Origin: Arcobacteraceae bacterium
GTDB taxonomy: Bacteria; Campylobacterota; Campylobacteria; Campylobacterales; Arcobacteraceae
Length of the DNA: 64,000 bases
Direction of reading: 5' to 3'
Assembly (NCBI GenBank): GCA_028687375.1
Contig: JAQUAG010000001.1
Coordinates: forward strand, 186,001 to 250,000
Shown here: piece after piece, positions 1 to 64,000 of the stretch
Layout of the letters: every line of letters starts with the position of its first letter
Position numbering within the stretch: the first letter of the stretch is position 1
The notes under the pieces: model-generated
What the model saw: only the letters and a program-made list of their open reading frames with translations
What the model was told of the DNA's origin: nothing
The model's database searches: none
Translations under genes and position numbers: made by a program

Positions 1-280
1 AGGCTAATATCGAAGCAAAAAAGAGGATTGAAAGAAATACTAAATCTTGAGGATTTGGATAAAAGTATGCCAAAATCCAAGTAAATCCAGAAACTAAATA
101 AATAAGATTTCTCTCACTTTTAAAAAGTTTCATAGCCTCAGATACACCAACCATCATAATTCCACCCAAGAATAGCCAAGTGATGATTTTACTATCAATG
201 ACTCCGATAAATAAAACTACTGCAACAAGGATAACTCCCGTCCTTATTCTTTCGCTACTATCCTTTAAAACTTCAAACAT
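1..280 (-). CDS. cdsA: Phosphatidate cytidylyltransferase, N-terminal part (cut by window edge)
   Basis: This is the first 93 codons of a minus-strand gene that runs off the left edge. The ATG at 278-280 has a good ribosome binding site (AAGGGG) upstream. The translation begins MFEVLKDSSERIRTGVILVA and continues with alternating hydrophobic segments, as expected for the N-terminal transmembrane region of CdsA, which makes CDP-diacylglycerol from phosphatidate and CTP at the inner membrane. The C-terminal signature lies outside the window, so the call rests on N-terminal resemblance to epsilonproteobacterial CdsA. Confidence 0.72.
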   Translation of the reverse strand, partial: MFEVLKDSSERIRTGVILVAVVLFIGVIDSKIITWLFLGGIMMVGVSEAMKLFKSERNLIYLVSGFTWILAYFYPNPQDLVFLSILFFASILA

Positions 281-315
281 TTATCCCCTTTTTCATCTTA
301 CTTTATTATTATTTT

Positions 316-1644
316 TTATATCTTAACTACTGTCGTATAGTATGGATTATACAAAACATTTGCTTTTGATTGAATTTTGATATTTCGTCTTTGAGTATAA
401 TCAACAACAAAAACTCCCTTACTATCACTTGAAAATCTAGCACAAATTTTACTAGCTTCTTCAATAATATATTCTGGAAGCTCTTTTTTCGTATTTTGTA
501 CAATCACATGGGCAGAGACTCTCCCTTGAAGATGAAACCAAAAATCGTTGGCTTTACTATTTTCAAGTAAATAGATATTTTCCCTCTCATCTCGTCCTAA
601 CATAATTTTATATCCATCGATAAAAAAGCTTTGATATGGTTCCATTTTTTTTGTTTTTTTGATATTTTTATCTTTTTTAGGGAGGTAAAACTCTATCTCA
701 TCGATTGAATTTGCACTTTTTATTATCTCAATGAGTCTGCTTAAAAAATCCACTTTCTGTGATAAGTTTTCATATTCTAAATATTGATTTTCTATTTTTT
801 GTTTGAGTTTTTTTCCACTTTTAAATAAAAAATCTACATAATTTGATGGTGTTGAAAAGCTATCGTCAAGGAGAATTTTTATTTTTTCTCCCTCAAAGTC
901 AATCAACTCTATCTCTTTTTCATATGGTTTTATTTGATACAAATTTGCCAAAAGAAGATTCGCTTTTCCATACATTTCATCAGCTTGCTTCTTTAACATC
1001 TCTTTATCTTCAAGATGTAAAATAATATTTTCTAATTTCTCTTTCTCTTTTAAAAGTTGATTTGTTTTTTGAATTTTAATATTGTGTAAAAGGCTATCTT
1101 CCTTTTGTTGATAGTTATTTTTGAGATAACTTACAATGTCATCACACTCTAAATTTTGAAAAATAAAGTTAGGTTTTGGAACATCAAGTAACTTGATACC
1201 AACTTTAACAACTCTTGATGAACTTTGTTCATCGATATGCCTAAGGGCTTCTAGGATAACTCTATTTTCATCAACAATAATTGTATTTGTATTTTTACCA
1301 GTGAACTCAAACTGTAAAGTAACTATCTCTTTTTTGTAGCTTGATTTGGCAGTCACCTCAATGCAAAGGATTTTATCATTATTTAAAAGGTAGCTTTTAT
1401 TAATTTGTGAATTTGTGAATTTTTTTTGAAGTAGCACATCAAAAGGTGATTTAAAATCTTTTTTAATATTTTCATTATTCTCTTTGATATAAACAAGAGA
1501 ATTACCACGAGTCATATCAAAATAAAATGTCTCATCTCTTGAGAATTCAATTTTTAGAGTATTATTCTCAACTCTTTTAATATGTTTGATATGAGAAAAT
1601 TTAGCAAGATATTCACAAAAAGCTTTTAGAAGATAATATTTCAT
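316..1644 (-). CDS. rqcH: NFACT-family protein, RqcH/Rqc2-like ribosome quality control factor
   Basis: The protein has 442 residues. It has an NFACT-N-like region (about 1-170), a coiled-coil middle rich in Lys, Glu and Leu (about 190-310) and a C-terminal NFACT-R domain (about 325-420) with the hallmark DFWFHLQGRVSAHV. In other bacteria RqcH binds 50S subunits carrying stalled nascent chains and directs C-terminal alanine tailing; older annotation calls this family fibronectin-binding protein A. It is shorter than the roughly 570-residue Bacillus protein because little follows NFACT-R. Its start lies about 125 bases downstream of prfA's end on the same strand, with a terminator between, so it is probably transcribed separately. 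Confidence 0.85.
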   Translation of the reverse strand: MKYYLLKAFCEYLAKFSHIKHIKRVENNTLKIEFSRDETFYFDMTRGNSLVYIKENNENIKKDFKSPFDVLLQKKFTNSQINKSYLLNNDKILCIEVTAKSSYKKEIVTLQFEFTGKNTNTIIVDENRVILEALRHIDEQSSSRVVKVGIKLLDVPKPNFIFQNLECDDIVSYLKNNYQQKEDSLLHNIKIQKTNQLLKEKEKLENIILHLEDKEMLKKQADEMYGKANLLLANLYQIKPYEKEIELIDFEGEKIKILLDDSFSTPSNYVDFLFKSGKKLKQKIENQYLEYENLSQKVDFLSRLIEIIKSANSIDEIEFYLPKKDKNIKKTKKMEPYQSFFIDGYKIMLGRDERENIYLLENSKANDFWFHLQGRVSAHVIVQNTKKELPEYIIEEASKICARFSSDSKGVFVVDYTQRRNIKIQSKANVLYNPYYTTVVKI

Positions 1645-1713
1645 TTTTACTCCAGATAGAAAAAACTGTTTTTACAGGGTTATTAGATATATCAAAAAAC
1701 TGATAAATAAGAG

Positions 1714-1748
1714 AAAAATTATCCAATTTTAACACTAAAATTGGATAA
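1714..1748 (-). terminator. Rho-independent terminator after prfA
   Basis: The arms ATCCAATTTTA (1721-1731) and TAAAATTGGAT (1736-1746) are exact complements around a four-base loop. The stem extends by two A-T pairs and is followed on the minus strand by a T-run (1714-1718). It lies between the prfA stop and the rqcH-like start. Confidence 0.85.
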
Positions 1749-1770
1749 AAAATTCGTTGAATAAAATCTT

Positions 1771-2838
1771 TTAAACGCCTGCTGCTTCCATCAATCTAGC
1801 TTGATAATCAGCTGTTAATGGATCAATTATCTCATCAAGTAATCCATCTTGCATGATATTATCTAATCGGTATAGCGTAAGGTTTATTCTATGGTCAGAG
1901 ATTCTCCCTTGTGGATAGTTGTAAGTTCTAATTCTTCCACTTCTATCTCCAGTTCCAACTTGCTCTTTTCTATTGGCATCCTCTTTTGTCATTCTCTCTT
2001 GCTCTTGCATATCATAAAGTCTAGCTTTTAAAACTTTCATAGCTCTTTCTTTATTTTTATGTTGTGATTTTTGATCTTGATTTGTTACAACGATTCCAGA
2101 AGGTAAGTGTGTAATTCTAACAGCTGAATCTGTTGTATTTACAGATTGCCCACCACTTCCACTACTTCTCATAACATCAATTTTTAAATCTTGTTCTCGT
2201 ATTTCTATTTCTATATCATCAACTTCAGGGATAACAGCAACAGTAATAGCTGATGTATGAACTCTCCCTTGTGATTCTGTTTCAGGAACCCTTTGAACTC
2301 TATGAATTCCAGATTCAAACTTCATTTTAGAGTAAACAGCTTCCCCTTTTACAAGGAAAACCATCTCTTTAAATCCACCAGACTCACTTTCACTACTACT
2401 CATAATCTCCGTTTTCCAACCTTGATTTTCAGCATATCTTATATAAGCTCTAAAAAGATCAGACACAAAAAGTGCCGCTTCATCACCACCTGTTCCAGCT
2501 CTTAACTCAATATAAATATTTTTTTCATCATTTGGATCTTTTGGAAGAAGAAGTATTTTTATCTCATCTTCTAAAATTGGCTTTCTTTGCTCTAAATCTC
2601 TTAGCTCTTCTTTTGCAAGTTCAGCTAACTCTTTATCATCAAGAAGCATCTTATTATCTTCAATATCTTGGATAATTTGATTGTATTCTCTAGCAGCTGT
2701 TACTACTTTTGCTATGCTTGATTGTTCTTTAGAAAGAGCAGTCATTTTTTTAATATCGCTAAGTATTTCAGATGAAGCCAATAAATCATGTATATCTTCA
2801 CTTCTTTTAATAAAAGATTGTAGTTTTTCTTGTAACAT
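1771..2838 (-). CDS. prfA: Peptide chain release factor 1
   Basis: The protein has 355 residues, the usual RF1 length. The catalytic GGQ is at about 229-231 ([10 protein letters not shown]) and triggers peptidyl-tRNA hydrolysis. The RF1-type stop-codon recognition tripeptide PxT appears as PET at about 185-187 ([10 protein letters not shown]), separating it from RF2, which uses SPF. It terminates translation at UAA and UAG. It lies downstream of rpsT, with a hairpin terminator in the 64-base gap. The rpsT-prfA adjacency recurs in Campylobacterota. Confidence 0.97.
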
Positions 2839-2873
2839 TGGATTGCCTTAAAAGTTTGAGTGTTGTTTTGGAA

Positions 2874-2902
2874 GAAAAGGGATTAAGCGGCTGCTTAATC
2901 TC
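2874..2902 (-). terminator. Probable terminator between rpsT and prfA
   Basis: GATTAAGC and GCTTAATC form a perfect 8-bp stem with a 4-base loop directly after the rpsT stop. On the minus strand it is followed by CCCTTTTCTT. The T-run is interrupted, so some read-through into prfA is likely. Confidence 0.65.
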
Positions 2903-3163
2903 TTAAAGTGAATTAATTCTTTGTTGTAATCTACTTACTTTTCTAGAAGCAGTACCAAGTTTTAAAATATTTTTACTTACACAATGGTGTAAATATTTGT
3001 TAGCTGTTTTAAAAGCTTCAGTTGCTTTTTCTTTATCATTTGCATCAATAGCAACTAATACAGCTTTTGTGATGTTTTTGATTCTAGTTTTGTAAAATCT
3101 GTTTCTTTCAGTTTTTACAACAGTTTGTCTTGCTCTTTTTGCAGTTTGTTTATGATTTGCCAT
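2903..3163 (-). CDS. rpsT: 30S ribosomal protein S20
   Basis: The protein has 86 residues and is very basic. It begins [14 protein letters not shown], the S20 N-terminal signature, and ends [13 protein letters not shown]20 binds 16S rRNA early in 30S assembly. The start has AGGATTA upstream. It is divergent from glmM, with about 190 bases between the starts. Confidence 0.97.
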
Positions 3164-3309
3164 ACTGGTTTAATCCTCTTGTTTTTTATTTTTATTTGCC
3201 AAACGCTCTTACTATCGGGTTTCAGCGAATTTTTGTGTGGAATAGTACTTAAGAAGTGCTTAAAATAAGCTTTAATTAATATTTGTCTTTCATAAAATTG
3301 AAGTTAAGT

Positions 3310-3330
3310 TGGAATTTGATAAAATTATCT
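3310..3330 (+). promoter_or_regulatory. Promoter of glmM-lspA
   Basis: TTTGATAAAATTATC holds a TAAAAT -10 element (3320-3325) about 33 bases before the chosen glmM ATG. The same 15-base string occurs before rlmB at about 32145-32159. No clear -35 box is visible, which is usual for Campylobacterota sigma-70 promoters. Confidence 0.5.
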
Positions 3331-3357
3331 CTTAAATTTAATAACAAAAGAGTAAAA

Positions 3358-4701
3358 ATGAAACTATTTGGGACAGATGGAGTAAGGGGAAAAGCTGGAG
3401 ATTTTTTAGATGCTATGACGGCACTAAAACTAGCACAAGCAGCTGGAATATATTTTAATTCAATTGCAACAACAAAAACGAGAAAAATACTTTTAGGAAA
3501 AGATACAAGAAGAAGTGGCTATATGATAGAAAATGCTCTTGTAAGTGGATTTACAAGTGTTGGTTTTGATGTGATACAAATAGGCCCTATGCCCACTCCT
3601 GCTATTGCTTACCTTACTGAATCGATGAGATGTGACGCTGGTATTATGCTTAGTGCTTCACACAATCCTTTTGAAGATAATGGTATCAAATTTTTTAACT
3701 GTAAAGGGGATAAATTAAGTAGCGATATCGAAGCTAAAATCGAAGAAATTTTTTACGATGATAAACTCTTAGCCTCTGCTCAAGTGACAGGGATGAATAT
3801 TGGAAAAGCAAAAAGGATAGATGATGTTATAGGGAGATATATCGTTTCAATTAAAACATCTTTCCCTAAAAATCTTTCTCTAAATAGTCTAAGGATAGTT
3901 CTTGATTGTGCAAATGGTGCTGCATATAAAGTTGCACCTACAATTTTAGAAGAACTTGGGGCCGACTTAATTGTGCTTAATAATAAACCAAATGGATTTA
4001 ATATCAATGATAACTGTGGAGCATTACATCCTGAAAATTTAGGGAAAGTAATACGAGAATATAGAGCAGATATTGGAATAGCTCTAGATGGGGATGCAGA
4101 TAGACTTGTAATCGTTGATGAAAAAGGTGAAGTGATAGATGGAGATAAACTTATAGGTTCCCTTGCTGTTTTTCTTAAAAGCGAAGGAAACCTTCCATCT
4201 AATTGTTGCGTAGCAACAGTTATGAGCAATATAGCATTAGAAGAATACTTAAAGAAAAATGGCATTGAACTTCACCGTTCAAATGTTGGAGATAAATATG
4301 TTCTTGAAGTTATGAAAGAGAAAACTATCAATTTTGGTGGGGAACAAAGTGGACATATTATCTTTAACGATGTAGCTAAAACGGGAGATGGCTTAGCATC
4401 AGCTCTTCAAGTACTTTCACTTATCCTCAAAAGTGGAAAAAAAGCAAGCGAGGTTCTCAATCCTTTCGAACTCTCACCTCAGATTCTTAAAAATATCAAT
4501 ATTGAAACAAAAATACCATTAAAAGATATAGCTGGACTTGAAGAGATGCTTGAGGGATTTAGAAAACTTGGTATTCGTGACCTTATTAGATACTCTGGAA
4601 CTGAAAACAAAATAAGATTGCTTCTTGAAGGTGAAGATAAAAAAATACTAGATGCTTCAATGGAAACTCTTATAAAATTTATCAAAAGCAAATTGTGTTA
4701 A
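3358..4701 (+). CDS. glmM: Phosphoglucosamine mutase
   Basis: GlmM interconverts glucosamine-6-phosphate and glucosamine-1-phosphate for UDP-GlcNAc, hence peptidoglycan and lipopolysaccharide. From the ATG at 3358 the protein has 447 residues and starts [16 protein letters not shown], the canonical N-terminus; an open frame reaching back to 3283 adds 25 unsupported residues that overlap the promoter. The phosphoserine loop is [15 protein letters not shown], the metal site DGDADR, and the phosphate-binding C-terminus has [10 protein letters not shown]. lspA follows within a few bases. Confidence 0.96.
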
Positions 4702-4706
4702 GAACA

Positions 4707-5165
4707 ATGCAAAAAAAAATTATTATATTTATATCTATTTTTATAGTCCTTTTCACTGTTGACCAAAGTATTAAAAATATCTTTGTAAATGGCTTTGGAA
4801 TTGATGGGGAGTGTATCTCACTAGTTCTTGCTTACAATAAAGGTGTTGCATTTTCGATGTTTGCTTTTTTAGAAGGGAACCTTAAATATATCCAAATAGC
4901 TATGCTTATAGCTGGTATAATTTATCTTTTTTCTAATAAAGAGATTTTTAACTCTTACTATATCCCTGCTGCTATTTTGATTTCAGGTGGGGTGAGTAAT
5001 ATCTACGATAGATTTATCCATGAGGGTGTGGTGGATTATGTTTATTGGCATTGTGGATTTGATTTTGCGATATTTAATCTTGCCGATGTTTTAATCGATA
5101 TTGCCGTTGTTTTAATGATTTATATCAACTATAAAAATGAGAAGATGAAAGAGAAATTAGCATAG
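4707..5165 (+). CDS. lspA: Lipoprotein signal peptidase (signal peptidase II)
   Basis: This inner-membrane aspartyl peptidase cleaves prolipoproteins before the lipidated cysteine. About 152 residues with four hydrophobic segments are present. The two catalytic aspartates lie in GGVSNIYDRF and FAIFNLADVL, matching the family's NxxDR and FNxAD motifs. I chose the ATG at 4707, five bases after the glmM stop; a GTG at 4695 overlapping glmM is the alternative. Neither has a strong ribosome binding site, so translational coupling to glmM is likely. Confidence 0.93.
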   Translation: MQKKIIIFISIFIVLFTVDQSIKNIFVNGFGIDGECISLVLAYNKGVAFSMFAFLEGNLKYIQIAMLIAGIIYLFSNKEIFNSYYIPAAILISGGVSNIYDRFIHEGVVDYVYWHCGFDFAIFNLADVLIDIAVVLMIYINYKNEKMKEKLA

Positions 5166-5279
5166 AGAAAAGAAACTCGTTTCTTTCTTTAGGATTTCTC
5201 GCAGAGAGTTTAACAACAGGCTACTTTAACCTTGATTTACTTAAGGTGGTAAAAGTAGACATTTTAAAAGGGGTAAATA
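5166..5279 (+). repeat. Structured intergenic repeat, copy C (leader of the AmmeMemoRadiSam genes)
   Basis: This copy matches the tandem pair at 14824-15052 when both are read along the transcribed strand. It shares the block TTTCTTTCTTTAGGATTT, then the hairpin CTACTTTAACCTTGATTT / AAGGTGGTAAAAGTAG (5221-5258), then ACATTT. A second hairpin, AAGAAAC-TC-GTTTCTT, sits at its 5' end. It carries an insert of about 20 bases (TTAACAACAG region) absent from the other copies. Its 3' end merges into the ribosome binding site AAAAGGGG (5266-5273) of the next gene. Repeat and hairpins are seen; a leader-RNA role is inferred. Confidence 0.8.
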
Positions 5280-5822
5280 ATGGAAGAGATTATTAAAAAA
5301 ATAGCTTGGGATTCAATTAAAAGCCAATTAGAGCAAAAAAATGGAGTTTCTAAATATGAAGCTGTAAAACTTTTTCCTGAGTTTGTCCTCCCAAGAGCTA
5401 CCTTTATTACTTTAAAAAAAGATGGAAACTTACGAGGTTGTATCGGTTCTCTTGTCGCACATAGAGAACTTTTTGATGATTTAGTAACAAATGCTAAAAA
5501 AGCTGCTTTTGAAGACCCTAGATTTCGTCCAGTTACACTTGATGAATTAGATAATATCTCCCTTGAGGTTTCTATTTTAACCCCACCTACATTAGTTCAA
5601 TATGAAGATATTGAAGATTTAAAAACAAAAATCACTATTGGAATCGATGGGATTATCCTCAAGCTTGGGGATAAACAAGCAACTTTTTTACCACAAGTTT
5701 GGGAAGATATAAGTGACTTTGATACATTTTTTAATCATCTTTGTAGAAAAGGTGGATTAGATGGGAATTGTTTAGCTAATCATCCCCAAATCTATAAATA
5801 TCAAGCCCAAAAGATAAAATAG
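5280..5822 (+). CDS. amrA: AmmeMemoRadiSam system protein A (AMMECR1 family)
   Basis: The protein has 180 residues and a single AMMECR1 domain; the family signature LRGCIGSL is at about 59-66, followed by FRPVTLDEL and LEVSILTPP. AMMECR1-like proteins often occur with a radical SAM enzyme and a MEMO-like protein, a trio named AmmeMemoRadiSam whose chemistry is not established. The TAG stop directly abuts the ATG of the radical SAM-AmmeB fusion, so the two are one operon. The ribosome binding site AAAAGGGG lies at the end of structured repeat copy C. Family assignment is firm; function is unknown. Confidence 0.92.
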   Translation: MEEIIKKIAWDSIKSQLEQKNGVSKYEAVKLFPEFVLPRATFITLKKDGNLRGCIGSLVAHRELFDDLVTNAKKAAFEDPRFRPVTLDELDNISLEVSILTPPTLVQYEDIEDLKTKITIGIDGIILKLGDKQATFLPQVWEDISDFDTFFNHLCRKGGLDGNCLANHPQIYKYQAQKIK

Positions 5823-7607
5823 ATGAAATTTTATAAAGAGGGAAAAGATAATAAACTTACTTGTACACTTTGTCAACATTATTGCAATATAAGCGTTGGA
5901 CATACTGGAATTTGTGGCGTCAATAAAAATATAGGGGAACAAATAGAGTGTTTGGTCTATGGTTATCCTGCTGTTATCCATGTTGACCCAGTTGAAAAAA
6001 AACCACTTTATCATTTTTTACCCAAAACAAAAACTCTTTCTTTGGGAACTGTTGGATGCAATTTTAAATGCTCTTTTTGTCAAAATCATGGAATTTCACA
6101 AGAACGTGAAATAAATAAAGAAAAATATCAAAGCCCAGCTGATATTGTAAAACTTGCACTTTCTAACAAATGTGACTCCATCTCATACACATACAATGAA
6201 CCTACTATCTTTTATCCATATATTAGAGATATTGCAATTTTAGCAAAAAAAAATGGACTGAAAAATATTTTTGTTACAAATGGATTTGAATCCATTGAAG
6301 TGTTAAATGATATGGCTGGGCTAATTGATGGTGCGAATGTAGATTTAAAATCATTCAATGAAAAATATTATAAAAAAGAGTTAGGTGGAAGTTTAGAAAA
6401 ATTAAAAGAGAACCTCAAACTCTTTAAAAAAATTGCTATTTGGATAGAGGTAACCACTTTAATCATCCCCACAATTAATGATAGCAAAGAAGAGCTTGAA
6501 GCAATTGCTACATTTATAAGTGAAGAGTTAGGGGTTGAAACACCATGGCACCTAAGTGCTTTCCATCCTGATTATAAACTTTTAGATATTGAAAGAACTC
6601 CGATTCAAACTCTTAAAAGTGCTTACACAATGGGCAAGAGTAAAGGGTTACATTATGTTTACATGGGAAATGCTGGATTAGAAAATAGTACTACTTGCAA
6701 AAAATGTGGAGATGTGATACTAGAAAGAGTAACTTATAATACCATCAAAGACAATAGGAAAAATGGAATATTTTGTAAAAGATGTGGCACTAAACTTGAT
6801 GGAATTTTTTACACCACAAGAGATATGAGTTTTGCTGGCAGTTTTTATAGTGATAGTTGTAATGAGATAGAAAAACAATTTAGCCATTTTGATAATCTTC
6901 TTAAAAATTCAGATTTTAAAGCACCTATAAATATCATTCCAAAAGCTATTATTGTCCCACATGCTGGGTATATTTATAGTGGTTTTACGGCAAATGTCGC
7001 ATATAGTCTTTTAGGTAATCTTACTCCTAAAAGAGTTTTGCTTATTGGTCCATCACATAAGATTGCTTTTGATGGTGGAAGTGTAGCAATGTTTGATAGA
7101 TATCAAACTGTATGTGGAGATATTACTATTGATAAAGAATATGGGCAAGCACTTCTGCAACAGTTTCCATTTTTAAATTTTTATCCTGACGCTCACAATG
7201 AACACTCAACAGAAACGCAAAGTTTATTTATTAAAAAAGCATTCCCAAATTCAAAAATTGTAGAGATTGTATATGGGAGAGTTGATTATCAAGATATTGC
7301 AAAAATTATAGAAATTGCTTTGAAAGATAGTGATACCTTTGTGGTTATTAGTACTGATTTAAGCCATTTTTTTAATCTTGATAAGGCAAATCAGCTTGAT
7401 AGTATTTGTCTTGAAGCAATAGCTAAACTAGATATTGATATTTGGAATAAAGGTTGTGAAGCTTGTGGAAGAGTTGGAGTAAAGGCACTTTTAGATATAG
7501 CTAAAAAGAGAAAACTACATTCAAAACTCCTTGATTATCGTACAAGTGCAGATGTTACACAAGATAAAGAAAGAGTTGTTGGCTACACAAGTGCAGTAAT
7601 TTATTAA
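5823..7607 (+). CDS. amrS-amrB: Fused AmmeMemoRadiSam radical SAM enzyme and protein B (MEMO-like)
   Basis: The 594-residue protein joins two parts usually encoded separately. Residues 1-290 are the radical SAM part: cysteines at 14, 17, 21 and 31 near the N-terminus, then the cluster motif CNFKCSFCQN (C79, C83, C86). Residues 292-321 form a four-cysteine zinc-ribbon-like linker (CKKC...CKRC). From about 330 to the end is AmmeB/MEMO: the metal-ligand equivalents VPHAGYIYSG (H380), HNEHSTET (H461) and CGRVGV (C548) are all present, as is TDLSHF. All catalytic-type residues are kept in both halves, so the fusion looks active. Its substrate is unknown; MEMO proteins resemble class III extradiol dioxygenases. 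Confidence 0.92.
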   Translation: MKFYKEGKDNKLTCTLCQHYCNISVGHTGICGVNKNIGEQIECLVYGYPAVIHVDPVEKKPLYHFLPKTKTLSLGTVGCNFKCSFCQNHGISQEREINKEKYQSPADIVKLALSNKCDSISYTYNEPTIFYPYIRDIAILAKKNGLKNIFVTNGFESIEVLNDMAGLIDGANVDLKSFNEKYYKKELGGSLEKLKENLKLFKKIAIWIEVTTLIIPTINDSKEELEAIATFISEELGVETPWHLSAFHPDYKLLDIERTPIQTLKSAYTMGKSKGLHYVYMGNAGLENSTTCKKCGDVILERVTYNTIKDNRKNGIFCKRCGTKLDGIFYTTRDMSFAGSFYSDSCNEIEKQFSHFDNLLKNSDFKAPINIIPKAIIVPHAGYIYSGFTANVAYSLLGNLTPKRVLLIGPSHKIAFDGGSVAMFDRYQTVCGDITIDKEYGQALLQQFPFLNFYPDAHNEHSTETQSLFIKKAFPNSKIVEIVYGRVDYQDIAKIIEIALKDSDTFVVISTDLSHFFNLDKANQLDSICLEAIAKLDIDIWNKGCEACGRVGVKALLDIAKKRKLHSKLLDYRTSADVTQDKERVVGYTSAVIY

Positions 7608-7644
7608 TGTTCCAAAAAAGTAATACCATCAAATTTTAAACCTT

Positions 7645-7660
7645 TTTTGGTACAATCTAA
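7645..7660 (+). promoter_or_regulatory. Promoter of fxsA
   Basis: TTTTTTGGTACAATCT has an extended -10 (TACAAT at 7651-7656) about 30 bases before the GTG start. The string TTTTTGGTACAATCT recurs before the DUF2892 gene at about 56702-56716. Confidence 0.6.
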
Positions 7661-7685
7661 CCTTTAAAATAAAGGGGCGACAAGA

Positions 7686-8156
7686 GTGATTTATATCTTT
7701 TTATATCTATTTTTAGAGGTGATGGTAACTACCTATTTTGCTTCGATGCTTGGTGGATTTTTCACATTTTTAGAGATTATAATTACAGCTTTTATTGGTG
7801 GATTTTTACTTAAGAACTTCAAGTATTCCCTTATGCTTAATATCAAAGCACTTACCAAACGGGAGATAACTCAAGAGGAGTTTATCAAACAAAATGTTGC
7901 AAATGCAATTGGAGCTATACTTTTAATCATTCCTGGATTTTTAACAGATATCGTTGGGGTATTACTGCAATTTGGGATACTTACAAGAGTTCTTACAAAA
8001 ATTTTTAAATTTAAAATAGCACCAAAAAATACCCAAAATGAACCAAAGTTTCACTACCAAGAGGAAAATTTTACTTACAAACAAAAAAGGAGATACGACG
8101 ATGATGAAATTATCGATGTTGAAATTATTGACGATAGCAGGACTATTAACCATTAG
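7686..8156 (+). CDS. fxsA: FxsA family membrane protein
   Basis: The protein has 156 residues. Its first about 110 residues hold hydrophobic segments typical of FxsA, an inner-membrane protein named for suppressing F-exclusion of phage T7 when overproduced; its normal role is unclear. The C-terminal tail is hydrophilic, with YKQKRRYDDDEIIDVEIID. The start is GTG at 7686, with AAAGGGG about nine bases upstream. The 3' end overlaps the next gene by 56 bases in another frame. Confidence 0.88.
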   Translation: MIYIFLYLFLEVMVTTYFASMLGGFFTFLEIIITAFIGGFLLKNFKYSLMLNIKALTKREITQEEFIKQNVANAIGAILLIIPGFLTDIVGVLLQFGILTRVLTKIFKFKIAPKNTQNEPKFHYQEENFTYKQKRRYDDDEIIDVEIIDDSRTINH

Positions 8157-8943
8157 TGCCAATGGTGCACCAACAAATCTTGAAAAAAAGCTTTTTTCGT
8201 ATGAAAAACAAAGGATAAATTCAAATCCAGCTGTTCAACTCAAAGATTTAAAACTAACTTTTTCTAAAAAATTGGAGAATAATTGGACTGGTTACCTCTT
8301 TTCAATCTCTTTAGTTTATCAAGGAAAAAATGTTAATACAAATGATATTTTATTTTCAAATGGGTCCGAGGTAACAGGTGAACTTAAAAAACTCACTGGA
8401 TTTGATTATAAAAGGTTGATGCATCCGACCTTAGGAGCTGAATATTATGATAAAAAAAGACTCATTGCTGGAAATATCAATGCAAAAAACAAATTAGTTG
8501 TATTTAGTGACCCACTTTGTCCTAACTGCACATCAAGTATGCCAGAGATTATAAAAGATGTCCAAAACAATCCAAAAGTTTTTGCACTTTATTATTTCTC
8601 ATTTCCACTTGATATGCATCCAACAGCTAAAACAATTGCAAAAGCTAGTAAGTTAGCAGAACTTAAAGGGATAAAAAATGTTTCATATAAACTTTATACT
8701 GGAAACTTTGATAAATTTTTTGATCCATATGAGTTAAAAGACAATCAAAAAGCACTTGATGCGTTTAATAAAGTATTTAAAACATCATTTACACTCAATG
8801 AACTCAATAATACAACTATCACAAATAGTTTAAATGAAGATATGAAATTAGCCGATAAAGCATTTGTAAATGGGACACCCACTTTATTTTTAAATGGTGA
8901 AATTGATGTTACAAGAAGTACATACAAAGGGAAAATTAAATAA
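8101..8943 (+). CDS. DsbC/DsbG-like periplasmic thiol:disulfide protein
   Basis: From the ATG at 8101 the protein has 280 residues, with a signal peptide (LLTIAGLLTISANGA) and a thioredoxin-fold domain carrying DPLCPNCTSS, a CxxC redox site, and the cis-proline-like segment FVNGTPTLFLNG. It likely oxidises or isomerises disulfides, or acts as a thiol oxidoreductase, in the periplasm. The start is set by AAGGAG at 8087-8092, eight bases upstream; an open frame from 8038 would add 21 residues that are unlikely to be real. It overlaps fxsA by 56 bases and hemC by one base (TAATG). Confidence 0.85.
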   Translation: MMKLSMLKLLTIAGLLTISANGAPTNLEKKLFSYEKQRINSNPAVQLKDLKLTFSKKLENNWTGYLFSISLVYQGKNVNTNDILFSNGSEVTGELKKLTGFDYKRLMHPTLGAEYYDKKRLIAGNINAKNKLVVFSDPLCPNCTSSMPEIIKDVQNNPKVFALYYFSFPLDMHPTAKTIAKASKLAELKGIKNVSYKLYTGNFDKFFDPYELKDNQKALDAFNKVFKTSFTLNELNNTTITNSLNEDMKLADKAFVNGTPTLFLNGEIDVTRSTYKGKIK

Positions 8944-9902
8944 TGGATAAAATAATCATAGCAACAAGAAGAAGTGACCTCGCCCTTTGGCAAGCATATT
9001 TTGTAAAAGATAAGATTGAAAATAGTTATCCTGATATCGAAGTGGAACTTAATCTTATTACTTCAAATGGTGATAAAGTTTTAGATAAACCGCTAGCTTT
9101 AATAGGTGGGAAAGGTCACTTTACAAAAGAACTTGAAGATGAGATGCTAGCAGGAAACGCTCACATGGCCGTTCATAGTTTAAAAGATGTTCCTACTTTT
9201 ATCCCGCAAGGGTTAGAACTTGTGGCTATTACGCAAAGACAAGACCAAAGTGATGTATTTTTATCTCATAAATATAAATCTTTAGAGGAACTTCCAAGTG
9301 GAGCTGTTGTTGGAACTACAAGCTTACGAAGAAGAATGCAACTACTTAAAATTAGACCAGATTTAAAAGTACAAGATTTAAGAGGGAATGTAAATACAAG
9401 ACTTAGAAAACTTGCGGAGAGTCAATATGATGCTATTATTTTAGCTTATATTGGGCTACATAGACTCAATCTTCTAAAAGATATACCATTTGTAGAAAAA
9501 CTTCCTTTAGAACTTATGATACCTCCTATGGGTCAAGCGGCACTTGGTATTGAGATAGTTTGTGGAAATGAAAAAATAAGAGAAATAGCTATGATACTTA
9601 ATCATGAGCCAACATTTATAGCTACAAAAGTTGAGAGAGATTTTATCTCAGCTATTGGAGCAGGGTGTTCGGCTCCTGTTGCTTGTAATGCAACATTAAA
9701 AGAGGAGACTATCACATTACAAACGATGATAGGATATCCAGATGGTTCAAATATTATAAAAGAAAGTTTATCTGTAAATATTACAGAGCATCATACTTTA
9801 GGTAAAAAAATGGCAGATTTTATGATAGGAAAAGGGGCTTTAGAGATACTTAAAAATGCTCCATCTTTAGCATTTAAAGATACACGACCTGAACGAATTT
9901 AA
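8943..9902 (+). CDS. hemC: Hydroxymethylbilane synthase (porphobilinogen deaminase)
   Basis: HemC condenses four porphobilinogens into hydroxymethylbilane for heme and siroheme. The protein has 319 residues. It contains the N-terminal IIATRRSDLALWQA, the substrate-binding arginine region GTTSLRRRMQL and RGNVNTRLRKL, and the dipyrromethane cofactor cysteine in GAGCSAPVAC. The ATG overlaps the stop of the DsbC-like gene (TAATG), implying coupled translation. hemD and hemJ are also in this window but far away. Confidence 0.97.
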   Translation: MDKIIIATRRSDLALWQAYFVKDKIENSYPDIEVELNLITSNGDKVLDKPLALIGGKGHFTKELEDEMLAGNAHMAVHSLKDVPTFIPQGLELVAITQRQDQSDVFLSHKYKSLEELPSGAVVGTTSLRRRMQLLKIRPDLKVQDLRGNVNTRLRKLAESQYDAIILAYIGLHRLNLLKDIPFVEKLPLELMIPPMGQAALGIEIVCGNEKIREIAMILNHEPTFIATKVERDFISAIGAGCSAPVACNATLKEETITLQTMIGYPDGSNIIKESLSVNITEHHTLGKKMADFMIGKGALEILKNAPSLAFKDTRPERI

Positions 9903-9918
9903 CTAAAAAAGGATAAAA

Positions 9919-10398
9919 ATGGCAGATTTAAATGAACATCAAATCCAAGATGTAACAGCTGAAATTTTGGAACATATGATGGCTCCAAAAAATTATGGGC
10001 AGATGGAAAATCCAACTTGTACAGGGATGGGTGTAGACACTAAAACTGGCGAATTTGCCCTTATTTACCTACAGCTTGATGATAAAGATGAAATTAACGA
10101 TATAAAATATGGTTGTAATGCTTGTCAAGATACTGTTATTGCTGGGTCGCTTTTTACGGAGATGATAAAGGGGATGAGTTTAACTTACGCTCAAGATGCT
10201 GCAAGAAGACTTGAGTTAAAGCTTTTAGATGCCCCAGAGAGACAAAGAGCATGTTCTATGATGGTTATCAAGGCATTTGATGCTTCTTTGCTTCATAAGG
10301 CTAGTATTGAAGCTGGTGGAATAGAAGATATGTGTTCACTTGAATTAAATGAATCTTGTGAAGGGATGGAAAATTTGGAGGAACAAAATGAATCTTAG
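9919..10398 (+). CDS. Iron-sulfur cluster scaffold, IscU/NifU N-terminal family
   Basis: The protein has 159 residues and resembles IscU/NifU-N throughout: HMMAPKNYGQMENP at the start, then three cysteine regions where IscU has its ligands (NPTCTGMG, YGCNACQD, RQRACSMM). The middle site is CxxC rather than a lone cysteine, and the C-terminal tail adds two cysteines (DMCSLELNESCEG). It probably assembles and hands on Fe-S clusters in the cytoplasm. No cysteine desulfurase is adjacent; instead a ferritin-like gene overlaps its 3' end. Confidence 0.85.
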   Translation: MADLNEHQIQDVTAEILEHMMAPKNYGQMENPTCTGMGVDTKTGEFALIYLQLDDKDEINDIKYGCNACQDTVIAGSLFTEMIKGMSLTYAQDAARRLELKLLDAPERQRACSMMVIKAFDASLLHKASIEAGGIEDMCSLELNESCEGMENLEEQNES

Positions 10399-11209
10399 TC
10401 AAATTTACCAAGCAAAACACGAGCTATGGCTTAAAATTCTTTTTACATCTTTTAGCATATCAGATGAAAAAATCAAAAATGAACTCTATGAGATTTCACA
10501 AATTGAGTTTCGTCATCTTAAATGGCTTAGTAATCATCTTAAAGAGTTAAATATTGAATACAACTACGACAGATTTGCAATAGATTTCGCTAAAGAGACT
10601 ACATTTGAGTCTTTTAACTATCTCATACATGAAATTCAAATCGTTATAAAAAACTATGACCTAGACAACCCTCTTTTTGCAAGGATGCTTAGCGATGAGT
10701 ACTATTTTGTAACAAGATTTAATCATCATCTTGAAACATCACAAAATACTCCAATTACGGCTTTTAATAAAGAGCGAATCTATCAAAATAAAATACTATC
10801 AAAAGAGTCTATAGATGCACTTACAATCTTTTTGTTTGAAGAGACTTACAAAGAGTATGAACTTATAATGGTTTACTCTTATATACAAAATTATACAAAT
10901 AATATTACACAATACAATGTGTATCAAGATTTGATTGATGAGTCGCATTATCATTTGAAATGTTTTGGAAATATGTTGGGAGTTATGGGAATATTAGCAA
11001 TTCCTAGAACTCTTTTAAAAGAGATTTATAAAAGAGATGATATGAAACAATTCCTAATTGATGGGATTGAAGAGGAAAAAATGGCAAAAGAAGAGTGTCA
11101 AAAGTTAGCACTTGCTGTAAAAGATGAAGAGTTATCTAAATTCTTTGAATTTATTAACTATCAAGAAAATTATCATATTGAACTTATGAAAAAACTTCTC
11201 AATCAATAG
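10388..11209 (+). CDS. Ferritin-like helical protein, probably metal-binding
   Basis: I do not recognise a named family with certainty. The 273-residue protein is almost all helical and rich in paired acidic residue and histidine motifs typical of ferritin-like di-metal bundles: EFRHLKWL, DESHYHLKCF, EEEKMAKEECQ and YQENYHIELM. The ATG at 10388 has GGAGG eight bases upstream, inside the end of the IscU-like gene, and overlaps it by 11 bases. An iron-handling role beside the Fe-S scaffold is an inference from context and motif pattern. Confidence 0.65.
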   Translation: MNLSQIYQAKHELWLKILFTSFSISDEKIKNELYEISQIEFRHLKWLSNHLKELNIEYNYDRFAIDFAKETTFESFNYLIHEIQIVIKNYDLDNPLFARMLSDEYYFVTRFNHHLETSQNTPITAFNKERIYQNKILSKESIDALTIFLFEETYKEYELIMVYSYIQNYTNNITQYNVYQDLIDESHYHLKCFGNMLGVMGILAIPRTLLKEIYKRDDMKQFLIDGIEEEKMAKEECQKLALAVKDEELSKFFEFINYQENYHIELMKKLLNQ

Positions 11210-11226
11210 TTTTTATTAATTGAGAA
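11191..11226 (-). terminator. Terminator for the DUF3124 gene, overlapping the ferritin-like 3' end
   Basis: TTCTCAATcAATA and TATTaATTGAGAA form a stem of about 12 pairs with a short loop (11196-11226). Read on the minus strand it is followed by GTTTTTTC. It spans the stop codon of the plus-strand gene. Confidence 0.65.
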
Positions 11227-11249
11227 TAAACTATTCTAAGAGATTTAAT

Positions 11250-11816
11250 TTATTTAATAACAGTTCCTTCTGTTACAAATGCAAAATTGTTATTTCCAAC
11301 AGAATAAATCATAATTGCTTGAGTAATAGGTATCGAACTTTTACTCTTACTTGCTAATTTAACTAAAAACTTTGCCCCATTTCCACCATTCATATCTTCT
11401 AAATCTACAATAAAGTCAATGGAACCCATATGTTTTAAAACATGTGGCTTAGATATGTAGTTTTTTACTAATTTACCTTCAGTGTTGTAATAGCTAACAT
11501 TTTCTACGTATAAATCTTCCAAAAAGTCTGTATTTCTAATACTTAGTGTAATACTCATTTTTATATAACTATTTTCTGAAGTATATATATGGGAATACAC
11601 TGGAACATAAAAAGTTTTACGCTCAAGCGTATCATCAATTTGTTTGTTGAAGGTGTAGAAATGTTCTTGATTATTCTCTTTTCGTTTGTCAATCTGATAC
11701 TTATACATATCTTGTTGTTTTTGATAATCTTCATCACATCCTGAAGAAAATAAGATTAATAAAATCACCATACAAGAATTTAATACAATAAAACTTTTTT
11801 TCATTAGAATTCCCAT
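11250..11816 (-). CDS. DUF3124 family lipoprotein
   Basis: The protein has 188 residues. A signal sequence ends LLILFSSGCDE, a plausible lipobox with Cys27. The mature part contains FYVPVYSHIYTS and ITLSIRNTDF, which I recognise from DUF3124, a family of unknown function. It is probably an inner- or outer-membrane-anchored periplasmic protein. It stands alone on the minus strand, with a terminator downstream. The start may instead be the second ATG (MKKSFIVL), five codons in. Confidence 0.8.
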   Translation of the reverse strand: MGILMKKSFIVLNSCMVILLILFSSGCDEDYQKQQDMYKYQIDKRKENNQEHFYTFNKQIDDTLERKTFYVPVYSHIYTSENSYIKMSITLSIRNTDFLEDLYVENVSYYNTEGKLVKNYISKPHVLKHMGSIDFIVDLEDMNGGNGAKFLVKLASKSKSSIPITQAIMIYSVGNNNFAFVTEGTVIK

Positions 11817-11900
11817 CTATTTATATCCATTTTACTAAGTTATTTACTGCATTTCATAGATTTTTTATGTGTATTATATTAATAATATTTAAAAAAAAAT

Positions 11901-12023
11901 TTACTTTGCTCCACCACTTTTTACATCAATATAGTTTTGTGTAGCGTTCTTTGCTCCACCCAAATTTCCAGTTGCAATCATATAAATAATAGCCCCAACA
12001 AATATAATTAAAATCCATTTCAT
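11901..12023 (-). CDS. 40-residue membrane microprotein, paralog of its upstream neighbour
   Basis: A 41-codon frame starts at ATG 12021-12023 with AAAAGGA upstream and reads MKWILIIFVGAIIYMIATGN, then LGGAKNATQNYIDVKSGGAK. It closely matches the N-terminal 40 residues of the protein at 12041-12232: KWILI, YMIATGN, GGA and ATxNY are shared. One N-terminal transmembrane segment and a short Gly/Lys-rich tail are predicted. Paralogy plus a good ribosome binding site makes it a convincing short gene. Function unknown. Confidence 0.8.
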   Translation of the reverse strand: MKWILIIFVGAIIYMIATGNLGGAKNATQNYIDVKSGGAK

Positions 12024-12040
12024 AATAATCCTTTTAAAAT

Positions 12041-12232
12041 TTAATATAAAGACCCTTGAGGTTTGTTTTTCATATACTCATACATAGGTGCTGGTCTAGC
12101 ATTTTCTCTATCTCCACCTTTTGTCATCACTTCTCGATAGTTGTTAGTTGCTTTTTGTGCACCACCCATATTTCCTGTGGCAATCATATAACCTATAACT
12201 GAAACAAAAACTATCAAAATCCACTTTACCAA
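12041..12232 (-). CDS. 63-residue membrane microprotein, paralog of the downstream microprotein
   Basis: The protein has one transmembrane segment (WILIVFVSVIGYMIATGN) followed by a hydrophilic tail rich in Asn, Arg and Pro. The start is TTG at 12232, two bases after the argS stop, and the ribosome binding site GAGGTG lies inside the last codons of argS, so it is translationally coupled to arginyl-tRNA synthetase. The second paralog follows 17 bases downstream. I do not recognise the family. A small membrane regulator or subunit is possible, but nothing in the sequence decides it. Confidence 0.78.
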   Translation of the reverse strand: MVKWILIVFVSVIGYMIATGNMGGAQKATNNYREVMTKGGDRENARPAPMYEYMKNKPQGSLY

Positions 12233-12234
12233 AA

Positions 12235-13824
12235 CTACATCACCTCTTTTGCTGTGATTCCCAGAACTTTTAATCCAACTCTAATGCTAAGAGCTACCAT
12301 AGATAAAGCTTTTAAATATTGTTTTTCGCTACTCTCTCCAATAATTCTATGCTCATTGTAAAATTTATGCACCATAGCACTAAGACCATGAAGATAATCT
12401 GTAACTTTTTGCATATCTCTTTTTGCAAAAGCTTCCTCTAGGATATCTGGTAACAATAGTGCTTGAAATACTAAATCTTTACCTTCTTGATTGATAGAAG
12501 AGATATTCTCATCTTGAACATCAACCACTGTTAAATTCGCTTTTTTGAAAAGCTGGTTTATTCTAGCATGCGCGTAATTAATATAAAATACAGGATTTGA
12601 ACTATCTTGATTTTTTAAAGTATCAATATCAAATTCAAGATGTGTATCACTTTTTTTCGTAAGAAAAATAAATCGTAATGCATCCGCACCAATCTCATCA
12701 GTAATATCACTCATAAGTATAACATTTCCAGCTCGTTTAGACATCTTATAAGGTTCACCACCTTTTAAAAGAGCGACCATTTGAGATAATAAGATCTCTA
12801 ATTTTGATGAATCATGTCCAGTAAACTCTACTGCTGCTTTTACCCTTGTGATATATCCATGGTGATCTGCACCCCAGATATTAATATACTTGTCAAAATT
12901 TCTATCAAATTTATTCTTATGATAGATAATATCACCAGCTAAATAGGTTGGTATTCCATTATCTCTTACAACAACTCTATCACTATCATCCCCATACATT
13001 GTTGATCTTAAAAATGTTTTATCATCTTTATCGTATAAAGAATTATTTTTTTCTAGACTACTTTTCGTTTCATCCCAATCTTTATAAAGTGATTTTTCAC
13101 TTACAAAAGTATCAAATGAAACACCTAAATCAGCTAAATCAGAGATAATAATCTGCATCACCTCATCTTTTGCAAAAAGGGCTAATTCTTTCTGTTTCGA
13201 CTCATCTTTAAAGACATCATAACCATATTTTTCAACACACTTTAAAGCTATATCAAAAAGATATTCACCTCTATAAAACTGCTCTGGGTATTCAACTTCT
13301 TCTTTATAAATATACTCTCTAGCTGCAAGATTTAACGAAGTTGCTAACATCTCCATTTGAGTACCTGCATCATTGATGTAATATTCAGCAGTAATATCAT
13401 AACCCAAATATCTACCAACTCTTAAAAGTGCATCCCCAAAAATAGCCCCTCTAGCATGACCAATATGAAGTGGTCCTGTTGGATTTGCACTAACAAATTC
13501 AAGGAGGATTTTTTCATTTTTTGATTCACCTTTAGCAAAATCAAAATCTAAAGCTAATGATTTATTGATACTGTCAAGAAGATATTTATTTGATAGTTTA
13601 AAGTTTAAAAATCCTTTTACTGCAGTAACTTCCTCAAAAATATCAATATCTTGAAATTTTAAAGCTAGCTCTTGTGCAATAACCATTGGATTCTTTTTCT
13701 CTTCTTTTGCCAATGCAAAAGCTGCTGGAGTTGCATAATGCCCCAAAGAGATATCTTTTGGTTTTTCCAATACAATATCTCTTTGTATAATTTTTTCTAT
13801 TAGTGCTTTAATTTCTAAATGCAT
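12235..13824 (-). CDS. argS: Arginyl-tRNA synthetase
   Basis: The protein has 529 residues, in the short range for bacterial ArgRS. It is a class I synthetase: the HIGH motif is intact in NPTGPLHIGHARGAIFGD, and a KMSKS-type loop is present as PYKMSKRAGN. The C-terminal helical anticodon-binding (DALR) domain ends VALSIRVGLKVLGI. It charges tRNA-Arg. It lies 12 bases after tatA and its last codons hold the ribosome binding site for the microprotein gene. Confidence 0.97.
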   Translation of the reverse strand: MHLEIKALIEKIIQRDIVLEKPKDISLGHYATPAAFALAKEEKKNPMVIAQELALKFQDIDIFEEVTAVKGFLNFKLSNKYLLDSINKSLALDFDFAKGESKNEKILLEFVSANPTGPLHIGHARGAIFGDALLRVGRYLGYDITAEYYINDAGTQMEMLATSLNLAAREYIYKEEVEYPEQFYRGEYLFDIALKCVEKYGYDVFKDESKQKELALFAKDEVMQIIISDLADLGVSFDTFVSEKSLYKDWDETKSSLEKNNSLYDKDDKTFLRSTMYGDDSDRVVVRDNGIPTYLAGDIIYHKNKFDRNFDKYINIWGADHHGYITRVKAAVEFTGHDSSKLEILLSQMVALLKGGEPYKMSKRAGNVILMSDITDEIGADALRFIFLTKKSDTHLEFDIDTLKNQDSSNPVFYINYAHARINQLFKKANLTVVDVQDENISSINQEGKDLVFQALLLPDILEEAFAKRDMQKVTDYLHGLSAMVHKFYNEHRIIGESSEKQYLKALSMVALSIRVGLKVLGITAKEVM

Positions 13825-13836
13825 AAAATAGTTGTC

Positions 13837-14085
13837 TTATACAGCTTTTGTTTCAGTTGGTTTTACTGTATCTGTTGTAGCTTCTGTTGTATTTATTTTA
13901 GCAGCATCAGTTTTTTCACTACTTGTTGTAGTAGCAACATTTACTTCATCATCTTTCACTGCATTTTTAAAGTTTTTAATCCCTTGACCTAAACCTTTTG
14001 CTAACTCTGGTATTTTCTTTCCACCAAATAGTAACACTACAACTGCTACTATTACAAATAATTCCATTCCACTTGGTACACCCAT
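13837..14085 (-). CDS. tatA: Twin-arginine translocase subunit TatA
   Basis: The protein has 82 residues, with one N-terminal transmembrane helix ([19 protein letters not shown]), then the amphipathic helix [16 protein letters not shown] with the [14 protein letters not shown] signature, and an acidic/Thr-rich tail. TatA oligomers form the translocation element for folded, often cofactor-bearing proteins. tatB and tatC are not in this window. Confidence 0.95.
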
Positions 14086-14129
14086 AATTTACTCCTAATT
14101 CAAATTTTAAGCTTTGATTGTATCTTTTA

Positions 14130-14516
14130 TTATCTTAAAAAATATAACATCAACTTGTATCCTAATGCAACTGCACCTATACTACCAATTAGATTTAAGA
14201 CTATATTCAAAATTCCCATCCAAAATGATGATTGAAGGAGAAAAAATGTTTCAATCGCAAAAGTAGAGTAGGTGGTCAATGCCCCTAAAAAACCTGTAAT
14301 TAAAAATAACTTCATCCATTCATATGGTGTAAAATATAGAAATAATCCAATCAACAAACCTATAAGAAAACTTCCTGCAACATTTACACTAAGTGTAGCC
14401 AATGGTAGTTCATGAGGAAAATTCTTTCCAACAAATATATTGATATAAAATCTAGTAGTTGCACCTAAAAACCCACCAAATCCTACAGCAATTATATTTT
14501 GCCAAGTAAAGTTCAT
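14130..14516 (-). CDS. crcB: Fluoride channel CrcB (Fluc)
   Basis: The protein has 128 residues and four transmembrane segments. It contains family motifs GFGGFLGATTRFYI, LSVNVAGSFLIGLL and GFLGALTTYSTFAIE. Fluc proteins are dual-topology dimers that export fluoride. The gene lies 3 bases after the stop of the upstream 98-residue protein and 44 bases before tatA. No fluoride riboswitch is evident, since the gene has essentially no leader of its own. Confidence 0.95.
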   Translation of the reverse strand: MNFTWQNIIAVGFGGFLGATTRFYINIFVGKNFPHELPLATLSVNVAGSFLIGLLIGLFLYFTPYEWMKLFLITGFLGALTTYSTFAIETFFLLQSSFWMGILNIVLNLIGSIGAVALGYKLMLYFLR

Positions 14517-14519
14517 AAT

Positions 14520-14816
14520 TTAACTATCCAACCTACAAACTATATCACCAGTAAATTCTACATAAAGTGATTTCTTATGATTTTCTATCTCATCTGGATT
14601 TGAATATGGATAACTTTTTATTTTTTTATCAATATCTTCATCACTATAATGCTCTCTAAGCATCACTTCCATCACAGCAAACCTTTGAAATATAATATCA
14701 AACTGATCTTTTACTAAATCATCACTTGCTTGATTAACAATATCCCAAAACTTTGATTTTGGAGTTCCCCCAAAAATATCATTCTCATCCTCAAATAATG
14801 CATCATATTTACTCAT
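14520..14816 (-). CDS. Conserved small acidic protein of unknown function
   Basis: I do not recognise this 98-residue protein. It begins MSKYDALFEDENDIFGG, is acidic and mostly helical, with no signal or membrane segment, and ends VEFTGDIVCRLDS. Start ATG 14814-14816 has the ribosome binding site AAAAGGA seven bases upstream, lying in the 3' arm of a perfect hairpin of the structured repeat. crcB follows three bases after its stop. It could be a cytoplasmic regulatory or adaptor protein; nothing decides this. Confidence 0.75.
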   Translation of the reverse strand: MSKYDALFEDENDIFGGTPKSKFWDIVNQASDDLVKDQFDIIFQRFAVMEVMLREHYSDEDIDKKIKSYPYSNPDEIENHKKSLYVEFTGDIVCRLDS

Positions 14817-14823
14817 AGTATTT

Positions 14824-14850
14824 CCTTTTAAAATGTCCCATTTTAAAAGG
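14824..14850 (-). promoter_or_regulatory. SD-sequestering hairpin before the 98-residue protein gene
   Basis: CCTTTTAAAATG (14824-14835) and CATTTTAAAAGG (14839-14850) are perfect 12-base complements around a 3-base loop. In the minus-strand RNA the 3' arm contains AAAAGG, the ribosome binding site of the gene starting at 14816. Folding would hide it, so translation could depend on temperature, a ligand, a protein or upstream ribosomes. The hairpin is seen; regulation is inferred. Confidence 0.6.
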
Positions 14851-14937
14851 GACCTATTGTTAAATGTCTACTTTTAGCACCTTGATTAAATCAAGGTTAA
14901 AGTAGCAAATCCTAAAGAAAGAAAAGAATTCCTTTCG
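14824..14937 (-). repeat. Structured intergenic repeat, copy A
   Basis: This is the gene-proximal unit of a tandem pair, nearly identical to copy B over about 114 bases. In transcribed order it has a 5' stem with GGAATTC (degenerate compared with the other copies), TTTCTTTCTTTAGGATTT, the central hairpin CTACTTTAACCTTGATTT / AATCAAGGTGCTAAAAGTAG (14868-14905), ACATTT, and a final hairpin containing CCC...GGG and the ribosome binding site of the gene at 14816. Confidence 0.85.
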
Positions 14938-15052
14938 CTTAAAATGTCCCATTTTAAAAGGGAGCTATTATTAAATGTCTACTTTTAGCACCTTGATCAA
15001 ATCAAGGTTAAAGTAGCAAACCCTAAAGAAAGAAACAAGTTTCTTTCACTCT
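14938..15052 (-). repeat. Structured intergenic repeat, copy B
   Basis: This is the upstream unit of the tandem pair, between hisD and copy A. It has a perfect GAAAGAAAC / GTTTCTTTC hairpin at its 5' end (transcribed strand), the central hairpin at 14979-15016 with one base changed within the loop from copy A, and a final CCC...GGG hairpin that has lost two T residues relative to copy A. The 5' hairpin is shared with copy C at 5166-5279. Confidence 0.85.
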
Positions 15053-15103
15053 AAATACATTTTTGTAAGTGTAACAATGGTAACTTTATCACACCTTGGT
15101 TTG

Positions 15104-16393
15104 TTATCTTAATCTAACTCTTACAGATTCAGCATGCGCTGTTAATCCTTCAGTATCAGCTAAAAGTGCACATTCAAATCCTACCTCTTGTATTGCTTTT
15201 TTGCTAAAACTAATAATTGAGCTTTTTTTCATAAAGTTTTCAACATTGAGTGGACTATAAAATTTAGCAGTTCCCCCTGTAGGAAGTGTATGGTTTGGAC
15301 CAGCTACATAATCTCCTATTGGTTCAGGTGTATTTTCCCCTAAGAAAATTGCCCCTGCATGTTTGATTTTTGGTAATAATTCAAATGGATTTTGTGTTAT
15401 AACCTCAAGATGTTCAGGTGCTATCTCATTCATAAGGTCAATCGCTTCATCCATTGAAGTTGCTATTATGATACAACCTCTTTCATCGATAGACTTTCTT
15501 GCTATTTCATTTCTTGAAAGTATCTTTAAATATCTTTCAACCTCATCACTTGTCTTATATGCAAGATTTTCATCTGTTGTAATAAGGATAGAACTAGCCA
15601 TCTCATCGTGTTCTGCTTGAGAAAGTAAATCAATAGCTAAATAGTTTGCTTTTGCATTACTATCAGCTAATATCCCTATTTCACTTGGACCTGCTATCAT
15701 ATCTATGTTGACTTCACCAAAGACAAGTTTTTTTGCAGTTGCTACAAAAATATTTCCTGGCCCTGTGATAACATCCACTTTTTTCAAACTTTTTGTTCCA
15801 TAAGCCATCATAGCAATCGCACTTGCACCTCCTACTTTAATCACAGTTGTTACTCCACAAAGGTGGCAAGCTGCAAGTAAAAGCTCATTTGGCTCATTAT
15901 TTGGTGTTGGAGTACATACCACTATCTCTTTAACCCCAGCTACTAGTGCTGGGATAGCATTCATAAGTAAACTACTTGGATATGCTGCTTTTCCACCTGG
16001 TATATAAAGTCCAGCTCTATCAACTGGAGTCACTTTTTGCCCTAAGATTGTCCCATTTTCTTCAAAATCAAGCCACGATTTTGGAAGTTGCTTTTGGTGA
16101 TATTTTTCAATTCTATCATATGCTAAGTGTAGAGATGCTTTTAATTTAGGTTCAAGATTATTATAAGCTTGTTCCATAAGAGCAACATCGATGAAAAGAT
16201 CATTGACATCTTTTGGTGACCATTTATCAAATCGTTCAATGTGGTTACAAATAGCGCTATCTCCATCTTCGATTATCTCATCAATTATCTTTTGAACAAT
16301 TCCACTAACACCTTTAATATCAACTTTCCCTCGTCCTAAAATCTCTTCAAATTCATTTTTAAAGTTTGTATCTTTTGTATTTATTATTTTCAT
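15104..16393 (-). CDS. hisD: Histidinol dehydrogenase
   Basis: The protein has 429 residues. HisD performs the last two oxidations of histidine synthesis, histidinol to histidine, with NAD and zinc. Recognisable segments are YIPGGKAAYPSSLLMNAIPA, ITGPGNIFVATAKKLVFG, IDMIAGPSEIGI, the LLSQAEHDEMA zinc-binding region and ENTPEPIGDYVAGPNHTLPT. hisF is elsewhere in the window on the same strand, so his genes are scattered. The two tandem structured repeats lie directly downstream. Confidence 0.97.
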   Translation of the reverse strand: MKIINTKDTNFKNEFEEILGRGKVDIKGVSGIVQKIIDEIIEDGDSAICNHIERFDKWSPKDVNDLFIDVALMEQAYNNLEPKLKASLHLAYDRIEKYHQKQLPKSWLDFEENGTILGQKVTPVDRAGLYIPGGKAAYPSSLLMNAIPALVAGVKEIVVCTPTPNNEPNELLLAACHLCGVTTVIKVGGASAIAMMAYGTKSLKKVDVITGPGNIFVATAKKLVFGEVNIDMIAGPSEIGILADSNAKANYLAIDLLSQAEHDEMASSILITTDENLAYKTSDEVERYLKILSRNEIARKSIDERGCIIIATSMDEAIDLMNEIAPEHLEVITQNPFELLPKIKHAGAIFLGENTPEPIGDYVAGPNHTLPTGGTAKFYSPLNVENFMKKSSIISFSKKAIQEVGFECALLADTEGLTAHAESVRVRLR

Positions 16394-16417
16394 ATTCTTC
16401 TCTTTTTATTTTTAATT

Positions 16418-16927
16418 TTATTTTAATTTAGAAAGTATTTCACTTACTATTCTTTTAGTATTCCAATCCTCTACATTTACGATAATATCAGAGACTTTTT
16501 CATACTCTTTTACCCTCATATCATAGATTTTTTTCGCTTCATCCAAATCTTGAAGGAGAGGTCTTTTCTTAAATTTCTTTTTACTATCTGGGGCTTTTTT
16601 TAAAGCTTCAATAATACTATCAAATGATGATTGAAGATAAACAACTTTTCCAATATTTTTGATATTTTCTTGTCTATAAAATCCACCACCTGTAGAGATA
16701 ATTGTATTTTTAACATTTTGTTCACACCAAAGAGCACACTTCTTTTCCAAAGCTCTGAAATAAGGTTCCCCTTGTTCTTCAAAAATTCTTTTTATTTTTT
16801 TATTTTCTATACTTTCTATTAAATCATCTGTATCAATAGCAAAAAAATCACTATGTTTGACAAGTTCTCTAGCTAAAGTTCCTTTGCCCACACCCATAAA
16901 ACCTATAAGTAATACATTATTATTCAA
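16418..16927 (-). CDS. aroK: Shikimate kinase
   Basis: The protein has 169 residues. The P-loop is GFMGVGKGTLAREL, the shikimate-binding aspartates are in FAIDTDDLIE, and the Walker B-like ISTGGGFYRQ follows; the lid region holds the KKRPLL segment. It phosphorylates shikimate in aromatic amino acid synthesis. It is 24 bases upstream of hisD in the same orientation, so probably co-transcribed. Confidence 0.95.
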   Translation of the reverse strand: MNNNVLLIGFMGVGKGTLARELVKHSDFFAIDTDDLIESIENKKIKRIFEEQGEPYFRALEKKCALWCEQNVKNTIISTGGGFYRQENIKNIGKVVYLQSSFDSIIEALKKAPDSKKKFKKRPLLQDLDEAKKIYDMRVKEYEKVSDIIVNVEDWNTKRIVSEILSKLK

Positions 16928-16960
16928 AATATACCTTTTATTTAAATTGCTCTGATTATA

Positions 16961-18634
16961 TCAAATAGTTGATAAATTTTTTAATTCCACTGCTCTAAGT
17001 AATGCTTTATCAATATGATCAACAATATTTGCTTCACCTATTTTAGTGTTTAGATTCGTTTTATGTAGATATTTATCTACTTTTTTTGTAACACCAGAGA
17101 GTATTAAATGGGAATCTTTCTCTTTTAATTTATCATACACAACTTCAATAGCATGAAGCCCAGCTGCATCTATCAAAGGGACATATCGTAGCCTTAAAAT
17201 AAAAACTTTTGTAGTATCCTCTTTATTGGTAAATGTATCTATAAAGTTCTCTACAATTCCAAAAAAGAGTGGCCCTTGTACTTCATATACAGAAACACCC
17301 AGTGGAACTTCTTTCTTTAAAATCGAATCAGGATCATCTGTTTCTTCATATTCGTTATAAGATTTTATCCTTACAGACTTCATCATAGAATTGATAAATA
17401 AGATAGAAGCAAGTGATATTCCAGCTTGAATCGCAAAATTTAAATCAACCAATACCGTTAAAACAAAAGTAATAAATAAGACAAAAATATCCCCTTTTGG
17501 TGTTTTGATAATCGCTTTAATATGTTTAATTTCCGCCATATTCCAAGCAACAACTATCAAAATAGCACTAAGAACAGCCAAAGGGATTTTCATTATTAAA
17601 GGGGAAAGGAGAAGCATAAAAAGTAAAAGCCATACGGCATGAAATATACCAGAAATTGGGCTTATTCCACCACTTTTTACATTAGTAGCAGTTCTAGCAA
17701 TTGCCCCAGTTGCTGGAAGTCCTCCAAATAATGAAGAGCCAATATTTGCTATCCCTTGTGCAAAAAGTTCTGTATTTGGCTTGTGTTTCGTACCAGCCAT
17801 TCCATCAGCCACGACTGCCGAAAGGAGGGATTCAATTCCAGCTAATATAGCTATCGTTATAGCATCTGGAAAAACTAACCGCATCTTATCAAATGAAAAT
17901 TCTGGTAAAGTAGGCGAGGGGAGCATTGAAGGAATCTCTCCAAATCGACTTTCTATTGTATCTACTGGCAAATCAAACATAAAAACAGCAAATGTCATAA
18001 TCACAATTGCTACAATTGGTGCTGGGATAATTGGATAGTTTTTTTTCATATAAAGTAAAATAAAAATTCCCCCTAGTGAAACAAGAAGTGCATAGATATT
18101 TAATTGATATAAATTTGTACTATATAAAACCAATTTATCAATAAAATCAGGTGGCATCACTTCAATAGGTAATCCAAAGAAATCCCTCAATTGCGAAAAA
18201 ACAATCAATAAAGCTATACCAGAAGTAAAACCTGTAATTACAGGGTAGGGGATAAACTTTATAAGTTCTCCAGCTCTTGCAAAAGCCATAAGAATAAGTA
18301 TGACTCCAGACATAATAGTAGCCATCACAAGACCATCATAGCCATGTTTCATAGCTACAAGTGAAACTGTTACTATAAATGCAGCTGTTGGTCCCCCTAT
18401 TTGCAATCTACTTCCACCGAAAAAGGATATTAGAAATCCTGCTATTATAGCTGTAAAAAGACCCCTTTCTGGTGGTAAATTCGAAGCTATTGCAATAGCT
18501 AAAGAGAGGGGAAGGGCTACAATAGCAACAGAGAGACTTGCCAAAAAGTCTTTATAAAAATCAGCTTTGCTATAACCATATTTTTTTAAATAAACAAATA
18601 ACTTCGGTTCAATGATATGAATAAAATCTTTCAT
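16961..18634 (-). CDS. SulP (SLC26) family anion permease with STAS domain
   Basis: The protein has 557 residues: about 12 hydrophobic segments, then a cytoplasmic STAS domain from about 440 (VFILRLRYVPLIDAAGLHAI). The N-terminal LPLSLAIAIASNLPPERGLF and GGPTAAFIVTV are family signatures. Members import sulfate, bicarbonate or other anions with H+ or Na+; the sequence does not decide which. It follows the CPA2 antiporter gene by 13 bases, so the pair is likely one operon. Confidence 0.9.
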   Translation of the reverse strand: MKDFIHIIEPKLFVYLKKYGYSKADFYKDFLASLSVAIVALPLSLAIAIASNLPPERGLFTAIIAGFLISFFGGSRLQIGGPTAAFIVTVSLVAMKHGYDGLVMATIMSGVILILMAFARAGELIKFIPYPVITGFTSGIALLIVFSQLRDFFGLPIEVMPPDFIDKLVLYSTNLYQLNIYALLVSLGGIFILLYMKKNYPIIPAPIVAIVIMTFAVFMFDLPVDTIESRFGEIPSMLPSPTLPEFSFDKMRLVFPDAITIAILAGIESLLSAVVADGMAGTKHKPNTELFAQGIANIGSSLFGGLPATGAIARTATNVKSGGISPISGIFHAVWLLLFMLLLSPLIMKIPLAVLSAILIVVAWNMAEIKHIKAIIKTPKGDIFVLFITFVLTVLVDLNFAIQAGISLASILFINSMMKSVRIKSYNEYEETDDPDSILKKEVPLGVSVYEVQGPLFFGIVENFIDTFTNKEDTTKVFILRLRYVPLIDAAGLHAIEVVYDKLKEKDSHLILSGVTKKVDKYLHKTNLNTKIGEANIVDHIDKALLRAVELKNLSTI

Positions 18635-18647
18635 AAAAAATATCTTT

Positions 18648-20264
18648 TTAGTGGATAGGTAATGTACAAGTAGTTGCTTTTTTAATCAGCTCACTTGCTA
18701 CTATTTCATTTTCATTGACAAAATTTTTCACATCTAAATCACTTAAATCATCAATTTGTGCTTGATGTGAAATTTTTACAATCACCTCTATTTTTGAATC
18801 TATCGATTTGATTGCTTCAGTTATCAATCTTACTTTATCATCGTTGTCAATTGCTATGATTACTGCCATTGCATTTTTAATCCCTACAGAATTAAGCATT
18901 GTCTTTGATGCTGCATTTCCAAAAAAAACAATATCTCCCACATCATGTCCCCTTTTTACATGGTTTCTATCATGTTCAATAGCAATATAAGTGATATTCT
19001 CTTGCTTTAATTTTTTTACTATCTTTTGTCCTAACAATGAATACCCACATACGATAATGTGATTACTAATCTCAGCACTCACTATTGGTTCTTCTAGTAA
19101 TTCACTTTTTTTAATAAAAAAGATATCACTAAATTGTCTTACGTATTTAAGTGCAATTGAAGTAAAAATCAATGAAATAATAATCGATGAGAGCATCATT
19201 TGATGAACATCATTTGATAAAAGATTACTTGAAGCAGCAACCGCTAAAACAGCAAACGAGAACTCTCCAACTTGTGCCAAAGTTAAAGCTGTTTTAAAAG
19301 CTCTTTTAGGGATATTGAAAATGCTTATAAGTGCAAATATTAAAATAAGTTTTACCAATAAAATTCCAACGGTTAATCCAATAATATTCAATAAATTATC
19401 AATTACATAATGGATGTTGACCTGCATCCCAACTGTTATAAAAAACAATCCAAGTAAAATATCCCTAAAAGGTACCAAATCGGCTTCTATTTGATACTTA
19501 TATTTTGTTTCAGCTATAAGCATTCCAGCTATAAATGCCCCCAAAGAATAAGAAAATCCAAAAAGATGAGCAAGTAAAGCAGAAGATAAAACAAGTAAAA
19601 TAATTGTCCCTACAAATAACTCTTCACTTTTGCTATCAACAACGATTGCTAAAAGTTTTTCGACAACAAACTTTCCTACAAAATAGAGTGTTCCCAATAC
19701 AATAGCACCTGAAATAATAGTATTTGTTACCAAATCATTCAAACTTGATGTTTGATCTGTAAATATTGTAATCATAATCAGAATAGGGATAACTGCTAAA
19801 TCTTGAAATATAAGTATCCCTACGCTATTTCGTCCATATGGTCTGTGAATATCTCCATTTTCATTTAATATTTTAAGAACTATTGCTGTCGAGGATAGTG
19901 AAATTGCAGCTCCAAGAATAATAGATGTTTTTACATCTATTCCAAAAAAATGATGTGCTACAAAACCAAAAAATGAAGACACAAGAACTACCTGAAGCCC
20001 TCCAAATACAAAAACCTCTTTTTTCATCTGCTTTAGATGATGTAAAGAGAACTCTAATCCAATAGTGAACATTAAAAAAACAATTCCAAATTCAGCGATA
20101 TGGGAAAGTTCATTTTGAGTAATTTGTGAAAATCCCATAAAATAACCAATTATTGAACCAGTTAAAATATAGCCTACAATTGATGAAATTTGAAATCTTT
20201 TTAGAAAAATATTAAAAATAATTGCTATGGTTAAAGTGATAACTATAATTGATAAAATATCCAA
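18648..20264 (-). CDS. CPA2 family cation:proton antiporter with TrkA-N domain (KefB-like)
   Basis: The protein has 538 residues: a membrane domain of about 12-13 segments (to about 385) and a Rossmann-type TrkA-N (RCK) domain from about 400 (HIIVCGYSLLGQKIVKKL...). The membrane part contains FLMFTIGLEFSLHHLKQM and GAAISLSSTAIVLKIL, typical of KefB/KefC-like K+/H+ antiporters. The nucleotide loop is GYSLLG rather than GxGxxG, so nucleotide control may differ. It is divergent from queF with a shared, mirror-image promoter region. Confidence 0.9.
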   Translation of the reverse strand: MDILSIIVITLTIAIIFNIFLKRFQISSIVGYILTGSIIGYFMGFSQITQNELSHIAEFGIVFLMFTIGLEFSLHHLKQMKKEVFVFGGLQVVLVSSFFGFVAHHFFGIDVKTSIILGAAISLSSTAIVLKILNENGDIHRPYGRNSVGILIFQDLAVIPILIMITIFTDQTSSLNDLVTNTIISGAIVLGTLYFVGKFVVEKLLAIVVDSKSEELFVGTIILLVLSSALLAHLFGFSYSLGAFIAGMLIAETKYKYQIEADLVPFRDILLGLFFITVGMQVNIHYVIDNLLNIIGLTVGILLVKLILIFALISIFNIPKRAFKTALTLAQVGEFSFAVLAVAASSNLLSNDVHQMMLSSIIISLIFTSIALKYVRQFSDIFFIKKSELLEEPIVSAEISNHIIVCGYSLLGQKIVKKLKQENITYIAIEHDRNHVKRGHDVGDIVFFGNAASKTMLNSVGIKNAMAVIIAIDNDDKVRLITEAIKSIDSKIEVIVKISHQAQIDDLSDLDVKNFVNENEIVASELIKKATTCTLPIH

Positions 20265-20290
20265 AATATACTCCTTTTATTAAGAGGTTC

Positions 20291-20328
20291 GATTATACCA
20301 TAAAATTTATCATAGCTTTGGTATAATC
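20291..20328. promoter_or_regulatory. Mirror-image divergent promoters for the antiporter operon and queF
   Basis: The exact inverted repeat GATTATACCA (20291-20300) / TGGTATAATC (20319-20328) puts a TATAAT -10 box on each strand. The plus box (20322-20327) lies about 27 bases before queF's ATG; the minus box (20292-20297) lies about 28 bases before the antiporter ATG. Both genes have good ribosome binding sites downstream. An operator role for the palindrome is possible. Confidence 0.65.
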
Positions 20329-20353
20329 AAGGGAAAATATTTAGGAGAAGATT

Positions 20354-20734
20354 ATGAAATATGGTGAAAAAGAGATTGCGCAATTTGATATACATAAAGA
20401 GGAAAATTTTTGGCCAAATGAGCATTCAAAAAATTATATTATTGATATCGAACTTCCAGAATTTGTATCTCTTTGTCCAAGAAGTGGATATCCAGATTTT
20501 GCAAAAATTAAACTACAATATATTCCAAATGAAAAAGTAATAGAGCTTAAAGCCCTTAAACTTTATATTAATACTTTTATCAATAGACATATTTCACATG
20601 AAAATGCTGCAAATGAGATATATGATATTTTAGTCGAAAAACTAACTCCAAGATGGATTAAAGTAGTTGCTGATTTTAATCCACGAGGAAATGTTCATAC
20701 TGTTATCACAATAGATAGCAACGACCAAAAATAG
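20354..20734 (+). CDS. queF: NADPH-dependent 7-cyano-7-deazaguanine reductase, one-domain type
   Basis: The protein has 126 residues, the short unimodular QueF. It reduces preQ0 to preQ1 in queuosine synthesis. The active-site cysteine and aspartate occur in FVSLCPRSGYPDFAKI, and the conserved QueF segment NRHISHENAANEIY is present. The start has AGGAGA upstream. It is divergent from the CPA2 antiporter. No preQ1 riboswitch is recognisable in the short leader. Confidence 0.96.
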   Translation: MKYGEKEIAQFDIHKEENFWPNEHSKNYIIDIELPEFVSLCPRSGYPDFAKIKLQYIPNEKVIELKALKLYINTFINRHISHENAANEIYDILVEKLTPRWIKVVADFNPRGNVHTVITIDSNDQK

Positions 20735-20745
20735 GGGATTTTTGA

Positions 20746-21375
20746 TTGCTGACTCTTTTATCTACAAATGACGCTGCACAAAAGCTTGGGATCTCTGTCC
20801 AAGGTGTCCATTATAGAATCAAAACAAATAAACTTAAATCTATCCAAAAAGATGGTAAAACATTTGTGTATTTAGATATTGAAGAGGAAAAAGCTGAAAA
20901 CTTTCAAAATTCTAACAATCATCAATTAGAGATTATTAAAGTAAAAGATGAGCAAATTGGCTTTTTAAAAAAAGCTATACGATGGATGACATTTCAACAC
21001 AAAAATGAACTCCAAAGGATGGAACAAACTCACAATAAAATCATCGATGTTTTTAAAAGTGAAGTTGAACTACTCCAAAGAGCTTACAATGAGATGCAAA
21101 CACTTTATAAAACACAACAAAGTGTAGAGTATCAAAAAGAAGAAACCCCACAATCAAATCTATCTAAAACAAAAGTAGCTGAGACTGTCATTAAAAATGA
21201 TGGGATGATGGCTATTGAAGAATTTCTTTTATTTTTAAGAAGAAAAGGGAAAAGTAACAATCAAATCAAACAAATTCTCTACGATGCCATCAAATCTGGT
21301 GATAGTCGTTTCAAATACAATCCAATACGAAAAACCATATCTGTAATGCATGATTCATTTCAAGATTTAATTTAA
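20746..21375 (+). CDS. Helix-turn-helix DNA-binding protein with coiled coil
   Basis: The protein has 209 residues. The N-terminus (LLSTNDAAQKLGISVQGVHYRIKTNKLKSI...) is a MerR/excisionase-like winged helix. The middle (about 60-130) is Gln/Lys/Glu-rich coiled coil, and the C-terminus (from about 150) is a second basic region with FLLFLRRKGKSNNQIKQIL. The start is TTG at 20746 with GGGG eight bases upstream. It lies 11 bases after queF and 15 before the broken kinase gene. Probably a regulator or nucleoid protein; target unknown. Confidence 0.72.
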   Translation: MLTLLSTNDAAQKLGISVQGVHYRIKTNKLKSIQKDGKTFVYLDIEEEKAENFQNSNNHQLEIIKVKDEQIGFLKKAIRWMTFQHKNELQRMEQTHNKIIDVFKSEVELLQRAYNEMQTLYKTQQSVEYQKEETPQSNLSKTKVAETVIKNDGMMAIEEFLLFLRRKGKSNNQIKQILYDAIKSGDSRFKYNPIRKTISVMHDSFQDLI

Positions 21376-21390
21376 TACAATGGGGCAATA

Positions 21391-22894
21391 ATGATTAAAA
21401 AAATTTTAAAAAACAAAATTCTCATCTCTATTTTGATAGTTTCTATCGCTATACTCTCAATCTTATTTGTGGCTATTCCGCAACTTACAGAAAAAAATAC
21501 TATTGATCTTATTGCAAAAAATAGTATAACAAATGCTGAGCAAATCAAACTTACAAGAGCTTATTATCTTCAGTCTGTTGTAAAAGATATTAAAGAATAT
21601 GCGCCAAATATTAAATTTGATTACAATCACCAAGGGGTGAATGGTGTATTACCATTTCCAACTTCAACAATTCATGACTTAAGCAAAATTTTTAGTGCAA
21701 ATACCAATGTCCAATTTAGATTTTATAGTGAATTTCCGTTTAAACCAAAAGCAAATAGGGTACTTGATGAGAAACAAAAAGAGATTTTAAAATTTACTCA
21801 GAACAATAAAGATGGAATATATATAGCATCCGACACAATTAATGGAAAACCAGTAGTACGCGTTGCTGTTACTGATTTTATGACAGAGCAATCTTGTGTA
21901 GAGTGTCATAATAGTCACAAAGATAGAACTTGGACAAAAGATTGGAAATTAGGAGATAGAAGAGGTGTATTAGAGATTATTACTCCACTGGAAGAGCCAC
22001 TTGCAGCAAATAATATTATGAAAAATAAAATCTTATCTTACGTTGGTGGTTCTTTACTTTTACTTATCGTCTACTACTCTTGGATGCTTTATAAAAGGGA
22101 AAATGAACTTTTGGTTGAAAATGAATCTCTCAATAAAAAAATAGAAGAGGAAGTTGCTAAAAATATTCAAAAAGAGAAACAAATTATTTTGCAAAACAGA
22201 AGTGCAGCACTTGGTGATATGATGGCAGCTATCATTCATCAATGGAAACCAACCTCTTAATGGAATATCGATGGCAAATAGCTCCTTAAAACTCCAAGGA
22301 GAACTTGGTATGCTTGATATAGAAGAGGTTAATAAACAAGTAATAACTATTGATAATCAAATCACAAATATGAATGATACAATGAACGATTTTAAAGACT
22401 TTTTCAAACCAAAAGCTCAATCTTGTTATAACGTAAATGATAGCATCTCTCAAGTCATAAGAATTATTGGAAAAGTTTATGCGATACAAAAAGTAAACCT
22501 TCTGTTAAATTTATCTGAAAATTGCTACACACAAGGGTATTCAAATGAGCTTAATCAAGTAATAATTAATATTCTTAATAATGCAAGAGATGTTATTTTA
22601 GAAAAAGATACGAAAGTCAAAGATGTTGTCATTACTACTAAAAAAATAGACAATACCATCACTATTATAATTGAAGATTTTGCAGGAGGAATACCTACAA
22701 ATATAATCAATAATATTTTTGAACCATATGTTACCACCAAAGATGATACTCATGGTACAGGTATTGGTCTAGATATGTCAAAAACTATTATAGAAAAAGT
22801 AAATGGAAAAATTGACGCAGAAAATTATCTTACAAAAGTAGAGGGAGAAGATGTAATTGGTGCTAGATTTACGATCAAATTAAAATCTTGCTAA
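21391..22894 (+). pseudogene. Heme-sensor (DUF3365/Tll0287-like) histidine kinase broken by a one-base frameshift
   Basis: The first frame (21391-22260) has a transmembrane segment, a DUF3365-type sensor domain with heme-binding CVECH (residues 169-173) and WKLGDRRGVLEI, a second transmembrane segment, a coiled coil, and the phospho-acceptor GDMMAAIIHQWK. It then runs into TAA. The second frame (22271-22894) continues SMANSSLKL, the N-box NQVIINILNNARD and GTGIGLDMSKTI. Deleting one C at 22249-22250 restores HQWKQPLNGISMANSSLKL, a canonical kinase core. So this is a single kinase gene with a +1 insertion, either a real mutation, a phase-off state or a sequencing error. Confidence 0.88.
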
Positions 22895-22979
22895 AATAGA
22901 TTAAATCTTTTATATTTCTATAATTTATTAGTATTATAATACGAGTTAAAATACAAATAAAGATAATACAAGGAATTAT

Positions 22980-23411
22980 ATGGGTTATTTATTATATTCT
23001 TCAAATGAGATGTTTTCATCAACTAATTTAATCAGGCAGAGTAAGCAAATATTTGACAAACTTCAAGAGAAAGAGATAGAAAAAGCTGTAATTTTAAGAG
23101 ATGGAAAACCTTCTTTTATAATGCTTGACTTTGAATTTTATGAAAAAATGATGGCTGAATATAGTATTTTAAAAGAAAATTCTTTAAAAATAAAGCAAAC
23201 TAAAAAACATACTATAAAACAAATATTAGATCAACCTATAGAACAACAAATAAAACAAAATAAGCTTGCAATAGAAAATGAGATGCATATTATCCAAAAA
23301 GATTCAGACTCTGTAATCTCTCATCAATCATCAGATCCATTAAGTGTAGACTTATCGCAAGATTTTAAAGATGAACACAATGGTGAAATAAAAGAATTTT
23401 GGGATAAATAA
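22980..23411 (+). CDS. Phd/YefM antitoxin-like protein with long C-terminal tail
   Basis: The 143-residue protein has an N-terminal 60 residues resembling Phd/YefM (STNLIRQSKQIFDKLQ, AVILRDGKPSFIMLDFEFYE), a dimeric DNA-binding fold. The rest is hydrophilic and Gln/Lys/Asp rich without recognised domain. No toxin gene follows; instead TAATG couples it to the flavoprotein gene at 23411. It may be a repressor of the operon rather than an antitoxin. A TATAAT (about 22934-22939) sits about 40 bases upstream. Confidence 0.7.
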   Translation: MGYLLYSSNEMFSSTNLIRQSKQIFDKLQEKEIEKAVILRDGKPSFIMLDFEFYEKMMAEYSILKENSLKIKQTKKHTIKQILDQPIEQQIKQNKLAIENEMHIIQKDSDSVISHQSSDPLSVDLSQDFKDEHNGEIKEFWDK

Positions 23412-24988
23412 TGGACAAGTTTGATATTGTAATTGTTGGAAGTGGTGGGGCAGCGCTAAGTTGTGCTATAAGTGCAAAACAAAAAGGTTTGTCTGTTATT
23501 GTGATTACAAAATCAAATGCAACAGCTGCTCAAACAGCGCAAGCCCAAGGTGGCATAAACTCTGTTTTATCCAATAATGATGATACAGTCAAATCTCATA
23601 TTGATGACACTTTTAAATCATCCTGTGAAATAGGGGATAAAGAATCGATTAGCTTTATGTGTGAGCATGGGAAAGATACTATTATGTGGCTTGATAGTTT
23701 AGGCGTTCCATTTAGTAGAGACAATAGCAATAGTATCGCTCAAAGAAAACTTGGAGGAGCATCAAATTCTAGAGCTTGCTATAGTTCTGATTATACTGGA
23801 TTGAAAATTCTTCATACACTTTATGACACTGTTGTTAAACTCCAAATACCTATCTTAGAACATTCTTTTTTACTTGACTTGATAAAAGATGAAGAGAAAG
23901 TTTATGGAATACACTATTTAGATATTAAAACTACTGAAATAAAACAACTTTTTGCTTCTAATGTTGTATTAGCTACTGGTGGCTATAGTGGAACTTATCA
24001 CGGATTTACAACAAATAGTAAAGATACTACAGCTGATGGCATTATGGCTGGTTTTAGAGCTGGTTTAAGCCTTGAGAATATGGAATTCGTTCAATTTCAT
24101 CCAACAGCACTCAAAGATAGATTTATACTTATTAGTGAATCCGCACGAGGAGAAGGTGGATATTTAGTAACTAAAGATGGTAAAAGATTTGTTGATGAGC
24201 TACAACCACGTGATATTGTTGCAAGAGAGATTTATAAAAAACTACTCAATAATGAAGAAATTTTCTTAGATCTTAGACATATTCCAAAAGAAAAATTACT
24301 CCATTTACTCCCTCAAGAGTATAAACTTATCTTTAAATTTACTTCATTAGAAATGGATAAAGACCTTATCCCAATAACACCAGCAACGCACTATACAATG
24401 GGTGGATTGAAGTGTGACAAAGATTCTAAAACTTCTTTAAATAATCTTTATGTAATTGGTGAAGCTTCTTCAAATGGAGTACATGGAGCAAATAGACTTG
24501 GTGGAAATTCACTTTTAGAAATAGTCCTGTTTGGAAAAAAACTAGGGGAGAGTTTATCCTCTTCAAATACTATAACTACAAAATTAACTAAAACTATTTT
24601 GGATAAGAATTTACGAGATTTTGAAAATATTTTTAACTCTACACCTAGTTTAGATTTTTATAAAATCAAAAAGGACTTAGGAAAGATAATGTTTCAAAAA
24701 GTGGGTCTCTTTAGAACTAAAGATGGCTTGGAAAGTGCTTTAGAATTTGTAGAAAACATCATAAATAATCTTGATAAATTTGGAATTGATGATAAATCAA
24801 AGCTATACAACACCAATTTACAAGATTTTTTAGAATTTAGAAATATCGTATGGTGTGCAAAAACAATTATTGTAAGTGCTTTAAATAGATGTGAAAGTAG
24901 AGGATCCCATTTTAGAAATGATTTTCCAACATCTATTGATAGTTATAAAAAAACAACCATTATCAATAATACCTTTATGATAAAGTAG
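23411..24988 (+). CDS. FAD-dependent fumarate reductase/succinate dehydrogenase/L-aspartate oxidase family flavoprotein
   Basis: The 525-residue protein has the N-terminal FAD motif IVIVGSGGAALSCAISA and the conserved core of this superfamily. It mixes family signatures: SRACYSSDYTGLKILHTLYD and GANRLGGNSLLE look like SdhA/FrdA, while QFHPTAL, FILISESARGEGG and QPRDIVARE look like NadB. It is shorter than typical SdhA. It is paired with an iron-sulfur subunit six bases downstream, favouring a dehydrogenase or reductase over an oxidase. No membrane anchor gene is adjacent. Substrate not decided. Confidence 0.85.
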   Translation: MDKFDIVIVGSGGAALSCAISAKQKGLSVIVITKSNATAAQTAQAQGGINSVLSNNDDTVKSHIDDTFKSSCEIGDKESISFMCEHGKDTIMWLDSLGVPFSRDNSNSIAQRKLGGASNSRACYSSDYTGLKILHTLYDTVVKLQIPILEHSFLLDLIKDEEKVYGIHYLDIKTTEIKQLFASNVVLATGGYSGTYHGFTTNSKDTTADGIMAGFRAGLSLENMEFVQFHPTALKDRFILISESARGEGGYLVTKDGKRFVDELQPRDIVAREIYKKLLNNEEIFLDLRHIPKEKLLHLLPQEYKLIFKFTSLEMDKDLIPITPATHYTMGGLKCDKDSKTSLNNLYVIGEASSNGVHGANRLGGNSLLEIVLFGKKLGESLSSSNTITTKLTKTILDKNLRDFENIFNSTPSLDFYKIKKDLGKIMFQKVGLFRTKDGLESALEFVENIINNLDKFGIDDKSKLYNTNLQDFLEFRNIVWCAKTIIVSALNRCESRGSHFRNDFPTSIDSYKKTTIINNTFMIK

Positions 24989-24993
24989 GCAAT

Positions 24994-25713
24994 ATGAAAC
25001 TAAATATAAATAATACAGATTATACAATTGATGAAAAAATAACAAATCTTCTTGATGCTTTTATCTATATTAAAGAGCATATCAACAAAAGTTTTAGTTT
25101 TAGTTATGGCTGTAAAAGTGGTAATTGTGGGAGTTGTAGTGTTAGAGTTAATAATATTGAGAGTTTAGCTTGCACTACAAATATTAAGTCTCTTGATGAA
25201 ATTTTACCATTGAAAAATCTTCCTATTGTAAAAGATTTAATCGTTGATAATCAAAATATAAAAGATAAACTCAAACAATCTTTTGCTTTTTTATCAACAT
25301 TAAATCAAGATAGTATAACTACACAAATTGATGTAGATAAAATAGATATTGAAAGTAGTTGTATCTTATGTAATAGTTGTTATAGCTCTTGCCCTGTGTA
25401 TGAAGTCAATTCAAATTTTATAGGGCCATTTGCACTTACTCGAGTTTACAGATATCTTAATGATACAAAAGAGCTATCTAGTAAATCAAAACTTGATGCT
25501 ATCCAAACAAATGGCGTTTGGGATTGTACTTTATGTGGAGCTTGTAGTATAGTTTGTCCACAAAGTATAGATATTAAAAATGATATATTAAAACTACAAA
25601 ACTTCAGTGTTCAAAATGGATATTCAAATCCATTATTTTCATCATCTTCAAATAATTTTAATAGTGGATTTGACCAATTTTTAAGTGGAGGGTTTAATCC
25701 TAACGGATTTTAA
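24994..25713 (+). CDS. SdhB/FrdB-like iron-sulfur subunit with two ferredoxin-type sites
   Basis: The 239-residue protein has a plant-type [2Fe-2S] N-domain (C40, C45, C48, C60 in YGCKSGNCGSC). The C-domain has two full CxxCxxCxxxCP sites: C123-C133 and C178-C188 (CTLCGACSIVCP). Ordinary SdhB/FrdB lacks the second cysteine of the last motif and so holds [3Fe-4S]; here it is cysteine, suggesting a second [4Fe-4S]. It ends in a Ser/Asn/Gly-rich tail. It would carry electrons from the flavoprotein to an unlinked partner. The gene ends 8 bases from the convergent neighbour. Confidence 0.87.
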   Translation: MKLNINNTDYTIDEKITNLLDAFIYIKEHINKSFSFSYGCKSGNCGSCSVRVNNIESLACTTNIKSLDEILPLKNLPIVKDLIVDNQNIKDKLKQSFAFLSTLNQDSITTQIDVDKIDIESSCILCNSCYSSCPVYEVNSNFIGPFALTRVYRYLNDTKELSSKSKLDAIQTNGVWDCTLCGACSIVCPQSIDIKNDILKLQNFSVQNGYSNPLFSSSSNNFNSGFDQFLSGGFNPNGF

Positions 25714-25721
25714 TCTTCCAA

Positions 25722-26900
25722 TTATTCTACTATATGCCCTACAAATTTAGACATATTATCAAGTATTTTTCCACCTTTTCTAAATCCTAATCCACAAGCT
25801 TCATATGCATAGAATACCCCTGCTTGATAGCTATTTCCATCTTCATCTTTTGGAAATTCTACATATTCTTGATAGATTGGTTTAAAGTTTTCATAAACAC
25901 CTTCCGTTTTGATATCAAGTGAATTATCACTATTTATGATAGCTACGTTTGCACCTTCTCTTCCAAAACACATCTTTTCCACTTGCTTTTTACTTTGAAG
26001 TGGTTCAAATGATGTTTCAAGTAATAAAGGATGATTTGGAAATAAATCCCATAATATCTTCATAATCCCTTTACTTTGAAATAAAAGAGTGTATGCTGGA
26101 TTAAAAATAATAACTTTTTTATTTTCAATAAGTTCTGTTAATCTTAAAGCTAATTCACCCTCTTCAATTGCTATATCTTCCCAAGGGATGAGTTTAAACC
26201 AAAACTCAAAAAGCTCATCATCTTTTATTATCCCATCATCTGAAAAGATAACTTCATCAACAAATGCAAACTCTGTTTCAAAACCTACTTCACTTGCAAT
26301 ATGTTGTAATAATTTAGTAGTATGTTCCTCTTCAATATTCCCCTTGATTGAGGAAAAAAGTATCTTCCAATTGAGTTTTTCATAATACTCATCAAACTTC
26401 TCAATATCACCATTTAAAGTGATTATTCTTCTGAAATTATCCCCAAGAGCTTCATATATGGAATTAAACTGGCTTGCTTCATCCAAACCATTAAATTTTA
26501 ACATTGCCCATTGGATTATCGAAATTTCAAAAAGTGAAGTGGGTGTATCTGCATTAAATTCAATCAATTTAATAGGTTTTCCATCAATTCCACCAGCTAA
26601 ATCAAATCGCCCATACAAATGCCAATGGACATCATCTTCCCAAGATTTTTTAACAATATCAACTAAATTAAAAGGGATATCAAGTTCGTGAAAGAGATTA
26701 TTATCTATAACAAATTGAGCTGCTTCTACAAACATATCATAGAGCTCATTTGTAGCTTCATAAAATTTTTCTGCTTCACTTTCATTTAGTACCACAAACT
26801 TATCTGCAATATAGCTACTATTATCTAAATCTGTATGCCAAGTAAATCCTATAGATTCTAAATAGCTATTTGTTAAAGGTTTAAGTTTTTTTAGTTTCAT
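25722..26900 (-). CDS. Glutathionylspermidine synthase family protein
   Basis: The 392-residue protein has ATP-grasp-type features of the GSP synthase C-terminal family: GRFDLAGG near residue 97, KLIEFNADTPTSLFEISIIQW, and the C-terminal GVFYAYEACGLGFRKGG. Family members join a peptide or amino acid to an amine with ATP; the true substrate in this lineage is unknown. It lies 3 bases downstream of the UPF0323 lipoprotein gene, a pair also known as neighbours in Campylobacter (Cj0371-Cj0372), so a joint envelope role is likely. Confidence 0.88.
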   Translation of the reverse strand: MKLKKLKPLTNSYLESIGFTWHTDLDNSSYIADKFVVLNESEAEKFYEATNELYDMFVEAAQFVIDNNLFHELDIPFNLVDIVKKSWEDDVHWHLYGRFDLAGGIDGKPIKLIEFNADTPTSLFEISIIQWAMLKFNGLDEASQFNSIYEALGDNFRRIITLNGDIEKFDEYYEKLNWKILFSSIKGNIEEEHTTKLLQHIASEVGFETEFAFVDEVIFSDDGIIKDDELFEFWFKLIPWEDIAIEEGELALRLTELIENKKVIIFNPAYTLLFQSKGIMKILWDLFPNHPLLLETSFEPLQSKKQVEKMCFGREGANVAIINSDNSLDIKTEGVYENFKPIYQEYVEFPKDEDGNSYQAGVFYAYEACGLGFRKGGKILDNMSKFVGHIVE

Positions 26901-26903
26901 CGC

Positions 26904-27536
26904 TTATCCTCCATAACTACTACTTGATGAAGTAGCTTTATTTGAATTTGAGAAGTAACCACTTTTACCACTACTTGTTGCACTATTTTTAGTTGATGCT
27001 CCACTTGATGGATTGTTAAAGCTATTAACACTTTTACTATATGTTTGTGGTGATTTATAATTTGTTTGTCTTTGAGTATTGTAGTTGTTATTATTAAACA
27101 GTTTATTCCCTATATATGCTCCTATCATTGCTCCAGCTGCACTTGCAAGAAGTGTTTCCCCTAAACTCATTCCACCACTACTCATTGATGGATTTGTAAG
27201 CCCTGAAGTATTATTGTCAATCTTTTGAGCTTCCACAGCTACAAGTTTGTCAATCTCTTCTTTTGATAAAATTCTCTCTTTTCCATCTTCTCTTAAAACA
27301 ATTGTTGTATTTGTACTTGGAAATTCATCTACAATTTTATAGCTTCCATCTGGTGCTTTTTCAATGACTACAAAAACATTTTTCTTTTCACTTACATTTG
27401 ATAGAGCTGATTCATTTTGTTGCTGTTCTTGTTTATTTTCACATCCTGCAAAATTAAGGATAAGCAATGAACCAAACCCACCCACTATGGCAAAATTCGA
27501 TATCTGTTTTAAAAAATATTTTTTATCTTTTTTCAT
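26904..27536 (-). CDS. UPF0323 family lipoprotein
   Basis: The protein has 210 residues. A signal peptide ends LLILNFAGCENKQ, with the lipid-modified cysteine at about 32. The middle region has a Gly/Ala stretch (LASAAGAMIGAYIGNKL) and the tail is very rich in Ser, Asn, Tyr and Gly, ending SSSSYGG. It matches the UPF0323 family of Helicobacter and Campylobacter (HP_0232/Cj0371). Function is not established. Confidence 0.87.
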   Translation of the reverse strand: MKKDKKYFLKQISNFAIVGGFGSLLILNFAGCENKQEQQQNESALSNVSEKKNVFVVIEKAPDGSYKIVDEFPSTNTTIVLREDGKERILSKEEIDKLVAVEAQKIDNNTSGLTNPSMSSGGMSLGETLLASAAGAMIGAYIGNKLFNNNNYNTQRQTNYKSPQTYSKSVNSFNNPSSGASTKNSATSSGKSGYFSNSNKATSSSSSYGG

Positions 27537-27550
27537 CTTTTACTACTTCT

Positions 27551-28951
27551 TTATCTTCCAAAATTATTATTGATAGCACTATTGATTCGTTGAAGTGTTT
27601 CCTCAACACCTAAAATAGCTATGATATCATATACAGAAGGTGCTTGTGTTCCACCTGTTAAACTTATTCTAATTGGTTGAAATAGTTCTGGAAATTTTAA
27701 TCCATTTTCACTAATAAAAGGTTTTGTTAAATCTTCTACATCTGTTGGTATATGTAAATCTTTACCACTTAAAAGTTCACAATATTTATTCAACATCTCT
27801 ACTGTATTCTCTTTAATAAATTTATTTACACCTGTTGTTTCATAAATAGTAGGAACATTTAAAATAGATTCAATAGCTGATTTTAATTCTACAATTGTAT
27901 TTGCTCTCTCTTTACAAAGGTCAAGTATCATCTCTTTTTTATCATGTCCAACAAGATGAAAATCAAAAAACTCAAGCTCTTTTGCCAATCTTTCATTTGA
28001 TACATTTTTAATATAATGACTATTTAACCAATTTAATTTTTCACTATTATAAGCTGATGCTGATTTATTTATATTGTTTGGATCAAATAATTCTAACATC
28101 TCTTCAATACTAAAAATCTCTTGATCTCCATTTGACCAACCAAGTCTTACAAGGAAGTTTAACAATGCTTCGGGAAGATATCCTAATCTTTTATATTCCA
28201 TAACATCCATAGCACCATCTCTTTTTGATAGTTTTTTGCCCTGAGGATTGTTTATCATTGGTATATGGTAAAACTTAGGTACATCAAATCCTAAAGCATT
28301 ATAAACAACAATTTGTTTTGGTGTATTTGAAAGGTGATCATCTCCTCTTATTACATCAGATATCCCCATTAGATGATCATCAATTGCCACAACAAAATTA
28401 TATGTTGGCATACCATTTCCTCTAGCTATTACAAAATCATCAACTTGATTTGCATCAAATTTCATAGCACCTTTAACACCGTCATTAAATTCAATTCTCC
28501 CTTCTATTGGAGCTTTTATTCTTATAACTGGTTCAATATTAGCTGGAATCTCTGGGAGTACTTTACCATCTTCTGGTCTCCAAGTTCCATCATATCTTGG
28601 TGTTTCTTTAGCTGCTTCTTGTTTGTCTCTCAACGCTTGTAAATCTTCTTTAGACATATAACATTTATAAGCATTACCACTTTCTAGTAATTTATCAATA
28701 TAAACTTTGTAAATATCTGTTCGTTTTGATTGGTATTCTATAGTACAATCACTTGGCATTCCTACCCATTCAAATGCTTCTAAAATTGCTTTTACTGCAT
28801 CTTCACTATTTCTTGCCAAATCTGTATCTTCAATTCTAAGTTTAAACTCTCCACTTGTTTTCTTTGCCCATAAATAACTATAGAGTGCTGTTCTAAGTCC
28901 TCCAATATGCAAATATCCCGTTGGGCTTGGTGCAAATCTTGTTATTGCCAT
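27551..28951 (-). CDS. gltX: Glutamyl-tRNA synthetase (GluRS family)
   Basis: It is a class I synthetase of 466 residues from ATG 28949-28951. The motif FAPSPTGYLHIGGLRTALY carries HIGG, and KKLSKRDGAMDV is the KMSKS loop. I chose this ATG over one six codons upstream because AAAGGA lies eight bases before it. In Campylobacterota two GluRS copies often exist, one specialised for tRNA-Gln; which copy this is cannot be told here. It is coupled to an upstream microprotein. Confidence 0.93.
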   Translation of the reverse strand: MAITRFAPSPTGYLHIGGLRTALYSYLWAKKTSGEFKLRIEDTDLARNSEDAVKAILEAFEWVGMPSDCTIEYQSKRTDIYKVYIDKLLESGNAYKCYMSKEDLQALRDKQEAAKETPRYDGTWRPEDGKVLPEIPANIEPVIRIKAPIEGRIEFNDGVKGAMKFDANQVDDFVIARGNGMPTYNFVVAIDDHLMGISDVIRGDDHLSNTPKQIVVYNALGFDVPKFYHIPMINNPQGKKLSKRDGAMDVMEYKRLGYLPEALLNFLVRLGWSNGDQEIFSIEEMLELFDPNNINKSASAYNSEKLNWLNSHYIKNVSNERLAKELEFFDFHLVGHDKKEMILDLCKERANTIVELKSAIESILNVPTIYETTGVNKFIKENTVEMLNKYCELLSGKDLHIPTDVEDLTKPFISENGLKFPELFQPIRISLTGGTQAPSVYDIIAILGVEETLQRINSAINNNFGR

Positions 28952-28952
28952 T

Positions 28953-29069
28953 TTATTTATCCTTTTCATCTTTATTTAATTCATCTTGATTCATTTTGAT
29001 GAAGAAAAACACTCCACCAAATCCAACACCTAAAGTAAATACTACTAAAATAATATCAAGTATCCCCAT
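28953..29069 (-). CDS. 38-residue membrane microprotein between rlmN and gltX
   Basis: This frame, too short for ordinary ORF calling, starts at ATG 29067-29069 with AAAGGA nine bases upstream inside rlmN and reads [20 protein letters not shown], then [18 protein letters not shown]. One transmembrane segment and a charged tail are predicted. Its stop is one base before the gltX ATG (TAAAATG), so it is coupled on both sides. The overlap with rlmN's end, two good ribosome binding sites and clean membrane topology support a real gene of unknown function. Confidence 0.72.
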
Positions 29070-30120
29070 TTGTTTTTTCCTTTAATTGTCCACATGCTGC
29101 ACTAATATCAAGTCCTTTAGATTCTCTTATAGTGCAAAGAAGACCTTTACTTATCAATCTTTCTTGGAATTTTACCATATTGTTTCTTGATGGTCTTTCA
29201 TATGGTGTATCTGGATATGGATTAAAATATATTAGATTAACTTTTGATGGTATTCCTGATAAAAGCTTGATCAGTTTATCTGCACTTTTTATATCATCAT
29301 TTTTATCTTTTATAACCAAATATTCAAACATAATTTTCTTTCTTGTATCTATTGGAAACTTTTTAACTGCATCAATAATCGACTGAATATTATATGCTTT
29401 ATTCATTGGAATTAATTCACTTCTAAGTGTATCATCAACAGCATGAAGTGAGATAGCTAACTGAACACCTAAATCTAAATTTGCAAGTTTATTTATCTTA
29501 TCACTTATTCCACTTGTTGAAATTGTTTGCCTTCTTGTACTAATAGCAAGACCATCTAAATCACTGATAATTTTAATAGCTTGTACAAGATTTTCATAAT
29601 TATCAAGAGGTTCTCCCATACCCATATAAACTATATTTACCGATTTATTTTCAGGTATATTATTTAATTTTTTAAGATATTTTATTTGTGCGACGATCTC
29701 TCCTGCCGTCAAATTTCTTGTAAAGCCACCTTTTGCTGTAAGACAAAAACTACAACCAACTTTACATCCAACTTGAGAAGATATACAAAAAGTATATTTT
29801 CCACCTTGTTCAATATTTCCATCTTCATCTTTTACTTCATCTTTCATAAGTAAAAAAACTGCTTCTACAGTATGTCCACCTGCAAATTCAAAAAGATATT
29901 TTATTGTTCCATCAGAACTTTTTTCCTCTTTAACAATTTTACAAATATCTATTGGATATTTCTCTTGTAATTCCTCTTTCAACTCTTTTGGAAGATTTTT
30001 CATATCATCATAAGAGGTGGCATATTTTTTATAAAGCCAATTATAAATTTGTTTTGCTCTAAAAGATGGTTTAATATTTTGTTGTAGTTCTTCTAAAGTA
30101 TAATCATATATTGTTTTCAT
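29056..30120 (-). CDS. rlmN: 23S rRNA/tRNA adenine-C2 methyltransferase RlmN
   Basis: The 354-residue radical SAM enzyme has the cluster motif [11 protein letters not shown] and the catalytic C-terminal cysteine in [23 protein letters not shown] and [17 protein letters not shown] are RlmN signatures. It methylates C2 of A2503 in 23S rRNA and A37 of some tRNAs. It is 30 bases downstream of the phosphorylase-like gene, and its 3' end overlaps the 38-residue microprotein gene. Confidence 0.97.
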
Positions 30121-30150
30121 TTTAAATCCTTTAGTTCCATGTGGAACATT

Positions 30151-30693
30151 TCACTTTTTAATAATTAGTTTTTTCTCTTCTAAATACTTTATGAGTTTAT
30201 CAATAGCCTCTTGATGATTCTTTAAAAAGTCTTTATGAGCTTCTTTATTTGTATAGTTAGTAACTACAAAAATACCAGCAATAGGAATATCAAATTCTTT
30301 AGCAACACTACATAAAGAGAAGAATTCCATATTTTCTATTCCTACACCATACTGCTCAAATTCTTTTGATAATTCAAAATCTATAGTGATATAATTAGAA
30401 CTATTAACAATTGTTTCATCGTTAAATGTCATATTGTGAGTTCTGATAACATTATCAAGAGGGGTATAACTTTTATCTTCTAAAAAAGATAACTCTATAT
30501 TTGCTCCACTACTACTTTCAACTATATCAAAAATATTATATTTTCCATAACTTCCAGCACTTCCAATAAATATCAAATAATCTGGTTTATCAAATAAACA
30601 TAATCTCGTAAGATTAACTGCACTATTGATAAGTCCAATCCCTATAGGTATGGCAAAATCAAATGTTTCAATATCACCTGCACAAACAATCAT
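30151..30693 (-). CDS. Nucleoside phosphorylase/MTAN superfamily protein
   Basis: The 180-residue protein has PNP_UDP_1-type features: IPIGIGLINSAVNLTRL, YLIFIGSAGSYGKY and GIENMEFFSLCSVAKEF, with the late FVVTNYTNKEAHKDF. It is short for this fold; most members have 230 or more residues, so the N-terminus is trimmed. It may act on nucleosides or 5'-methylthioadenosine. It overlaps the upstream methyltransferase gene by one base (ATG/TAA), suggesting shared use, for instance in S-adenosylmethionine by-product recycling (inference). Confidence 0.8.
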   Translation of the reverse strand: MIVCAGDIETFDFAIPIGIGLINSAVNLTRLCLFDKPDYLIFIGSAGSYGKYNIFDIVESSSGANIELSFLEDKSYTPLDNVIRTHNMTFNDETIVNSSNYITIDFELSKEFEQYGVGIENMEFFSLCSVAKEFDIPIAGIFVVTNYTNKEAHKDFLKNHQEAIDKLIKYLEEKKLIIKK

Positions 30694-31298
30694 TATTTTG
30701 TACCAATAGCTATAAAAATATCATAAGTGTTAGTAGGTTTTTCAATCGAATGTAACTTCTCTATGTTGATATCTTTTAATCCAGCATTTACAAATGCTTG
30801 ATAAACTATCTCCTCTTCAAATCCAAAATGAATCACATCTGCATTATCACTATGAAAAGCTCCATCTTCTTTATAAAGATCGGCAATAAAAATTTGACCA
30901 CCAGTTTTTAGTGATTTAGCCAATTTATTTACAAAATTATTTACATCATTAATATGGTGCATTGTCATATTTGTAACTGCAATATCATATTTATTTTCAT
31001 TCAAATCTTGAGTATTTATATCATGAATATACCCAAAAATATTTTCCATTCCAATATCTTTTGCTTTCTCATTATAAACTTCAATCATCCCAAAAGAGTA
31101 ATCAAGTCCTTCAACACTTTCTACATCTCCTGCAAAGCCAAATGATACTAAACCACTACCACAACCATAATCAAGCACTTTAAAGTTCTTTATATCACTC
31201 TTTAAATACTCTTTAATCTTATCGACAAAAACCATCGCACCTTCAACTCTCTCTGGCTTACTATCCCAAGCTTTTGCTAAATCATCAAATCTTCCCAT
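30693..31298 (-). CDS. Class I SAM-dependent methyltransferase
   Basis: The 201-residue protein has the SAM-binding motif I VLDYGCGSGLVSFGF, motif II-like acidic VEGLDYSFGMIEVY and DIAVTNMTMHHIND, resembling the UbiE/COQ5-like methyltransferase fold. Substrate is unknown. It abuts hisF upstream (1 base between) and the phosphorylase-like gene downstream, forming a small minus-strand operon. Confidence 0.87.
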   Translation of the reverse strand: MGRFDDLAKAWDSKPERVEGAMVFVDKIKEYLKSDIKNFKVLDYGCGSGLVSFGFAGDVESVEGLDYSFGMIEVYNEKAKDIGMENIFGYIHDINTQDLNENKYDIAVTNMTMHHINDVNNFVNKLAKSLKTGGQIFIADLYKEDGAFHSDNADVIHFGFEEEIVYQAFVNAGLKDINIEKLHSIEKPTNTYDIFIAIGTK

Positions 31299-31299
31299 T

Positions 31300-32076
31300 T
31301 TATAACCTCACTGGAATATTATTTGTTTTGAGATATCTTTTTAAATCCATAATATCTATTTCTTTAAAGTGAAAAATTGAAGCAGCAAGTGCAGCTTCAG
31401 CACCACCAATTGTGAAAGCATCTTTAATATGTTCCATAGTTCCTGCACCTCCACTTGCTATTACTGGAATATCAACAGAACTACTTATTTGTTTTGTAAT
31501 ATTAAGTTCAAATCCTGTTTTAGCTCCATCTGTATCCATTGAAGTAAGAAGTATCTCTCCAGCACCTCTATTGTAAACCTCTTTTGCCCAAGCAACCGCA
31601 TCAAGACCAGTATCTTCCCTACCACCTTTTACAAAAACATGATAAGTGCCATCGCTTACTTTTTTAACATCAATAGCAACAACAATACATTGACTTCCAA
31701 ATCTTTTAGCACCTTCATTAATAAAATTTGGATTTACGACAGCACTTGAGTTAATACTCACTTTATCGCAACCAACATTGAGTAAATTGTAAATATCTTC
31801 TAATTTTCTTATCCCTCCACCAACAGTAAGTGGGATAAAAACCTCTCGTGCTACTTTTTTAACAACATCAACAATCGTATCTCTACCCTCGTGACTAGCC
31901 CCAATATCCAAAAAAGTAAGCTCATCAGCCCCTTCAATATTGTATCTTTTAGCAACTTCTACAGGATCTCCTGCATCTCTAAGTCCTAAAAAATTCACAC
32001 CTTTAACAACTCTTCCGTTATCTACATCAAGACAAGGAATTATTCTTTTTGCAAAACAATTCATTTTTGTATCCAT
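31300..32076 (-). CDS. hisF: Imidazole glycerol phosphate synthase cyclase subunit
   Basis: The 258-residue (beta/alpha)8 protein has [20 protein letters not shown], with the first catalytic aspartate, and [16 protein letters not shown], with the second. HisF with HisH converts PRFAR to IGP and AICAR in histidine synthesis. The upstream ATG (32076) has a weak AGAG site; an ATG four codons in is the alternative. hisH is not adjacent. Confidence 0.96.
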
Positions 32077-32144
32077 AATTTTTCTCTATTTTAACCAAAC
32101 TTGATATTGATAAAGATTAAATTTAAGCCTTATAGGATAATAGA

Positions 32145-32159
32145 TTTGATAAAATTATC
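32145..32159 (+). promoter_or_regulatory. Promoter-like motif immediately before rlmB
   Basis: TTTGATAAAATTATC, identical to the glmM promoter string, ends only four bases before the rlmB ATG at 32163. A -10 at 32150-32155 would start transcription at or next to the start codon, giving a leaderless message; no ribosome binding site is visible. An alternative -10 is GATAAT at 32136-32141. Confidence 0.45.
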
Positions 32160-32162
32160 CTT

Positions 32163-32846
32163 ATGATTATATATGGAAAACAAATTGTATTTTACGTTTT
32201 AGAGAAGCATCCAAAGCTAATTAAACAAATATTTTTAACAAAAGAGTTAGATAAAAAAATGTTTAAAAAATTTATGGATGTAGGTGTGAAGGTTATACGA
32301 CCTGATGAAAAAAAAGCACAAAGCTTAGCACGAGGTGGAAATCATCAAGGATTTTTACTTGAAATAGAAGATTTTTATTTTGAAGAGATAAACGAAATAA
32401 AGAAAAAAGATTTTATTGTTGTTCTTGATGGATTAACTGATGTTGGAAATATTGGTGCAATTGCTAGAAGTTGTTATGCTTTAGGTGTTGGTGGACTTGT
32501 TATTTGTGGGATTAAAAATCTTGATATGGCACCAATAGTAAGAACAAGTAGTGGAACGGCACTTGACTTGCCAATAGCTACAATACAAAATAGTAGTGAT
32601 TTAGCCAATGAACTTAAACAACTAAAATTTACTCTAGCAGGTGCTGATGCAAGTGGATATGACATCAAAACAATTGAAAAATCAAAAGGTCAAAAAATTG
32701 CTCTATTTTTAGGAAATGAGGGGGATGGTTTATCTGGAAAAGTAGTAAAAAAATTAGATATCAAACTCTCTATTAAAATGGCAAATGATTTTGATAGTTT
32801 AAATGTTTCAGTTGCTGCTGGGATATTAATACACTCATTAATCTAA
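32163..32846 (+). CDS. rlmB: 23S rRNA 2'-O-ribose methyltransferase (SpoU/TrmH family, RlmB-like)
   Basis: The 227-residue protein has an N-terminal substrate-binding part and a C-terminal SPOUT knot: VVLDGLTDVGNIGAIARSCYALG (motif 1), ALFLGNEGDGLSGKV (motif 2) and LNVSVAAGILIHSLI (motif 3). RlmB methylates G2251 of 23S rRNA; related family members modify other sites, so the exact position is inferred. The next gene starts at the base after its stop. Confidence 0.9.
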   Translation: MIIYGKQIVFYVLEKHPKLIKQIFLTKELDKKMFKKFMDVGVKVIRPDEKKAQSLARGGNHQGFLLEIEDFYFEEINEIKKKDFIVVLDGLTDVGNIGAIARSCYALGVGGLVICGIKNLDMAPIVRTSSGTALDLPIATIQNSSDLANELKQLKFTLAGADASGYDIKTIEKSKGQKIALFLGNEGDGLSGKVVKKLDIKLSIKMANDFDSLNVSVAAGILIHSLI

Positions 32847-33683
32847 ATGTTACGAAAAAAATTAGTATCATTCTTACTCCTTGGATCTACATTAGTACTC
32901 CAAGGAGATTTGGTAGATGATAAGATAGCTAATATTCTTAGCCAAGAAATTTATGACTCAAATAAAAATCTCATCGATGAAGTTTTTGAAAATAAAAGTT
33001 TTTACCTTCAAAATAACCACATCAATTATAATAAACTTATTCAAACTTTAAAATCTAAATCTTTACTTGAGTTTACTGTACCTGAACAAAGTGAAGTAAA
33101 AGTTTTATTTCATATCAAAAATGGAGATAAAAAAGGTTTTAAGATTTTAAAAAATGTCCTTTCAAATATTGGATATTCCTATTATTTTACAGACTTTATT
33201 AAAAAGGATAACGATGAAATAATTTGGCAAATAAGATTTACAAGTGATTATACTTTTGATTCATATAATTTTAATGATGAATTATCAAAATTTCAAGCTC
33301 ATATAACTGATATAAATAGGGTTACACTAACAAATTGGGAATATTCTATAGATGCCAAAAATGGAATTTTAGCTGATTTAAAAACAATTAGTTTAGATGA
33401 AAAGATTTCACTTCCAATGCCTCTTGAGCCATATTATTTAGCTATCCCAAATAGTAAAGAACTTCTTATTGCAAGTAGCCAAGGAAATAGTTGGGTGCCA
33501 AAAATTTCATTTTATGACAATGAACTAAATGCACTTGGGACAATTGAGATGAATAAAGTTTATGAAGGATTAAAAGTTTTAATACCACAAAATACAAAAT
33601 ACATAAAAATAAGTGATAGATACTCCCTTTTAAATATAAAAAGAGGTTTATCTGTACTTGTTTCAAATAGTCTTCAAAATTAA
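32847..33683 (+). CDS. Periplasmic protein of unknown function
   Basis: I do not recognise this 278-residue protein. It starts MLRKKLVSFLLLGSTLVLQG, a clear signal peptide, followed by a hydrophilic domain with many Asn, Lys and aromatic residues and a C-terminal half that may be beta-rich (LEPYYLAIPNSKELLIASSQ). Its ATG immediately follows the rlmB stop. Similar proteins probably exist in related epsilonproteobacteria, but I cannot name a domain. Confidence 0.68.
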   Translation: MLRKKLVSFLLLGSTLVLQGDLVDDKIANILSQEIYDSNKNLIDEVFENKSFYLQNNHINYNKLIQTLKSKSLLEFTVPEQSEVKVLFHIKNGDKKGFKILKNVLSNIGYSYYFTDFIKKDNDEIIWQIRFTSDYTFDSYNFNDELSKFQAHITDINRVTLTNWEYSIDAKNGILADLKTISLDEKISLPMPLEPYYLAIPNSKELLIASSQGNSWVPKISFYDNELNALGTIEMNKVYEGLKVLIPQNTKYIKISDRYSLLNIKRGLSVLVSNSLQN

Positions 33684-33689
33684 AAGGTT

Positions 33690-33707
33690 ATTTTAGGTAA
33701 AATTCCA
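33690..33707 (+). promoter_or_regulatory. Promoter of the AlaC-like aminotransferase gene
   Basis: TTTTAGGTAAAATTCC has TAAAAT about 60 bases before the ATG at 33759 and fits the TTnGTAnAATnnTC pattern seen at other starts in this window. TTTATAAAGGAAAAA provides the ribosome binding site. Confidence 0.45.
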
Positions 33708-33758
33708 AAATTTTGCAGATAAATATCGTAAGATAAATAAGTTTATAAAGGAAAAAAT

Positions 33759-34976
33759 ATGTTTGATGAAATAGAATTTGATAGAATTAAACGGTTGCCT
33801 AAATATGTTTTTGCTCAAGTAGGTGAGCTTAAGATGGCACAAAGAAGAGCAGGTCATGATGTAATAGATTTTTCAATGGGAAATCCAGATGGAGATACAC
33901 CAGAACATATTAGAAAAAAACTTATTGAATCTGCTCAAAAAACAAAAGTTCATGGATATTCAGCTTCAAAAGGGATTCCTAAACTTTTAGTAGCTATCTC
34001 TGATTGGTACAAACGAAGATACAATGTAGATCTTGATCCACAAACAGAATGTGTAGCTACAATGGGAAGTAAAGAGGGATATGCTCACTTAGCTTATGCT
34101 ATAACAAATCCAGGTGATGTGGCAGTAGTTCCAGATCCAACTTACCCAATTCACAGTTATGCATTTATACTAGCAGGTGGAAATGTTGTAAAATTTGAAC
34201 TTATTTTTGATGAAGATTACAACGTTGATGAAGATAGGTTTTTTGAAGATTTAGAGAGAGTTTTTAGAGATAGTTCTCCAAAACCAAAATATGTAGTTGT
34301 AAACTTCCCACATAATCCAACAACGGCAACTGTAACACCTGAATTTTATACAAGAATAGTGGCTATGGCAAAAAGAGAAAGATTTTATGTTATCTCTGAT
34401 ATTGCTTATGGAGATTTAACTTTTGATGGCTATAAAACACCTTCAATTATGGAAGTACCAGGGGCTAAAGATGTTGCTGTTGAAAGCTTTACGCTTAGTA
34501 AATCATACAATATGGCTGGATGGAGAGTTGGTTTTTTTGTAGGAAATCCAAAATTAATTGGTGCATTACAAAAAATTAAATCTTGGCTTGATTATGGTAT
34601 GTTTACACCGATTCAAGTATCTGCAACTGTAGCTTTAAATGGTGACCAACAATGTGTACAAGATATTACAGATAAATATGATCATAGACAAGAGGTTTTA
34701 ATAGATGCTTTTGGAAAAGCTGGATGGAAACTTAAAAAGAATAGAGCAACCATGTTTGTATGGGCTAAAATACCAGAATGTGTAGCACATCTTGGAAGTT
34801 TAGAATTTAGTAAAAAACTCCTTGTTGAAGCTGATGTTGCCGTTGCTCCTGGTATTGGTTTTGGTGAATATGGGGATCAATATGTAAGAATTGCATTAAT
34901 TGAAAATGATAAGAGAATAAGACAAGCAGCTAAAAATATAAAAGCATTTTTAGCAAAATACGAAAATAAAAAATAA
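33759..34976 (+). CDS. alaC: Class I/II PLP aminotransferase, AlaC-like (alanine transaminase family)
   Basis: The 405-residue protein closely matches the AlaC/YfdZ branch: YVFAQVGELKMAQRRAGHD, DFSMGNPDGDTPEHI, GYSASKGIPKL, and the PLP lysine in TLSKSYNMAGWRVGFFVGN. It transfers amino groups to pyruvate to give alanine or acts on related substrates; LL-diaminopimelate aminotransferases are close relatives, so the substrate is not certain. It starts with AAAGGA about nine bases upstream. A hairpin terminator separates it from rsmA. Confidence 0.88.
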   Translation: MFDEIEFDRIKRLPKYVFAQVGELKMAQRRAGHDVIDFSMGNPDGDTPEHIRKKLIESAQKTKVHGYSASKGIPKLLVAISDWYKRRYNVDLDPQTECVATMGSKEGYAHLAYAITNPGDVAVVPDPTYPIHSYAFILAGGNVVKFELIFDEDYNVDEDRFFEDLERVFRDSSPKPKYVVVNFPHNPTTATVTPEFYTRIVAMAKRERFYVISDIAYGDLTFDGYKTPSIMEVPGAKDVAVESFTLSKSYNMAGWRVGFFVGNPKLIGALQKIKSWLDYGMFTPIQVSATVALNGDQQCVQDITDKYDHRQEVLIDAFGKAGWKLKKNRATMFVWAKIPECVAHLGSLEFSKKLLVEADVAVAPGIGFGEYGDQYVRIALIENDKRIRQAAKNIKAFLAKYENKK

Positions 34977-34986
34977 TATCAAAGAG

Positions 34987-35023
34987 AGTGTAAGTCTTAT
35001 TTCGGTAGACTTCACTGTTTTTT
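34987..35023 (+). terminator. Terminator or attenuator between alaC and rsmA
   Basis: AGTGtAAGTCT (34987-34997, one bulged base) pairs with AGACTTCACT (35007-35016) around a loop TATTTCGGT. It is followed by GTTTTTT. It ends only 20 bases before the rsmA ATG, so it can work as an attenuator as well as ending the alaC message. Confidence 0.7.
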
Positions 35024-35043
35024 AAATTTGAAAGAATAAAAAA

Positions 35044-35817
35044 ATGATAAAAGCAAAGAAAAAATATGGACAAAATTTTTTAAAAGATGAGTCTGTAGTT
35101 CTTAGGATCATCGAATCGATGCCCAAAAACAACAATAAAGTTGTAGAAATTGGGCCTGGCTTAGGTGATTTGACAAAACAACTTGTCAAGTACAAAGATG
35201 TGAGAGCTTATGAGGTTGATAGAGATTTATACTCTATCTTAAGGGTAGAATTTATAAATGAGATAAATTCAGGGCGATTAGACTTGGTTTTGACTGACGT
35301 CTTAGAGGTCTGGAATAATAACTCATCACTATATGAAGAGAAGTATGACTTGATTGCAAATCTTCCTTACTATATAGCGACAAATATAATTTTAAATGCA
35401 TTTAGTGATAATAATTGTGAAAATATTATCGTAATGGTTCAAAAAGAGGTAGCAGATAAATTTACTGTTACTTCTGGCGATAGTGATTTTTCGGCGTTAG
35501 GTGTTATTGCAGAGTTACTTTGTTTGGAAAACAAAATAATTATTGAAGTGCCACCAGAAAGTTTTAGTCCACCACCAAAAGTGGATTCTTCGGTTATCTA
35601 TCTTAAAAAAGATATGACAAAAACTATTGATAGTAAATTTAATAAATTTCTAAAAGTAGCTTTTGCACAACCAAGAAAAAAACTTATCAAAAATCTATCT
35701 GCTGCATATAATAAAGATGTCTTATCAACTTTATTTATTGAATTCAATATAAATGAAAATATCAGACCTCACGAACTATCATCATCTTTGTATAGCCAAA
35801 TTTACACTAGTTTATAA
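35044..35817 (+). CDS. rsmA: 16S rRNA dimethyladenosine transferase
   Basis: RsmA (KsgA) dimethylates A1518 and A1519 of 16S rRNA late in 30S maturation. The 257-residue protein has KKYGQNFLKDESV, the SAM motif VVEIGPGLGDLTK, and NLPYYIATNIIL, the conserved NLPY catalytic motif, plus the FSPPPKVDSSVI segment. It heads an rsmA-rnj-kdsD gene order also known from Helicobacter. Confidence 0.96.
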   Translation: MIKAKKKYGQNFLKDESVVLRIIESMPKNNNKVVEIGPGLGDLTKQLVKYKDVRAYEVDRDLYSILRVEFINEINSGRLDLVLTDVLEVWNNNSSLYEEKYDLIANLPYYIATNIILNAFSDNNCENIIVMVQKEVADKFTVTSGDSDFSALGVIAELLCLENKIIIEVPPESFSPPPKVDSSVIYLKKDMTKTIDSKFNKFLKVAFAQPRKKLIKNLSAAYNKDVLSTLFIEFNINENIRPHELSSSLYSQIYTSL

Positions 35818-35861
35818 ATCTTTTTGATTTATAAAAACAATACAATACAAAAGAGGAAAAT

Positions 35862-37796
35862 ATGGAAAATACTAGCTATGAAGAGATAGTTATCGAAAAT
35901 GAAGTGATAACTCCAACATTAGATACAAATGATAATACAAACAATGATACAACTACACAGACAACTAATAATACAACTGAAGAAAAAAAACAACCAAATG
36001 GGCAAACTATTCCTCAAAAGAAAAAAGCACCAATATCAGGAAATGGTTGGGTAAACGATACCAAAAAAGCTTTTGAATTAAATGAAAGAATTCAAAAAGA
36101 TAGGCTTAATCCTCATAATAAACTTAATTTGAAAACAAATGCCAGTGTTAAAATTACTCCACTTGGAGGATTAGGTGAAATCGGTGGGAATATGATGGTT
36201 ATTGAAACTGATACTAGTGCTATCATTATTGATGTTGGGATGAGTTTCCCTGATGGAAGTATGCATGGTGTTGATATCCTTATTCCAGACTTTACTTATC
36301 TTAGACAAATTAGAAATAAAATCTCAGGAATTTGTATCACACATGCTCATGAAGATCATATTGGAGCTATGGCTTATCTTTTTAAAGAGATACAAGTTCC
36401 AGTGTATGGTACATCATTACCATTAGAGATGATTGGTGCAAAATTTGATGAACATAAAATGAAACATCATAGAAGCTATTTTAGAGCTATTCAAAAAAGA
36501 AAACCAATAAAAATTGGTGACTTTGAAATTGAATGGATGCATATTACACACTCGATTATTGATTGTTCTTCTCTTGCAATCACTTGCGAAGCAGGAACAA
36601 TAATCCATACTGGTGATTTTAAAATTGATCATACACCAGTTGATGGTTATCCAACAGATCTTCATAGATTTGCATATTATGGTGAAAAAGGTGTATTAGC
36701 ACTTTTAAGTGATAGTACAAACTCACATGGAACTGGTTTCACAAAAACTGAAAAAACAGTAGGTCCTACATTTGATAGAATATTTGCCTCTTCTAAAGGG
36801 AGAGTAATTATGTCAACATTTAGTTCAAATCTCCATAGAGTTGCACAAGCCATGGATATGGCAATTAAATATGGCAGAAAGATTTGTGTTATTGGTAGAA
36901 GTATGGAAAAAAATATAGATGTTGCCATCAACCTTGGTTATCTAAAATATTCAAAAGATAATTTTATTGATGCACATGAGGTAAATAAATTTCAAGATAA
37001 AGAGGTCCTTATTGTTACTACAGGTTCTCAAGGTGAAACGATGAGTGCACTATTTAGAATGTCAATTCATGAGCACAGACATATTAAAATCAAACCAGAA
37101 GATCAAATTATTTTATCAGCTAAAGCAATTCCTGGAAATGAAGCGAGTGTTTCTGAAATTATCAATCAACTATTAAAAGCTGGTGCAAAAGTTGCTTATC
37201 AAGATTATGCTGATATCCATGTATCTGGACATGCAAGTCAAGAAGAGCAAAAACTTATGCTTAGACTTGTGAAACCTAAATATTTCTTGCCAATTCATGG
37301 GGAATACAACCACGTTGTAAAACACTCTCAAACGGGAATTGACTGTGGTGTACTAGAGAGAAATATCTATATTTTAAGTGATGGTGAACAAGTTGAAATT
37401 ACACCTAAATTTATGAAAAAAGTAAAAAGTGTAAAAACTGGAAAAGTATATATTGACAACCAAAACAATGTAAAAATTGCAAATGATGTAGTTCTAGATA
37501 GACAAACTATGGCAAATGAAGGTATGGTTATGTTGGTAGCTCAAATCAGTATCAATGAAAGAAAAGTTGTTGCTCCTCCAAAAGTTTTATCTTTTGGACT
37601 TGTTGATGTGAAAAATGAAAAAGCATTTGCAAAAGAGATTGAAGATATGCTTGAACATTACCTAACACATGCAAAAGATGGTATTTTAGAAAACAATAGA
37701 ATGTTAGAAGATGAACTCAGAAAAACAGTTAGAAAACATTGTTTAAGAAAATACAAAAAATACCCAATGATAGTTCCAACTATTATTGCTCAGTAA
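35862..37796 (+). CDS. rnj: Ribonuclease J
   Basis: The 644-residue protein has the metallo-beta-lactamase motif ITHAHEDHIGAMAYLFK, the beta-CASP region, and the RNase J C-terminal domain. The first about 90 residues form a low-complexity Asn/Thr/Glu/Lys extension before PLGGLGEIGGNMMVI, as in Helicobacter RNase J. It degrades mRNA with 5' exonuclease and endonuclease activity, and in this group is the main substitute for RNase E-like decay (family knowledge). kdsD follows by 32 bases. Confidence 0.95.
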   Translation: MENTSYEEIVIENEVITPTLDTNDNTNNDTTTQTTNNTTEEKKQPNGQTIPQKKKAPISGNGWVNDTKKAFELNERIQKDRLNPHNKLNLKTNASVKITPLGGLGEIGGNMMVIETDTSAIIIDVGMSFPDGSMHGVDILIPDFTYLRQIRNKISGICITHAHEDHIGAMAYLFKEIQVPVYGTSLPLEMIGAKFDEHKMKHHRSYFRAIQKRKPIKIGDFEIEWMHITHSIIDCSSLAITCEAGTIIHTGDFKIDHTPVDGYPTDLHRFAYYGEKGVLALLSDSTNSHGTGFTKTEKTVGPTFDRIFASSKGRVIMSTFSSNLHRVAQAMDMAIKYGRKICVIGRSMEKNIDVAINLGYLKYSKDNFIDAHEVNKFQDKEVLIVTTGSQGETMSALFRMSIHEHRHIKIKPEDQIILSAKAIPGNEASVSEIINQLLKAGAKVAYQDYADIHVSGHASQEEQKLMLRLVKPKYFLPIHGEYNHVVKHSQTGIDCGVLERNIYILSDGEQVEITPKFMKKVKSVKTGKVYIDNQNNVKIANDVVLDRQTMANEGMVMLVAQISINERKVVAPPKVLSFGLVDVKNEKAFAKEIEDMLEHYLTHAKDGILENNRMLEDELRKTVRKHCLRKYKKYPMIVPTIIAQ

Positions 37797-37828
37797 TCGC
37801 TTTATTTTAATTCTTTGGAGGTTTTTGG

Positions 37829-38791
37829 ATGGATTATGTGAAAATAGCAAAAGAAGTGCTTTTAACCGAAGCAAAAGAGTTAGAAAGAGCTGCAAATAAT
37901 ATCTCTAATGATATCACTAGGGCAATCGAATTGATTGCCTCTTGTAAAGGGAAACTGATAGTTACTGGTGTTGGAAAGTCTGGATTGGTTGGTAGTAAAA
38001 TAGCTGCTACGCTAGCTAGCACAGGTACTAGTAGTTTTTTCCTCCATCCAACTGAAGCTATGCATGGTGATCTTGGGATGATTGGGAAAGATGATATTGT
38101 GTTAGCGATAAGTTATAGTGGTGAGAGTGAAGAGCTTATCAGAATTCTTCCACATCTTAAAAGGTTCGATATTCCTCTTATTGCAATGGCAAGAGATAAA
38201 AACTCTACACTTGCAAACTATGCAGACGTTTTTTTAGATATATCTATTGAAAAAGAAGCTTGTCCACTTGATATTGCTCCAACATCTTCAACAACTCTTA
38301 CAATGGCTTTAGGTGACGCAATAGCAGTTTGCCTTATGAAACATAATGATTTCCAAAAAGAAGATTTTGCATCTTTTCATCCAGGTGGAAGTTTAGGGAA
38401 AATGCTTTTTGTAAAAGTTGATGATTTGCTCCAAAAAGAAAATCTTCCTATTGTTTCATGTGGAACAACTCTCAAAGAGGCAGTTGTAACTATGAGTGAA
38501 GGTAGAGTTGGAAGTGCTATAATTGTAGATGGAAACGATAAAGTAACTGGATTACTAAGTGATGGGGATTTACGACGATATATGATGCAAAGTGATTTTA
38601 AACTTGATACAAAAGTGGAAGATATTTGCACTAAAAATCCAAAATTCATAACTGATAAAAATATACTAGCAAGTGAAGCTTTAAAAATCATTGAAGATAA
38701 TAAGATTCAACTATTGTTAGTGTTAAATGAAGACAAAACATTGTATGGAATTCTCCATATTCACAAATTAATAGAAGCTGGTATAAAATGA
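37829..38791 (+). CDS. kdsD: Arabinose-5-phosphate isomerase (KdsD/KpsF)
   Basis: The 320-residue protein has an N-terminal SIS domain (TGVGKSGLVGSKIAATLAST; LAISYSGESEELIRIL) and two C-terminal CBS domains (SEGRVGSAIIV, VTGLLSDGDLRRYM). It interconverts ribulose-5-phosphate and arabinose-5-phosphate for KDO in lipopolysaccharide. A four-base overlap (ATGA) joins it to the pseudouridine synthase gene. Confidence 0.95.
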   Translation: MDYVKIAKEVLLTEAKELERAANNISNDITRAIELIASCKGKLIVTGVGKSGLVGSKIAATLASTGTSSFFLHPTEAMHGDLGMIGKDDIVLAISYSGESEELIRILPHLKRFDIPLIAMARDKNSTLANYADVFLDISIEKEACPLDIAPTSSTTLTMALGDAIAVCLMKHNDFQKEDFASFHPGGSLGKMLFVKVDDLLQKENLPIVSCGTTLKEAVVTMSEGRVGSAIIVDGNDKVTGLLSDGDLRRYMMQSDFKLDTKVEDICTKNPKFITDKNILASEALKIIEDNKIQLLLVLNEDKTLYGILHIHKLIEAGIK

Positions 38792-39600
38792 AAAAAGAAG
38801 ACTTAATAAGATTAAATAAATTTATCTCACATAATAGTAGATTTAGTAGAAGAGAAGCAGATAAACTCATAGAAGAGGGAAAAGTTGAAATTAACAATAA
38901 AGTAGTAACTGATCTTGCTACAAAAGTAGCCCAAGATGCTATTGTAAAAGTAAATGGAAGAACTGTAAAAGTTGATAAAAGTAGACCTAGCACTGTAATC
39001 GTTTACAATAAACAAAAAGGGGAGATAGTATCAAAGAAAGACCCACAAGGGAGAACAACTATCTATGATACATTACCAAGTAAATACTCTCACTTTTTAC
39101 CTATTGGGCGACTTGACTATGCTAGTGAAGGGGTATTATTGCTAACTGATGATGTTGATATCGCAAATGAGCTTATGCACTCAAATCTTGAAAGAGTATA
39201 TAAACTCAAAATTTCAGGTGCAATAACTCCTGCTATGGAAAACGCTATGAGAAATGGGATAACACTCGATGATGCAACAGCTGGTGCTCATAAATATAGT
39301 GATATCACTTCTATGGATTTTGCACCATTTAACGGTTATCAAATACAAAAAAATGGAGAGCACTTCTCAACATTAAAAGTATCAATCAGTGAAGGAAAAA
39401 ATAGAGAACTTAGAAGATTCTTTGGATACTTTAATGCACCAGTTGTTGACCTTAAAAGGATAGATTTTGGTGGTATTACACTTAACAGTCTTCCATCAGG
39501 GAAAACAAGATTTTTAGAGAGAAAAGAGTACCAAAATTTAAGAGCTTTTATCAAAGATATGAAAAAAGAATTTTCAAGCGATGATGGTAAATCTTACTAA
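38788..39600 (+). CDS. RsuA/RluB-type pseudouridine synthase
   Basis: The 270-residue protein has an S4 RNA-binding domain (RLNKFISHNSRFSRREADKL) and the catalytic domain with aspartate in LPIGRLDYASEGVLLLTDD; NRELRRFFGYF is a family motif. It modifies rRNA or tRNA uridines; RluB/RluE/RsuA site choice cannot be told from sequence here. It overlaps kdsD by four bases and rarA by 20 bases. Confidence 0.92.
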   Translation: MKKEDLIRLNKFISHNSRFSRREADKLIEEGKVEINNKVVTDLATKVAQDAIVKVNGRTVKVDKSRPSTVIVYNKQKGEIVSKKDPQGRTTIYDTLPSKYSHFLPIGRLDYASEGVLLLTDDVDIANELMHSNLERVYKLKISGAITPAMENAMRNGITLDDATAGAHKYSDITSMDFAPFNGYQIQKNGEHFSTLKVSISEGKNRELRRFFGYFNAPVVDLKRIDFGGITLNSLPSGKTRFLERKEYQNLRAFIKDMKKEFSSDDGKSY

Positions 39601-40774
39601 TCTTTTAAATGCAAAAACTTTAGATGATTTTGTAGGGCAATCTCATATCATTGGAAAAAATAAACCACTTTATAAACTTATAGAGAAAAAAGAGTTACCG
39701 CATCTTTTTTTCTATGGTAAACCTGGAACTGGTAAAACAACTCTAGCAAAAATTATTGCAAAACTTATCAATACAGATTTTTATCACTTTAATGCAACCA
39801 CTTTAAAAATTGATGATTTACGAGTTGTATTTAAACGATATGAAAATGCACTCATTCGTCCTCTTATATTTATCGATGAGGTTCATAGACTTTCTAAAAA
39901 TCAACAAGAGGTTCTTCTACCTATTATGGAAGAGTATAAAATAATCATAATTGGAGCAAGTACAGAAAATCCTTATCATACTCTAACTTCCGCTATTCGT
40001 TCACGTGGTTTTTTATTTGAGTTTTTACCACATTCCAAAGATGATTTAAAAATACTTTTAAACAAAGCACTAAAATTACTAGATGATGTGAATATTGATG
40101 AAGAGGCAATTCTTTATCTTATACAAAGTAGTATAGGTGATGCAAGAGCGATGTTAAATCTTCTTGATTTTGCGTATAAAGTAGATAAAAATATTTCACT
40201 TGAAACATTAAAAGAGTTAAGGCAAACTAGTCTTAAAGATGGAATGAGTTCAAAAGATAGCCACTATGATTTAGCAAGTGCTATGATTAAATCAATTAGA
40301 GGAAGTGATGTGGATGCTTCTATTTATTATTTAGCTAGACTTATTGATGGTGGAGAAAATATAGATTTTATAACAAGAAGACTAGTAATTAGTGCAAGTG
40401 AAGATATAGGAAATGCAAACCCAAATGCTCTTAATCTTGCTGTTAGTACTCAAATAAGTGCAAAGCAGATAGGTTATCCTGAAGCTAGAATTATTTTAGC
40501 TCAATGCGTTGTATATCTTGCAAGTTCTCCAAAATCAAATAGTAGTTATATGGCAATTAATAAAGCACTACAAGAGATACAAAATGGAAATATTATGGAG
40601 ATACCAAAAAATATAAAAGATAATGCAATTGGATATAAATATCCGCATGATTATAATGGTTGGTGTCCGCAGAAATATTTAGAAAAAAATATAATATATT
40701 ACAAAACAAATCAAATAGGTTTTGAGAAAACTCTTTTTGAATGGGTAAATAAAATTAAATCAATACATAATTAA
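39581..40774 (+). CDS. rarA: Replication-associated recombination protein A (RarA/MgsA)
   Basis: The 397-residue AAA+ ATPase has Walker A GKPGTGKTTLA, Walker B LIFIDEVHRLSK and arginine-finger region SAIRSRGFLFEF. It is a clamp-loader relative that acts at stalled forks. The C-terminal oligomerisation part (YKYPHDYNGWCPQKYL) is intact. The start (39581 or the next codon) lies inside the pseudouridine synthase gene, with AAAGAATTTTC before it and no strong ribosome binding site, so coupling is probable. Confidence 0.94.
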   Translation: MMVNLTNLLNAKTLDDFVGQSHIIGKNKPLYKLIEKKELPHLFFYGKPGTGKTTLAKIIAKLINTDFYHFNATTLKIDDLRVVFKRYENALIRPLIFIDEVHRLSKNQQEVLLPIMEEYKIIIIGASTENPYHTLTSAIRSRGFLFEFLPHSKDDLKILLNKALKLLDDVNIDEEAILYLIQSSIGDARAMLNLLDFAYKVDKNISLETLKELRQTSLKDGMSSKDSHYDLASAMIKSIRGSDVDASIYYLARLIDGGENIDFITRRLVISASEDIGNANPNALNLAVSTQISAKQIGYPEARIILAQCVVYLASSPKSNSSYMAINKALQEIQNGNIMEIPKNIKDNAIGYKYPHDYNGWCPQKYLEKNIIYYKTNQIGFEKTLFEWVNKIKSIHN

Positions 40775-40786
40775 AGGAAAAATAGT

Positions 40787-41302
40787 ATGGAGTATTATCA
40801 AGAAATTTTAGCTTTTCACATTATTAGTGTTTTATCATGGATGGCAATGCTTTTTTATATGCCAAGACTTTTTGTTTATCATATGGAAAATATTGAAAAA
40901 AAAGAGTTTGTAGAGGTTGTGAAAATCCAAGAAGATAAAATTTATAGAGTTATTGGTTTCCCTGCTATGATTGCAACGGTTTTAAGTGGTCTTACGCTTC
41001 TTTTTTTACATCCAGCACTCTTGGATAATGATTGGATGATTGCGAAGCTTCTAGTGCTTTTTGGGATGCTTATTTTTAGTTTTTCTTTGGAGTATTATAG
41101 AAAAATATTAGCTCAAGATAGATGTACAAAGAATGGACAATTTTTTAGAGCTTACAATGAGATCCCAACACTGTTTGCTATTTTAATAGTTGTTTTTGTT
41201 ATTACAAAATCTATACCTATCTATTTTTCAATCGGTATTACACTTTTCTTTGGATTTATCATCTATAAAATTTTAACAAAAAAGGTTGAAAATGCTCAAT
41301 AA
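40787..41302 (+). CDS. hemJ: Protoporphyrinogen IX oxidase HemJ
   Basis: The 171-residue membrane protein (UPF0093/HemJ) oxidises protoporphyrinogen IX in bacteria that lack HemG or HemY. Four hydrophobic segments are seen, with the conserved histidine in AFHIISVLSWMAMLFYMPRL and the conserved lysine in MIAKLLVLFG. hemC and hemD are also in the window but unlinked. It overlaps the PhoH-like gene by 11 bases. Confidence 0.93.
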   Translation: MEYYQEILAFHIISVLSWMAMLFYMPRLFVYHMENIEKKEFVEVVKIQEDKIYRVIGFPAMIATVLSGLTLLFLHPALLDNDWMIAKLLVLFGMLIFSFSLEYYRKILAQDRCTKNGQFFRAYNEIPTLFAILIVVFVITKSIPIYFSIGITLFFGFIIYKILTKKVENAQ

Positions 41303-42683
41303 AATTTTTGACAAATATTTTGTAGTAGATACAAATATCTTACTTGAAGACTATACAAATTTAGCAAAACTAAGCGAAGAAAATAAAAATCTCATAATCC
41401 TGCCAGAGATAGTTTTAGATGAGATAGATAGTAAAAAAAGTGGCTTTGATGAGATAAATTATCAAGCAAGAAGTTTTGCAAGATTTTTAGAAGATAGTAA
41501 AATTATAGATTCAAAAGAGATTGATAACTATAAAATTATTATTGTAGAAACTGGTGGACTTATGATTCATATTATCTCAAAAGAGCATTATGCAACAGAT
41601 ACAAAACAAGTTTCACCAAATATTGCAAACGATAGAAAAATTTTAGAGATAGCTGATTTTGCAAATAACTATTATTCTAAAAATATAGAGTTTATCTCTA
41701 ATGATATTATGGCAAGAGTTCGAGCAACTTCTTTAAATCTCAAAACAAACTTTTTAAAAGGAGATGGGAAAGATGAAGATGAATTAGATTTTATTAAAAA
41801 TAATGAAATTGAATTTAATGATTTGGAAACAATTGAGAATAAAGAGATAGCTCTAATTGATAAAGAGTTTGAAATTCATAATTTTTCTTATTGCTTAAAA
41901 GTAAAAAATAGTGACCAAGTTTTATTAGCCTCAATAAAAAATAAAAAAATTCATATTTTAAATGAGATTGAACTACGAGATCAAATTGTTGTACCTCTTA
42001 ATAAAGAGCAGCTATTTTTTACAAATGCACTTTTGGATGAATACTACAATATTGTAATAGTTGAGGCGAAAGCTGGAAGTGGAAAAACACTTTTAGCACT
42101 AAGTAGTGCCGTAAAACTTATAAGAAAAAAACAATTCCAAAAAATCATCTACATAAGAAACTCAATAGAATCACTAGATAAAGGGGAAGATGTAGGTTAT
42201 TTACCAGGGCTTGAAGAGAAGTTCAGAATCTATAACCATCCTTTAATGGATAGTTTACGATATATGGCAAGATGTGAGCATAAAAATAAAAACACAAATA
42301 AAAAACTCTATACCCCTCCAACAGATGAAGAGGTAAATGAGAAAGTTCAAAGAACTATCGAAAACTACAATATTGAAACAATGTGGGTAGGGGAGATGAG
42401 AGGACGAACTTTGAGTGAGTCTTTTGTAATTGTTGATGAAGCTCAAAATATGTCTAATAAGACAATGCAAATGGTTTTAAGTAGGATAGATAGTAGCTGT
42501 AAAGTTGTGGTACTTGGAAGTAATAAACAAATAGATAACTTTTATGTAAATAAATACACAAATTCCCTCACAACACTTTTAAAGTCAACAAAAAAAGAAA
42601 ATGAATATGTAAACTTATATGCTATAAAATTAAAAAAGGTCCTAAGAGGACCTATCACTCAGTGGGCAGAATCTATTTTTTAG
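41292..42683 (+). CDS. PhoH-like protein with N-terminal PIN domain
   Basis: The 463-residue protein (from ATG 41292; a TTG two codons upstream also opens the frame) has a PIN nuclease domain (about 1-150: FVVDTNILLEDY, and FISNDIMARVRA) and a PhoH ATPase domain with Walker A VEAKAGSGKTLLA and Walker B FVIVDEAQNMS. PIN-PhoH proteins are sequence-specific RNA helicase/nucleases in other bacteria. The ribosome binding site AAAAGG lies within the hemJ end. Confidence 0.92.
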   Translation: MLNKIFDKYFVVDTNILLEDYTNLAKLSEENKNLIILPEIVLDEIDSKKSGFDEINYQARSFARFLEDSKIIDSKEIDNYKIIIVETGGLMIHIISKEHYATDTKQVSPNIANDRKILEIADFANNYYSKNIEFISNDIMARVRATSLNLKTNFLKGDGKDEDELDFIKNNEIEFNDLETIENKEIALIDKEFEIHNFSYCLKVKNSDQVLLASIKNKKIHILNEIELRDQIVVPLNKEQLFFTNALLDEYYNIVIVEAKAGSGKTLLALSSAVKLIRKKQFQKIIYIRNSIESLDKGEDVGYLPGLEEKFRIYNHPLMDSLRYMARCEHKNKNTNKKLYTPPTDEEVNEKVQRTIENYNIETMWVGEMRGRTLSESFVIVDEAQNMSNKTMQMVLSRIDSSCKVVVLGSNKQIDNFYVNKYTNSLTTLLKSTKKENEYVNLYAIKLKKVLRGPITQWAESIF

Positions 42684-42758
42684 ATCTCTGTACTATTTGT
42701 ACAATATTAACTACCATATTTGACATTTTCTACTTAAAATATTTATTTATCTTCCATT

Positions 42759-43163
42759 TTAGTAACTCATAGAACCAGCATTAATAATACCAATGCAAAT
42801 TGCTAAAAATGCCATCATAAAACCAACTGAAACTTTTTTATCTTCTATAGCTTTTGTAAAATTATATTTTGATGGTACTCTTGTCACTAATAAAGCAAAA
42901 ATGAGTTGCACAACTATTGCAACTGCACCCCAAATTAAAAAATCTACATAAGAGATAGAATGTACTAAAGCACTATAAAGTGGTAATGAAACACCAATAA
43001 TAGATCCACCAAATCCAATTGCTGCAGCAGCATTATTATCTTGGAAAATCATTTTATAGTCATCGTACGGTGTCACCAATGCATACAAATACAAAAATAC
43101 CCCTATGAAAGCTAAACCCGTTAAAAAAAATAGACCAAAAGCCAATAATGAACCATATTCCAT
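42759..43163 (-). CDS. DUF350 family membrane protein
   Basis: The 134-residue protein has four hydrophobic segments and the DUF350 signature DNNAAAAIGFGGSIIGVSLP. The family (YjfL-like) has unknown function. It is the last gene of the minus-strand mnmG block, with a 44-base gap, and has AAGGAGATAA before its start. Convergent with phoH. Confidence 0.85.
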   Translation of the reverse strand: MEYGSLLAFGLFFLTGLAFIGVFLYLYALVTPYDDYKMIFQDNNAAAAIGFGGSIIGVSLPLYSALVHSISYVDFLIWGAVAIVVQLIFALLVTRVPSKYNFTKAIEDKKVSVGFMMAFLAICIGIINAGSMSY

Positions 43164-43207
43164 AAATTATCTCCTTGTAAAATAGTGTATAAGCATATTA
43201 AATTTTA

Positions 43208-47417
<4,210 letters not shown>

Positions 47418-48482
47418 CTATAGTATAACTGGCATTATTATTGTTGTAAAATTATTATCTCTTAATGCAAATGGTAATCTTGTTTCATTAAATCCAATTT
47501 CAAATTTTTCACTATTTGATGTACTTAAAAAATCAAGTAAATATTTACTGTTTACCGCAAATTGAAATGATTCGTTAATATCTAAATTCTCTTCAATTTG
47601 AGTTTTTGCTTCACTATCTTCATCTAAACTTTCTAAAACAATATTAGATTGAGAGAAAGTAATTTTAATATTTGGTTTAAGTGAAGTTATCAATTTAATT
47701 GCATCTATAAAAAGATTTCTACTAACTTTAACGGTAACTTTGAAATTATTTGGTAATATTCTTGCATAATCTGGAAATTTACCATTTATAAGTTTTGTAA
47801 AAAACATATAATTTTTATTTTGAACAACAAGATTTACATCATCATATTTTATTTCGCAATCATCAAAAAATAATTTTTGAATTTCAATAATAGCTTTTTT
47901 TGGAACTATGATTTGATTTGATTTATTATTTATATTTTCTATTTTACTAATAGCTAATCTTCTTGTATCAGTTGCTACAAAATTTATTTTATCCTCTTTG
48001 ATATCTATTAATGCACCATTTAGTTCAAATTTAGGATTGTTATTATCAATTGCAGGAGTTATATTTTTAATAGAGTTGATTACATTAATAATATTTACAT
48101 CTATCTTATGTAATGTTTCCATATTAGGAAAATCAGGATATTCATTTGCATCATACATTGGTAATTTAAATGATGTTTTATTTTGTTTGATATGAAGATT
48201 ATTATCAATTACTTCAAAATTTATATTTTCATTTTTAAGTCTTCTAATAATATTTAAAAGGTTACTACCATTAACTGTTGCTTTTCCCTCTTCATAATTT
48301 TCAATTTCATCAATATGTGATAATAATCCCATTTCATAATCAGTTGATTTTAAAATCAAAATATCATTAGTAATTTCTATATAAATATGCGAAGTGATTG
48401 CACTTAAATCTTTTTTTTCTAAAAAAGGTTGCATAGAGGCAATGACTTGTTCAAATTTTCCTTTGTTCGTGCTAAATTTCAT
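47418..48482 (-). CDS. dnaN: DNA polymerase III beta sliding clamp
   Basis: The 354-residue protein has the three-domain clamp pattern and starts MKFSTNKGKFEQVIASMQPF with AAAGGA upstream. It tethers polymerase III to DNA. Its C-terminal peptide groove end is LPFALRDNNFTTIIMPVIL, close to the usual family ending with the PMRL-type motif. It sits between dnaA (157 bases upstream) and gyrB. Confidence 0.97.
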   Translation of the reverse strand: MKFSTNKGKFEQVIASMQPFLEKKDLSAITSHIYIEITNDILILKSTDYEMGLLSHIDEIENYEEGKATVNGSNLLNIIRRLKNENINFEVIDNNLHIKQNKTSFKLPMYDANEYPDFPNMETLHKIDVNIINVINSIKNITPAIDNNNPKFELNGALIDIKEDKINFVATDTRRLAISKIENINNKSNQIIVPKKAIIEIQKLFFDDCEIKYDDVNLVVQNKNYMFFTKLINGKFPDYARILPNNFKVTVKVSRNLFIDAIKLITSLKPNIKITFSQSNIVLESLDEDSEAKTQIEENLDINESFQFAVNSKYLLDFLSTSNSEKFEIGFNETRLPFALRDNNFTTIIMPVIL

Positions 48483-48533
48483 AATTTGTCCTTTTAATAT
48501 ATTTAACTAAAATTAGTAGTGATAGTAGTCTAT

Positions 48534-48621
48534 GTGAATAGATGAAAATAAGAGATAAAAGACTTGTCCATCGCTATTTATAACGAAGCCAAACTTTCAT
48601 ATTTTATTCACATTTATTCAC
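48534..48621. other. Downstream half of the putative origin (oriC2): DnaA boxes between dnaN and dnaA
   Basis: The 157-base gap holds three boxes with the TTCAC core reported for epsilonproteobacterial DnaA: GTGAA at 48534-48538 (TCTATTCACATAG on the minus strand) and TTATTCACA at 48607-48611 and 48617-48621 (cores), the last two 10 bases apart and in the opposite orientation to the first. The box sequence and position are seen; binding is inferred from the family. Confidence 0.7.
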
Positions 48622-48639
48622 ATATTTTTATCAGCTCCC

Positions 48640-49953
48640 TTATTTTGTTAATATTTTATTTTTTAGATTTTCTAAAATCAATCTAAAATTTTCATCTTTT
48701 TCTATAAGTTCATTTGCTTTAGAGATATTTTTAGAAACACTAGAGTGATCTTTCATACCTAAAAATTTTGCGATATCTGGCATAGAGTTATGTGTTAATT
48801 CTCTTGCTAAAAAGATTACAATTCGTCTTGCATTTACGATATTTGCAGTTCTTTTTGATGATTTTAAATCACTTGGCTTAATATTAAGTTCAGCAGAAAC
48901 AACCTCTATAATATTTGGTAATTTGATGTTATTTTTTTTCTCTTTAACTTGATTTTTTAAAAGATTTTTAACCAAATCCATATCAATTTTTTGCCCTAGT
49001 AAATCAGCACTAGCATTGATTTTGATAAGTAATCCTTCAATTTCTCTAATTGAGCTATCTAATGAAGTTGCTATATAATTTATAATTTCTTTTGAGAGAT
49101 GAATCCCATTTAATTCACTTTTCTTTTCAACAATTGCGATTTTTGTTTCAAGTTCAGGAAGTTGAATATCAGTAGTTAGTCCCCATTCAAATCTACTTTT
49201 GAGTCTCTCTTCAAGCCCAGCTATTTGTGATGGAAGTTTATCACTTGTAAGGATGATTTGTTTATTTGCAGTATGAAGTTCATTAAATGTGTGAAAAAAC
49301 TCCTTTTGAGTCTCCTCTTTACCACTTAAAAATTGGATATCATCAATAAGAAGTAAGTCACATTTTCTGTATTTATTTCTAAAATGTTCCATGTTTTTAT
49401 TTTTTAAACTAAAAGTAAAATCATTCATAAACTGTTCAATAGTCACATAAATAACCACTTTATTGTGTTCAATTGCGTGATTACCAATAGCTTGAAGCAA
49501 GTGAGTTTTTCCAAGTCCAGTCCCACCATATATAAATAGTGGGTTATATTGTTTCCCTAAATTTGAAGCAACAGCTTTACTTGCATTGTAAGCCATTTGA
49601 TTTGAACTACCAACTACAAATGATTCAAAAGTGTACGATTGATTTAAAATAGTATTTTCTGGGGTATTAATAGCTGATTGCTCATTGATAATATCTTTTT
49701 TAGATCTTCTTTTTTCACCTATTAAAAGTATTTCAATTGATGGTCTAATCGAAGTTTGATTAAAATAAATATCTTGGATGATAGTATTAAATTTTGTTTT
49801 GATATAGGTTGCTATAAATCTATTTGGAGCTTCAAATACAAGTAATTCATCACTAGAACTTGTTTTTTTAAAAATAAGTTGCTTTATGAATTTTGTATAA
49901 TCCGAGGTTGAAACCTCTTTTTTTAACTCTTCTATGATATTTACTTTTGACAA
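48640..49953 (-). CDS. dnaA: Chromosomal replication initiator DnaA
   Basis: The 437-residue protein has domain I (about 1-80), AAA+ domain III with YGGTGLGKTHLLQA and LLLIDDIQFLSGKEETQ, and domain IV with the DNA-binding signature MKDHSSVSKNISKANEL. The start is TTG at 49953 with AGGA nine bases upstream. A TATAAT on the minus strand (49989-49994) and DnaA boxes upstream (50018-50052) suggest autoregulation. Confidence 0.97.
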   Translation of the reverse strand: MSKVNIIEELKKEVSTSDYTKFIKQLIFKKTSSSDELLVFEAPNRFIATYIKTKFNTIIQDIYFNQTSIRPSIEILLIGEKRRSKKDIINEQSAINTPENTILNQSYTFESFVVGSSNQMAYNASKAVASNLGKQYNPLFIYGGTGLGKTHLLQAIGNHAIEHNKVVIYVTIEQFMNDFTFSLKNKNMEHFRNKYRKCDLLLIDDIQFLSGKEETQKEFFHTFNELHTANKQIILTSDKLPSQIAGLEERLKSRFEWGLTTDIQLPELETKIAIVEKKSELNGIHLSKEIINYIATSLDSSIREIEGLLIKINASADLLGQKIDMDLVKNLLKNQVKEKKNNIKLPNIIEVVSAELNIKPSDLKSSKRTANIVNARRIVIFLARELTHNSMPDIAKFLGMKDHSSVSKNISKANELIEKDENFRLILENLKNKILTK

Positions 49954-50259
49954 ATTTTTTAATCCTATTATTTTTTAAAATGTTTTTGATTATATCTAAA
50001 AATCATTTAAAATCTTTGTGAATATGTGAATAACTTTTAGTGAATTGGTGAAAGCTATTAAAAGAGAGTTAAATTAGTTACTCTCTTAGGTTTGTAATCA
50101 TGGGCTTTTTATTATCAAGTATAGTAGATGTAAAAATAAATAAAGGGGTGAATAATTTTATAATATTAGGTTTTAAACTGTGAATTCTTTATCTTGTGAT
50201 AATAAAAGTGATTAAATTGAATAAGTGTGAATAATTCTATTTTAGATATGATTGCATTT
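49954..50259. other. Upstream half of the putative origin (oriC1) between dnaA and ruvC
   Basis: This gene-free 306-base stretch is AT-rich and holds seven GTGAA (minus-strand TTCAC) cores, all in one orientation: 50018-50022, 50026-50030, 50040-50044, 50048-50052, 50148-50152, 50180-50184 and 50227-50231. The first four are spaced 8, 14 and 8 bases apart. A hairpin (50062-50087, arms AAGAGAGT / ACTCTCTT) separates them from the rest, where AT-rich runs such as TTTATAATATTAGG could be the unwinding element. The dnaA promoter lies at 49989-49994. Confidence 0.75.
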
Positions 50260-50724
50260 ATGAAAATATTGAGTATCGATCCTGGAACCATAAATTGTGG
50301 TTATTGTATTTTAGAAGTGATTAACAAAAAACCAAAGCTCGTTGAAGCGGGTCTTATAAAAATGAAATCAAGAATTTTGCAAGAGCAAATTGTTGAATTT
50401 ATTGAAGGAATTGATTTGGTGGTGAAAAATCACACAATTAGTCAAGTTGCTATGGAAGATATGTTTTATGCATTTAATCCAAAAACGGTTATAAAACTTG
50501 CACAATTTCGTGGTGCTATCACTTTAAAAATTTTACAAGATTTTGGAAATTTTTATGAATATACACCTTTACAAGTAAAAAAAGCAGTAACAGGAAATGG
50601 AAAGGCGACAAAAGAACAAGTCTCTTTTATGGTTAAAAGACTTCTTAATTTAAAGCAAGAGATTAAGCCATTTGATGTAACAGATGCAATTGCAGTTGGT
50701 TTAGCACACTGTCAAAGATTATAA
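50260..50724 (+). CDS. ruvC: Crossover junction endodeoxyribonuclease RuvC
   Basis: The 154-residue protein starts [19 protein letters not shown], with the first catalytic aspartate in IDPG, and has [14 protein letters not shown] and [14 protein letters not shown] (last catalytic aspartate region). RuvC resolves Holliday junctions. An open frame from GTG 50227 adds eleven residues but overlaps a DnaA box and breaks the family N-terminus, so I start at 50260. No strong ribosome binding site is visible. Confidence 0.95.
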
Positions 50725-50766
50725 TTTTTTAATTTAAAAATATTAATTTGAAAAAAAGATAATAAA

Positions 50767-50798
50767 GTTACATAAAAGTTACATAAAAAAGCTATAAT
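50767..50798 (+). promoter_or_regulatory. Two 11-bp direct repeats at the promoter of the orphan response regulator
   Basis: GTTACATAAAA occurs twice without gap (50767-50777 and 50778-50788), directly before a TATAAT -10 box (50793-50798), as expected for a tandem OmpR/PhoB-type binding site on one DNA face. Only six T residues separate TATAAT from the ATG at 50805, so the message is probably leaderless. No ribosome binding site is seen. Confidence 0.7.
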
Positions 50799-50804
50799 TT
50801 TTTT

Positions 50805-51452
50805 ATGAAAATATTTTTAGTAGAAGATGATATCTTATTAAATGAAGCCATAACTAGTACATTTTCAAGTTTAGGTTATGAAGTTACCTCTTTTGATGAT
50901 GGAAAAAAAGCGTTTGAAAATATAGATAAAGCATATGATTTGTTTATGATTGATATAAATTTACCAAATGTCAATGGGATAGAGCTTGTAAAACAAATCA
51001 AGAAAGTTTATAGTGAAGCAAATGTGTTCATTATGAGTGCTGATATTGATATACAAACTATTTTAAAAGCTTATGATATAGGTTGTATTGATTATATTAA
51101 AAAACCATTTGATGTTAGAGAAATAATAGCTAAGATAAAACATACACTTAAAATACCACTTGGTAATATTAAATTTAAAAACTGTTCTCAATCATTTTAT
51201 AATCGAGATAAAAAAGTTATTGTTTATGAAAAAAAAGAGATAAGATTAACAGCAAAAGAGTTATTACTTATTGACATACTTTTAAAAAATGCAAATCATA
51301 TTGTTTCAAATGATCAAATAGAGGATTATGTTTGGGGTGAAAGTTTTAAAAATGGACATGTAAGGCAACTTGTAGCAAAAATTAGACGAAAAATACCTTG
51401 TCATATAATTGAAAATCATAATTCAAATGGATACACAATAAATACTTTGTAA
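50805..51452 (+). CDS. Orphan OmpR-family response regulator
   Basis: The 215-residue protein has a receiver domain (phospho-acceptor aspartate in LFMIDINLPNVNG, lysine in YIKKPFDVREI) and a C-terminal winged helix (LTAKELLLIDILLKNANHIV... HVRQLVAKIRRKIP). No histidine kinase is next to it, though two kinase genes occur in the window. Two 11-bp direct repeats in its own promoter suggest autoregulation. It is separated from ruvC by 80 bases. Confidence 0.9.
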   Translation: MKIFLVEDDILLNEAITSTFSSLGYEVTSFDDGKKAFENIDKAYDLFMIDINLPNVNGIELVKQIKKVYSEANVFIMSADIDIQTILKAYDIGCIDYIKKPFDVREIIAKIKHTLKIPLGNIKFKNCSQSFYNRDKKVIVYEKKEIRLTAKELLLIDILLKNANHIVSNDQIEDYVWGESFKNGHVRQLVAKIRRKIPCHIIENHNSNGYTINTL

Positions 51453-51485
51453 GATAAGAGTCTAAAAAGATTATTATCTTACAAA
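51446..51485. terminator. Hairpin between the convergent regulator and thyX genes
   Basis: TTTGTAAGATAA (51446-51457) and TTATCTTACAAA (51474-51485) are a perfect 12-base stem around a 16-base loop. It is in the convergent gap and starts inside the regulator's last codons. It lacks a long T-run on either side beyond the stem, so termination strength is uncertain. Confidence 0.5.
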
Positions 51486-51495
51486 AAGAGTTAAG

Positions 51496-52173
51496 TTATT
51501 CCTCTTTAAGAGAGTTTTCAAAAAGGTACTTATGATCACTTGGCAAAATTTTAAATAATGTTTTAGCTAAATCTTGAATCTCCCATAAAGCACTTTTACT
51601 ACTTCTTAAAGCAATAAAATTTTGGAGACTTCTAGCATTGATTGTCCATGTTAATTCAGTTTTATAACTCTCAGGTAAACAATATTTTGCTCTATCATTT
51701 GAAATACCATCAACTAACATAAGTCGCAAGTTTTCAAGTGCTACAACAGAAGAAAAATCAACACCTAAAACACCACTCCAAACTAGGTATTTAGAAGCTC
51801 TTACCATATGAATATCTGCATAAACTTCAGTTGGATTTGAATATTTTTCTTTAAGTTCTAGCATAGACATTCCATTCGTAAAACTAGTTTCCTCTTTTAA
51901 CTCTTTAAGAGTATATCTTGTAGATTTTACACTTGGACTGGCCATTCTATGTCTTGCTAACTCTTGGAGTAAAGCACGACTTATTCCACTTATATAAAAT
52001 GTGTAAGTGAGATGCTCTAATGTTGAAGCATGTTTAAATTTATTTCCAACTCTATCGATGAGGTCTTTATCTTTTTCTCCACCATTATCACTTTTATCGA
52101 AACTTTGCCAGCAAGTTCTTATAGCTGTTGCACATATCGCTAAAGAAGAGTGCTGTAGTAATTCAACTTTCAT
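51496..52173 (-). CDS. thyX: FAD-dependent thymidylate synthase ThyX
   Basis: The 225-residue protein has the ThyX signature RHRMASPSVKSTRYT, the family's RHRxxSxxxxSxRY. It makes dTMP from dUMP with FAD and methylenetetrahydrofolate, replacing ThyA in most Campylobacterota. CLPESYKTELTWTINARSLQNF is also typical. It stands between the convergent response regulator and hemD. Confidence 0.97.
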   Translation of the reverse strand: MKVELLQHSSLAICATAIRTCWQSFDKSDNGGEKDKDLIDRVGNKFKHASTLEHLTYTFYISGISRALLQELARHRMASPSVKSTRYTLKELKEETSFTNGMSMLELKEKYSNPTEVYADIHMVRASKYLVWSGVLGVDFSSVVALENLRLMLVDGISNDRAKYCLPESYKTELTWTINARSLQNFIALRSSKSALWEIQDLAKTLFKILPSDHKYLFENSLKEE

Positions 52174-52251
52174 ATTTTTATCCTATTTTTCATTTTTCTC
52201 ATTATACTAACTTTCAACTTCTAAATTGCACAAAATTAGTTATTTTATAAT

Positions 52252-53154
52252 CTAAGATAAAATCTCAATTGCTTTTTTAACACAAAATTCAAGAGAAGTA
52301 TTATCTGAAATGATTGGTTGAATATTTGATGGAAAATATTTAGCAGTTGTATGTCCTATAGCAATAGCTGTAAAGCTATCATCCCAAAGATTATTTGACA
52401 AAAAGCATTTAATTGTTGAAGGTGATGAAAAAATAATAACAGAGTTTTTAGGAAGAGGTGTTGTAGCTTCATATTTGTTACATAAAGTTTGATAGACAAT
52501 TGTTTCATCACAAGCGATACCATTTTCTTTTAAAATAGTTACAGCATTTGAAACTAAATCTTTTCCTCGTACATAAAGGACATTTTTATTTTTTAGAAGA
52601 GGAATTAACTCTTTTGCAAACTCATTTCCATGTTTTGCTTTTCCAGTAAAAGTGAGTTTCCCACCCATCTCTTTGAGAACTTTTGCAGTTTGTGGTGCTA
52701 TTACATAACTTGGGATATTTTTCCATAAGGGAGAGATTTTATCTATTCCAATAATTGCATTTTTTGAAGTAAAAATAAGGGCATCATAAGATTCTAGACT
52801 AATATTTGTATATTGATAGTCTATTTTTAGCATTGGAAGATTTTTTGCCCATTTGACTTTTTTATCACTTAAAATATAGATGTTCATTTTATTATTTTTG
52901 TAAGAATTTAGTTTTGATTTAAAAAATCGTTTTATTTTCGAGATGAAATTATCTTTCTTTGAAATTAAAATTGATTCATTTTCATCTACAAAAAATTGAA
53001 AACCATTTGTTGTAAGGGTATAAGTTATTTTTATTTTTTCTTTATAGATTTCATCTTTATTAAATTTTGGATCTTTAAAAAGGGTATTCGTTGCTATATC
53101 ATATTCATAATAGATAAGATTTAACTTATCAATAATAGCATCAATTTTTTTCAT
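52252..53154 (-). CDS. hemD: Uroporphyrinogen-III synthase with an 89-residue N-terminal extension
   Basis: HemD cyclises hydroxymethylbilane to uroporphyrinogen III. Residues 90-300 have the HemD pattern (ISLESYDALIFTSKNAI, VIAPQTAKVLKEMGG, VLYVRGKDL, VIIFSSPSTIKCFL). The first 89 residues are unlike HemD and end in a basic linker (ISKIKRFFKSKLNSYKNNK). The long form is favoured because the ATG at 53154 has AAGG eight bases upstream, while the internal ATG at 52887 has no ribosome binding site. HemD sequences are very divergent, so the extension may be a lineage-specific domain. Confidence 0.8.
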   Translation of the reverse strand: MKKIDAIIDKLNLIYYEYDIATNTLFKDPKFNKDEIYKEKIKITYTLTTNGFQFFVDENESILISKKDNFISKIKRFFKSKLNSYKNNKMNIYILSDKKVKWAKNLPMLKIDYQYTNISLESYDALIFTSKNAIIGIDKISPLWKNIPSYVIAPQTAKVLKEMGGKLTFTGKAKHGNEFAKELIPLLKNKNVLYVRGKDLVSNAVTILKENGIACDETIVYQTLCNKYEATTPLPKNSVIIFSSPSTIKCFLSNNLWDDSFTAIAIGHTTAKYFPSNIQPIISDNTSLEFCVKKAIEILS

Positions 53155-53222
53155 AAGAATTACCTTGTATTTAGATTATGGAGAGTTGATTATATATGAT
53201 TTGGACTTGAATTGGAGTAAAT

Positions 53223-53275
53223 TTTTTGCTACTTTTTGCTACTTTTTGCTACTTTTTGCTACTTTTTGCTACAAT
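53223..53275 (+). promoter_or_regulatory. Five perfect 10-bp tandem repeats forming the purT promoter
   Basis: TTTTTGCTAC is repeated five times without change (53223-53272); the last copy continues into AATTAAG, making the -10 TACAAT (53270-53275), about 37 bases before the purT ATG. Periodic T-tracts about one helical turn apart replace the -35 in this group's promoters. Copy number could change by slippage and tune expression. Confidence 0.75.
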
Positions 53276-53311
53276 TAAGACATATATTAAAAAAAATAAA
53301 AGGGAAAAATT

Positions 53312-54478
53312 ATGAAATTTACAGCACCATTAAAAGCAAATAGTACGAAAATTATGCTTCTTGGAAGTGGAGAACTTGGAAAAGAAGTTGTTATTGAAGC
53401 ACAAAGATTGGGGATTGAGACGGTTGCAGTTGATAGTTATGCAAACGCACCAGCACATCTTGTAGCAAATAAGTCTTATGTAGTGAATATGAAAGATAAA
53501 GAGCAACTTTTAGATGTAATTAGAAAAGAAAAACCTGACTTTATCCTTCCTGAAGTTGAAGCTATCAGTATCGCTGCACTTTTTGAAGCAGAAAAAGAGG
53601 GATTTCATGTAATTCCAAATGCTGAAGCTGTAAATAAAACAATGAACAGAAAAAATATCAGAGTATTTGCTTGTGAAGAGTTGAAGCTTCCAGCAAGCGG
53701 ATATAAATTTGTTACAACATTTGATGGGCTAAAAGAGGCTGCAAACCTTATGGGATTTCCTTGTGTAATTAAACCAGTTATGAGTAGTAGTGGGCATGGG
53801 CAAAGTGTAGCTAGAAGTACTGATGATTTGGAAAAATCATGGGAACTTGCAAAAGAAGCTAGAGGGGATGCAAGTGAACTTATCGTTGAGGAGTTTATCA
53901 CTTTTGATTATGAGATTACCCTTTTAACTGTACGAAATGAAACAGGAACAGTATTTTGTGAGCCTATAGGGCATATCCAAAAAGATGGTGACTATATCTT
54001 CTCATGGCAACCAATGGAGATGAGCGAAATAGCGAAAGAAAAAGCAATTGAAATAGCACAAAAAATTACTGATGGACTAGGTGGAAGAGGGCTTTTTGGA
54101 GTTGAGCTTTTTGTAAAAGGTGATGATGTTTATTTTAGTGAAGTAAGCCCCCGACCACACGATACAGGGATGGTTACTTTGATTACTCAATCTCAAAGTG
54201 AATTTGCACTTCATATAAGAGCAGTACTTGGGCTTCCACTTGATTTTATAACTTATGGAGCAGGGGCAAGTGCAGCTTATAAAAGTACAACTGATACATT
54301 TACACCAGAAATTGAAGTAGATAGTGCGTTATTTACTAAAAACTCATTTGTAAGGGTATTTGGTAAACCACAAACACATCTGGGAAGAAGAATGGCAGTT
54401 GCACTTACTTTTGATAAAGAAAGTTCAGAAGTTGCACTTAATAATGCAAAAGAGTTAATTGGAAAAATTGCAGAATAG
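53312..54478 (+). CDS. purT: Formate-dependent phosphoribosylglycinamide formyltransferase 2
   Basis: The 388-residue ATP-grasp protein has [59 protein letters not shown] and [14 protein letters not shown], all PurT signatures. It makes formyl-GAR from GAR, formate and ATP in purine synthesis. purM is about 2.5 kb away on the same strand, after the acetate transporter. A strong terminator follows. Confidence 0.97.
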
Positions 54479-54496
54479 TAATTCTTTTAATATAAT

Positions 54497-54531
54497 AAAA
54501 AAGCCCCAGATTTAAATCTGGGGCTTTTTTT
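54497..54531. terminator. Bidirectional terminator between purT and actP
   Basis: AAGCCCCAGATTT and AAATCTGGGGCTT form a perfect GC-rich stem, with an A-run before it and a T-run after it, so it can end both the plus-strand purT and minus-strand actP messages. Confidence 0.95.
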
Positions 54532-54552
54532 ATGCTAAGAAGCCAAAGCTCC

Positions 54553-56202
54553 TTAGTGAGCAGTAGCTCCATCAGCTCCAATACCAGTTTGACATCTGAT
54601 ATCTTGTGCTTCATATGCATCTCTATCAATTTGAGCTCTTTCAGAGTTATCAGTTATAGAGAAGAACCAAATTCCAATAAATGCTACAGTTACAGAGAAA
54701 ATAGCTGGATATTTGAATGGGAAAATAGGACTTTCATTATGGAAAGTATCTACCCAAACAGTTGGTCCAAGAATAACAAGGATAATTGCAGTAGCAAGTC
54801 CTAAGCTTCCACCAATTACAGCACCTCTTGTTGTTAATTTACTCCAGTAAATAGACAAGAAAAGAATAGGGAAGTTTGAAGATGCAGCAATAGCAAATGC
54901 AAGACCAACCATAAATGCAATATTTTGTTTTTCAAAAGCAATTCCAAGGATAATAGCAACGATACCAAGTACGATTGTAGCTATTCTAGAAACTCTCATC
55001 TCTTTTGCTTCATCAACTTTTCCTTTTGCAAAAACATTTGCATAAAGGTCATGCGAAACAGCTGAAGCCCCTGCAAGTGTAAGTCCTGATACAACCGCTA
55101 AGATTGTAGCAAAAGCAACTGCTGAGATAAATCCTAAGAATAAGTCACCACCAACAGCTTGACTTAAATGGATAGCTGCCATATTAGAACCACCGATTAA
55201 TTTTCCAGTTTCATCAAAGAAAGTAGGATCATTTGTAAGCATTACAATAGCACCAAAACCGATGATAAAAGTTAAGATATAGAAATATCCAATGAAACCT
55301 GTTGCAAAGAATACAGATTTTCTAGCTTCTTTTGCATCAGCAACTGTAAAGAATCTCATAAGAATATGTGGTAAACCAGCAGTTCCTAACATAAGAGCCA
55401 TACCAAGAGAGATAGCTGAAATAGGATCACTTACAAGTCCACCTGGAGCCATAATTGCATCACCTTTTTCATGAATTTCTACTGCTTTTGCAAATAAACT
55501 TTCAAATGAAAAATCAAATGAATAAAGAACAGCAAGAGCCATAAATGTAGCACCTGAAAGAAGTAAAATAGCTTTAATAATTTGTACCCAAGTAGTTGCA
55601 AGCATACCACCAAACGTTACATATAAAATCATTAAAATACCAACTAAAATAACAGCTACTTCGTAATCAAGTCCAAAAAGTACTTTGATAAGTTGTCCTG
55701 CTCCAACCATTTGTGCAATTAGATAAAGTGCAACAGTTACAAGTGAACCAATAGCAGCTAATGTTCTAATTGGTGTTTGACCAAGTCTATATGAAGCAAC
55801 ATCAGCAAATGTATATTTACCAAGATTTCTTAATTGTTCTGCAACCATAAATAATATGATTGGCCAACCAACAAGGAAACCAATAGAATAGATAAGTCCA
55901 TCATAACCTTTCATATAAACAAGACCAGAAATTCCTAAGAATGATGCTGCTGACATATAATCTCCAGCTATCGCCATACCATTTTGGAAACCTGTGATTC
56001 CTCCACCAGCTGTATAGAAATCTTTAGCAGTTTTAGTTCTTTTAGCTGCCCAATAAGTGATACCTAAAGTAGCACCAACAAAGATTAAAAACATAACAAT
56101 TGCTGACATATTGACACTTCTTTGTCCTTCAACTCCCATATCTCCACCAGCTGCAAAAACACTAACAGCTAATAATGTTAAAAGTAATACAATTTTCTTC
56201 AT
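54553..56202 (-). CDS. actP: Cation/acetate symporter ActP (sodium:solute symporter family)
   Basis: The 549-residue protein has a signal peptide ([16 protein letters not shown]) and about 13 transmembrane segments. It contains [35 protein letters not shown], a signature of the ActP branch (two parts), and [21 protein letters not shown]. It imports acetate, and perhaps other small monocarboxylates, with Na+ or H+. It overlaps the upstream DUF485 gene by one base, the conserved yjcH-actP order. Confidence 0.94.
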
Positions 56203-56519
56203 TATTTATCTCCCTTTGCAACATCTTTTTTGATAGCTTTTGTTAAGTCATCAAATTCAGTATTTGCTCTATTTGTATAGATTCCAGTTAAAACAAATGA
56301 AACTAAAATTATGATAACTCCAACAGGAATTCCAACAGTAGTAACTCCTCCACTTAAACTAGCCCCCAGTAATTCTTTATCAAATGCTATAGTTAAGATA
56401 AATGCATAATACATTACTAACATAGTAATTGTAAGTTTTAAAGCAAAAGAACTTCTTTTTTGTATAAGTTCTTGGTACTTTGGATTTGCTTTGATTTTTT
56501 CAATCATTGTTTTGTCCAT
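56202..56519 (-). CDS. DUF485 family membrane protein (YjcH-like)
   Basis: The 105-residue protein has two transmembrane segments and begins [20 protein letters not shown], a DUF485 start. DUF485 proteins regularly accompany ActP; their role is probably in symporter assembly or function. AAGGAGAAT before its ATG is strong. It overlaps actP by one base. Confidence 0.9.
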
Positions 56520-56563
56520 AATATTCTCCTTTTTTTATTTTCATTTGAAGTCTAAGTTTTGTA

Positions 56564-56583
56564 AATAGCATTAGAATAGCATT
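56564..56583 (-). promoter_or_regulatory. Direct repeat upstream of the DUF485-actP operon
   Basis: AATAGCATT occurs at 56564-56572 and again at 56575-56583, an 11-base period, about 50 bases before the DUF485 start. On the minus strand a TATTCT-like -10 overlaps it. It could be a regulator site; no direct evidence. Confidence 0.4.
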
Positions 56584-56699
56584 GTCGTTTTTTTGTTACA
56601 GTTAAATTTTAAATGTTACTATAAGAAATACTTTTATAATAGAATCTTATAAAAGAGGGAGAAAATTCCACAACTACTCTTTTTCTCGGGGATTAAACC

Positions 56700-56716
56700 T
56701 CTTTTTGGTACAATCT
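56700..56716 (+). promoter_or_regulatory. Promoter of DUF2892-purM
   Basis: CTCTTTTTGGTACAATCTC has TACAAT (56709-56714) about 34 bases before the DUF2892 ATG. It shares the string TTTTTGGTACAATCT with the fxsA promoter. Confidence 0.6.
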
Positions 56717-56747
56717 CAAAATAATAATGATATTTAGAAGGAAAAAA

Positions 56748-56966
56748 ATGAATACATATGACAAAATAAGAAATTTTTGTGGAAAATTTAGGATAGTTTT
56801 GGGGATAGTTGTTATTGCCCTTGGATTTTACTTTATAGGGGAAGATGAAATCTATAATCTTTGGTTCGCATTAGGAGCTATACCACTTATAGCTGGACTT
56901 ACAGATTTTTGTCCCATTTGTATCGTGACTAAAAAATGTACAATTACACCTAAAGGAGAAAAATAA
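56748..56966 (+). CDS. DUF2892 family small membrane protein
   Basis: From the ATG at 56748 (AAGGA upstream) the protein has 72 residues and starts MNTYDKIRNFCGKFRIVLG, with two hydrophobic segments and GLTDFCPICIVT, the DUF2892 end pattern (CPxY/C). Seven residues in an upstream open frame are dropped because the ribosome binding site favours this ATG. Function unknown. Its stop abuts the purM ATG. Confidence 0.85.
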   Translation: MNTYDKIRNFCGKFRIVLGIVVIALGFYFIGEDEIYNLWFALGAIPLIAGLTDFCPICIVTKKCTITPKGEK

Positions 56967-57962
56967 ATGGCAACTATTTCGTATAAAGATGCTGGAGTTG
57001 ATATTGATGCTGGAAACAGCTTTGTTGAAAATATAAAACCTTATGTAAAATCTACAAGAATTCCAGGAGTTCTTGGTGGAATTGGTTCGTTTGCTGGTGC
57101 TTTTGAACTTCCAAAAGGCTACAAAGAACCTGTAATATTAGCTGGAACTGATGGTGTTGGTACAAAATTAAAACTTGCAATTGATAGTGGAATTTTTGAC
57201 ACAGTTGGGATTGATTTAGTTGCTATGTGTACAAATGATTTACTTTGTAATTTTGGGGAGCCATTATTTTTCCTAGACTATTATGCAACTGCGAAACTTG
57301 AAGTTGCAGAAGCTACACAAGTTGTAAAAGGTATTGCTGAAGGTTGTATAAGAAGTGAATGTGCATTGATTGGTGGAGAAACTGCTGAGATGCCAGGGAT
57401 GTACAAAGAGGGAGATTTCGATTTAGCTGGTTTTTGTGTTGGAATTGCAGAAAAATCTGAAATGAATAGAATCGAACAAGTACAAGCAGGAGATGTTTTA
57501 ATTGCACTTCCAAGTAGCGGTGTTCACTCAAATGGATTTTCATTAGTGAGAAAACTTTTACTAGAAAAATTAGGGATGAAATTTGAAGATGAGTTTAATG
57601 GACGAACTTTAATCGAAACTCTACTAGAACCTACTAGAATTTATGTAAAAGAGTTCAAAGCAAACAAAGATAAAATCAATGCTTTAGCACATATCACAGG
57701 TGGTGGGATTATTGAAAATCTTCCAAGAGTACTTCCAGACCATTTAAGAGCAAGAGTTGAAAAATCAAAAGTGAGAGTATTACCAATATTTGAACTTATG
57801 GGAAAACATGTAGAAGAAAATGAGATGTATAGAGCATTTAATATGGGTGTGGGGATGATATTTGTTGTAAATCCTGCAAATGTTGAAGCTGTACTTGCGA
57901 ATACAGATGGATACGTTATTGGAGAGATTATCACAGGTGATAAAGGGTGTGATTTAGTCTAA
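56967..57962 (+). CDS. purM: Phosphoribosylformylglycinamidine cyclo-ligase
   Basis: The 331-residue protein has GTDGVGTKLKLAIDSG, VAMCTNDLLCNFGEPLFF, ALIGGETAEMPGMYKEGDFD and LIALPSSGVHSNGFSLVR, the PurM core. It makes AIR from FGAM with ATP in purine synthesis. It immediately follows the DUF2892 gene and converges with the histidine kinase gene. Confidence 0.97.
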   Translation: MATISYKDAGVDIDAGNSFVENIKPYVKSTRIPGVLGGIGSFAGAFELPKGYKEPVILAGTDGVGTKLKLAIDSGIFDTVGIDLVAMCTNDLLCNFGEPLFFLDYYATAKLEVAEATQVVKGIAEGCIRSECALIGGETAEMPGMYKEGDFDLAGFCVGIAEKSEMNRIEQVQAGDVLIALPSSGVHSNGFSLVRKLLLEKLGMKFEDEFNGRTLIETLLEPTRIYVKEFKANKDKINALAHITGGGIIENLPRVLPDHLRARVEKSKVRVLPIFELMGKHVEENEMYRAFNMGVGMIFVVNPANVEAVLANTDGYVIGEIITGDKGCDLV

Positions 57963-57993
57963 AAGACTATCTCACCTCTTCACTTTTAAACTC

Positions 57994-60189
57994 TTAACTC
58001 TTAATTTCCAATGGTAAAGTTATGGTGAACATAGCTCCAAAATCACTATTTTTTGCATTTAAAGTACCATGTAAATGTTTTTCAATTATCTCTTTACTCA
58101 TATAAAGTCCAAGTCCTGTCCCTTGAGATTTATGTTTAGTAGTAAAATAGGGATCAAATATTTTTACTAAAATATCTTCTGGTATCCCACCACCATTATC
58201 TGTTATAGTGATAATAGCTTTATTGTCATTTTTTTCTAAAGCAATTTTTACAAAAGGATTTTCTACCTTTTTATGGATAAGAGCATCCTTCGCATTATTG
58301 ATAAGATTGATGATAACTTCTGAAAGTTCCCCTATAACCATCGTTATTTTAATTGGTTCAATAGTATCTATTTCATTAATAAGTTTTATATGATTATTTT
58401 GCAAAGATGCTTTTATAATATCAATAGCATTATGAAGTCTATCTTGTAAAATAACCTCTTTCATCTCTTTTTTTTCTTTAATATAATCTCTAAAAGTATC
58501 AATAGTCAATGAGAGATGTTTTGTTGTCTTAACAATATTGTTTAGCATCTCATTTTCTTTTTTATCATCAAGTATACCAAATTCTTTCTGCATCAATATG
58601 CCACTAGCTGCGGTACTAATAAGACTTAGTGGTTGTCTCCATTGGTGAGCAATATTTCCTATCATCTCTCCCATTTGAGCATTTTTAGTTTGATCAGCTA
58701 TAAACTTTTGTTGCTTTTCTTTTAGTTCTTCATTTTCTTTTTCTACACTAATATCACTTATATAGCCTATATAATGTGTAATAACTCCCTCTTTATTGCG
58801 TACTACTATAGTGTTATCTGTTACCCATTTGAGTTTATTAGTTTTTGTTAAAACTCTATATGGTTGGTGTTTAAAATAATCTTTTTGATTTATACTTCCC
58901 TCTTTTACCTCTTCTGTAACTCTTTGTATATCGTCTTTATGAACACAATCTCCATACGTGATAGTTTGATTGAGGAATTCATCTTTTTCATATCCTAGAA
59001 GCTTACTTACACTATTAGAGACATAATCAATGCTCCAGTTTGAATCATTATTCCATTTGAATAAAACGGATTCACCTTTATCAAAAAGAGAGAGCAGAAG
59101 GTTTTGCTCTTGTGTAATCTCTTTAAGATTAAGATTCAAATTAGCAAGTTTTTGTTTTGCATGAATCTGTTTAATAATAAAATAAAATATTAAAATAGAT
59201 AGGATAAACATAGCAGATTGAACAATAAAAGTATTTCTGATAGTTGAGTTTAAAATAGGACTCTTTTCATAAGAGACAATCCACGCTAAAACTTTATTTT
59301 CAAGTGGATTTTTGATAGGTAAAAAAGAGATAACTTCAAGTTTATCTATATTATTGTGTGGGGTTACACAAAGAGAGAAAGGGTTCCCCTTAGAGATTTT
59401 ACTGTTAATCTCCTCACTATAAGGAGCTAACTTTTTCCCATTCTCCTCTATACATCTTTTTTTATTGTGGATATCTGTAAGGGTAAGCATATAATTTTTA
59501 TTTTCACTACTTTGTACATATTTTAAGATGAGGTCATCTCTTTTCCATGTATTAGTTTCAAAAATCTTTTTATCAACAATAAAATGGGAGTGAATATTAC
59601 TAATATGGTTAAGATACCATTGGAAACTATCACTAGAAAAAGAGATCTCTATTGCTCCTATATGATTATGGTTTTTATCAAATATTGGATAAACATTTCT
59701 AAAAGCATGGGCAGTTTTCCCTTGTGCAAATCCTCTAAAAATTTCTTTTGTTTTATTTACATAGGCAAAATCAGCTCTATCTTTTGTTAAATCATCTCCA
59801 AATTTTGAGATTTTGTGGGCTCTATAAAAGACTCTATTATTAGGAAAAATAAAATGATACTGTAGAACTCCCTCCTCTTTAAATATCTTATACATAGGAG
59901 TTACTAACTTATGAAACTCTTCTCTAAGTTCATTTTGTTTTTGAGGAGTGGATGCGTATGCAAGCTTCAAAATCTCTATAATCTTATCATTTGAGATAGT
60001 TATAGCATAAGAAGAATCAGCAACTTTTTTTTGAGTTTCTAATAAAACTTTATAGTGAGTTGAAAGAATGTTAAGTTTATTTTCTAAAACAATTCGTGTA
60101 GTATTATTTAAATTTGCGGAGGTCATATAATATATAGCCCCATTAAATCCAAGAAATAATAGTATTAATAATATAATCTTTGGTTTCAT
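57994..60189 (-). CDS. Sensor histidine kinase with dCache-like sensor and PAS domain
   Basis: The 731-residue protein has an N-terminal transmembrane helix, a periplasmic dCache_3-like sensor (HFIFPNNRVFYRAHKISKFG, GFAQGKTAHAFRNVYPIFDK), a second helix (about 325-345), a PAS domain (DYVSNSVSKLLGYEKDEFL), phospho-acceptor MIGNIAHQWRQPLSLIS and an ATPase domain (NLINNAKDALIH; GTGLGLYMSKEII). No regulator is adjacent. Its downstream gene order suggests it belongs with the diguanylate cyclase and phosphodiesterase behind it. Confidence 0.88.
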   Translation of the reverse strand: MKPKIILLILLFLGFNGAIYYMTSANLNNTTRIVLENKLNILSTHYKVLLETQKKVADSSYAITISNDKIIEILKLAYASTPQKQNELREEFHKLVTPMYKIFKEEGVLQYHFIFPNNRVFYRAHKISKFGDDLTKDRADFAYVNKTKEIFRGFAQGKTAHAFRNVYPIFDKNHNHIGAIEISFSSDSFQWYLNHISNIHSHFIVDKKIFETNTWKRDDLILKYVQSSENKNYMLTLTDIHNKKRCIEENGKKLAPYSEEINSKISKGNPFSLCVTPHNNIDKLEVISFLPIKNPLENKVLAWIVSYEKSPILNSTIRNTFIVQSAMFILSILIFYFIIKQIHAKQKLANLNLNLKEITQEQNLLLSLFDKGESVLFKWNNDSNWSIDYVSNSVSKLLGYEKDEFLNQTITYGDCVHKDDIQRVTEEVKEGSINQKDYFKHQPYRVLTKTNKLKWVTDNTIVVRNKEGVITHYIGYISDISVEKENEELKEKQQKFIADQTKNAQMGEMIGNIAHQWRQPLSLISTAASGILMQKEFGILDDKKENEMLNNIVKTTKHLSLTIDTFRDYIKEKKEMKEVILQDRLHNAIDIIKASLQNNHIKLINEIDTIEPIKITMVIGELSEVIINLINNAKDALIHKKVENPFVKIALEKNDNKAIITITDNGGGIPEDILVKIFDPYFTTKHKSQGTGLGLYMSKEIIEKHLHGTLNAKNSDFGAMFTITLPLEIKS

Positions 60190-60255
60190 CTTCTACCCTT
60201 TTTGTAAGACAGTAGATAATTTTACAATAAATAATATTTTATTTAGTATAACTAT

Positions 60256-62073
60256 TTATTCACTTTTTGATAAGACTACCTTATTTCTTCCTTTCTTTTT
60301 CGCTTCATATAATGCAATATCAGCATCTTTATAAAGAGTTTCTTTATCGTAAATCTCAATAGCTCGTTGACATACCAATCCAATTGAAACTGTGATATGT
60401 TTATCAATTGAACTAAAATTATGCTCTATAGTTAACTCTTCAATAGAGCTTCTTATATAGTTAGCAAATTCAAATGCTTTAGTTCTATCATCTGCAGTAA
60501 AAATAATAGCAAATTCCTCACCACCTAGTCTAAAAGCTAAATCATCAACTCGCTTGAGAGAATTCTTGAGACATTGAGCTACAGCTATAAGAACATCATC
60601 TCCTTTACTGTGCCCATAATTATCATTGTATTGTTTAAAAAAATCAATATCTAAAATCATCATACAAATAAGAAGATTCTTTCTTTTCGCACCATTTATA
60701 ATTTTTGGAAACATTGTATTAAAGTATCTTCTATTAAAAATATGGGTTAACCCATCAGTGATAGAAAGCTCTTCAACTTTTTTCTTATCTGTGATATTTT
60801 GTCTTATTGCTGTATAACCAATTTTCTCTTTTTTCCTATTGTAGATGGGAGAGATAGTAGCTTTTACCCAATAATCTTCTCCACTTTTTGTAAGATTATG
60901 GATTTGACCTTTCCATATTTGATTGTTTAGAAGAGTATTCCACATCTCTGTATAAAAAGTAGCATCAGTATCTGGATTTTTTATAATTCTATGATTTTGT
61001 CCTATAAGTTCCTCTTTTGAATAACCACTTACATCACAAAAAGCCTGAGAAAGAGATGTTATATTTCCATTTAAATCAGTTGTTGAGGTGATAACAGTTT
61101 CATCTATAAGTTTTGTATATTGTTGAAGTCGTTCGTGGGATCTTTCAAGTTTAGAGATAAGGTTATTAAAACCAAAGTTTACAACAAAGAAAACAATTAT
61201 AATTGAGAGTGAAAATACGAAAAACATATTTTCAGCAAAAGTCTTAAAATTATCTTTTTGTAGAGTTAAATCTTGGAAGAATACAAATTTTGCAACAACT
61301 TTTCCACTATAATCAGGAACGTCAAAAGAGAAAATAGAGATATTTTTCCCCTCATATGAGATGTCAAATTTTAAAGGGAGAGTTGCTATATCAGGAAGGT
61401 ACCGCAAAATTCTACTATCTGATATATTCGTATATAGTAAAGAGTTATTTTTAGATTTTAATTTTGTTGAATAAACATCAAGTAAGGCATCAACAGAATT
61501 AAAAAATGTTACAACATCTATTATCTTTTTAGGAGAAATTCCTAGCTCAAAAGCACCGATATAACTATCTTGATAAAACAATGGGATGAAAATTCTATAA
61601 GAAAAACCATGTAGTCCAACTTCAAATCCAGAGATAATAGTTTGTTGTTTATGTACTTTTGTTACCATAGGACGAATCTTCGCAATATCATCGTCATAAA
61701 ATTCAACTTTATGAAGCCGAAGAAATGTAGTTCCATCTTTTCTATGGAAGTGAAATTGCTCTAGATAGGGATCATCAAGTTTTAATTCATTGTATTTATC
61801 TTTTGAAAGAGTTAATAATTTTTCTCTATCATTTGAAGCTATAGCTTTGAGCATATCATTAGTAATAAACTTTTTTGCAACAATTGTATATGTGTCAATG
61901 AAATTTCTTTCTATATTTTTTTCAAAAGAATCCTTTATCTTATCAAAATGAATTTGATTTGTTTTTTCTAGTTCATCACTTTGGTACTGATAAAAAAGAT
62001 AAAAGAAAGTTCCAAATGATAAAAGAATAATCGATGTGATAAAGAGTAATGTTTGGTTTTTAATACTAAGCAT
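60256..62073 (-). CDS. Diguanylate cyclase with dCache-like sensor, PAS and active GGEEF
   Basis: The 605-residue protein has an N-terminal transmembrane helix, a dCache_3-like sensor resembling that of the neighbouring kinase (QFHFHRKDGTTFLRLHKVEF, GFEVGLHGFSYRIFIPLFY), a second helix, PAS (CDVSGYSKEELIGQNHRI) and a GGDEF domain with FRLGGEEFAIIF. The inhibitory I-site RVDD precedes it by five residues. It should make c-di-GMP and be product-inhibited. It lies two bases from the phosphodiesterase gene. Confidence 0.9.
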   Translation of the reverse strand: MLSIKNQTLLFITSIILLSFGTFFYLFYQYQSDELEKTNQIHFDKIKDSFEKNIERNFIDTYTIVAKKFITNDMLKAIASNDREKLLTLSKDKYNELKLDDPYLEQFHFHRKDGTTFLRLHKVEFYDDDIAKIRPMVTKVHKQQTIISGFEVGLHGFSYRIFIPLFYQDSYIGAFELGISPKKIIDVVTFFNSVDALLDVYSTKLKSKNNSLLYTNISDSRILRYLPDIATLPLKFDISYEGKNISIFSFDVPDYSGKVVAKFVFFQDLTLQKDNFKTFAENMFFVFSLSIIIVFFVVNFGFNNLISKLERSHERLQQYTKLIDETVITSTTDLNGNITSLSQAFCDVSGYSKEELIGQNHRIIKNPDTDATFYTEMWNTLLNNQIWKGQIHNLTKSGEDYWVKATISPIYNRKKEKIGYTAIRQNITDKKKVEELSITDGLTHIFNRRYFNTMFPKIINGAKRKNLLICMMILDIDFFKQYNDNYGHSKGDDVLIAVAQCLKNSLKRVDDLAFRLGGEEFAIIFTADDRTKAFEFANYIRSSIEELTIEHNFSSIDKHITVSIGLVCQRAIEIYDKETLYKDADIALYEAKKKGRNKVVLSKSE

Positions 62074-62075
62074 TT

Positions 62076-64000
62076 TTATAATATTTCCTTTGGTAAAGTT
62101 TGAACTGGAGCTGAGAAATAATAACCTTGAGAATATTCAACCCCCAAAAATTTAAGAGTTTTCAGAATATTTTCATCTTCTACAAATTCAGCTATTGTTT
62201 TAATATTCATCTGTTTTGCAAAACTAATAATAACAGATACAACAGCATATGATTCTTTATTTTCGTGAATATCTTTGATAAGGGAACCATCTATTTTTAT
62301 AAAATCGGCTTTGAGTTTGATAAGATATTCAAAATTACTATAACCACTTCCAAAGTCATCAATAGCTATTTTACAACCATACGATTTCACTTTTTCAACA
62401 AAGCTAAGTACCTCTTCATAGTTTCCATCAATAGATTCAGATTCAACTATTTCAAAAACAACCCTTTCTCCAATCCCATCATATCGTAAAAGAAGCGATA
62501 AAATAAGTTCATTTATCGACTTGTTTACAATATCTTCCATCGTGATATTGATAGAAAATTCCTCTTCCCGATTACTAAAAGTTTCAAAAGTTTTTTCTAA
62601 CATAATAGTTGTAAGTTGGATATATTGTTTTGTTTTTTTAGCAATATCAAGAAAAAAATAAGGAGAGATAACCTTTCCATCTTCCCCAATCATCCTTACA
62701 AGAGCTTCATATTTTTCATATTTGTTAGTTTTATTATTAACAATAGGTTGAAAAAATGGGACTATTTTATCATTAGCAATAGCATTTTTAATTTTTTTAG
62801 CCCAAAAGATATTTTTTTCATAGAGTGTATTTAAAGAAATTTGATCATTATAAACAATAAAGTTCTCTTTTTTATTTCTTGAAATTCTAAGAGCCATATC
62901 AGCTGTTAATCTTATTGAAGAAGAATTCTCAAAACTAATTCCACAACTCATAGTTAAATCTATCTTTTCATCATTTATAGTAAATGTTTTTTCTTCAAGT
63001 TCTTTTAGAATTTCACCTATTATTACAATAAAATTTTCCTTATCTGTTGTATCACAAAGGATAACAAACTCATCTCCATTTTGTCTATAAATATCTCCAT
63101 CTTTACATAACATTTTTGTGATTTTTTGCAATCTTTTTGCAAATTCTTGTAAAGCAGCATCCCCAAAATGATGCCCATAAAAATCATTTATTTGAGAAAA
63201 CCCATCTATATTGATAAGAGCAAGGGCTGGATTTTTGCAATTTTTAAGGTCACTATCAAGTCTTGTTCTTGATGCGAGGGAGGTTAATGAATCAAAATTA
63301 ACCATATCTAGTAGTTGTTTCTTTTGATCTATAAGCTCTGTTATATCTCTTCTAATTGAGAGATATTCAATTGTCTCTCCATACTTATTTGTAACAGGGG
63401 TAATAACAGCATCTGTCCAATAATAACCACCATCTTTTGTTTTGTTTTTGACTATCCCTCTCCACACTTGTCCATCTTCAATCGTTTCCCAAAGATTTTT
63501 AAAAGCCTCTTTTGGCATATCTGGATGTCTTACAATACTATGTGGTTTTCCTATAAGTTCATCATGGGTATAGCCACTTGTTTTTTCAAAAGATTCATTT
63601 GTATAGGTGATGATTCCTTTTAAATTTGTTTTACTTACTAAGTTTGTACCATTTATAGATTTTATATAGGCACTATTGTACGAGGTAGTGTCTAGAAGCT
63701 CTTTAAATAAATTATTGAACTCCTCGGCTATTTTAGAAAGTTCGTTATTTTCTGAGATGATCTCATTATAGTTTTCATGATTCTTTATCGCTTTTATAGA
63801 CTTTCTTAGGTGTAGAAGAGGATTTAAAAAAAGAGATTTTGTAGCTTGTCGTGATACAAAAAGAGAAAGTAATAAAGCTATTATACAGATAGCTAGAAAT
63901 TTGATATAGAGTAAATTTCTTTGATGATTTATTATGGTTTGATCGATGATATGATTAGCATAGAGTTTTGTATTACCATCATATACAAGCGAATCTACAA
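62076..64000 (-). CDS. PAS-GGDEF-EAL protein, probable c-di-GMP phosphodiesterase (cut by right edge)
   Basis: The frame stays open from 62076 to the right edge, so the gene starts outside the window; the ATG at 63518 lies inside a PAS domain (GKPHSIVRHPDMPKEAF). Visible: a transmembrane helix (about 63830-63910), a HAMP-like linker, PAS, a GGDEF domain degenerate to NGDEF without I-site, and an EAL domain with intact YEALVRM, FEIVESESID, DDFGSGYSNFEYL and FIKIDGSLI. The EAL should be active and the GGDEF not. It sits two bases before the diguanylate cyclase gene. Confidence 0.9.
   Translation of the reverse strand, partial: VDSLVYDGNTKLYANHIIDQTIINHQRNLLYIKFLAICIIALLLSLFVSRQATKSLFLNPLLHLRKSIKAIKNHENYNEIISENNELSKIAEEFNNLFKELLDTTSYNSAYIKSINGTNLVSKTNLKGIITYTNESFEKTSGYTHDELIGKPHSIVRHPDMPKEAFKNLWETIEDGQVWRGIVKNKTKDGGYYWTDAVITPVTNKYGETIEYLSIRRDITELIDQKKQLLDMVNFDSLTSLASRTRLDSDLKNCKNPALALINIDGFSQINDFYGHHFGDAALQEFAKRLQKITKMLCKDGDIYRQNGDEFVILCDTTDKENFIVIIGEILKELEEKTFTINDEKIDLTMSCGISFENSSSIRLTADMALRISRNKKENFIVYNDQISLNTLYEKNIFWAKKIKNAIANDKIVPFFQPIVNNKTNKYEKYEALVRMIGEDGKVISPYFFLDIAKKTKQYIQLTTIMLEKTFETFSNREEEFSINITMEDIVNKSINELILSLLLRYDGIGERVVFEIVESESIDGNYEEVLSFVEKVKSYGCKIAIDDFGSGYSNFEYLIKLKADFIKIDGSLIKDIHENKESYAVVSVIISFAKQMNIKTIAEFVEDENILKTLKFLGVEYSQGYYFSAPVQTLPKEIL

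Follow-up and report, generated by a model that had tools for sequence, protein, structure and literature searches.

Two intergenic regions of the window (the whole stretch of 64,000 nucleotides of Arcobacteraceae DNA analysed here) carry the same repeat, in one of them as a tandem pair. Is this repeat a leader RNA, a mobile repeat, or a mobile repeat turned into a leader? The first-pass annotation had described three copies of about 114 bases, lying between genes, read along the coding strand and ending at the ribosome binding site of the next gene. Conserved strings and gene positions agree that the repeat is real, intergenic and in coding-strand sense in 3/3 copies: TTTCTTTCTTTAGG occurs exactly three times in the window, at 5180 (+), 14911 (-) and 15022 (-), as does CTACTTTAACCTTGATT, at 5221 (+), 14889 (-) and 15000 (-). 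The tandem pair at 14828-15049 is made of two 111-nt copies (92% alike by comparison within the window sequence). The first description needed some correction, one point being that the 5166 copy is incomplete.

The element is about 115 nt long and comprises, from 5' to 3', a 7 bp hairpin P1 with a loop that is often CUCG, a CUUUAGRRUUUG strand (J), a hairpin P2 whose internal loop, A facing GNUA, is conserved, an A/U-rich linker and a 3' domain. This domain is arranged as a-b-a'-b', where a is GGUCCC, b is UUNNAANNN, a' is GGGAC(C) and b' is NNNUUNNAAGGA. Pairing of a with a' gives P3a, in which the Shine-Dalgarno sequence (SD) is freed, and pairing of b with b' gives P3s, in which it is covered. 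The strands of P3a and P3s abut, and therefore both hairpins cannot form in full. The predicted energies of P3a and of the SD-paired fold lie at most 3 kcal/mol apart in 90 of 120 copies. J was also considered as a CsrA site and rejected, its GGA often being GGG or GAG.

The window copies depart from this plan to different degrees (Table 1). The 3' end lies at a ribosome binding site in the gene-proximal tandem copy and in the 5166 copy, as had been claimed, but not in the outer tandem copy, which is without SD, abuts the next copy with its 3' end and has CUCCC, not GUCCC, as its a strand. In the 5166 copy, P1 and P2 are present, J is split by a 23-nt insert at 5198-5220, and the P3 hairpin is missing, with an apparent deletion between GACATTT repeats. 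Taken alone, this copy folds no better than its own shuffles (z +0.6) because P3 was lost and the insert gained. Inserts of 20-25 nt resembling CTCRMAGAGAGTGNNARCAYAAGG recur in various copies and genera, always at one position within J (the window copy, L051, L352 and L268).

Table 1. Positions of the repeat copies, their parts and the adjoining genes in the window.
Feature	Position	Strand	Remarks
Gene-proximal full-length copy	14823..14936	-	Ends at SD of ORF 14520-14816; covariance model 134.5 bits; shuffle z -4.9
P1 hairpin, gene-proximal copy	14917..14936	-	Covarying helix
Conserved joining strand J, CUUUAGGAUUUG, gene-proximal copy	14906..14917	-	Almost unchanged among 14 own-genome copies; good conservation in 136 copies of the family
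P2 hairpin, gene-proximal copy	14868..14905	-	Two helices of 7 bp (outer and inner) around internal loop A / GNUA; strongest covariation
P3a, gene-proximal copy	14835..14853	-	GUCCC/GGGAC hairpin; SD left free
P3s, gene-proximal copy	14824..14850	-	CCUUUUAAAAUG/CAUUUUAAAAGG alternative hairpin pairing with SD; covarying core
SD AAGGA, gene-proximal copy	14823-14827	-	Paired in P3s
Downstream gene of tandem pair	14520-14816	-	DUF2018 protein, 98 aa
Outer tandem copy	14939..15049	-	P1-J-P2-P3 order kept; 117 bits; shuffle z -2.5
Upstream gene of tandem pair	15104-16393	-	hisD
Third copy, before AMMECR1 gene	5166..5279	+	42 bits, E 1e-5
P2 of 5166 copy	5221-5258	+	
SD AAGGGG of 5166 copy	5268-5273	+	
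Downstream gene of 5166 copy	5280-5822	+	AMMECR1 / AmmeMemoRadiSam system protein A
Upstream gene of 5166 copy	4695-5165	+	lspA

The repeat is far from limited to the three copies first described, as about 25-30 are present in the window's own genome. BLAST with one unit gave 38 matches there, on both strands and on ten or more contigs, and a covariance model (R1) built from 14 own-genome copies gave 30 at E<=0.01. The SD columns included in R1 could slightly favour SD-linked matches; the unbiased BLAST recovered the same own-genome copies. The element is present in 41 of 100 related genomes (0-28 copies per genome), nearly all of the carriers being in one family (f1) that we infer to be the Arcobacteraceae. 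Loci outside the window's genome include those of Arcobacter sp. and Epsilonproteobacteria MAGs. One MAG labelled Helicobacter pylori PMSS1 (L091 and L092, CAMCYD01 records) carries the element, groups with the window's genus and is probably a mislabelled Arcobacteraceae bin. Rfam 15 yielded no family match, with 0 matches in the window at gathering score and only sub-threshold, chance-level matches for a single copy. A search of 72,556 plasmids and 50,697 phages found no match to the element.

Covariation was judged on two sets of copies. Among the 14 own-genome copies, changes on both sides were seen in 18 of 33 pairs, and four of five covariation measures beat all shuffles (0/500 as good) and all slid controls. 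In a set of 136 copies (about 35 genomes), base pairing was much better between true partners than between partners swapped among copies, with z values of -24 for P1, -30 for P2 inner, -6 for P2 outer, -13 for the P3s core and -4 for P3a; with swapping confined to single genomes, the result was 0/500 for every helix. Support for P3a from these alignments is modest because this hairpin is nearly invariant. A long-range helix P0, pairing CUUUAGG with the SD strand to close a three-way junction, was perfect in a few copies and was rejected, as its 105 unique pairs gave no covariation (z -0.3). That the repeat is both structured and dispersed is hardly in doubt.

At which level is the structure selected? 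Mismatches read on the mRNA strand were G-U in 74 and A-C in 32 cases (0.70, vs 0.54 expected from swapped partners), which favours selection on the transcript, although the excess is modest and was obtained with a structure-guided alignment. Between congeneric orthologues, pairing was kept in 110 of 139 changes at paired positions, 83 of them double and 27 single. Such pairing-preserving changes are compatible with selection, with overwriting by a different copy and with hairpin-templated repair, and given the dominance of double changes between orthologues part of the covariation could come from hairpin-templated repair of DNA. Selection of the structure at the RNA level seems likely to us.

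The 3' end of the element is tied to translation starts. In 145 of 151 copies, a start codon in coding orientation lies 0-16 nt (mostly 3-8 nt) past it, counting only start codons that open a frame of 40 or more codons, vs 21 of 151 at the opposite element end in an antisense control. Most of the 6 exceptions are outer tandem copies or precede truncated genes. In the own genome, 24 of 25 copies have a start codon just after their 3' end. Together with the strong covariation and the lean of mismatches towards G-U on the mRNA strand, this bears out the reading as a structured leader. Copies in random orientation without covariation, or a known MITE, the pattern set against a leader in the first-pass annotation, did not arise in Arcobacteraceae.

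The same-strand upstream gene often ends 60 nt or less from the element. Stable hairpins between cotranscribed genes would also suit an mRNA processing or stability element, such as an RNase III/E site of NEMIS or ERIC type between operon genes, for which there are precedents (PMC2649163, PMC2229807). By itself, such a role leaves the SD-anchored 3' domain and the covariation of the SD pairing unexplained, and we regard it as highly improbable.

The earlier proposal that a small mobile repeat had been co-opted as leader also found support, in the presence or absence of the element at the same sites in close relatives. Upstream of nifU, it is found in G000, G001, G006 and G004, and the congeners G005, G007 and G002, like most other genera, have an empty site with a native SD. 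Empty and filled sites were likewise seen at der, thrB, L036, L069, L136, L143, L187, L188 and others (about ten genes beyond nifU and der). The empty sites keep a native AAGGA-type SD, which the element adjoins on its 5' side. The window gene 14520-14816 is preceded by the tandem pair in G000, by a remnant consisting of P3 only in G003, and by no copy in G001, G005 and G006; the site at the gene 5280-5822 is empty in G001 and G005. Thus, copies come and go, and the element is very probably gained and lost as a unit. Some orthologous copies, of which only P3 or a portion of P2 is left, were found at hisH, in the L186 group and at the window gene in G003 and, with the loss of P3 in the 5166 copy, imply that the switch is not kept everywhere. 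As to a target-site duplication, AAGGA-like sequence flanks both sides of the element in the filled/empty pairs at thrB, L143 and L188, and not at L187 and L136. The element ends (P1 5' arm vs P3/SD) do not form an inverted repeat.

Two known routes of mobility were considered and rejected. The Y1 transposase of RAYT systems (PF01797) is absent from the copy-rich genomes G000, G006, G038, G046 and G056, and its presence does not correlate with copy number. Both R-box heptamers of an integron attC site (RYYYAAC and GTTRRRY) occur in only 2 of 151 copies.

In several genomes (L047, L174, L180 and L268), the P3a loop contains, at nearly the same position, another small hairpin repeat (GGTNCCCTAAAAAAAT...ATTTTTTTAGGCACC), and a third, palindromic repeat (CTTCATAGCGTAGTCTTGTGRCGAAYGAAGTGAAG) lies within P2 or P3 at L054, L148, L162 and L259. 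At L059 (G000:C48:64260-64351), before a leuA/nifV-like gene, P3 and the SD follow a different, unrelated hairpin array, and P3 may therefore be a separable module.

Could the repeat be purely selfish or neutral, MITE- or REP-like, aiming at AAGGA-type targets, tolerated at SD sites, with hairpins that serve mobility only and no regulation? The polymorphism at identical sites, the tandem arrays and the decayed copies are consistent with this. Among noncoding AAGGA sites of the window, however, 12 of 19 are SD-positioned, and a preference for AAGGA alone would therefore not yield the observed linkage (~96% vs ~63% expected). Nor does neutrality account for the covariation of both competing folds, one of which covers the SD, for the G-U bias on the mRNA strand, or for the recurrence at the same genes across genera described below. 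We consider a neutral repeat possible, though rather unlikely.

The downstream proteins of 145 copies fall into about 91 clusters, with no single pathway (thrB, purD, trpB, der and luxS are included). Since these genes are mostly unrelated, the idea of a cis-regulatory RNA with a single dedicated regulon finds no support; an unrelated gene set is also what a neutral repeat would lead one to expect. Against such neutrality, 14 gene clusters recur in two or more genera, vs 3-5 expected from a random draw among 1000-1500 genes. Some cluster names are readings of the protein sequence alone; the recurrent clusters include P-II, NifU-like, 2Fe-2S ferredoxin, rubredoxin, IspH, HypB-like, PrpF-like and SufC-like proteins, a 119-aa protein and others. 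The element precedes the nif-region 2Fe-2S ferredoxin gene in 8 of 16 genomes, with four genera represented. Copies at this site are alike between G025 and G020, and also between G038 and G046, which suggests descent or transfer of the whole site. The element stands repeatedly, in five genera, before the gene of the 119-aa protein (MFVCGYHFPA...; L067, L083, L100, L125, L141 and L143), which gave no Pfam or NCBIfam match.

A tilt towards Fe-S and redox genes downstream is suggestive only. Recurrence before such genes (NifU, 2Fe-2S ferredoxin, rubredoxin, IspH, SufC-like) would be in keeping with a ligand-binding riboswitch class in which the CUUUAGRRUUUG strand and the P2 internal loop form the aptamer and P3 the expression platform; the modular anatomy, the conserved unpaired strand and the SD-sequestering switch have the structure of such a class. 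However, about 91 gene families without a common pathway, gain and loss between congeners and loops that are little conserved make a riboswitch very unlikely.

Beyond the Arcobacteraceae, a sample of the phylum showed a recognisable P1-J-P2 core, with weaker scores and no P3 after it, in families f10 and f20, by inference Campylobacteraceae/Sulfurospirillum-like genomes. This core is intergenic in either orientation in G104 and G100, and lies before an SD in G258, G331 and G111. An antisense core copy was seen at the 3' end of 23S rRNA in G276 and G273. Since some core copies lie far from start codons and the orientation varies, the core points to a mobile repeat; these mixed orientations agree with a neutral repeat too. 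It looks like a dispersing repeat that gained an SD-anchored 3' domain in its Arcobacteraceae branch.

In three Sulfurospirillum-like genomes, the core directly precedes 16S rRNA (L398 in G197, L395 in G276, L397 in G326), and we therefore took up the possibility of an rrn-type Nus-factor (boxB/boxA) antitermination site, with J as boxA and an effect of binding on translation as at Escherichia coli suhB (PMC5725501). A CUUUA-containing strand after a hairpin would suit this. Comparison of 22 rRNA leaders showed that in Arcobacteraceae the 16S leaders lack the core and have a boxA-like TCTTTAAMA of their own, that the f10/f20 leaders likewise possess a separate AATCTTTGAAATCT, and that G095, of the same family, has a 16S leader without the core. 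Moreover, J does not fit the boxA consensus GYTCTTTAANA (PMC5725501). The antitermination site was rejected on these grounds, and we leave it a minimal probability.

On balance we lean towards a small repeat that disperses and has been co-opted, or has specialised, as a leader controlling the SD, and we would, with the same slight inclination, expect a measurable effect on translation of the next gene. A repeat of ~115 nt lies immediately 5' of a native SD and would join the leader of the gene that follows, its spread being driven by a process favouring AAGGA sites. Its 3' domain would then act in cis as a two-state translational switch: with P3a (GUCCC/GGGAC) formed, the SD would be open, and refolding to P3s would place the anti-SD strand CCUU over AAGG, so that initiation would fall. 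The P1-J-P2 core may bias or time the choice between P3a and P3s, or bind a general factor through the CUUUAGRRUUUG strand. More tentatively, and rather less probably, the element could be a mobile translational switch, i.e. a transmissible RNA-structured element with SD-specific, sense-only insertion, perhaps guided by the SD itself, that supplies each host gene with a two-state SD hairpin. In that case, the set of genes tuned post-transcriptionally in Arcobacteraceae genomes would keep shifting.

The usual view is that genomes tolerate small interspersed repeats in the least harmful places, for example between convergent genes. Here, a large repeat family is found almost only at translation starts; it keeps two mutually exclusive folds at the SD, and its copies are gained and lost from one sister species to another. 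If regulatory, it would be a clear natural case of a dispersing element dealing out regulatory leaders, in a family with culturable members, and nifU, thrB, der and the ferredoxin gene, whose sites occur both with and without the element, offer ready-made paired alleles. As far as could be found, this family of ~115-base folded RNA leaders is previously undescribed. Stav et al. 2019 (PMC6429828) screened intergenic regions of Arcobacter sp. L and mention motifs confined to Arcobacter without naming them, leaving their details to supplements; no description was found in the literature seen on Arcobacter riboswitches, repeats and MITEs and on dispersed repeats of Epsilonproteobacteria.

Among known systems, SD-sequestering riboswitches and RNA thermometers share the two exclusive folds, one hiding the SD; the present element differs by having no shared gene function or Rfam match and by its gain and loss between congeners. 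The boxA/Nus-regulated suhB leader (PMC5725501) is likewise a 5'UTR element near the SD that can repress translation, but its sequence and rRNA context do not match. REP/BIME units with their RAYT (Y1) are also palindromic and interspersed, whereas Y1 genes do not track the copies described here. Like MITEs of the BOX/NEMIS type, the element is dispersed and non-coding, and relatives differ in whether a given site holds it; the terminal inverted repeats that define MITEs were not found. BOX elements of Streptococcus pneumoniae (PMC3049150) are also small, structured and dispersed; they are built of modules with tandem parts, have proliferated in the past, and can alter neighbouring-gene expression. 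They are over-represented between convergent genes, in contrast to an element located almost only at SDs in coding orientation and equipped with an SD-pairing switch, and no common sequence was detectable through Rfam. Correia/NEMIS repeats of Neisseria (PMC2649163, PMC2229807) are short mobile hairpin repeats, often near genes, that vary between strains and affect adjacent expression; they have terminal inverted repeats, promoters and RNase III/IHF sites, whereas the present element is without terminal inverted repeat and has the SD as its 3' end. By analogy, it would work like an SD-sequestering leader and spread like BOX and NEMIS repeats (PMC3049150, PMC2649163, PMC2229807).
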